Source of the DNA: Candidatus Hydrothermarchaeota archaeon
GTDB lineage: Archaea > Hydrothermarchaeota > Hydrothermarchaeia > Hydrothermarchaeales > BMS3B
Assembly: GCA_015521565.1 (NCBI GenBank)
Contig: WANX01000087.1
Span: 1 to 33,488 of the forward strand
Length of the DNA: 33,488 nt
Direction: 5' to 3'
Made by a program: the position numbers and the translations under genes. This document shows, one piece after another, positions 1-33,488 of the stretch. The first letter of the stretch is position 1. The number at the start of each line of letters is the position of its first letter. The notes beneath the pieces were generated by a model. It saw nothing but the letters and a program-made list of their open reading frames with translations, was not told the origin of the DNA and made no database searches.

Positions 1-669
1 GAATATGCTGTGGCATCCGCTCAGCGAGCACGTGTTTTCTGATATCACCTTCATCGCCTCCCTTGCCCTTTCCAGGTCTCCCTGATTCAGCGCGTTCTCC
101 AGGTTTTCCACGTACTCCGGCCTCATCCTCTCTTCTGTCATCTCCGGTAAGAACTTTGCAGTCATCTCCCTGCTCTCGTAGAAGTATCTCTTGAACTCCG
201 GGAAGTGTTTTCTGGCCTTTTCCAGGTCGCCCTCCCTGAGCGCCTTCTTTATTTCGCCGTATTCGTACTCCAGGCTGGCCATCGCCCCTCCGGTGCGCTG
301 GTGGCACACCGCCACGCCGCAGCTGCCGCCGATTCTGGCCAGGCTGCGGTTGGCAGCACCGAGGTCGCCGCGCTCAATATGCTCTCCAAGCCTCTGAAGC
401 TCATCCTCCGCGACCATGAACTGTAGGTGCTGCTCCCCCGCCTTTTCTCTGGCCCTGGCATACACACCCCTGAGGGCTATGTACGCCTCCCTCGCTGCCT
501 GTGTATCTCCCGCAAGTATTGCAAACTTCAGCTCCTCATAGGCTTCCTCAAAGCTCTTCTGAATTTCAGTGGCCTCTGCCATCTTCTCCTCTCTGGCTTT
601 GACCTTCTCCTCCTGGGCGCAGCCGGTAATAGCCAGAAGCACCACCAGAAGGAAGTAAACCGCCTTCAC
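1..669 (-). CDS. Lipoprotein with two CX4CH (possible heme c) motifs, paralogue of the next gene; 3' end truncated by window edge
   Basis: Reverse strand reads from GTG at 669 (GTGA overlap with the stop of the upstream gene): MKAVYFLLVVLLAITGCAQEEKVKAREEKMAEATEIQKSFEEAYEELKF...GGSCGVAVCHQRTGG...NTCSLSGCHSIF. Lipobox-like LAITGC. Co-linear with the 666..1517 protein. Absent from the ORF track because of the GTG start and window edge. Confidence 0.75.
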   Translation of the reverse strand, partial: MKAVYFLLVVLLAITGCAQEEKVKAREEKMAEATEIQKSFEEAYEELKFAILAGDTQAAREAYIALRGVYARAREKAGEQHLQFMVAEDELQRLGEHIERGDLGAANRSLARIGGSCGVAVCHQRTGGAMASLEYEYGEIKKALREGDLEKARKHFPEFKRYFYESREMTAKFLPEMTEERMRPEYVENLENALNQGDLERAREAMKVISENTCSLSGCHSIF

Positions 670-1517
670 CTCTCCACCTCCTCATACTTATCAAGCTTAG
701 CCGTCAGGATTATGGAGTGGCACCCATCCACGGAGCACATATTTCTTTTAATCTCCTCCATTGCATCTTTTGAGGTTTTCAGGTCACCGCTTCTCAGTGC
801 ATCCTCCAGCCGCAGTATGTACTCCTCCCTCATCGTCTGCTCTGTCTTCTCGGGCATTATCTCTGCCATCACCTCCTTCATGCTGTAGAAGTGTCTCCTG
901 AAGGCCGGGATTCTTGAGAGCGCCTCTTCAGTGCTGTTCCTCTCCAGGGCTCTGGAAATGTAGTAGTATTCGCTGGCGAAGTCGTACATCACACTCCCGC
1001 CTCTTGCGTGGCACAGCTCAATTCCACAGGTGCTGCCTATCTTTGAGAGCGCTTTCTCCGCGGCGGTGAGATTGCCCTCCCTGAGGGAGAGGTTCAGCAT
1101 GCGCAGCCTGCGGGGTGGTACAATTATGTTTATGTGCTCACTACCGGCGCGTTTGCTCAGTGCGGCGTAAGCAGCGGTGAAGAGCTCAAAGCTGCGTCTG
1201 GCTTCCTCCAGGTTTCCAGAGCTTATGGCCAGCTCCAGTTTATGGTACGCCTGTGTGTAGTCCAGAGCCTCTGTCATTGTGCCTCCTTTTTCAACTTCTT
1301 CTGGCTGCTTCCTGCCCATGTTCTCGCCGATGTGAAGGAGGGCGAGAAAGCCGAGCAGCAGGAGGAGAATCAGGAAACCAGCCCTGCCCGGAAGCACATG
1401 CTGGCTCTTTGCTCCGTACCTGACGGGCGGTGTTTTCCTCTCCCTAAGATGGGTGCCGCACACGTGGCAGTAGTTCTGGTCCTCCCTCACCTCCACACCG
1501 CATTCGGGACAGTACAT
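666..1517 (-). CDS. Zinc-ribbon membrane protein with helical extracytoplasmic domain carrying two CX4CH motifs
   Basis: 283 aa. N-terminal CPECG...CHVCG zinc ribbon, one TM (FLILLLLLGFLALLHIG), then a duplicated helical region with CGIELCH and CSVDGCH. Confidence 0.75.
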   Translation of the reverse strand: MYCPECGVEVREDQNYCHVCGTHLRERKTPPVRYGAKSQHVLPGRAGFLILLLLLGFLALLHIGENMGRKQPEEVEKGGTMTEALDYTQAYHKLELAISSGNLEEARRSFELFTAAYAALSKRAGSEHINIIVPPRRLRMLNLSLREGNLTAAEKALSKIGSTCGIELCHARGGSVMYDFASEYYYISRALERNSTEEALSRIPAFRRHFYSMKEVMAEIMPEKTEQTMREEYILRLEDALRSGDLKTSKDAMEEIKRNMCSVDGCHSIILTAKLDKYEEVER

Positions 1518-1619
1518 CCTGAATATAATTATCTATGTACACCTATTTTAAATTTTCTTTAACACAGATAAATCCGGATTAATCAAAAAAATATTTAGAA
1601 GCAATACCAAATATGGCAC

Positions 1620-2189
1620 ATGCCTCTCAACTTCTTCAAGCGGGGTCTGCGCACTCTTGGCATAGCAGAAAGTTTTGTAAAGCAGCGCAGCAGGGCGGTG
1701 CTCGCGGGTGTGGTAATGCGGGCTGACCTGCAGGTGGACGGCTTTGGCTTCGGCAGGGTCACACTGCGCGGGATGGATGCAACCAGGGGGGTTCTGGATG
1801 TGTACGATGCACTTGCCAGGAGGGACATAAATCTTGTGATGCTCAACGGATGCATTATAAGCCTGTTTAATTTAATAGACCTGGATACTGTGTATGAGAC
1901 CACCGGAAGACCTGTAATGTGCGTTACCTATGAGGACAGCCCCGGAATTGAGAGGTATCTGCGCGAATTTGAAGATGCGGAGAGCAGAATTGAGGTGTAC
2001 CGCCGCCTGGGGGATAGACAGCAGGTAAAGCTCCACACGGGGCACCGGGTTTATGTGCGCAGCCGGGGGCTGGAGCCTCATGAGGTGAAGCATATTCTGA
2101 ATCTTTTCACTCTGCAGGGTTCAGTGCCGGAGCCCCTGCGCGTGGCCCGCCTGCTTGCAAGGGCTCTGCTGAGATGGCTGCCGGAGTGA
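1620..2189 (+). CDS. DUF99 family protein (endonuclease V-like fold)
   Basis: 189 aa; GIAESF...DLQVDGFGFGRVTLRGMDATRGVLDVY...INLVMLNGCIISLFNLIDL pattern typical of archaeal DUF99. Confidence 0.85.
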   Translation: MPLNFFKRGLRTLGIAESFVKQRSRAVLAGVVMRADLQVDGFGFGRVTLRGMDATRGVLDVYDALARRDINLVMLNGCIISLFNLIDLDTVYETTGRPVMCVTYEDSPGIERYLREFEDAESRIEVYRRLGDRQQVKLHTGHRVYVRSRGLEPHEVKHILNLFTLQGSVPEPLRVARLLARALLRWLPE

Positions 2190-2432
2190 GCCAGATTCAC
2201 CGGCAGGTGATAAAAATTTCCAGAAATATTCAACAATATTTTAAATTGATAGGGTGACATGAGTTTAGAGGAGTTCCCCGGAGGGCGATACTGTGTCCGG
2301 ATGCAAAAATGCCTCAACAGCTGTGGAAGTGAAATTTAATTCCGGCTCCGTGAGGGGTCTGCGGTGACATTGCCACGGTGATGACGGCCCCGGGAAGCTC
2401 CTTGAGGTAAGCGGATGCACAAACACCAATAG

Positions 2433-2483
2433 AAAAATATTTAAATAATGTAGGAAAAAATTATAAACAGGAGGTGAGAACAC
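2433..2483 (+). promoter_or_regulatory. Promoter and strong ribosome-binding site of the tetraheme cytochrome gene
   Basis: AT-rich TATA-like box aaaaatatttaaata at 2433-2447; GGAGGTGA at 2470-2477 (full anti-SD complement) 6 nt before ATG 2484. Confidence 0.6.
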
Positions 2484-3161
2484 ATGAGGAAACTCCTGCT
2501 GGTGCTTGGCCTGGTTGCAGTGGTGTTCCTTGTTATGCCCAGTGCCATGGCGAAGTTTACAGGCCAGCACAAGTTTGTCAACGGCAGCAGTGTTGACTGC
2601 GAGCGGTGTCACACCACAATAAGCACAGAGCTTCATGCGGGCAATGCCCACAACTGGAGTCAGAGCACCATCGGAACATCTCCGTGCAGGGTGTGCCACA
2701 TACCCAACAACGCCAGACCGTCGGATCCCTATTATAATCCTTATGGAAGTGGAACGGGCACATACCACGCCGCGGCCATGGTTGAGTGTCTGTACTGCCA
2801 CGGCGTGAGGAACGGTACAACCACTGACAACGGAGGTCTGACGATACCTGCTGCGAATGTGACCGCCGAGTTTGAGGGAAGCACCATAGAGGCCCACAGG
2901 CCGCTGTACTACAGGGCAAAGAATGCCTCCGGTGTGGATACCACCGACCAGCTTCAGGGGGCAAATGAGGCATGCATAGCGTGTCACACCTACGCTGCAA
3001 ACGTGACAATAATTGAGCCCACACAGTACCTGAACATAACCGCAACAGCCACCAACTGTACCGGCTGGTATCCGGGCTTCACAGGCACACCGGATCCCAA
3101 CTGCTACAACGACGGCTACAGCTTCAACTGGAGCATAACCCTTGGAATCAACAAGCCGTAG
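2484..3161 (+). CDS. Secreted tetraheme c-type cytochrome, candidate extracellular cytochrome filament subunit
   Basis: 225 aa; signal peptide MRKLLLVLGLVAVVFLVMPSAMA; four CXXCH (CERCH, CRVCH, CLYCH, CIACH); five further His; nine N-X-S/T sequons; no C-terminal anchor. Confidence 0.85.
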   Translation: MRKLLLVLGLVAVVFLVMPSAMAKFTGQHKFVNGSSVDCERCHTTISTELHAGNAHNWSQSTIGTSPCRVCHIPNNARPSDPYYNPYGSGTGTYHAAAMVECLYCHGVRNGTTTDNGGLTIPAANVTAEFEGSTIEAHRPLYYRAKNASGVDTTDQLQGANEACIACHTYAANVTIIEPTQYLNITATATNCTGWYPGFTGTPDPNCYNDGYSFNWSITLGINKP

Positions 3162-3176
3162 AGGGCTCTGAACTTC

Positions 3177-3203
3177 CTCCCCTTTTATTTTTATCTTTTT
3201 TTA
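3177..3203 (+). terminator. Oligo-T (archaeal-type) terminator after the cytochrome gene
   Basis: cctccccttttatttttatctttttttatg about 15 bp after the stop codon. Confidence 0.6.
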
Positions 3204-3278
3204 TGCAGAAATTCTAAATTGAAAATTTTTGCCAGGTATGTTCAAAAATTTTTAAATGTTATTCTGCACCCTACTGGT

Positions 3279-4019
3279 ATGGACTTCATGCAGAAGATGC
3301 TGATTTTTTATTTTGCCGTCATCCTGGCGGTGGTGTACTTTATCAGCGGGATTAGGATACCCTTTGCAAGGCTCCTCCTCCGCTTTGGTCCTGTTAGTGA
3401 AAAGATGCAGAGGAAAATCAGGGAGAGGAAGGTCGCCATTCGAATGCGTCAGATGGTGTTCCCCTACAGACCCAAAACGCTGTCGGAGATACTCCTGATT
3501 TCAATAATCTACCTGTTCATAGGGTATCTCATCCTGTCCAAGATATTTTTCTTTGCAGTCGTTGTGAGCGACAGCATGCGTCCCACCTTTGAGAAGGGGG
3601 ACCTTGTGCTCATTCAGACCCTCTCCAGGGAACCTGAGGTGGGCGACATCATCCTTTTTTCAGGATTTATAGAGCTCGACCAGGAGAGGAGGGAGTTTGT
3701 TATACACCGGGTGTATGCAATTACAAAAGATGGTATGATAAAGACCCGCGGAGATGCCATGAAGCTCCCTGATCCATGGGAGGTTCCACCGGAGAGAGTT
3801 GTGGGCAAGGCAGTCACCATATTCGGCCAACCTGTGGTCATCAAGCGTGTGGGTGAGGGGCTGATTCTTGAGCCGGGCAAGGCGATAACAAACCCCCTGG
3901 TTATACAGTACGTGATGGGCACAGCCCGAAAGATGGGGATGGTCATATTTCTGCTGGTAGTTCTAATGTACATTCTGCTTGAGTTCAGGGAATACAGAGT
4001 AAGGCGGGCGCCCAGATGA
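3279..4019 (+). CDS. S26-family signal peptidase (archaeal/ER type) with extra TM segments
   Basis: SDSMRPTFEKGDLVLIQ (Ser motif), EFVIHRVYAI (His in place of Lys), TRGDAMKLPDPWEVPPERVVGKAV. The track ORF begins at 3219; the ATG at 3279 sits about 25 nt after an AT-rich TATA-like stretch (aaaatttttaaatg). Confidence 0.85.
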   Translation: MDFMQKMLIFYFAVILAVVYFISGIRIPFARLLLRFGPVSEKMQRKIRERKVAIRMRQMVFPYRPKTLSEILLISIIYLFIGYLILSKIFFFAVVVSDSMRPTFEKGDLVLIQTLSREPEVGDIILFSGFIELDQERREFVIHRVYAITKDGMIKTRGDAMKLPDPWEVPPERVVGKAVTIFGQPVVIKRVGEGLILEPGKAITNPLVIQYVMGTARKMGMVIFLLVVLMYILLEFREYRVRRAPR

Positions 4020-4113
4020 GGTTGTTAATAATTATTGACCGGCAATAAAATGTTATTTAAAGACAATAAAAAAAATATTTATATACGTTAGTCCCAAAAC
4101 TAAGAGTGATAAC

Positions 4114-5241
4114 ATGAACGCATACAACGTGGAGCTGAGCGAAAGGCTCGCCCTGTACTCCTCCTATCTTGTTCCAGCGGGAGTTATATTTCTCTCACTG
4201 GTCTCAATGTTCAACGATGCTTTTATAAATCCGGATATGAAAGCGCTGGTGCTGGACCTTATATTTCTGCTGCTTGGCGTGCTGCTTCTGAGCGGTGCAT
4301 ACAGGGTGAACGCCAAATTCAGGAGGGGTATAGTTGCGGACAGGGAGTTCAGATACCTCCTGCTGGAGAAATTTGAGCCTTTTCTGAAGGAGCTCAGCAG
4401 ATATCAGGTATCCATAGATGAGCTGGCAGAAAAGGTGGATGCGCTGAGCAGGAGAGTGGCCTACCTGTCAAAGGAAAAAGCCGCGCCAGCCTATGCTCCG
4501 CCCGTCCACTTCGCTCCAAACATGACCTTCCTCATCAGGTCTCTGAACATGTCCATAATCACTCTGGGCGCTATAATCTTTCTTTACATAAAGCTCTCAC
4601 CCAACAGCATCTATCTAATTCTGATACTCATATTCCTATGGTGGTACCTCATTACCGATGAGTACGACCTGTTCAGCGACATATCTGCGTACATATTCAT
4701 AATATTTCCGATTCTCGTCATCCCCATAACCAGCCTTATACTCCTTGCGTACTTCGACCTCCAGACACTCCACCTCTTTCTGTTCATAGCTCTCATCCTC
4801 TACGTGGTAGGGTACTACACCATAGCCACCTACTATGCAACAGGAAGGATACCCTTCCTTGAGAAGCCTGTTGAAACCTACAGGGACGGAGGCAGCGAAT
4901 TAAAGCTCAGGAACGGAGGAGCCTCCTCCCCCCATGAGGCCGAGGTTCAGGCGGTCAGGGAGATTCTGGACACACTCCTGGGAGAGAGAAAGCCACCCCG
5001 TCAGCGCAATGGGGGTGAGGGAGAGTCCGGCGCAGAGTACCAGCGAAACGGCGGACATGTCACAGGGGCGGGCGATACCATCACAATAACCCTGGACAGG
5101 AATGCGCTTGCAGAGGTTATAGCCCTGTACCTCACAATGCAGCGGGTGCGAAGAAGACCGAGGCTGTTCGACTCCACCAGACAGCCCCTTTCGCAGAGCT
5201 TCATCAGTGCGCTGTACGAAAAACTCAAAAAATTCAGATAG
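4114..5241 (+). CDS. Uncharacterized polytopic membrane protein with coiled-coil loop and low-complexity C-terminal region
   Basis: 375 aa; several TM segments; helical segment FLKELSRYQVSIDELAEKVDALSRRVAYLSKEKA; three RNGG motifs in the tail. Confidence 0.75.
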   Translation: MNAYNVELSERLALYSSYLVPAGVIFLSLVSMFNDAFINPDMKALVLDLIFLLLGVLLLSGAYRVNAKFRRGIVADREFRYLLLEKFEPFLKELSRYQVSIDELAEKVDALSRRVAYLSKEKAAPAYAPPVHFAPNMTFLIRSLNMSIITLGAIIFLYIKLSPNSIYLILILIFLWWYLITDEYDLFSDISAYIFIIFPILVIPITSLILLAYFDLQTLHLFLFIALILYVVGYYTIATYYATGRIPFLEKPVETYRDGGSELKLRNGGASSPHEAEVQAVREILDTLLGERKPPRQRNGGEGESGAEYQRNGGHVTGAGDTITITLDRNALAEVIALYLTMQRVRRRPRLFDSTRQPLSQSFISALYEKLKKFR

Positions 5242-5249
5242 GCGATTCC

Positions 5250-5930
5250 ATGAAGGTGGTTGCTGCCTTTGCGGTATTAGTGCTTACTATGGTAATCTCC
5301 GGTCAGGTGTACTCCCAGGAAGAGTACACCAGAATAGAGGGACTGGACCCGCTGGTGAGAAACTTCGGTGGCATGGGCCACAGCGGGAGCAAGTGCGTCT
5401 ACTGCCACGCCTTTCTGATGCCCGATAAGGAGTATGAGGAGAAGTTTCTCCAGGCAGGATGCAGGTGCCACCAGAGCGATGTTGCAAATGGCTACGATGT
5501 GAGGATGAACGATGTCAGAGAAAAGCACTCCTCCAACACCTGCAAGCTGTGTCATGCTGGCACAAAAAATGTTACCAGCCAGATATATCACCAGAAGGTT
5601 CACAGGGCTGTGCCCTGCGTAAAGTGCCACAGGATTCAGAATGTAACCGACTTCAGTGTGAGCAAGCCCGCAAGTATGGAGTGCAAAACCTGTCACAGAT
5701 ACGACATCCACTACACCCACTCGGAGGTTCTCGGGAATGTGTGCAAAATGTGCCACGGTACCAGCTTCGCCTCCAGATTCACAAAAAAAGACCTGGAGAA
5801 GCTAAACCTTGGAGAGGATGTGATAAACAGAACCATAGCTCAAAGGGAGCCGCCGAAACAGGAGGTGAAAAAGTTTGGATTCATTACAATCTCGAGGATC
5901 CTTGCTTTTATCATTGATGCTCTTTTCTAG
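5250..5930 (+). CDS. Multiheme c-type cytochrome, C-terminally membrane-anchored, five CXXCH plus one CXCH
   Basis: Signal peptide; CVYCH, CRCH, CKLCH, CVKCH, CKTCH, CKMCH; C-terminal hydrophobic FGFITISRILAFIIDALF. Confidence 0.85.
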   Translation: MKVVAAFAVLVLTMVISGQVYSQEEYTRIEGLDPLVRNFGGMGHSGSKCVYCHAFLMPDKEYEEKFLQAGCRCHQSDVANGYDVRMNDVREKHSSNTCKLCHAGTKNVTSQIYHQKVHRAVPCVKCHRIQNVTDFSVSKPASMECKTCHRYDIHYTHSEVLGNVCKMCHGTSFASRFTKKDLEKLNLGEDVINRTIAQREPPKQEVKKFGFITISRILAFIIDALF

Positions 5931-6324
5931 TATACTGGCAGCAGGCTGTTTGAAGCTGCAGCCGAAGAAGATAAACGGCATAGAGTTCTCTGTGCAGGTG
6001 GAGAACCACCGGATAGTTCCGGACTCCGTGGAGGTCAGACTGACACCCGTTGACCTGACGCAATACAGAGTTCCCGGGATAGACTATCCCCCCTTTCTGG
6101 CCTTCAGGGGATACATAGTGCCCCGGGAAAACAGGAGTGTGGTTCACCCCACTTACTGGGGGCTGGTTCAGTACCGGGGCTCCGGCAGGTACAGTGTGGT
6201 GCTGATAACAGAGAACGGCTACAATCCCAAAAAGGGAGACGAGGTGAGGTACTACATAAGTCTCAGGAGCAGAAATGTTAAGTGGTCCTCCTCCTTTGTG
6301 AGCGGTTCCACGGTTCTGGAGTGA
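5875..6324 (+). CDS. Predicted lipoprotein, unknown function
   Basis: MDSLQSRGSLLLSLMLFSSILAAGCLKLQ, lipobox-like LAAGC; overlaps the previous gene (alternative ATG at 5917). Confidence 0.7.
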   Translation: MDSLQSRGSLLLSLMLFSSILAAGCLKLQPKKINGIEFSVQVENHRIVPDSVEVRLTPVDLTQYRVPGIDYPPFLAFRGYIVPRENRSVVHPTYWGLVQYRGSGRYSVVLITENGYNPKKGDEVRYYISLRSRNVKWSSSFVSGSTVLE

Positions 6325-6328
6325 TTCC

Positions 6329-7993
6329 ATGAGGGCGTATGCGCTTGCTGCAGCATTGGCGGTACTCCTGCTTGGCATTCCCTCAGTATTCTCCGCTGGT
6401 AAGGTGGCAATTGTATCCGATGTGCAGGGGCTGGACAACTACACCGAGGTTCAGGAGCCGGTTTTCCTCCCCGGTGAGACGGTAAAGCTGTACATAGAAG
6501 CTCAGGATGTGAACCACGCCGGTTTTGTGGCAGTCAACTTTTACATTGTAATATACAACAGCAGATTTGAAATAAAGGATGTGATACCCTACAACGTCAG
6601 GTACAGGCGCTACATAAGGGATGTTTACATAACCCCCGAATTCAGGATACCCGAGCACTGGGAGGAGGGTAAGTACTACATAAAGGTCCATGCCTTTGAT
6701 GTGGCTGATGAGGATAAGGTAAGAAGGATGTACGCCAGAGCGCTCGACTGGTTCAATCCGGACTACGGTGCTGCCAAGTCCTTCACAGACCAGCCAGAGG
6801 GCGTCAACGTGGGCGGGTACTCCGGATATCTGAAGAGTGAGAGTTTCGCCCGGGCTATACTCACCAGAACTCTGAGTTTCACAGTGGTGAAGAGGAAGGA
6901 AAGGCCCGAGCCGGGGGAGCCCGAGAAGGAAATTGAATACTATCCTGTAAATATCACCTACCACATAGAATCCCAGAAGCTTGAGAGCCCCCGCTTTATC
7001 GCCCAGAAGCCCTTCACCTTCAACTTCACCCTGTCCAGAGGCATTCACGACGGTGTTGTGGCACTGGACTACCTTTTCATTATAACCAGCGAAAGAAACG
7101 AGCCCATCTTCTACTCCACCTCATCGGAGAGGTACATAAGGTACCCGGCGGACACCATATCCCACACATTCTCCTACCAGCTTCCCGAGGGCAAATACTA
7201 CCTTCTGGTCAAAATCTACGACAGAGCCAATCCCGAGCCTCTCAGGAGCTTCTTCCGCAGCCTCAGCGGGTATGCTGAGGAGTACGACATAAGGAAAATA
7301 GACGCCTACCGCCGCATAAGGGAGGGCAGGAACGTTGACGATGCTCCCTACTCCACCCTGGGAATTCTGAAGTCCTCGGGTGAGGAGAATCTGGTGTACT
7401 TCGCCAGAATTCCCTTTGATGTGGTCAGAGAGCTGAAGGAAGAGCGGCTTACAGTACCTGTTTTAGAGTTCCTGTCGCTGGAGCCCAGCGACTTCATACT
7501 GAACATCTCCGAGCCCTTCACTGTGAAGGTGAAGTTCAAAAATGTTGGCCGCGAGGGGACGGTGGATATATTCATGGACATAAGGGGTGAGAGGAAGGGC
7601 TACCGGCTGCGCAAAACCGTCTTTGCAGAGCCCGGTGTGGTTAAAACTGTGGTCTTCAATGTTACCCTGCCCCTGACGGAAGGTGCCTGGAAGATATCCC
7701 TGGTCAACTCAACCCTAAGTGAGGTTGTACTCGTCCAGAGCCCTGAGGTTGTGGAAAAATTTGAAAGAAACATCACCGAAGAAGAGGAGCTCTTCGCCCC
7801 GGTGGAGATTGAAAAGCCCAGGACTCCTCTTATCATAATAGGACTGCTTATTGCAGGTCTTGTGTCCCTGATGCTGATTCTCAGAAGGAAGTACGGCGGT
7901 CAGGTACCCCAGGAGTTCGCCCTGCCCATAAAACTCACACTGGCGCTTCAGATTTTGCTGCTGATTGTTTACCTGCTGTACCTGTACAGATAA
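6329..7993 (+). CDS. Surface protein with beta-sandwich (CARDB-like) domains and C-terminal TM helices
   Basis: 554 aa; signal peptide; FTVKVKFKNVGREGTVDIFMDIRGERKGYRLRKTVFAEPGVVKTVVFNVTLPLTEGAWKISLV resembles CARDB; two hydrophobic helices at the C-terminus. Confidence 0.75.
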   Translation: MRAYALAAALAVLLLGIPSVFSAGKVAIVSDVQGLDNYTEVQEPVFLPGETVKLYIEAQDVNHAGFVAVNFYIVIYNSRFEIKDVIPYNVRYRRYIRDVYITPEFRIPEHWEEGKYYIKVHAFDVADEDKVRRMYARALDWFNPDYGAAKSFTDQPEGVNVGGYSGYLKSESFARAILTRTLSFTVVKRKERPEPGEPEKEIEYYPVNITYHIESQKLESPRFIAQKPFTFNFTLSRGIHDGVVALDYLFIITSERNEPIFYSTSSERYIRYPADTISHTFSYQLPEGKYYLLVKIYDRANPEPLRSFFRSLSGYAEEYDIRKIDAYRRIREGRNVDDAPYSTLGILKSSGEENLVYFARIPFDVVRELKEERLTVPVLEFLSLEPSDFILNISEPFTVKVKFKNVGREGTVDIFMDIRGERKGYRLRKTVFAEPGVVKTVVFNVTLPLTEGAWKISLVNSTLSEVVLVQSPEVVEKFERNITEEEELFAPVEIEKPRTPLIIIGLLIAGLVSLMLILRRKYGGQVPQEFALPIKLTLALQILLLIVYLLYLYR

Positions 7994-7994
7994 A

Positions 7995-8597
7995 CTACCT
8001 GCACCACAGCCTCAGCCTGTCCAGAAGCGCCCTTACAATTTGCCTCCTGCCATCACCGTTGGTGGCGTAGGCTATCTCTGTTCGGGGGCTCCACACCCTG
8101 CCAAGACAGCTTTCGCAGAAGAGCAGAGACCTCCTGTCGATCTCCTCCACTGTGCTGGAGAACTTCATATTGCACTCCTCATTGGTGCAGTGCACCATAC
8201 CCAGGGTGTGACCGAGCTCGTGCAGCGCCTCCTTCAGGATGCGCTCCAGGAACAGCCCTGTATCGCATTCCCTGCCGTAGTACGCCTCTCTCAGCCGGAC
8301 TGGCGATATCACCGCCCACCTGCCGCCCAGAGCCGCAAGCCCGAAGATGTAGTCCACCCCGGGCACAGTTATGTCCCTGTTTATCACCGCCAGTACTCTA
8401 TCCGCTCTGCACTGATAATTGGAGAGGCTGTCCAGCAGATGGTCAGCCAGCACCTGCCCCCTGGAGTTCAGCTTCAGAGGGACCTCCGCCGGTGGGGAAA
8501 GCACCACCTCTCCGAACAGCTCACCCAGCCTATCCCTGAGGTAGCTGAGGCACAGCTCCTCCACCACGCCTATTGGAAGGATCTCCAGCACTGCCAC
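7995..8597 (-). CDS. amzA: Archaemetzincin family metalloprotease
   Basis: HELGHTLGMVHCTNEECNMKFSSTVEEIDRRSLLFCESC: HEXXHXXXXXH plus CX4CXM and CXXC Cys pattern of archaemetzincins; GTG start. Confidence 0.93.
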   Translation of the reverse strand: MAVLEILPIGVVEELCLSYLRDRLGELFGEVVLSPPAEVPLKLNSRGQVLADHLLDSLSNYQCRADRVLAVINRDITVPGVDYIFGLAALGGRWAVISPVRLREAYYGRECDTGLFLERILKEALHELGHTLGMVHCTNEECNMKFSSTVEEIDRRSLLFCESCLGRVWSPRTEIAYATNGDGRRQIVRALLDRLRLWCR

Positions 8598-8682
8598 CGT
8601 ATATTATTATGCATTCACTATTTAAAAAATTTTTACATGGGTTTTAAATATTTATCATTCAAAGCGCTAATGCGGATTTCCA

Positions 8683-9969
8683 TCACCGCGTGTTTGAGAA
8701 GCCCCACTCTTCCAGCCCTCCACTGCCATAACCCTCTCTGAGCCTTGCGATTCTCTCCTCCGTAATGGCTATATACTCCCTGAGCTCCTCCTCCAGATTC
8801 TGTATCATCCTGAGCTCTATCCGGGAGCCGCCGCTCCCTTTGCCCAGGGAATCCCTGAATATGCGGTACTTCTGCAGGCTCTTCTCCATTATTCCACGAA
8901 GACTGAAGCCCCCCAGCAGGATAAGCACATCCACATCCCTTCTTTCTGGCTCTGCTATCAGACTTGTGTATCTGAGCAGACCTTCTCCTGCAAGATGGTG
9001 CGCAGCCCATTCCCGGGACACCTCCTCCAGGTCCTCCTGTGTAATCTCTCCACTCTCCACCTTCTCCCGGGGAGCCGCCACTATTATATATGCCATTGTC
9101 CCTGTTTCTGTTTCCAGGGGCACCAGCGGATTTGCCGAGGCGCTTTCCAGCATTGCCCTCAGGCTGAGCACCTCCGGGTCGTTGCCGGTGCTGAGGCAGG
9201 GTGCAAAGTGCACAGTACCTATATTACCCGGCAGCTGGCAGTAGTCGGCTATGTCAATTGTGCCCCTGGAGCCCCTGCTGCTGGGGGCGATCATCATGTG
9301 GATTGTCTTTATAACCTCCTGATTTATCCTGTGGTAGCGCTCCGCCCGCTGACCTTTTTTTATTCCCAGTACCCTCTCCACCTGGGAGTTGTCAACCAGT
9401 ATAACCAGCGCTGCATTCTGCTCACCATTATAGCGCAGCAGTCTTGCGAGACCGCACACGGCATTAAAATGCCTCTGAGGCGCCTCAAAGTCGTAGGGCA
9501 GTATTCCCATGGCCAGGAAATTGTTTATTCTTTCCAGTCCCTCCCCCGGGTCCCTTCTGACTCTGTGCACAATATACGGCAGCGACCCGTTACCTGTACC
9601 ACCCCCCAGGGTGGTTACTCCGAGCAGCACATCATTTCTCCTGAGCCCCAGGGCGGCGATATACCTCCTGATGCTGTCGTAGTCGGCCATTGCCTCCCTC
9701 TCCCCCAGTATCCAGTTGTTGCCTGCGCCGCTCGGGGTCCTTCCGAAGATGCATACCCGCCTTTTCCTTATCTCCTGGAACACTTCCCTGAGCCCGGGCT
9801 CCGACTCAAACACCTGCTCCAGCGGAGCCTCCGGCTTAACGTCCGCGGGTGTTGTATTCAGCAGGAGTACCCTGTCGCCGATAGCCGGGGTCCTGTACTT
9901 TGCATAGTACAGAAAGGCTATTCGATTGGCACCCTGTCCGCTTGCTATTATACCCCATCTCGTATGCAT
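8683..9969 (-). CDS. Tubulin/FtsZ-superfamily GTPase-like protein (divergent)
   Basis: 428 aa; N-terminal GQGANRIA; LGGGTGNGSLPYIV tubulin/FtsZ signature; VILVDNSQV; RINQEV; GTIDIADY (T7-like acidic motif). Confidence 0.85.
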   Translation of the reverse strand: MHTRWGIIASGQGANRIAFLYYAKYRTPAIGDRVLLLNTTPADVKPEAPLEQVFESEPGLREVFQEIRKRRVCIFGRTPSGAGNNWILGEREAMADYDSIRRYIAALGLRRNDVLLGVTTLGGGTGNGSLPYIVHRVRRDPGEGLERINNFLAMGILPYDFEAPQRHFNAVCGLARLLRYNGEQNAALVILVDNSQVERVLGIKKGQRAERYHRINQEVIKTIHMMIAPSSRGSRGTIDIADYCQLPGNIGTVHFAPCLSTGNDPEVLSLRAMLESASANPLVPLETETGTMAYIIVAAPREKVESGEITQEDLEEVSREWAAHHLAGEGLLRYTSLIAEPERRDVDVLILLGGFSLRGIMEKSLQKYRIFRDSLGKGSGGSRIELRMIQNLEEELREYIAITEERIARLREGYGSGGLEEWGFSNTR

Positions 9970-9973
9970 CGCA

Positions 9974-11338
9974 TCAGTCCCTCAGCCTGAGTACATTATC
10001 CTCCAGCACAGCCTCTGGATGCTCCCGGGTGTACTGTTTGAGAAACTCCTCCGCGTACCGCACTCCCAGCTCCTCTGCCGACACTTCCCCCTTCTCGGCC
10101 AGTTTGCGGGATATTATCCTTTCCACAGCAGCGTAGCTTCTGGCTATCTTCACAGTTCTGTATCTTCTGTCAAAGTGACTGTGGAGCGTTTCAATTACCT
10201 CAAGCGCATTTTTTGCAAACTCCCGGAACTCCTGTCTGGGGTCAAGCTCCGATATACGTCCGCCCGCACCTGTGCTCTCGGGCGACCTGCCCAGCTCCCT
10301 GAGCTCCTCCTCCAGAGCGGTGATTTCCCTGACGAGTGCTCTGGCAAGCTCCAGGGTTAGCCTCTTCGCCTCCTCCCTGATATCACTGAACTCTGCCAGA
10401 TACCCCGGGTCCGCATAACCCGCTGCCCGCTGTCTGAGCCTCTTCAGCGCCTGCTGCTCCCTATCAAATTCCCTGCAGAACCCGAGAAGCCTGTCAAGGT
10501 AGTCCACCACCTCCTCTCTGGCCCTGAGGAAGGGCTCTCTCAGGTATCCCGAGACCTCGCTCCTCACCCTCAGCAGTCTGTACACCGCCTCCACCCTGTC
10601 TCTCTCCTTTCTAATCCTCTCCAGCTCCTCCCGCAGATGGGAAACCTCTTTTACGCCCTCTGCTGTGCTTATAAGAAATTCAGCCTCCCTCAGGCACCTG
10701 TCCATCAGCCTGAGGAATTCCTCTTCGGCGCGCCTGTGCTTCTCTATAAGCTCCGAGAGGCTTGTGGCGGGCATGCTCCCGATTCTCCTGAGCTCTTCGT
10801 ACTCCTGCATTACCGAGAAGCCCCCCTCAGCCAGCATCTGCGCCGCACTCACAAGCTCCCGCAGACGCCGTGCAACCGCCTCGCCGTAGCCTGCCACCAC
10901 CAGCGACTCCAGGCTGCGCAGCTGCTGCTCCACCTTGCGGCTTTCCACTTCTATTGCGGTGAGGGTCATCCTGTCTATTTTCCCCTCATTTATCTCGAAG
11001 TCTCTGCTGAAGAGCCCCCTGGATATGAGCCCCCTCTTTATTCTTGCAAGCTCCTTGAGGAAGGGTTCCACGTCCACCGTCGTGGAGGCGGTCCTGAGGT
11101 TCTCCTCCAGGGACTCCACGGTGCTTTTTATCCTGTTCAGAATCTCAACCTTCAGAAGCGTCACAGTCCTGTCTGTTTTGCTCTTCCACCATGTATACAC
11201 CAGGCTCAGCAGCAGTACGCTCACAATCAAACCCACGGCCACGTAGGACACAAAGGTTATCCCGAAGCTCAGCAGCAGGACCAGGCCTGCTGCCAGTGTT
11301 CCGAGCACCACCAGAGCAGTTACCACATACTCGTTCAT
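9974..11338 (-). CDS. Membrane-anchored coiled-coil protein
   Basis: 454 aa; two N-terminal TM helices, then about 390 aa of charged, mostly helical/coiled-coil sequence; flanked by the two tubulin/FtsZ-like genes. Confidence 0.8.
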   Translation of the reverse strand: MNEYVVTALVVLGTLAAGLVLLLSFGITFVSYVAVGLIVSVLLLSLVYTWWKSKTDRTVTLLKVEILNRIKSTVESLEENLRTASTTVDVEPFLKELARIKRGLISRGLFSRDFEINEGKIDRMTLTAIEVESRKVEQQLRSLESLVVAGYGEAVARRLRELVSAAQMLAEGGFSVMQEYEELRRIGSMPATSLSELIEKHRRAEEEFLRLMDRCLREAEFLISTAEGVKEVSHLREELERIRKERDRVEAVYRLLRVRSEVSGYLREPFLRAREEVVDYLDRLLGFCREFDREQQALKRLRQRAAGYADPGYLAEFSDIREEAKRLTLELARALVREITALEEELRELGRSPESTGAGGRISELDPRQEFREFAKNALEVIETLHSHFDRRYRTVKIARSYAAVERIISRKLAEKGEVSAEELGVRYAEEFLKQYTREHPEAVLEDNVLRLRD

Positions 11339-12534
11339 ACACCCGCCTCGCTTTCCAGGAAGTCCTTCTCGTACTCCTCCAGGACCCTGAGGGAGATGTC
11401 CTTGTACTGGCTCGCCAGCTGGCTCAGCGTCCTGAGCCTGGATATCTGATTCGGGCGGTAGGTTAGCAGAACCGTGGCCGTGGCCAGGTTGCGCTTCGTC
11501 AGGGCCACGCCGAAGTGGGTCTCACCCAGGCGGGAGTGCTCCTCCATCACCTGCTTTGCCATGCTGGTGTTGATTCTTCCGCGCTTTGTGAGGTACACCG
11601 GCGGGATGCGGAGCAGCACGAGGTTCTTCTCCGCGTGTTCCGGTCTCAGCTCCGCCACAGTGAGCTTCATAAAGCTCCTGTACAGCAGGGAAATCACATC
11701 TATCTCGCGGTATCCTCCGAAGGGGAAGATGTAGTGCAGGAAGTTCCTGGTCCTCTCCGAGGCTCTTCCCAGGGCAGCGAAACCCGGGCGGGTGCGCTTC
11801 CCGAAGGAGAAGCTGGTGGCCGCTATCATGTCCTTCAGGTCTATCACAGGGGCATAGCCCTCGTACTGCGACGGGTCTACGCGCTCTATCACGGTGCCTA
11901 TGAGTATGTCCCGGATGCTTCTGGCCACATACTCGTTGTACCTCTGGAACAGGCTCTCGGCACTCTCCGCATACGCAAGTCTCTGATTGTCCACCAGGAT
12001 AACCGAGTCCACATGCTCTATCAGCACATTCAGACTCTCAACGGCATTTTTCGCTGTGAGTCCGCCTTCGTGGGTCGCGGGAAGGACAACTATGGCAATA
12101 ACCGGGATGCCCATTTCCCTGAGAACCCCTGCCACCACGGGCCCTGCTCCGCTGCCAGTGCCTCCGCCCAGGGCAAAGGCCACAAAGGCAACCGGCACGC
12201 CTATACCGGAGCTCTCATCCACCTTTACCCTATCTGCAATTATCTCCCTCAGATTGTCCCTGAAGCGCAGGGCATCCTCCTCCGCCTTACTGCGGTTCTT
12301 CCCGTAGCCACCGCTCACAAAGTGCTCAAATCCCGTCATTGTTCCCGGTATAAATCCCCTGTCCCTGGACATTCCAACCCAGTGCTCTCTCCCCAGGTTC
12401 TTCAGAGTCTGCAGGTCGAGGGTCGCAGAATTAATCGCCACCGGCACAGCTATCCTGAACATCACTTCATCGTAAAAAGCAGCATCGATTATCGCTCCAC
12501 CGCACTGTCCAACGCCCACAAACAGGTATGGCAT
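11335..12534 (-). CDS. Tubulin/FtsZ-superfamily GTPase-like protein (FtsZ/CetZ-like)
   Basis: 399 aa; MPYLFVGVGQCGGAIIDAAF; ALGGGTGSGAGPVVAGVLREMG; PATHEGG; VILVDNQRL; LFQRYNEYV; PVIDLKDM (T7-like). 4-bp ATGA-type overlap with the downstream coiled-coil gene. Confidence 0.9.
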   Translation of the reverse strand: MPYLFVGVGQCGGAIIDAAFYDEVMFRIAVPVAINSATLDLQTLKNLGREHWVGMSRDRGFIPGTMTGFEHFVSGGYGKNRSKAEEDALRFRDNLREIIADRVKVDESSGIGVPVAFVAFALGGGTGSGAGPVVAGVLREMGIPVIAIVVLPATHEGGLTAKNAVESLNVLIEHVDSVILVDNQRLAYAESAESLFQRYNEYVARSIRDILIGTVIERVDPSQYEGYAPVIDLKDMIAATSFSFGKRTRPGFAALGRASERTRNFLHYIFPFGGYREIDVISLLYRSFMKLTVAELRPEHAEKNLVLLRIPPVYLTKRGRINTSMAKQVMEEHSRLGETHFGVALTKRNLATATVLLTYRPNQISRLRTLSQLASQYKDISLRVLEEYEKDFLESEAGV

Positions 12535-12599
12535 TCCACCGGACCTCAGAGACCAGGCTTTTATATTTAATTACCAAGGTCAATATAAAACATTACTGC
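12535..12599. promoter_or_regulatory. Compact bidirectional promoter region between the GTPase operon and the envelope operon
   Basis: 65 bp containing ttttatatttaa and caatataaaaca TATA-like stretches between divergent start codons (12534 minus, 12600 plus). Confidence 0.5.
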
Positions 12600-13547
12600 A
12601 TGAGCCGCGGGCTTCTGCTCCTCTTCTCAGCGCTTCTGCTGCTCCCTGCGGCAGAGGCTCAGGACTGTACTTCAGTACTCACAGAGCTCCGGGGCTTTAC
12701 CTCCCCTCTGTTCGCCTCACATTCGGAGTTTGTGCAGGTAAAGCAGGATGTGCTCCTGCTCCTCTACTCCAGGGAGCGCGCTGTGTGCAGCACTGCACTC
12801 ACGAACTTTGCTTCCAGGACGCTTGAGTACCTCAAAACCATGGATGCATCATTTGTTCTGCTGAGCTCTTCAGAGACGGAAAAGCACAGGGAGGGGGTGG
12901 AGAGGGCGATTGAGGCGGAGGAGATAATACTGGAAATGGAGTCACTTGCCGCCGAGCTTGGGCCAGTGGCGGGGGATGCTGTTTTTGCGGCTGAGCAGGG
13001 CAGGAGAAGTCTTCTTTTGGCCAGTGGCATGTTCTTCGAAAGACGTGCGGAGGAGGCGAAAAGCACGCGGGAGAGACTGGAGCTGCTGGAGCTTGCCATT
13101 CTCAGCTACGGAGCCGCAGATGCGCTTCAGGCGAAGAACCTTGCGGTAAGGAGACAGAACCTGGAGGAGAGGTACACCTCCGACATGGAGAAAGCCTCTC
13201 GCTACCTGGATTCGGCTGTTTCAGGGCTCAGAATTGCGGAAGGGCTTTCCACATCTTTTCCCGGTTTCATAGACGCCTACGGTCTTGCCAGGGACGCGAT
13301 TGCGGAGCTCAGGAGGGCGCAGGAGATTTACGCACTCCACAGCGAAAAGGAGAAGCTGATACAGGTGGAAGAGAGCCTCTCCAGAGCCAGGGAGATCTAC
13401 AGCGTTACCCGCAACAGAATTCTTCTTCTGTTCGGTGTCCTATCCGCAGTACTTACGTCGCTGGCGGTGTACATTCAGAGCAGAATTTTGAGCTGGGAAA
13501 AGGACAGCTACGACTGCAGCCTGGGCAATGAGCTGGTGGGTGACTGA
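12600..13547 (+). CDS. Secreted helical-ectodomain protein with C-terminal TM
   Basis: MSRGLLLLFSALLLLPAAEAQDC signal peptide; long helical region; TM RILLLFGVLSAVLTSLAVYI near the C-terminus. The track ORF begins at 12528, but the in-frame ATG at 12600 gives a proper signal peptide. Confidence 0.75.
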   Translation: MSRGLLLLFSALLLLPAAEAQDCTSVLTELRGFTSPLFASHSEFVQVKQDVLLLLYSRERAVCSTALTNFASRTLEYLKTMDASFVLLSSSETEKHREGVERAIEAEEIILEMESLAAELGPVAGDAVFAAEQGRRSLLLASGMFFERRAEEAKSTRERLELLELAILSYGAADALQAKNLAVRRQNLEERYTSDMEKASRYLDSAVSGLRIAEGLSTSFPGFIDAYGLARDAIAELRRAQEIYALHSEKEKLIQVEESLSRAREIYSVTRNRILLLFGVLSAVLTSLAVYIQSRILSWEKDSYDCSLGNELVGD

Positions 13548-13548
13548 A

Positions 13549-15564
13549 ATGCGCTGGTATGCCGTGCTTCTCCTGCCACTGGTGCTGCTTCCTCCCGCGG
13601 CGGCGCAGGTAGAGGCGGGGTTTATCTACACCGACGTGGACTTCTATTTCAACGCTCCCAGAGACCAGGTGGACAGGTTCGAGGTAAATCTCACACTTAT
13701 GCTGTACAACTTTAACAATCAAAGCGCCGCCCTTGTGTCCGACCTGAAGGCAGAGCTTGACGGAGAGGCAGCACAGAGGGGAGTCACAGTCTCCCTGGAG
13801 AAGAGCTATGTGCGGGTGGAGCCGGAAGATTCTGCCTACGTCAGAATCACCTTTATGGCTCCGTCTTCGATGGCGGAGGGCAGCTACGATGCGGAGCTCA
13901 CCGTCACTGGAAACTACACCTACGTGGGCGGAGGAGGCAGCTATCTGCTTCTCAACCAGTTTTATATAAGTGTAAATGTGGAGCATCCACCGCCCACGCT
14001 GTCCGCAGTCTGGGACCTGGCAGACTGGGGCAGGCTGCGCGCCGGGCAGAGCTTTGAGCGCACCCTCACTGTGAGGGAGGTTTTCGGCTATGCGGCGGCT
14101 GAAAACATATCGGTTTATCTCTCCATTACCGGTCCTGCGGAGCTGAACTACACGCCGCTGCTTGGTGAGGTGCCCGCCGGTGGCTCCAGGCGGCTGTCTG
14201 TGGCGGTGAGGGTGCCGGAGAGAAACCTGAAACCCGGGGATTACAGCGTTGTACCCCGTTTTGTGAAGCCGTCCGATGTGGATGTGGCGCAGCTGCAGAG
14301 TGCGAACTACACCATCCCGGAGCCCGTGATGGCAGTATCCACCACTGCCCTGGACTTCGGGAAGATTACCTTTGAGGCCGGCAGGGACACCTCCACCAGG
14401 AGCATAAGCGTGAACGAGACCGGCGGCTATACTCCCATAGAGGGGCTTGAGGTGATTCTTGAGGAGGGAGAGGAAGGCTGGATATCTGTGTCAGGCGCTG
14501 ACTACGTCCCCCCGGGCGGGAGCATCCCCCTGAACTTCTCCCTGGCACTGCCTCCTGATGCAAGCCTTGGAAAAAAGAGCTGGGTGTTCGTGCTGAAAGG
14601 CAGGTATGCGGGCAGCCTGCGTCTGGAGGCCAGCGCCACTGTTTACTTTCCAGGTCTTGAGGATGCGGAGCGCAGGCTGCAAACTCTGGAGGAGCCGGAG
14701 TACACGCAGGTGCTCGCCAGTCTCCGGCAGCTCATATCCGCCTCAAAGGAGGTGACGGAGCTCAGGGAGATAGCCATGGTCATGGCGGTGTACAGCGGTG
14801 TTGTGGCCTTTGTTGAGAGCTTCTCCGGGCTCGAGGAGCAGCCACTGGAGGAGAAGGTGGATGTTCTCCTGCTTACCAGGAGCAGTCTCAGCAGGGCGAA
14901 AACAGGTGCGGCCTCCCTCCAGGATGGAGAGCTCAGAAGTCTGGCCATTCCGGCGGTTGAGGCGCTGGAGGCAGTTTGGGAGCAGCAGGCAGGTGCGGTG
15001 GTTGCAGCCCTGGAGGAGCGTCTGAAGGAGGAGAGGGACTACAGGAGCGCTGCTCTGGACAGCAGGAGACTGAGCACACTGTACTCCCTTCTCGGAGATG
15101 CGCAAAAGGCGGAGAGTTACTCATCAAAACAGGAGCAGCTGGAGAGGGCCTACTATGATGCGCTCAGAAAGGCGGCAGAGCTTCTCAGGCGTTCCGAGGA
15201 GGAGGTTTCGCAGGCAAAAATGCTGACACTGAATTTGAAGGAAGCCTCCTTTGTGCTCAACCCCTTCCACTATGAGGAGGTGGTGAGCCGGTACGAGAGG
15301 GCGATATCCCTGGCGGAGGAGGCGATTGGTGAGCTGGAGAAGGCCGGTGAGGTTGAGGAGGCACAGCTTGTGGCATCGCGGGTGGAGGAGCTGTCCATGG
15401 CAAAGCGGGGTATAGAGAGAAGTTTCACCGCCTACCTTGGACTCCTAACCGCCGCCTTTCTGTGGTTTGTGGCCAGGGTTACTCTGGGCATGCTTCGCTG
15501 GATGCGAGACTCTGAAATCCTGGCCGAGGGGGATGTGGTGCTGGGCGGGAAGACCGAACTATAG
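13549..15564 (+). CDS. Envelope protein: beta-sandwich ectodomain, helical region, C-terminal TM
   Basis: About 671 aa from ATG 13549; signal peptide MRWYAVLLLPLVLLPPAAAQ; Ig/Fn3-like repeats (PVMAVSTTALDFGKITFEAGRDTSTRSISVNE); helical region; TM YLGLLTAAFLWFVARVTLGML. Confidence 0.75.
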   Translation: MRWYAVLLLPLVLLPPAAAQVEAGFIYTDVDFYFNAPRDQVDRFEVNLTLMLYNFNNQSAALVSDLKAELDGEAAQRGVTVSLEKSYVRVEPEDSAYVRITFMAPSSMAEGSYDAELTVTGNYTYVGGGGSYLLLNQFYISVNVEHPPPTLSAVWDLADWGRLRAGQSFERTLTVREVFGYAAAENISVYLSITGPAELNYTPLLGEVPAGGSRRLSVAVRVPERNLKPGDYSVVPRFVKPSDVDVAQLQSANYTIPEPVMAVSTTALDFGKITFEAGRDTSTRSISVNETGGYTPIEGLEVILEEGEEGWISVSGADYVPPGGSIPLNFSLALPPDASLGKKSWVFVLKGRYAGSLRLEASATVYFPGLEDAERRLQTLEEPEYTQVLASLRQLISASKEVTELREIAMVMAVYSGVVAFVESFSGLEEQPLEEKVDVLLLTRSSLSRAKTGAASLQDGELRSLAIPAVEALEAVWEQQAGAVVAALEERLKEERDYRSAALDSRRLSTLYSLLGDAQKAESYSSKQEQLERAYYDALRKAAELLRRSEEEVSQAKMLTLNLKEASFVLNPFHYEEVVSRYERAISLAEEAIGELEKAGEVEEAQLVASRVEELSMAKRGIERSFTAYLGLLTAAFLWFVARVTLGMLRWMRDSEILAEGDVVLGGKTEL

Positions 15565-17970
15565 CAGCGTCCTCCTCAGCCTCATGAGGAGCTCCTCCCT
15601 CTCCAGCATCTCAATGGTGCACTCCAGCAGGTATGCAGCGTAGGCGCAGAGGGCTGCTGCCTCACCTTCCGCAGCCTCCTCGGCCCTCTCCACAAGCAGT
15701 CGGGCGACCTTCCACAGGGAGGCTGGCGGGTGCACAGATACCTCACCCACCATGGCGGTAAGCCTTCTGTCCACCTTCCCGAGCTTTTCCTTTACCCTGC
15801 CCCACGGGTTCTCGGCTCCGAGCAGCTCCGCGGCTGCCGTGTAATCGAAGGGCGGGGCTTCACAGCCGCCTGCATCGCGCAGCTGCGACCTGTAGAGGGC
15901 GACATTCTTCCAGTCCTGCATCGCCTCGCAGAGCAGAGATACAGTGTACTCTGCAGCATCAACGGCGCCGCTTCCCGGCCGGGGGTTTCTGGCAAGAGCT
16001 GCTGCACCGTCTATAATCTGGTGAGCAGCCCCTCTGAAAAAACCGGGAAGACATGGGTCGTACCCTGAGATGCGCCGGTGGGCTTCATCCACCCTTCTGC
16101 GCAGCTCCTCCAGGCGTTCCTCGACCCCGGGTGTAAGTGTGCGCTCCGGTGTTAGTTCAACCGCCAGCTCCTCCTGCCCTGGATGAATCACCACCTCCGC
16201 GGGGACAAATCCCTCCTTCTCAATCCTCAGACTCCTCCTGCCAGTGACACGCAGATGTGCCTCTCCCGAGCTGTCGGTGACGGCCTTTCTATCACCTGCC
16301 TCAACCACCGCTCCCCCGAGGGGCGCACCCTCAGTGCTCGTGACTTTCACCCTGAGCTCTGAGGCCCTCTCTACCCGGGACTTGGCATCCCGTGTGCGCC
16401 TCAGAAGCACAGCCACAATTACCAGCACTCCTGCCACAAGCACACCCGCCAGGGCCTTCCACGGCTTCAGCGGTTTCTCACGCAGGAGGGGTATGCTGAT
16501 GACCTCCTTTCCTGAAAGCACCAGGAGTGCTGCCCCATCCCGTGCCATGGCGATGTGGTGCACCCCACCGGGGGGGCTTAGCACCCACAGGGGCTCACCA
16601 CTCTGCGCTGTGTAGAGGACCACATCCTCCGGCGAGGCCACGGCCAGGTATTTATCAGAGGCCTCCACCATGCTTGCGTTGTGCCTGAGGGTCCTGTTCC
16701 AGAGAAGCCTGCCCCCGGAAAAGGCGCGTAGCTCGTTGTCAATCAGCAGGAGGAGCAGCCTGCTGTTAATGGCCATGTCCGCGGGCGGCGCTTCCAGAGT
16801 GAGGTTCCAGAGAAGGCTTCCGTTGTAGGAGAGCAGCTGCACTCCAGAGCGCCCTGCCACCGCTATACCGGCTTCCGACATATCCAGCAGTGCGGATGAG
16901 ATTCCGGACTGCTTGCTCCACAGCAGTGCGCCGGTGGTGTTGAAAAGGTAAACCTCACCCCCAGCGAGCACGGCAATTTTATCTGATGATGAAGCGATGA
17001 GCTGTGCCTCAGCAGGCAGGGTAACGTTCCAGAGCTGCTGGGTTCCCCTGTAGAAACTCAGCAGCCTGCCCTGAGCCAGGGCAAAGCCGCTGTCGCCCGC
17101 CGCAATCAGAGAAGGTGCGGCGGTTTTCAGCTCTGCTATCATCTCTCCCGATGGTGATAGCAGGTATAGCTTCCCCTCCGACACCGCAACAATTCCGTCT
17201 GCATACCTCTCCACCCCCCGGACACTTTCAGGCAGATTAATCACCAGCTGCCCTGGTATTGATGGCGAGCCGTTCACCAGCTCCACCTCCACCTGTGCAG
17301 CGGCGCTGCTGTTTGCGAGGCTGATGTTAACTCCTATAGAGTACCTCCCGGGTGGCAGACCGGAGGTATCCCAGATGTAGGGCAGGGTTCTTCCCATCAG
17401 GGTGTCGTTTATGTAGAGCGCCACCTCTGCGCCTGGAGTGTGCAGGGCTCTTATCTCCACGGGTTCGCCCCTGCCGAAGACCTTTCCCCTGGAAGGGCTG
17501 AGTATCTCCACATGCACCGCAGGTGAGGCATTGCTCACCACCAGCCGTGACAAAGCGTATGCAGTGGCACAACCCTCCCTGAAGCTGAAAACAGTCTTCA
17601 GCGTGTAGCTCCCCGCACGCTCTGGTGCGAAGAAGCCGAACTCGGAGATTACACTCTGCCCCGGGATTGCCCTCCCGGTGTATAGCTGTGCCAGCTCGCC
17701 ATCGCTCCAGTCTCCTGTGAGTGCGACCTCAACGGTACCTGAAGCGAGCTCTTCAAACCGCCAGCCGACGGTGCCTCTAATGTACTGCAGCGGAGCCGCG
17801 CTCAGGCTGCTCTGCACACCCTCTGCCCCCGCATTCAGGTCGATGGCGGAAAGGGTAACCAGCTCAGTTTCTCCTCCCGGGGTCAGATAGTACACCTTCT
17901 CGGGACACGACGCCTCCAGCTCAGGCAGAAGCAGGAACAGCAGCATCAGAAGGGGCAGCACACGGTGCAT
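15559..17970 (-). CDS. Envelope protein with beta-propeller (PQQ-like) ectodomain, TM, and cytoplasmic carboxypeptidase-regulatory-like plus helical tail
   Basis: 803 aa; signal peptide; repeats such as LLWSKQSGISSALLDMSEAGIAVAGRSGVQLLSYNGSLLWNLTL; TM ALAGVLVAGVLVIVAVLLRRTRD; then LRVKVTSTEGAPLGGAVVEAGDRKAVTDSSGEAHLRV... Confidence 0.75.
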   Translation of the reverse strand: MHRVLPLLMLLFLLLPELEASCPEKVYYLTPGGETELVTLSAIDLNAGAEGVQSSLSAAPLQYIRGTVGWRFEELASGTVEVALTGDWSDGELAQLYTGRAIPGQSVISEFGFFAPERAGSYTLKTVFSFREGCATAYALSRLVVSNASPAVHVEILSPSRGKVFGRGEPVEIRALHTPGAEVALYINDTLMGRTLPYIWDTSGLPPGRYSIGVNISLANSSAAAQVEVELVNGSPSIPGQLVINLPESVRGVERYADGIVAVSEGKLYLLSPSGEMIAELKTAAPSLIAAGDSGFALAQGRLLSFYRGTQQLWNVTLPAEAQLIASSSDKIAVLAGGEVYLFNTTGALLWSKQSGISSALLDMSEAGIAVAGRSGVQLLSYNGSLLWNLTLEAPPADMAINSRLLLLLIDNELRAFSGGRLLWNRTLRHNASMVEASDKYLAVASPEDVVLYTAQSGEPLWVLSPPGGVHHIAMARDGAALLVLSGKEVISIPLLREKPLKPWKALAGVLVAGVLVIVAVLLRRTRDAKSRVERASELRVKVTSTEGAPLGGAVVEAGDRKAVTDSSGEAHLRVTGRRSLRIEKEGFVPAEVVIHPGQEELAVELTPERTLTPGVEERLEELRRRVDEAHRRISGYDPCLPGFFRGAAHQIIDGAAALARNPRPGSGAVDAAEYTVSLLCEAMQDWKNVALYRSQLRDAGGCEAPPFDYTAAAELLGAENPWGRVKEKLGKVDRRLTAMVGEVSVHPPASLWKVARLLVERAEEAAEGEAAALCAYAAYLLECTIEMLEREELLMRLRRTLL

Positions 17971-18003
17971 GGGGATACTTTGTTGCGCCTTACTTATGAA
18001 GCT

Positions 18004-18804
18004 TTAGCAGACCTCCGCCTCTGCGAACCCCTGCTTCAGGGAGGTAATCCTCACCTTCAGCTCGCCCCCTTCCCCGGCACCTTTTACAAAGACCTTCATC
18101 CCTTTTATGTAGGCGACTCCGTCCCCGCGCCCCGTTCTCCCCACCACTTTGGCAGGATACACATTACCCTTCTTCAACGGTGAGAAACCCTTCGCTATCA
18201 GATAAACCTCAGCGCTCCCGCTGCGGCTTGCCTTCGGCTTTGTTAGCTTCACGTACGCGAAACTCCGCCTAACTTTTTCGACGAGTCCCTGCAGGAGTTC
18301 CCCCTGGAAGACCTTCAGCAGCAGTGCACCTCCGGGAACAAGATGCTCTTCGGCTATGCTCAGCGCCTTCTCACACAGCTCAACGCTCCTCGCGTGGTCA
18401 ACGCTCCAAACACCGCTTATCTCAGGCGAGGCGTCGCTTATCACCGCATCGCACTCCGGTACGAGCTCCCTGAGCCTCTGTCTCACCTCCCCGTCGGTGA
18501 AGTCGCCCTTAATAAAGACCACGTTCTCATAGCCCAGAGGCTCGACGCTGTGCAGGTCAACGCCGATGACGAAGCCAGAGCTGCCCACAATTTCCCTCGC
18601 AACCTGGCTCCAGCCGCCGGGGGCACATCCCAGCTCAAGCACGCGAAAGCCGGGCTTCAGAATCCTGAAGCGTCTGTTGAGCTGTTTTAGCTTGTACGCC
18701 GCACGGGAGCGGTAGTGCTCCCTCTTTGCCTTCCTGTAGTAGTAGTCCTTCTTCCTTTCCCAGAGCCAGCGCTTTCCCATATTCTCAGGATAAACGTTAA
18801 TCAT
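18004..18804 (-). CDS. rlmE: RlmE/FtsJ-type 2'-O-methyltransferase with C-terminal TRAM domain
   Basis: SRAAYKLKQLNRRF...VLELGCAPGGWSQVA...VIGVDLHSVEPL...DAVISDASPEISG...LLLKVFQG; C-terminal VVGRTGRGDGVAYIKGMKVFVKGA TRAM-like. Alternative start MGKRW. Confidence 0.9.
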   Translation of the reverse strand: MINVYPENMGKRWLWERKKDYYYRKAKREHYRSRAAYKLKQLNRRFRILKPGFRVLELGCAPGGWSQVAREIVGSSGFVIGVDLHSVEPLGYENVVFIKGDFTDGEVRQRLRELVPECDAVISDASPEISGVWSVDHARSVELCEKALSIAEEHLVPGGALLLKVFQGELLQGLVEKVRRSFAYVKLTKPKASRSGSAEVYLIAKGFSPLKKGNVYPAKVVGRTGRGDGVAYIKGMKVFVKGAGEGGELKVRITSLKQGFAEAEVC

Positions 18805-18820
18805 CGCGGGTATTATTGAA

Positions 18821-19654
18821 ATGGAGCGGCTTCTCTATCTCGGGTGCATGGTGTACAACCGCTTTCCTGACTATGAGATTGCCGCGAAGGCGGTGCTTTC
18901 CAGGCTCGGAATAAAGCTAAGGGACTTCCACGAGTTCACCTGCTGCTCCTCCACCTTCATGCCCTCTGTGGGTGATACCTGGATTTACCTGGCAAGCTAC
19001 AACCTTGCCCTGGCCGAAAGGCGGGAAATGGATATCGTAACCCTCTGCGGCACATGCACCGGCGTTTTCAAGAGGGCACTGCTGATGCTCCGCGACGAGG
19101 CTCTCAGGGAGAGGGTGAACTCCCGCCTGGCGGAGCTGGACCTCAGCGTTTCTGGCAGAGCTGGGGTGAGCCACCTGCTGGAGGTGCTCACACAGCAGAG
19201 GGAAAGGGTTGAGAGGGAGATACGCTCACCTCTCAACTTAAAAGTGGCACTGCAGCACCCGTGCAACGTCTTCCGTCCCCGCGAGATAGCACGCTTCGAC
19301 GATCCGGTCAGACCCTCAGCCATGCGGGAGATGGTGGAGCTGACAGGGGCAGAGGCGGTGCGCTATCCCCTGGAGTACGAGTGCTGTGGCTCCGCACTTC
19401 TCATCACCTCTGAGAGCATGGGCATCTCCTCGGGCGCCGACAAGCTCCTCTCCGCCAGGGAAGCCGGTGCCCGGGCCATGGTGGTGGCCTGTGGCAACTG
19501 TGCCTACCTATTCGACAGACACCGGGACAGGATTGCTGCTGTGAGAAGGGAAGCGCAGCTTCCCGTGCTCTTCCTGCCCCAGCTCCTGGGCCTGGCTTTT
19601 GGCATGCACGGGAGGGAGCTCGGCCTGGAGATAAGGGGGGTTGAGCTTGGGTGA
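18821..19654 (+). CDS. Heterodisulfide reductase subunit B-like protein (two CCG-type domains)
   Basis: YLGCMVYNR...FTCCSS...LCGTC and HPCNV...YECCGS...ACGNCAY. Confidence 0.85.
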   Translation: MERLLYLGCMVYNRFPDYEIAAKAVLSRLGIKLRDFHEFTCCSSTFMPSVGDTWIYLASYNLALAERREMDIVTLCGTCTGVFKRALLMLRDEALRERVNSRLAELDLSVSGRAGVSHLLEVLTQQRERVEREIRSPLNLKVALQHPCNVFRPREIARFDDPVRPSAMREMVELTGAEAVRYPLEYECCGSALLITSESMGISSGADKLLSAREAGARAMVVACGNCAYLFDRHRDRIAAVRREAQLPVLFLPQLLGLAFGMHGRELGLEIRGVELG

Positions 19655-20006
19655 ATGCACCCGCTGCGGCGCCTGTGTGCGCGTGTGCATAGCGGCCAGG
19701 CAGGGACTCGCCACGGGGGCGAGTGTGCTTGAGCGCAGTGACAGGTTTACCTGTGCAGGATGCTGGAAGTGCGTTGAGGCCTGTCCGGAGGGCGTTGACA
19801 TATACGGGCTGATGATGCAGTCCCGCCGCTACAGAGAGCTTCCTGAAAGCTATAAGGCTGCAGTCAGGCGCATTCAGAGCACAGGGTATGCCATGCCGGC
19901 AGAGGGCGTCAATGCAATAAGGGAGATGTACGGTCTGAGGCCAATCCGGAGGGTGAGGCGCAGAGTTCTGGAGAAACTGCTGCGCGCTTCTGAACCGGAG
20001 CGGTGA
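19641..20006 (+). CDS. Heterodisulfide reductase subunit C-like protein (2x[4Fe-4S])
   Basis: CTRCGACVRVC and CAGCWKCVEACPEGVDIYGLM; TTG start overlapping the HdrB-like gene. Confidence 0.85.
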   Translation: MSLGECTRCGACVRVCIAARQGLATGASVLERSDRFTCAGCWKCVEACPEGVDIYGLMMQSRRYRELPESYKAAVRRIQSTGYAMPAEGVNAIREMYGLRPIRRVRRRVLEKLLRASEPER

Positions 20007-20007
20007 A

Positions 20008-20214
20008 TTACTCCTGTGAAGTGTCCTCCACCAGCTTCATTGCTTCCTCAACCAGCCTGCGATGGCGCTCCTCAGACTTTATAAGCTCACCTATTAGCCC
20101 CTTCAGCCCCTCATCTTCCAGCTCTCCGTACAGCTCCTCATACACATCCCGGGCGTTCTTCTCTATCTCTGCCAGATTTTTAAGCACGCCCAGGATTACG
20201 TCATTAGAACTCAT
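20008..20214 (-). CDS. Short ferritin/rubrerythrin-like helical protein
   Basis: 68 aa; ILGVLKNLAEIEKNARDVYEELYGELEDEGLKGLIGELIKSEERHRRLVEEAMKLV; E...E with ExxH. Confidence 0.6.
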   Translation of the reverse strand: MSSNDVILGVLKNLAEIEKNARDVYEELYGELEDEGLKGLIGELIKSEERHRRLVEEAMKLVEDTSQE

Positions 20215-20443
20215 CCCGTGCCTCCATCTTGATTCTGCCTATTGTGCTCAGTATCACCTTCCTGTGCCCCTCCGACTCCCTCCTTATTATCTCAGCTATC
20301 TCCAGTATGCGCTTCTTTCTGTCCTCCGGGAGTGTGCTCCTGTTAATCAGCTTAATCAGTGAGCGGGTTATCAGTGTTACCCCCTCATCCTCCAGCACTG
20401 CGATATTCTCCAGCCTTCTTATCAGGTTCCGCTTTGAAATCAT
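20204..20443 (-). CDS. Short ferritin-like helical protein, paired with the previous gene
   Basis: From ATG 20443 (purine-rich RBS upstream): MISKRNLIRRLENIAVLEDEGVTLITRSLIKLINRSTLPEDRKKRILEIAEIIRRESEGHRKVIL; ESEGH = ExxH. Confidence 0.55.
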   Translation of the reverse strand: MISKRNLIRRLENIAVLEDEGVTLITRSLIKLINRSTLPEDRKKRILEIAEIIRRESEGHRKVILSTIGRIKMEARDEF

Positions 20444-20469
20444 CTCTTCCCCACCGGAAGTTTCAGACA

Positions 20470-20500
20470 GGTATATAAAAGGTATCGAACCTTTATATAC
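20470..20500. promoter_or_regulatory. Near-palindromic overlapping divergent promoters
   Basis: ggtatataaaaggtatcgaacctttatatac: inverted repeat with a TATA box in each arm, between divergent genes 20443(-) and 20521/20524(+). Confidence 0.55.
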
Positions 20501-20520
20501 TTTGCTTTTCATAGCTTAAT

Positions 20521-21750
20521 TTGATGGTTGACACAGAATTTATAAAAATGCTGCTCATCTCCGCCCTTGCCGGCGGCCTCCTGGGGGTTGAGCGTGAACT
20601 CAAGGTGCAGGTCATCGCGGGAACACGCACCTTCATGCTCGCATCCATAACAGGCACGCTGAGTGTATATCTTGCAAGCGTGGCGTCAATTCCCTGGATT
20701 CTCATCGTATCCATGCTCGGCCTTGTGCTTCTGGTGCTGCTTCTCGGCGTAATAAAGAACTTCAGAACCTTCGACATAGGTATCACCACACCCGTCGCCT
20801 TCTTTCTGGCATACCTCATAGGCGTCATTGTTGGCCTGGGACAGTACATTGAGGCAATTACAGCGAGCATACTTGTCACGAGCATCCTGGTCTTCAAGAA
20901 GTACACCACCATACTGTCAGAGGCGCTGGGTCACGAGGAGATGCGCTCCGCCATGGAGTTCGGCCTCATCGCCTTTGTGCTTTATCCTGTTGCACCCGAC
21001 TACCCGGTGGACCCCCTGGGTGTTGTAAATCCCAGGATGCTGCTGCTTGCTGTTATAGTAGTCTCCACCACCGGTTTTGCGGGTTTTCTTGTGCTCCGCT
21101 TTTTGGGTGGGGAGCTGGGCTCTGATGTTAGCGGAGCGCTGGGGGGGATTGTAAGTCTGAGAGCTACCGCCGGGGTTCTGTCCGCAGAAGCGGCAAAGCA
21201 GGAAGAAGCTGTCCGCAACATGCTGCGAGGAATGCTCCTGGCAAACTCCACCTGGGTGCTCCGCAATCTTTTGCTGGTGGGCATTCTGAGTGTGACGCTG
21301 CTGAAACAGCTGTGGCTACCTGCCCTGGTCATGGGGGCTGCCACGGCGGTGAGCGCACTTCTGCTTGTCAGACGGGAGGGGGAGGATAGGGTGGAGCTGT
21401 CCCTGAGGTCCCCCTTCGCCATTCTTCCAAGTCTGCGCTTTGCGCTGCTTTTCTCTGTGGTGGTGGCTGTGGCGGGATATCTTGGTCCGAACTCCCCTGC
21501 CCTGTATCCGGTCGCCTTCCTTGGGGGATGGGCATCGGCACCTGCGTCGCTTGCCTCGCTGGCGTCGCTCGTGGAGCTGGGGCGTCTTGAGGCAGATGCT
21601 GCTGCAGCAGCATGCGTACTTGCAATGGCAGGAGGAGCTCTCGGCGCTGCACGCGTGGCTATTTCCAGATGCAGGAGTCCCGGGGTGCGCTTCCTGGGTG
21701 CGGTACTTCTGGGCGCCCTTGCAGGCCTTGCCGCTGTCCTTGCCCGGTAA
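20521..21750 (+). CDS. MgtC/SapB family membrane protein with DUF4010
   Basis: ISALAGGLLGVERELKVQVIAGTRTFMLASITGTLSVYL plus a long polytopic C-terminal half; start TTG 20521 or ATG 20524. Confidence 0.85.
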   Translation: MMVDTEFIKMLLISALAGGLLGVERELKVQVIAGTRTFMLASITGTLSVYLASVASIPWILIVSMLGLVLLVLLLGVIKNFRTFDIGITTPVAFFLAYLIGVIVGLGQYIEAITASILVTSILVFKKYTTILSEALGHEEMRSAMEFGLIAFVLYPVAPDYPVDPLGVVNPRMLLLAVIVVSTTGFAGFLVLRFLGGELGSDVSGALGGIVSLRATAGVLSAEAAKQEEAVRNMLRGMLLANSTWVLRNLLLVGILSVTLLKQLWLPALVMGAATAVSALLLVRREGEDRVELSLRSPFAILPSLRFALLFSVVVAVAGYLGPNSPALYPVAFLGGWASAPASLASLASLVELGRLEADAAAAACVLAMAGGALGAARVAISRCRSPGVRFLGAVLLGALAGLAAVLAR

Positions 21751-21770
21751 CAACGTTACCATTGTTAATT

Positions 21771-22862
21771 ATGCAGGGTATTGTGGTAATGCGCAGAACC
21801 GGCGGGATTGAGGAGCAGGTTAAGCTTAACTGCGAGATAAGCAATGCCCACTTCTGGGGGATCTACTCCATCTGCGGTCTTCTGATGCGCCTTCGCAGCC
21901 TGTACAGATTTGAGCACTCTCTCAACCCATGGGACAGCATCCACTCCGCTGAGCTGATGGAGTGGATAGGCAAAAAGGAGAGACTGTGGCAGGAGCTCAG
22001 GAAAGAGAGCATACGTCCGCTGCAGATAGACGGCAGGCGGATAGACGCCTACGACGTTGAGAGCGTTGAGGAGCACCTTCCCGCACACCTGTGCTACGGC
22101 GCCGGGTACGCGACTGGAATGAAGCCGAGCTTCTTTCTGGGCAGGCTTAAGGAGAAGCGCAAACTCGGCGGATTCCGTGTATATGTGGTTGAGAGGGAGT
22201 GCGTGAGGGACCTCCTGGCTGCGCCGGCAATGCTACAGGGCAGGAGGATATATCTGCGGATGCAGGTTTTCAGGGAGTACCTCTGGGACAGGGTGGAGGA
22301 GATTCGCTTTGGCGGAGCCGGACAGGCGCTCCGGGAGGCCTTTGCCTGCTACGGTCTGACAGAGGAGGAGCTGAGACGCGGTGGCGAAGAGCTTGCCCCC
22401 AGGATAGAGCACATAGCAAGAGAGGAGAGCTACACGCTGGTGGCCCACGAGCTCGGGGAGGCGCTTGAGGAGGAGTTTCCTGAGGAACTGTGGAACCAGA
22501 TGGCGGATTCACCTTTTCTTGAGAAGCTTGCGCGCGGGCTTAAAGATTTGCTTGCAGACACCCACAGGAGAGGGACGCTGTCCGAAATAGTCAGGCGCAG
22601 GAATATCGCCTCCCTTGCCTTCTACGTCGCCTCCCTGACGGGATTCAGGAGGGAGCTCTTCCCGGAGGTTAGGGGGGCGTATGAGAAGGCAAGGGAGGGC
22701 GACTGGAGCGCAGTTGAGGAGGCGATGCGGCATGCCAGGAGCAGAGCACTGCGCTGCATCCAGACCCTGGTGGAGATAGTCCACAGAACAAATGGAGATG
22801 AGGCACTGCTCAGAAGAGAGGTGCAGAGGCAGCTGCTCAGACCAATGGGGATAAATTTATAA
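21771..22862 (+). CDS. Uncharacterized mostly helical soluble protein
   Basis: About 363 aa; start ATG 21771 (or 21789) chosen because the upstream part of the track ORF overlaps the MgtC gene; no motif recognised. Confidence 0.7.
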   Translation: MQGIVVMRRTGGIEEQVKLNCEISNAHFWGIYSICGLLMRLRSLYRFEHSLNPWDSIHSAELMEWIGKKERLWQELRKESIRPLQIDGRRIDAYDVESVEEHLPAHLCYGAGYATGMKPSFFLGRLKEKRKLGGFRVYVVERECVRDLLAAPAMLQGRRIYLRMQVFREYLWDRVEEIRFGGAGQALREAFACYGLTEEELRRGGEELAPRIEHIAREESYTLVAHELGEALEEEFPEELWNQMADSPFLEKLARGLKDLLADTHRRGTLSEIVRRRNIASLAFYVASLTGFRRELFPEVRGAYEKAREGDWSAVEEAMRHARSRALRCIQTLVEIVHRTNGDEALLRREVQRQLLRPMGINL

Positions 22863-22880
22863 ACCCCTTCGGCCAAAAAT

Positions 22881-22916
22881 ATGATGCCCAAAAAACCGAA
22901 AGGAAGGGATAGATAA
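22881..22916 (+). other. Mini-ORF (MMPKKPKGRDR) immediately upstream of aIF1
   Basis: ATGATGCCCAAAAAACCGAAAGGAAGGGATAGATAA, ending 3 nt before the aIF1 ATG; begins about 20 nt after TATA-like aaatttataaac. Confidence 0.3.
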
Positions 22917-22919
22917 GGA

Positions 22920-23225
22920 ATGGAGATCTGCTCTGTTTGTGGCTTGCCAGAGGACCTGTGCATCTGTGAAGAGATTGCGAGGGAAACCCAGAAAATCACC
23001 ATATCCTTAGCCAAGCGCAAGTTCGGCAAGTCGATGACGGTGGTAGAGGGGATAAGCGAGAAGTCCATAAACATCGCCGATCTGGCAAAGAAGCTCAAGG
23101 GTGAGCTTGCCTGCGGGGGCACCGTCAAAGACGGCAGGATAGAGCTGCAGGGAGACCACAGGCAGCGCGTGAAGGAGTTTCTGATAAAGCACGGTTACTC
23201 CGAGGAGCTCATTGAGGTGAAGTAG
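22920..23225 (+). CDS. Translation initiation factor aIF1 (SUI1 family)
   Basis: [19 protein letters not shown]...[20 protein letters not shown]...[35 protein letters not shown]. Confidence 0.95.
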
Positions 23226-23229
23226 CGCC

Positions 23230-23730
23230 TTGCATGCGAAGCAGGTAATCGAGGCGGCGCTTTTTGTTTCCTCAGACCCCGTTTCAGTGGATAAGCTGGC
23301 TGAACTTACCGGAAGGACTCCAGACGAGGTTCGCGCCCTCATTGAGGAGCTGAGAAGAGACTATGCAGCCCGGGACAGCGCCCTTGAGATCCGCAGTATA
23401 GGAGGGGATTACTACCTGATGCAGGCCAGGGAGGCGCTTTCAGGCCTGCTAATCGAGCTGGTAAAGCCGGCGGTGGCACAGGAGGTGCTCAAGACACTCT
23501 CTCTCATAGCGCTGCGGCAGCCGGTTACCCAGGCAGAGGTGGTGAAGGCGAGGGGAAGCGCCGCGTATGCCCATGTTAAGGAGCTGGTTGCGAAGGGCTT
23601 CGTCTCCGCTTCTCCCGCAGGGAGGACAAAGATGCTTACCACGACAGAGAAGTTCTCTGACTACTTCGGCTTCAGCCGCGATATAGCGGAGGTGAAAAAG
23701 CAGATTGGCGAGTTGCTCATGAGGCGCTGA
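23230..23730 (+). CDS. scpB: Segregation and condensation protein B (ScpB)
   Basis: IEAALFVSSDPVSVDKLAELTG...YYLMQAREALS...LKTLSLIALRQPVTQAEVVKARGSAAYAHVKELVAKGFV; TTG start. Confidence 0.9.
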   Translation: MHAKQVIEAALFVSSDPVSVDKLAELTGRTPDEVRALIEELRRDYAARDSALEIRSIGGDYYLMQAREALSGLLIELVKPAVAQEVLKTLSLIALRQPVTQAEVVKARGSAAYAHVKELVAKGFVSASPAGRTKMLTTTEKFSDYFGFSRDIAEVKKQIGELLMRR

Positions 23731-23911
23731 GCATCCGCCTGAGCTTGAGCAGCTGTTGTTTGAGCTGCTCGCTTTCCCTGCGCAGACTCGAGATCTGCCT
23801 TTCCAGTGACCTGACTTTCATGTAATGGCAGGCGTTCAGCAACAGCAGGACGGCGGTAATCACATACAGTGCGAACAGAACCGAATCCGCCATAAAGCAC
23901 ACCCCACTCAA
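23717..23911 (-). CDS. Small membrane protein with C-terminal coiled coil
   Basis: 64 aa, one TM (LYVITAVLLLLNACHYM) then RSLERQISSLRRESEQLKQQLLKLRRML. Confidence 0.55.
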   Translation of the reverse strand: MSGVCFMADSVLFALYVITAVLLLLNACHYMKVRSLERQISSLRRESEQLKQQLLKLRRMLSAS

Positions 23912-23972
23912 ATATCGAGAAGCGTAACATTAAAATAGGAATTCGTCCATAGTGTGCTCGCCCGGTGGTTTC

Positions 23973-25346
23973 ATGGAGTGCGACGTAGCGATAATCGGCG
24001 CTGGTCCGGCAGGACTCTTTGCAGCGTATGAGCTCGCAGAGAGGAGCAGCCTCAGGGTAGTTGTCATCGACATGGGGAAGGATGTGGACAGGCGCATCTG
24101 CCCGATGGAGAAGACGGGTGTGTGTGTGAACTGCAAGCCATGCAATGTGATGAGCGGTGTTGGTGGTGCCGGCGGGCTTAGCGACGGAACTCTAAATCTG
24201 CGCCCGGACATAGGAGGTAACCTGTACGAATTCCTCTCTGAGAGGGAGGCATGGGAGCTAATCCGCTATGTTGACGGCATATACGTTAAGCACGGCACAC
24301 CGGAAAAGCTCTACGAGGCGACAAGCGAAGAGGAGGAGGAGCTCTCGCGCAAGGCGGCGAGCGCAGGCATAGAGTTTGTGCAGATACCCCAGAGGCACAT
24401 AGGCAGCGACCACACGCCCGAGGTTGTGAAGAGCATCGCAGAGCATCTGCGCAGCAGGGGGGTTAAATTTCTGCTTCAGACGCGGGTTGAGGAGATAACC
24501 CCCAGGCTTGAGCTGAAGCTCTCCACGGGGGAGAGGCTCAGGGCAAGGTACGTGGTAGCCGCTCCCGGCAGGAGCGGTGCACCCTGGATGGTGAAGCAGG
24601 CGCAGAAGCTCGGGCTGAAAATACGCCACGGGCCTATCGATGTGGGTGTGCGCGTGGAGGTGCCCGCGGTAATAATGGAGCCCGTGTGCAGGATAAACCG
24701 CGACCCCAAGTTCCATATAATAACAAAAACCTACGACGACTTTGTTCGTACCTTCTGTGTAAATCACCGCGGATTTATGGTGAAGGAGAGCTACAAGGGC
24801 TACGTGGGGGTAAACGGGCACTCGCTCAGGGATAAGCAGAGCAACAATACCAACTTCGCCTTTCTCACGCGAATAGAGCTCACAGAGCCTGTTGAGAACA
24901 CCACCGAGTACGGGGAGAGCATTGCCAAGACCGCCACCACGCTGGGCGGGGGGAATCCGCTCATCCAGCGCCTTGGGGACCTGCGCAGAGGGAGGCGCTC
25001 CACCTGGAAGCGCATAGACTCCGGCCTGGTGAGGCCGACGCTGCGCGCAGTTACGCCGGGCGACATAGCAATGGTGATGCCCCACCGCATCGTGACCAAC
25101 ATCCTGGAGGGTCTGGAGCGCCTGGATAAGGTAATCCCCGGCGTGGCGAGCGACTCCACACTGCTCTACGCACCCGAGATAAAGTACTACGCCATGCGCG
25201 TGGAGGTGGGCAGGAGCATGGAGACCAGCATTCCCAACCTCTTCGTCGCGGGCGACGGTGTAGGTGTTTCCCGGGGCATAGTCATAGCCTCCGCCACGGG
25301 TGTGCTGGCTGCGAGGGGCATAATGGCAAAGGAGGGGATCGCTTAG
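23973..25346 (+). CDS. FAD-dependent oxidoreductase (COG2509-like)
   Basis: DVAIIGAGPAGLFAAYEL; GVGGAGGLSDGTLNL; NLFVAGDGVGVSRGIVIASATGVLAARGI. Confidence 0.88.
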   Translation: MECDVAIIGAGPAGLFAAYELAERSSLRVVVIDMGKDVDRRICPMEKTGVCVNCKPCNVMSGVGGAGGLSDGTLNLRPDIGGNLYEFLSEREAWELIRYVDGIYVKHGTPEKLYEATSEEEEELSRKAASAGIEFVQIPQRHIGSDHTPEVVKSIAEHLRSRGVKFLLQTRVEEITPRLELKLSTGERLRARYVVAAPGRSGAPWMVKQAQKLGLKIRHGPIDVGVRVEVPAVIMEPVCRINRDPKFHIITKTYDDFVRTFCVNHRGFMVKESYKGYVGVNGHSLRDKQSNNTNFAFLTRIELTEPVENTTEYGESIAKTATTLGGGNPLIQRLGDLRRGRRSTWKRIDSGLVRPTLRAVTPGDIAMVMPHRIVTNILEGLERLDKVIPGVASDSTLLYAPEIKYYAMRVEVGRSMETSIPNLFVAGDGVGVSRGIVIASATGVLAARGIMAKEGIA

Positions 25347-25347
25347 T

Positions 25348-26712
25348 ATGGAGCACATCTTCCGCGCCTACGACGTTCGCGGGATTTTTAACGTGGAGGT
25401 AACTGCAGAAACGGCGGCGCGGATAGGCATGGCCTTCGGCACCTATGTTGGCGAGGGAAAGGTGCTGGTGGCTCGAGATACGCGAACGACGAGCGAGATA
25501 TTTGAGCGCGCCTTCTGCGCCGGCCTTGCCTCGACGGGCGTAGAGGTGCACCTGGCGGGGATGCTTCCCATACCTGTGGCCAACTTCGCCATAGCGAGCG
25601 GCGAATACGATGCTGGCGCCTACGTAACTGCGTCGCACAACCCTCCCCAGTATAACGGCGTTCGCTTCCGCCGGAGGGATGGTACGGGCTACACCGGGGA
25701 AAACCTCGAGGTTAAGGAGCTATTCTTCAGCGATAAGCTGAAGCTTGCGAGGTGGAGCGACGTGGGAGAGATTGTGGAGCTCAACCCTAAGCAGGTGCTG
25801 CGCGAGTATGAGGACTATCTGCTGGAGAGGCTTAGCCTTGAGCGCGGACTAAAGGTCGTGCTGGACCTGGGAAACGGCGCCTCATGCGTGGTGGCGCCCT
25901 ACGTGTTCAGAAAGGCTGGGGCGAGGGTTACGACGCTGAACGCTCAGCCGGACGGCACCTTCCCCGGGAGGGAGAGCGAACCCACGCCGGAGAGCCTGGC
26001 TGACCTGGCAAAAACCGTCTCAGCCACAGGCGCAGCCTTCGGCGCTGGCTATGATGGCGACGCAGACCGCGTGGTTTTCGTGGACGACCTCGGGCGGGTG
26101 GTGCAGACAGAGAAGGTGGGGATAATAATAGCCCGCGAAATTCTGAAGGAGAAGGGCAAAGGCGTGGTAGTAGCAAATGTGGAGTGCTCCAGCATAGTTG
26201 AGGAGGAGCTTTCAAGGCACGGGGGAGAGGTGAAGCGTGTGCGCGTGGGCGACGTGTTTGTGTGCGAGGCGATAAAGCGCTACAACGCTGTCTTCGCCAT
26301 GGAGACGAGTGCCCACTACTTCTATCCCGACTTCTACCCCTTCGACGACCCCATACTCATAAGCCTGAAGCTGGCCTCGATTCTTTCTCAGCGGGAGGAA
26401 AGCCTCTCCACGCTTGCGGATGAGATACCAGGCTACCCGAAGCTCCATAAAAACTTTCCCTGCGACGATCGCATCAAGTTCAAGGTGATGGAGGGGATTA
26501 TTCAGAGCCTTAAGGAGAAGGGCTACAGGCTCGACCTCACCGACGGCGCGCGCATAGTGTTTGAGGACGGCTGGGCTCTCCTTAGGCCGAGCAACACCTC
26601 TCCGCTTATAAGGGCGAGCATTGAAGCAAAAACGCAGGAGCGGGTGCAGGAGCTGCTCCGCCTGGTGGAGAGGGAGCTGGAGGAGGCGAAGGGGAAGGAG
26701 ATGGTGAATTGA
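25348..26712 (+). CDS. Phosphomannomutase/phosphoglucomutase family
   Basis: FRAYDVRGIFN; YVTASHNPPQYNGVRF; GYDGDADRVVFVDDLG; RPSNTSPLIRASIEA. Confidence 0.93.
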   Translation: MEHIFRAYDVRGIFNVEVTAETAARIGMAFGTYVGEGKVLVARDTRTTSEIFERAFCAGLASTGVEVHLAGMLPIPVANFAIASGEYDAGAYVTASHNPPQYNGVRFRRRDGTGYTGENLEVKELFFSDKLKLARWSDVGEIVELNPKQVLREYEDYLLERLSLERGLKVVLDLGNGASCVVAPYVFRKAGARVTTLNAQPDGTFPGRESEPTPESLADLAKTVSATGAAFGAGYDGDADRVVFVDDLGRVVQTEKVGIIIAREILKEKGKGVVVANVECSSIVEEELSRHGGEVKRVRVGDVFVCEAIKRYNAVFAMETSAHYFYPDFYPFDDPILISLKLASILSQREESLSTLADEIPGYPKLHKNFPCDDRIKFKVMEGIIQSLKEKGYRLDLTDGARIVFEDGWALLRPSNTSPLIRASIEAKTQERVQELLRLVERELEEAKGKEMVN

Positions 26713-26774
26713 TAGTGAGCGAAATAGGGGAATTATTAAAAAAGAAATAGCAACAGCCGAAATTTTTTAAGTAG

Positions 26775-26900
26775 TTGAAAGATTTAATAGAAGATATTCT
26801 GGCACTCTCAAGCGATGAGTACCTGCGCTCAATAGAAGAGGCAAGGGAAGACTACAGAAGCGGCAGAATGAAGTCTTTTGAGGAAGTTTTTGATGTATAA
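26775..26900 (+). pseudogene. RelB-like antitoxin remnant or short ORF
   Basis: TTG start: MKDLIEDILALSSDEYLRSIEEAREDYRSGRMKSFEEVFDV*; overlaps the toxin ATG (GATGTATAA). Confidence 0.55.
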
Positions 26901-27060
26901 AATTGTAGTAACAAAAAGAGCGCTAAAAGACCTGAAAAATATTGATTCTGAGACGAAGAAAAGGATAGCCATTAAACTTAAAGAGTATGCGAACCTTTTA
27001 AACATGCAAGAAAATTGTCAAACCACAAAATAGGGGAGTATATATTCAGGTTGGGGACTA
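26893..27060 (+). pseudogene. RelE/ParE-type toxin remnant, frameshifted
   Basis: MYKIVVTKRALKDLKNIDSETKKRIAIKLKEYANLL in frame 1, then ARKLSNHKIGEYIFRLG in another frame, then GDYSRTKRD* in a third: one RelE-like chain (..KL...KIGEYIFRLGDY..) broken by two frameshifts. Confidence 0.7.
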
Positions 27061-28112
27061 TAGCAGAACGAAAAGGGATTGAAACGTTAGCTCCTCCCGA
27101 TGTTGTGATGCAGCTTCAGGGTGTTGTCAGGAGCATAAGGCGGCGCGCCCTATCTGAGCTCCGCTCCCATGGAAAATTCGCGGCGTGGCGCGAGAGGGAC
27201 TTTCTCCACGGCAGGAGCGTTCCCGCTGGCGTTATTGTGCTCTCCACGCGGGGCTGCGCCTGGGCGCTTCGCGGAGGCTGCACCATGTGCGGCTACGTGT
27301 ACGACTCCTCGCGGGGGGTCAGCCAGGCGGAGGTGCTGCGGCAGTTCAAAGAGGGCGTGGCAAGGCTCGGGGATGTGGCCTACCTCAAGGTGTTCAACTC
27401 GGGCAGCTTTTTCGACTCTGACGAGATTGCCCCAGAGACAAGGCGCGAGATCTATCGCATTGTAAACACCCTTGGTGTCGAGCGCCTGCAGGTGGAGTCC
27501 CGCCCCGAGTACATCTCGCGGGAGGTGCTGGAGGAGGCGACCTCTCTCCTGGAGCCCGAGCTGGAGGTTGGCATTGGGCTTGAGAGCACCAGCGACTATG
27601 TGCGCGAGGTGTGCATAAACAAGGGCTTCACCCTTAAAGAATTTCGCCGTGCCCTCAGGCTCTGCAGGGGCGCGGGCGCTCGGGTTAAGGCCTACCTGCT
27701 CATAAAGCCGCCCTTTCTCACCGAGGCGGAGGCGGTCGAAGATGCGGTGAGGAGCGGCACAAAGGCGGCGCGCCTGGGCGTGGACAGGCTGAGCTTCAAC
27801 CCCGTTAATGTGCAGCGGGGCACGCTGGTGGAGGAGCTGTTTAAGAAGAGGGAGTACCGCCCCCCCTGGCTGTGGAGTGTGGTGGCTGTGGTAAGGCGCG
27901 TTAAGGAGCATGTTGGGATACCGGTTGTCTGCTCCCCCTCAGGGGCAGGAAACAGGCGCGGGGCCCACAACTGCGGCAGGTGCGACTCCCGCATACTAAG
28001 CGCCATACGCAGCTTCTCCGCCACGCAGGAGATTGAGCATCTGCATGGTCTGGATTGCGAGTGTATGAGAAGCTGGAGGGAGGAGCTTGCCCTGGAGGTG
28101 TTCCTGAGGTGA
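27015..28112 (+). CDS. Radical SAM protein, RaSEA-like (archaeosine biosynthesis); true start probably downstream (e.g. 27108)
   Basis: STRGCAWALRGGCTMCGYVYDSSRG (CX6CX2C), FNSGSFFD, VESRPEYI, GIGLES. The first ~20 aa of the track ORF look like RelE remnant. Confidence 0.85.
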   Translation: MSNHKIGEYIFRLGTIAERKGIETLAPPDVVMQLQGVVRSIRRRALSELRSHGKFAAWRERDFLHGRSVPAGVIVLSTRGCAWALRGGCTMCGYVYDSSRGVSQAEVLRQFKEGVARLGDVAYLKVFNSGSFFDSDEIAPETRREIYRIVNTLGVERLQVESRPEYISREVLEEATSLLEPELEVGIGLESTSDYVREVCINKGFTLKEFRRALRLCRGAGARVKAYLLIKPPFLTEAEAVEDAVRSGTKAARLGVDRLSFNPVNVQRGTLVEELFKKREYRPPWLWSVVAVVRRVKEHVGIPVVCSPSGAGNRRGAHNCGRCDSRILSAIRSFSATQEIEHLHGLDCECMRSWREELALEVFLR

Positions 28113-28507
28113 GGATAAGGGTGAGGAGGATTACGGGCGGCTACGCAGAGGGAGAGGCGGTGGTAACGCGGGAGCCCATCACCTTTCTGGGCGGCGTGGA
28201 TCCAGAGCAGGGCAGGGTGGTTGAGCGCGGCCACGAGCTGGCCGGAGTGAGCATAGCCGGCAAAGTGCTGGTGCTCCCCCGCACCAAGGGTTCGACGGTG
28301 GGCAGCTATGTGATATACCAGATGAAGAAGCTGGGCACCGCACCCCTCGCCATAATCGCAGTTGAGGCGGACGAGATGCTCGCCGCAGGTGCAATAATCT
28401 CGGACATACCCCTGGTGGACTCTCCCGGCGGAGACGTGCTGAGCATACGCCAAGGCGCAAGGCTCAGGGTAAATGCAGATGAGGGCTACGTAGAGGTGGA
28501 AGATTGA
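28109..28507 (+). CDS. DUF126 protein, small subunit of archaeal phosphomevalonate dehydratase (aconitase X type)
   Basis: GTG start in GTGA overlap; ITFLGGVDPEQGRVVERGHELAGVSIAGKVLVLPRTKGSTVGSYVIYQM...PLVDSP. Confidence 0.9.
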   Translation: MRIRVRRITGGYAEGEAVVTREPITFLGGVDPEQGRVVERGHELAGVSIAGKVLVLPRTKGSTVGSYVIYQMKKLGTAPLAIIAVEADEMLAAGAIISDIPLVDSPGGDVLSIRQGARLRVNADEGYVEVED

Positions 28508-29586
28508 GTGTCACTGCCCCGAACGAGGACAGCTTCGAGGAAATAATTGCAAGGGGTTTTATTATAAAGGCGCGCTATTCTGGAAGGAATCTGAGCTACG
28601 AGGTGGAGCCGCTGTTTACCCACGAGCGCAGCTTTGAGCTTGTGCTGCGCAGCATCGCAGACACTGGCTACTATCCCCTATACAGGGAGAAGGATGGCAG
28701 GTACTTCATCACTCTTGTAAAGGGGGCAAAGCGGAGTATATCCCTTCCTGAGTGGGCCCACGTGCTGCTGCTTTTAACCACCCTGGTCACTGTAACCCTC
28801 GCGGGCTACATATGGTGGGCGGGGGGCGACATTCTGCAGAGTCTGCTTTTCGCAGCATCGCTTATGATAATCCTGGGCGGGCATGAGCTCGGCCACTACC
28901 TGGCGGCGAAGCGGCGCAGGGTTGCAGCTACGCTGCCCTTCTTCATACCCGTGCCCCCCAACATCTTCCCCTTTGGCACCATGGGGGCGGTTATAACAAT
29001 GCGCTCCCCCATCCCCGACAGACGCGCCCTGCTCGAGGTTGGCATCTCGGGGCCTCTGGCGGGCTTTCTTCTCTCCCTGCCCTTCATAGCCTACGGTTTA
29101 ATGTACTCAACACCCGTACCCCTTGAGGAGACAAAGGACGAGCTCACCTTTTTTATGCCCCTCGCCATGCAGGCTATAGCTCGAGCGGTGCTGGGCGAGC
29201 TGGGGGAAGCGAGCCTTGATGCCCATCCGCTTGCGATGGCGGGCTGGATAGGCCTTTTTGTGACCTCCCTCAACCTGCTGCCCATGGGACAGCTGGACGG
29301 CGGACATGTGGTCAGAGCACTCTTTCCCAGGCGCTACCGCGCGGTTTACCGCCTCACCTTCCTGCTGCTCCTGTTCGCCTTTGTGCTCTGGCCCGGATGG
29401 CTACTCTGGGCGGTGGTGGCGTACTTCCTCACGAGGCTGGAGCATCCGGGACCGCTGAACGATGTCACCCCCTTAGACACAAGGAGAAAGCTCCTCGCCC
29501 TGGCAGCGCTTCTGCTGCTGGTGCTAACCTTCATGCCCGTCCCCTTCATCTCCACAGAGCTGCTGCTGGAGATTTCCAGGGGATGA
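28504..29586 (+). CDS. Site-2 protease family (M50) membrane metalloprotease
   Basis: GGHELGHYLAAKRRRV (HEXXH), PFGTMGAVITMRSPIPDRRALLEVGISGPLAGF, NLLPMGQLDGGHV. Confidence 0.93.
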   Translation: MSVTAPNEDSFEEIIARGFIIKARYSGRNLSYEVEPLFTHERSFELVLRSIADTGYYPLYREKDGRYFITLVKGAKRSISLPEWAHVLLLLTTLVTVTLAGYIWWAGGDILQSLLFAASLMIILGGHELGHYLAAKRRRVAATLPFFIPVPPNIFPFGTMGAVITMRSPIPDRRALLEVGISGPLAGFLLSLPFIAYGLMYSTPVPLEETKDELTFFMPLAMQAIARAVLGELGEASLDAHPLAMAGWIGLFVTSLNLLPMGQLDGGHVVRALFPRRYRAVYRLTFLLLLFAFVLWPGWLLWAVVAYFLTRLEHPGPLNDVTPLDTRRKLLALAALLLLVLTFMPVPFISTELLLEISRG

Positions 29587-29623
29587 TTGTGAGCGCAGTT
29601 TTACAATGTTAATGTATATTCTA

Positions 29624-29642
29624 TATGCATAATATATGCATA
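29624..29642. promoter_or_regulatory. Two TATGCATA palindromes upstream of vapBC, candidate operator
   Basis: TATGCATA at 29624-29631 and 29635-29642, 11 bp apart start to start. Confidence 0.5.
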
Positions 29643-29660
29643 GAAGTATGGTGTATACAG

Positions 29661-29867
29661 ATGGCGCGTACCACGTTAGTAATTGACGAGCAGCTTTTAA
29701 AAGAGGCACAACGGCTCAGTGGAGCTAAGACGAAAAAGGAGGCTATAGAAATCGCGCTTCGCGAGTTTGTGCGCCGCATGCGTCTTAGAAAGATCGCCGC
29801 GCACGCTGGCAGGGTGGAGCTGGTGCTAAGCCAGGAGGAACTGCGCCGTATCAGGGAGGAGCGGTAG
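29661..29867 (+). CDS. vapB: VapB-type antitoxin
   Basis: MARTTLVIDEQLLKEAQRLSGAKTKKEAIEIALREFVRRMRLRKI from ATG 29661. Confidence 0.88.
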   Translation: MARTTLVIDEQLLKEAQRLSGAKTKKEAIEIALREFVRRMRLRKIAAHAGRVELVLSQEELRRIREER

Positions 29868-30271
29868 TGCTAAAGGTGCTGGTAGATACCTCAGCCTGGA
29901 TAGAATTTTACCATCCCATGGGCTCAGAGAAGGTAAAAAAGGAGATAATCCAGGCGCTGGAACTGCACGAGGTTACCGTTGTAGCTCCTGTGATTGTTGA
30001 ACTCCTCAGTGGAGCTAAGACGAGGCGCGATTATGAAACGCTTAAGCAGGACCTTTTTGCGCTTTCCTGGCTTCCGCTGGACAGAGAGGTGACGGCGACG
30101 GCGGCAGAACTCGCCTGGAAACTCGCCCGCTCCGGAAAGCGTGTACCTACCGTTGACCTCCTCATCGCCGCAGCAGCCATGCAAAACGGCTGTGAGCTGT
30201 GGCACTTTGGAGACAGACATTTTGAGGTTATAGCCTCCGCCAGCTCCCTTGCCCAGCGCAGCCTGCGGTGA
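29867..30271 (+). CDS. vapC: VapC PIN-domain toxin
   Basis: VLVDTSAWIEFYH...VVAPVIVELLSGAKT...VPTVDLLIAAAAMQNGCELWHFGDRHFEVI; GTG start in TAGTG overlap. Confidence 0.93.
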   Translation: MLKVLVDTSAWIEFYHPMGSEKVKKEIIQALELHEVTVVAPVIVELLSGAKTRRDYETLKQDLFALSWLPLDREVTATAAELAWKLARSGKRVPTVDLLIAAAAMQNGCELWHFGDRHFEVIASASSLAQRSLR

Positions 30272-30272
30272 G

Positions 30273-31034
30273 CTACCTGCCGAACCTGCGCTGCCTCTGC
30301 TGGTAGGTGCGCAGCGCGCGCAGAAAGTCTATCTTCCTGAAGCTGGGCCAGTAGGTTTCGCAGAAGTAGAGCTCCGCATATGCGCTCTGCCACAGCAGGA
30401 AGCCGGAGATGCGCTCCTCGCCTGAGGTTCTTATTATCAGGTCCGGGTCCGGCATGCCGTTGGTGTACAGGTGCCTTGCAATTGTGGTCTCGCTTATCTC
30501 CCCGCTTTTTAGCTCCCCGCGCTCTATCTTCTCCGCCATCTTTCTAAAGGCGTCCACTATCTCCTGGCGTCCGCCATATGCCACTGCGACGTTTAGCAGG
30601 AGGTTGTCGTGGTGCTTCGTCTTCTCCTCGGCGTACGCTATGGCTTTGCGCACCCGCTCGGGGAAGCGCTCCACCTTGCCTATTGCTTTAATCCTCACCC
30701 TGTTGCGGTGTATTCGCTCGTCCTCGGCAACCTTGTAGAAGTACTCCTCAAAGAGGTCGAAGAGCCTCTCCACCTCCTGCTTAGGGCGGGAGAAGTTCTC
30801 TGTGGAGAAGGCGTAGGTGGTAACCGTTTTTATCCCAAGCTGGGAGCACCACTCCAGGAACTCCTCCAGCTTCCTCGCCCCGAGGCGGTGGCCCACCCAG
30901 GGCGGCGAGCCCAGCTTCCGGGCAAGGCGCCGGTTGCCGTCCATTATCACCGCCACATGCTCCGGCACGGGCTTTGACCTGACCTGCCTCTCCAGGAGCC
31001 ACTCGTACAGCCTGTACACCGGGTAGAGAATCAA
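30273..31034 (-). CDS. uppS: Cis-prenyltransferase (undecaprenyl diphosphate synthase family)
   Basis: HVAVIMDGNRRLARKLG...YAFSTENFSRP...NVAVAYGGRQEI...DPDLIIRTSGEERISGFLLWQSAYAELYF; probable TTG start at 31034, overlapping the zinc-ribbon gene stop. Confidence 0.93.
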   Translation of the reverse strand: MILYPVYRLYEWLLERQVRSKPVPEHVAVIMDGNRRLARKLGSPPWVGHRLGARKLEEFLEWCSQLGIKTVTTYAFSTENFSRPKQEVERLFDLFEEYFYKVAEDERIHRNRVRIKAIGKVERFPERVRKAIAYAEEKTKHHDNLLLNVAVAYGGRQEIVDAFRKMAEKIERGELKSGEISETTIARHLYTNGMPDPDLIIRTSGEERISGFLLWQSAYAELYFCETYWPSFRKIDFLRALRTYQQRQRRFGR

Positions 31035-31351
31035 TTCTCCACCTCCCTTGCGGTGAGCGGGGCGCCGCAGGAGCCGCAGAACTTGCCGGCACTGGTTACG
31101 GGAGCGCCGCAGGAGGGGCATTCCCCGGGGAGGCCCGGCTCCCGAGTTTCGGCGACATCCTTCTGCTTCCTCCCCCCGGGCGTCAGGAGCAGCAGATACA
31201 GACCGGCACCCATTGCAGCTATTCCGAGCGCCCAGTAGGCGAGCATAAAGGCTTCCTCCTGCTCAGCATACGCCTGATAGAGCAGGAGCAGCCCGGCAAG
31301 GGTGCTCACAACGCCCAGCGCAAAGCTCCGGTAGCCCACCTCTTCAGCCAT
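31031..31351 (-). CDS. Small membrane protein with C-terminal zinc ribbon
   Basis: Two TM helices then CPSCGAPVTSAGKFCGSCGAPL. Confidence 0.75.
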   Translation of the reverse strand: MAEEVGYRSFALGVVSTLAGLLLLYQAYAEQEEAFMLAYWALGIAAMGAGLYLLLLTPGGRKQKDVAETREPGLPGECPSCGAPVTSAGKFCGSCGAPLTAREVEN

Positions 31352-31382
31352 GGTACTCTTCAGCTTTTTATGCGGCGTTGCA

Positions 31383-31622
31383 TTATAAACCTAACGCACC
31401 CAGAAGCAGCACCGCAAGCAGCGCTGCTGCGCCATAGCCAGCGAAAATTTGAGCGAGGGCGTTCTCCTCCGTGACGCTGTAGCTCAGTCCTGCGCTCAGG
31501 AAAAGGAGTCCCGGAAGAAGAAGCCAAACAGATTTCTCATCAGGCAGAAGAAGAATCCCCCTCGCCGCCAGAAAGGCACCGCCGAATATTGCCAGGCTGC
31601 GCAGGAACACTCTGCCGCGCAT
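31383..31622 (-). CDS. Small polytopic membrane protein
   Basis: 79 aa, largely hydrophobic; tightly placed upstream of the phosphodiesterase gene end. Confidence 0.5.
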   Translation of the reverse strand: MRGRVFLRSLAIFGGAFLAARGILLLPDEKSVWLLLPGLLFLSAGLSYSVTEENALAQIFAGYGAAALLAVLLLGALGL

Positions 31623-31623
31623 G

Positions 31624-32115
31624 CTACACCTCCACTATCTCAGCCTTCATAGTCTCCAGGTCGAGCAGGCAGAGGGTGCGCCTCCCCGTAAGGTAGCCGC
31701 AGAGTTCGCCAGGGTTGATTGCAACGCATCCCCTGCTTTTGCGCACCTCGGCGCGGTGGGTGTGCCCTGTAACAACAACGTCGTAGCGCCCGCTCTCCAC
31801 GAGTGCTCGCGTTATTCCGGCGATGGTACCGTGGTACAGTGCAACTCTGCGCTTGTCCAGCTCAAGCTCCGCAAACTCTGAGATGCTCGCCCCCATTTCA
31901 GAAATTCTCCTTGCAAGCAGGGCTCGTTCCCCATCGTTGTTGCCGTAAACGCAGCTCAGTCCTGCCTCAAGCTTCGCCAGCCTGGCAGCGGCGAAGGGTG
32001 CTATGATGTCGCCCGCATGGAGCACGTGCTCCACTCCTTCGCGGTTCAGCAGACGAACCGCCGCCTCTATTGCCTTCAGGCTGTCGTGGGAGTCTGAGAT
32101 TATCCCGATGAGCAT
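31624..32115 (-). CDS. YfcE/MJ0936-type metallophosphodiesterase
   Basis: MLIGIISDSHDSL...VLHAGDII...VYGNNDGE...LYHGT...VVTGHTHRAEV...INPGE. Confidence 0.92.
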   Translation of the reverse strand: MLIGIISDSHDSLKAIEAAVRLLNREGVEHVLHAGDIIAPFAAARLAKLEAGLSCVYGNNDGERALLARRISEMGASISEFAELELDKRRVALYHGTIAGITRALVESGRYDVVVTGHTHRAEVRKSRGCVAINPGELCGYLTGRRTLCLLDLETMKAEIVEV

Positions 32116-32172
32116 GAGTATTCCTTTACCTGCGCCCATAAAGTTTTTTTGCTCTCCCGTCGATTAGCGAGC

Positions 32173-33312
32173 ATGAAGTTCGCGCAGCGGCTCAGCGCAA
32201 TAGACATCTCCGGCATAAGGAAGATGTTTGAGCTGGCGAAGAGGGGGGACGTGGTGAACCTCGCCCTGGGCGAGCCCGACTTCGGCATACCTCCGGCGTC
32301 GAAGGAAGCCATAGTCTCTGGTCTCGAGAGGGACTTCACCCACTACACGCCAAACAAGGGCATAGCCGAGCTCCGCGAGGCGATTGCCGAGAAGCTGCGC
32401 AGGGAGAATCGCATAGACGCGAGCGCCGAGGACATAATCGTCACATCAGGAGCAAGCGAGGCACTGCACATTGCAATTCTCGCGCTGGTTGAGCCGCATG
32501 ACGAGGTGCTCGTACCGGACCCGGGTTTTGTTTCCTATTCGCCTCTCGTGAGGCTCGCCGGTGGCGTGCCTGTGAGCTACCGCCTGAGCGAAGAGAGTGG
32601 CTTCGAGCCGGGGCTTGAGGAGCTCGAGGCGAAGCTCTCCAGACGTACAAAGCTTATAATTGTAAACTCCCCGGGCAACCCCACCGGGGCGGTTTTTTCG
32701 AGGCAAACTGTGCGCGGCATAGCAGAGCTCGCGGAGAGCGAGGGCATACCCCTGCTGAGCGATGAGGTGTACGAGAGGATAATCTACGAGGGCGAGCACC
32801 ACAGCTTCGCCCGCTACTGTGCTGAGACGATTACTGTCAACGGGTTCTCAAAGAGCTATGCCATGACCGGCCTGCGTCTGGGCTACGTGCACGCACCGGG
32901 CGAGGCGATAGAGGAGATGCTCAAAATCCACCAGTACGTGCAGGCGAGCACCGTCTCGCTGTCTCAGCTCGCAGCCCTGGCGGCGCTGGAGCAGGGTGAG
33001 GGGCACGTGCGCGAGATGGTGGCGCGCTTCAAAAAGAGGCGGGATTTGATAATGAGGGAGATTTCAGAGCTTCCGGAGGTTACCTGCACAGTGCCAAAAG
33101 GCGCCTTCTATGCCTTCCCCAACTTCTCGAGGTACGGCTCCTCGGGGGAGCTTGCCATGGCGCTGCTCGAGCAGGCGAAGGTCGTGGTTACACCTGGCAC
33201 GGCCTTTGGAGACGCCGGCGAGGGCTACCTGCGGCTCTCCTTCGCCACCAGTGAGGAAAATATTACAGAGGGGATGCGCAGAATAAAGGAGTACCTGGAT
33301 GCTCAGGGGTAG
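32173..33312 (+). CDS. Class I/II pyridoxal-phosphate aminotransferase
   Basis: LALGEPDFGIP, ITSGASEAL-like VTSGASEALHIAI, VNSPGNPTGAVFS, SDEVYERIIYEG, NGFSKSYAMTGLRLGY. Confidence 0.93.
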   Translation: MKFAQRLSAIDISGIRKMFELAKRGDVVNLALGEPDFGIPPASKEAIVSGLERDFTHYTPNKGIAELREAIAEKLRRENRIDASAEDIIVTSGASEALHIAILALVEPHDEVLVPDPGFVSYSPLVRLAGGVPVSYRLSEESGFEPGLEELEAKLSRRTKLIIVNSPGNPTGAVFSRQTVRGIAELAESEGIPLLSDEVYERIIYEGEHHSFARYCAETITVNGFSKSYAMTGLRLGYVHAPGEAIEEMLKIHQYVQASTVSLSQLAALAALEQGEGHVREMVARFKKRRDLIMREISELPEVTCTVPKGAFYAFPNFSRYGSSGELAMALLEQAKVVVTPGTAFGDAGEGYLRLSFATSEENITEGMRRIKEYLDAQG

Positions 33313-33488
33313 AATCGCTCGGCATACCTCTCCCTTGCCCTCTTCAGCACATCCAGCGCAGCGCTTCGCGGCTTCCATCTGCCCACCTCTATCTTCCTTC
33401 CCTCCAGCTCCCTGTAGTGCGCAAAAAAGTGGGCTATTTCTCTGAGAAGGTGTTCAGGCACCTGATTCAGTTCCCTCAGCTCTGTGAA
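33303..33488 (-). CDS. ppa: Inorganic pyrophosphatase, C-terminal part (truncated by window edge)
   Basis: Reverse strand reads FTELRELNQVPEHLLREIAHFFAHYRELEGRKIEVGRWKPRSAALDVLKRARERYAERFYP*, matching the family I PPase C-terminus. Confidence 0.85.
   Translation of the reverse strand, partial: FTELRELNQVPEHLLREIAHFFAHYRELEGRKIEVGRWKPRSAALDVLKRARERYAERFYP

Follow-up and report, generated by a model that had tools for sequence, protein, structure and literature searches.

The window, the whole 33,488-nucleotide stretch analysed here, comes from a deep-sea archaeon within Hydrothermarchaeota, near Ca. Pyrohabitans, and we give even chances to its encoding a dedicated tubulin-type cytoskeletal module of this group that reaches across the cell envelope. 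The composition of this module is well supported, and its mechanism we infer; the gene block suggests a cytoskeleton linked across the membrane to the cell surface. The locus consists of two divergent operons, with A, CC and B on one side and D and E on the other, followed by F (Table 1). All coordinates in the initial annotation of A, CC and B were recovered, together with the 4-bp overlap of A and CC and the 4-bp gap between CC and B, and the co-transcription suggested by this spacing is upheld in that the three genes form one tight minus-strand operon. Judging from its sequence, the 65-bp gap between A and D probably acts as a bidirectional promoter common to both operons, and the divergent A/D arrangement is kept in the genome neighbourhoods of relatives. 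The conserved locus extends to ~17970, beyond the span first described (8683-12534). What had been proposed as a three-gene system is only half of the module, which comprises five genes, or six with F counted, because the co-conserved D and E adjoin A.

Table 1. Features of the conserved locus (positions in the window).
Feature	Coordinates	Strand	Description
Gene A	11335..12534	-	399-aa tubulin-superfamily GTPase, new clade
Gene CC	9974..11338	-	454-aa membrane-hairpin protein; long all-helical rod, conserved C-terminal segment
Gene B	8683..9969	-	divergent GTPase of the tubulin superfamily, 428 aa; second new clade
A-D divergent intergenic region	12535..12599	.	65 bp; TATA-like AT-rich elements in sequence
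Gene D	12600..13547	+	315 aa, ORF open from 12528; single-pass membrane protein
D cytoplasmic tail motif	13494..13535	+	W-x-x-D-x-Y/H-x-x-x-LGNEL
Gene E	13549..15564	+	~671 aa, ORF open from 13528; single-pass membrane protein
Gene F	15559..17970	-	803-aa surface propeller protein, convergent to E

A neighbourhood survey found A, CC and B contiguous in 14 of the 23 genomes of the class, with genes that overlap or nearly touch, so the proposed gene order is indeed conserved in relatives; in a fifteenth genome the trio is interrupted by contig ends. D and E adjoin A in the same relatives that carry the trio. E is present in 14 of the 15 trio genomes, the exception being a genome that is 62% complete, and in none of the eight without the trio. 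The genes of both operons are inherited together. D homologues adjoin the trio in G001-G004, G006, G008, G011, G012, G013 and G017 and lie away from it in G010, G015 and two f80 genomes. The co-occurrence goes beyond mere synteny, because in another archaeal lineage (G167 and G271) A, B, D and E are present, with CC also found in G167, and each sits on a different contig. A third lineage (G044) has an E-type protein near A (hhalign 98%), and a fourth (G191) has A with an E-type protein nearby on weaker support. With hhalign, neither the homology of a D-like gene in G044 to D nor a D homologue in G191 was confirmed, and we therefore claim E-type homology alone for these two genomes.

Both GTPases carry the T1, T4 and T7 motifs first read from the sequence, and these align with the FtsZ and CetZ motifs: GVGQCGG (12496-12516), GGGTGSGAG (12142-12168) and VIDLKD (11827-11850) in A, and ASGQGAN, GGGTGNGS (9583-9606) and TIDIAD (9241-9264) in B. 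Neither protein has the T7 asparagine of FtsZ, and in each both acidic T7 residues are present and invariant in the family (D232/D235 in A, D239/D242 in B). Against PF00091 (cut-off 33), A scored 83.8 bits (E 2.5e-23) and B 26 bits (E 1.2e-5), a score under the cut-off that makes B invisible to routine annotation. A profile of B matched solved FtsZ structures at E 1.5e-9, spanning T3-T7, and its AlphaFold2 model, which is only moderately confident (68.5), matched structures of CetZ, FtsZ and tubulin over 360-480 columns (E 1e-15 to 1e-12); the best fold match was CetZ 3zid (E 1.1e-15), with 1fsz and tubulin also matched. Like the PF00091 score of A, these profile and model matches are far beyond chance. 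In the profile search with A, the nearest structures were CetZ and FtsZ chains, and the best PDB match was 4b46, which we take to be Haloferax CetZ.

Assignment to the established families was decided by curated cut-offs. On TIGR00065 (cut-off 295.2), A reached 76 bits and B 25.7 bits, so that neither attains the FtsZ equivalog score. Pfam gave no FtsZ_C (PF12327) or CetZ_C (PF21011) match for either protein, no PF13809 match for B and no Tubulin_C match for either at E 1, while A scored 12.1 bits on PF13809 (Tubulin_2; cut-off 27). Both proteins are of single-domain length and have no fused coiled coil. FtsZ, CetZ and FtsZl1 identities were ruled out on these grounds, and the profile searches against FtsZ, CetZ, tubulin and PF13809 assigned neither protein to those families. 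A viral origin was also rejected: no related locus was present in IMG/VR, and PHROGs gave merely weak PhuZ-type superfamily matches.

In trees, A and B each formed their own clade (support 100/99 and 100/100 for both). The initial view of two different tubulin/FtsZ-superfamily GTPases is thus borne out by distinct clades, each 100% supported. A and B are two distinct new tubulin-superfamily clades in which the GTP-binding loops (T1, T4) and the catalytic loop (T7) are intact; by the curated cut-offs they fall outside FtsZ1, FtsZ2, CetZ and FtsZl1, the families against which they were tested. A is 68-93% identical between families of the host's order. The canonical genes sought elsewhere in the same genome are all present, namely FtsZ1 and FtsZ2 (446.6 and 410 bits on TIGR00065, both with FtsZ_C), a CetZ with CetZ_C (230 bits) and SepF, and a distinct archaeal system remains the best reading of the locus.

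AlphaFold2 (mean pLDDT 89, all helix, with helices at 3-25, 27-84 and further) and hydrophobicity back the two membrane helices and long coiled coil ascribed to CC, in the form of an N-terminal hydrophobic hairpin followed by a long all-helical rod. Mean pairwise identity is 34% in the rod, 68% in the neck and 50% at the C-terminus, where residues ~395-440 form the conserved segment. CC matched no Pfam family at E 1, the EzrA profile included, and Foldseek found nothing under E 0.37 in the PDB; sequence matches to apolipoprotein E, designed bundles and spectrin resemble generic helix matches and were set aside. The earlier assignment of CC as the membrane anchor is supported as far as the membrane hairpin goes but is incomplete, since the co-conserved D and E adjoin A. 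With the strong conservation of the D tail, D and E are better candidates than CC for the docking site.

D comprises a signal peptide, a helical outer domain of ~250 aa, one membrane helix and a short cytoplasmic tail with the sequence SWEKDSYDCSLGNELVGD. This tail is the best conserved segment of D, with 6 of 16 columns invariant, where no other window of 16 columns has more than 4 (permutation 0.0014), and a mean pairwise identity of 61% versus 38% for the outer domain; its motif is retained in the f80 homologue as WKKAIYDVSLGDEILG. E has a signal peptide, Ig/NEW3-type outer domains, a D-homologous helical domain, a membrane helix and a short tail, and its match to NPCBM_assoc is weak in the window protein and above cut-off in the orthologue L090. 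The membrane orientation of D and E was assigned from signal peptides and hydrophobicity. Homology between them (hhalign E 6e-11) covers the membrane helix and tail. The E tail is no more conserved than the remainder of E. Within a lineage, D and E tails are more alike than shuffles in G044 (1/2000), G167:C41 (0/2000) and the window (38/2000), less clearly so in f80 (77/2000) and not in G191 (1230/2000); the likeness may stem partly from common descent. As a separate observation, a Tubulin_2 protein adjoins an E-like gene in G167.

F is a weaker member of the module. It has a signal peptide, an outer PQQ/BamB-like beta-propeller, a membrane helix at ~505 and a cytoplasmic CarboxypepD_reg plus helical domain, with Pfam matches to PQQ_2 (40 bits) and CarboxypepD_reg (33.5 bits) both above cut-off. 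Its homologues adjoin E in G001-G004, G012 and G017, and a similar protein lies by D-E in G015.

In the mechanism that we propose, A would polymerise on GTP beneath the membrane, and the tails of D and E would capture its filaments and so link them to the outside of the cell, probably to the S-layer. Anchored by its hairpin, CC would lie along or bridge the filaments via its conserved C-terminal segment, comparable to EzrA or spectrin scaffolds. B would serve as a second GTPase that co-assembles with, nucleates, caps or regulates A; its sequence varies more than that of A, and distant relatives appear to do without it. The module would likely shape or stabilise the cell surface rather than divide the cell, because FtsZ1, FtsZ2 and SepF are encoded separately. 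By analogy with integrin and spectrin, we tentatively entertain a trans-membrane tubulin cytoskeleton in which filaments of the two new families would be clamped to surface proteins by matched, receptor-like D/E tails, and whose core (A plus E-type partners) would be common to several archaeal lineages.

Several other readings were weighed. An obligate A/B heterodimer of the alpha/beta kind, or a mixed polymer of the two, tethered to the membrane by CC is in our estimate unlikely, even though A and B share an operon in every trio genome, both have full T4 and T7 motifs, and both occur, unlinked, in f80 genomes. Tree tests did not favour a common A+B clade, yet did not reject it (AU p 0.48). 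The A-B heteropolymer first envisaged loses ground: sister status is not shown by the trees, conservation is much higher in A than in B (mean pairwise identity 75% versus 64%), and B was not detected in G044 or G191, where A and an E-type partner are found. An accessory division apparatus, with A and B forming specialised FtsZ-type rings alongside the canonical FtsZ/SepF divisome, appears improbable. Their superfamily membership, genomes that also encode SepF and FtsZ1/2, and a membrane-rod partner laid out like EzrA (PMC5354558) would all accord with such rings, but A and B do not score as FtsZ and have no FtsZ_C. Moreover, relatives that lack the module, among them G005 and G014, retain FtsZ-type genes and mostly SepF, which argues that the module is not needed for division. 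Equally improbable in our view is a role of A and B as GTPase switches that do not polymerise and that regulate a D, E and F surface complex, for example in its assembly or signalling; T7 completes the active site only between filament subunits, and its acidic residues are conserved in both families. The strong genomic link to surface proteins would suit such switches, as would the proposal that FtsZl1 acts in membrane remodelling, maybe without ordinary filaments (PMC2875224). Finally, it is most improbable that A and B are ordinary CetZ/FtsZ paralogues in a neighbourhood kept by shared ancestry alone: A is nearest CetZ/FtsZ structures and groups weakly with CetZ in one tree (92/77, with CetZs taken from the compared genomes), but A and B are separate clades lacking the CetZ_C and FtsZ_C domains, the former carried by the genome's own CetZ, and co-occur with the other module genes without synteny in f80.

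A trans-envelope module of the kind favoured here bears on how archaea without a rigid wall tie their cytoskeleton to the S-layer. The portion of the literature on archaeal tubulin-type proteins that we covered names SepF as the archaeal FtsZ anchor, and in that portion we found no transmembrane partner of such a protein. The locus supplies candidate partners for a tubulin-type protein, together with a peptide that may serve for docking, so that purified proteins can now be used to test the question. The tubulin superfamily also gains two clades, one of which, B, lies under the Pfam cut-off.

Among known systems, CetZ resembles A and B in its tubulin-superfamily fold, its archaeal distribution, its separation from FtsZ and its place as best PDB match of A (4b46) and of the B fold (3zid), and surface and shape roles have been proposed for it. 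Unlike CetZ, with its PF21011 C-domain, A and B lack CetZ_C, form distinct clades and are in fixed association with CC, D and E; A also carries a longer stretch ahead of T7, and a CetZ is encoded at another locus of the genome. With FtsZ1/FtsZ2 and SepF they share the GTPase core, the T4 and T7 loops and membrane attachment via partner proteins, but they score far under the TIGR00065 cut-off, lack FtsZ_C and coexist with a canonical set at other loci. FtsZl1 (PF13809; Makarova and Koonin 2010) is likewise a divergent tubulin family with links to membrane genes and a proposed role in membrane remodelling; A and B differ in having a full T7 and no fused coiled coil, and neither a vWA protein nor an OmpA-type gene is present here. 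FtsZl2 is a Proteobacterial family with a C-terminal alpha/beta extension of ~300 aa, which A and B lack by length. The Culexarchaeia-type clade, Halo.Tub and Asg.Tub are also archaeal, fall outside FtsZ and CetZ and have a context of unknown and coiled-coil genes; the parts of their descriptions that we covered contain no module of two tubulins with paired surface proteins (PMC9723716, PMC9871819). For CC, the nearest counterpart is EzrA, the spectrin-like FtsZ-associated rod of Firmicutes, by analogy only: the CC anchor is a two-helix hairpin, and no sequence or fold match was found in Pfam or the PDB. The likeness is one of layout: EzrA, which acts with a tubulin homologue, also has an N-terminal membrane anchor ahead of a long helical rod in the cytoplasm.

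The three open reading frames of the A-CC-B operon, their overlap and gap, and the motifs quoted in the initial annotation were all found in the window sequence, where that annotation saw two tubulin/FtsZ-superfamily GTPases and a membrane-hairpin coiled-coil protein as a distinct archaeal cytoskeletal system. In profile searches, A scored 83.8 bits against PF00091, clearly marking it as a predicted tubulin-superfamily GTPase. Membership of B is secure, though its score of 26 bits lies under the Pfam cut-off of 33: a profile of 15 B proteins matched M. jannaschii FtsZ (E 1.5e-9) from T3 to T7, and an AlphaFold2 model of B (mean pLDDT 68.5) best matched CetZ (3zid, E 1.1e-15), followed by FtsZ, tubulin and TubZ. 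Aligned against FtsZ1 from the same genome, A and B both retain the GTP-binding loops T1 and T4 and both acidic residues of the catalytic loop T7, and both lack the T7 asparagine.

The genome containing the window contig, C87 (1.7 Mb, 93% complete), has Ca. Pyrohabitans JdFR-16 and JdFR-17 as close relatives and Ca. Hydrothermarchaeum profundi JdFR-18 as a more distant one, which places the host in Hydrothermarchaeota. By TIGR00065 scores of 447 and 410 (cut-off 295), two of its other genes are the true FtsZ1 and FtsZ2, so canonical ftsZ does occur elsewhere in the genome; SepF and a true CetZ (CetZ_C, 230 bits) are also encoded. Profile searches rejected A and B as FtsZl1, since neither reached the PF13809 (Tubulin_2) threshold; as CetZ, since CetZ_C matched neither while the genome's own CetZ scores 230 bits; and as FtsZ, since TIGR00065 gave 76 and 25.7, respectively, with no match to FtsZ_C. 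Tubulin_C matched neither protein. In a tree of 58 proteins, A and B each grouped with their own distant relatives, in separate clades (support 100/99, and 100/100 once long branches were removed); this support applies to the two clades and not to the branching order among A, B, CetZ and FtsZ.

A neighbourhood survey, as proposed with the initial annotation, found A, CC and B contiguous in 14 of 23 genomes of the class, in identical order and with starts and stops mostly overlapping. A fifteenth genome carries A and B at contig ends; the other eight wholly lack CC and B and hold only FtsZ/CetZ-level matches to A. Mean pairwise identity is highest for A (75%), followed by B (64%) and CC (38%), whose rod evolves fast and whose neck and C-terminal segment are conserved. 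Neighbourhood comparison revealed two more conserved genes, D and E, which in the window lie beyond a 65-bp gap from A and are transcribed away from it, with F convergent to E. Based on signal peptides and hydrophobicity, D is predicted to run from a signal peptide through a helical outer domain and a single membrane helix to a short tail; E shares this layout and also carries Ig/NEW3-type domains, and F appears to combine a surface beta-propeller, a membrane helix and a cytoplasmic domain. By hhalign (E 6e-11), homology between D and the second half of E extends across the membrane helix and the tail. E occurs in 14/15 trio genomes, the lone exception being 62% complete, versus 0/8 trio-less genomes.

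Features of the window and of two comparison loci
Feature	Location	Strand	Description
A	11335-12534	-	399 aa
CC	9974-11338	-	454 aa
B	8683-9969	-	428 aa
D	12600-13547	+	315 aa
E	13549-15564	+	~671 aa
F	15559-17970	-	803 aa
Paralogue pair	1-1517	-	Neighbouring genes, ~38% identical
Cytochrome	5250-5930		Multihaem, c7/c3-type
Archaemetzincin	7995-8597		Peptidase M54, immediately downstream of B
L102 (window's genome, contig C54)	8354-12132		CetZ (CetZ_C 230 bits), 338-aa tubulin-type protein, 272-aa protein (signal peptide, membrane helix at the C-terminus), third tubulin-type gene
L147 (G167, contig C41)	5279-10648		FtsZl1-type protein (Tubulin_2, 985 aa) adjoining E-like membrane protein (772 aa)

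Outside the class, A, B, D and E occur in two genomes of one other archaeal family, G167 and G271. CC, with the same neck, C-terminal segment and rod pattern, was found in G167 and not in G271 (87% complete). There the module genes sit on different contigs beside unrelated genes, as far as neighbours were seen for A, B, E and CC, so gene order does not explain the association. In a second G167 cluster, an A-like gene adjoins a D-like gene; some distance away on that contig, the L147 pair connects E-type anchors with a second tubulin family. In genome G044, a relative of A sharing ~30% identity with the window protein has an E relative nearby (hhalign 98%), and in G191 an A-like protein is found close to an E-like one (hhalign 92%); B and CC were not detected in either genome at E 1e-15 and 0.01, respectively.

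The tail is the most conserved part of D, with 6 of 16 columns invariant versus at most 4 in any other 16-column window (permutation 0.0014), and mean identity of 61% versus 38% for the outer domain. The D homologue of the other family has an outer domain 26% identical to the window's and the tail WKKAIYDVSLGDEILG, versus WEKDSYDCSLGNELVG in the window. Within lineages, likeness between D and E tails exceeded that of shuffled tails in G044 (1/2000) and G167:C41 (0/2000), was moderate in the window (38/2000) and the other family (77/2000), and did not rise above shuffles in G191, figures that are only indicative because the tails were chosen by eye beforehand. The E tail by itself displayed no unusual conservation. 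We read this as two membrane proteins that would offer similar docking peptides to a single cytoplasmic partner, most likely A, the part that remains near D- or E-type genes.

The L102 cluster, listed with L100, L106 and L107, is the second tubulin cluster of the window's genome and again shows a single-pass surface protein accompanying archaeal tubulins; genome G021 has a similar cluster, and G012 and G001 have CetZ plus the 338-aa gene. The C-terminus of the CetZ and 338-aa tubulins of L102, L100 and L101 is often a short peptide of acidic and hydrophobic residues (LLGDIESL, LLEDISPL, DEDIEPLI), which may serve as a tail for binding a partner. At L098 and L101 (G020, G028), a signal-peptide protein directly follows CetZ-type genes; the G028 protein has a C-terminal membrane helix, and the G020 copy is broken off by the contig end. 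In the window's paralogue pair, the complete gene encodes a zinc-ribbon protein that gave a weak spectrin-like match to SbsC.

We propose that A would polymerise on GTP under the membrane, where capture by the D and E tails would link it to the outer surface; CC would be a rod held at the membrane, and B would co-assemble with A or regulate it. A role in surface shape or stability is more likely than one in division, since division genes are encoded separately and relatives without the module retain them. FtsZl1/2, CetZ, non-canonical archaeal groups and a Culexarchaeia-type clade have been described, and the accessible portions of these papers contain no comparable module (PMC2875224, PMC9871819, PMC9856176, PMC9723716, PMC7613921); its novelty is provisional, literature coverage being incomplete. 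Although no test run here indicated relatedness, CC is similar in layout to EzrA (PMC5354558).
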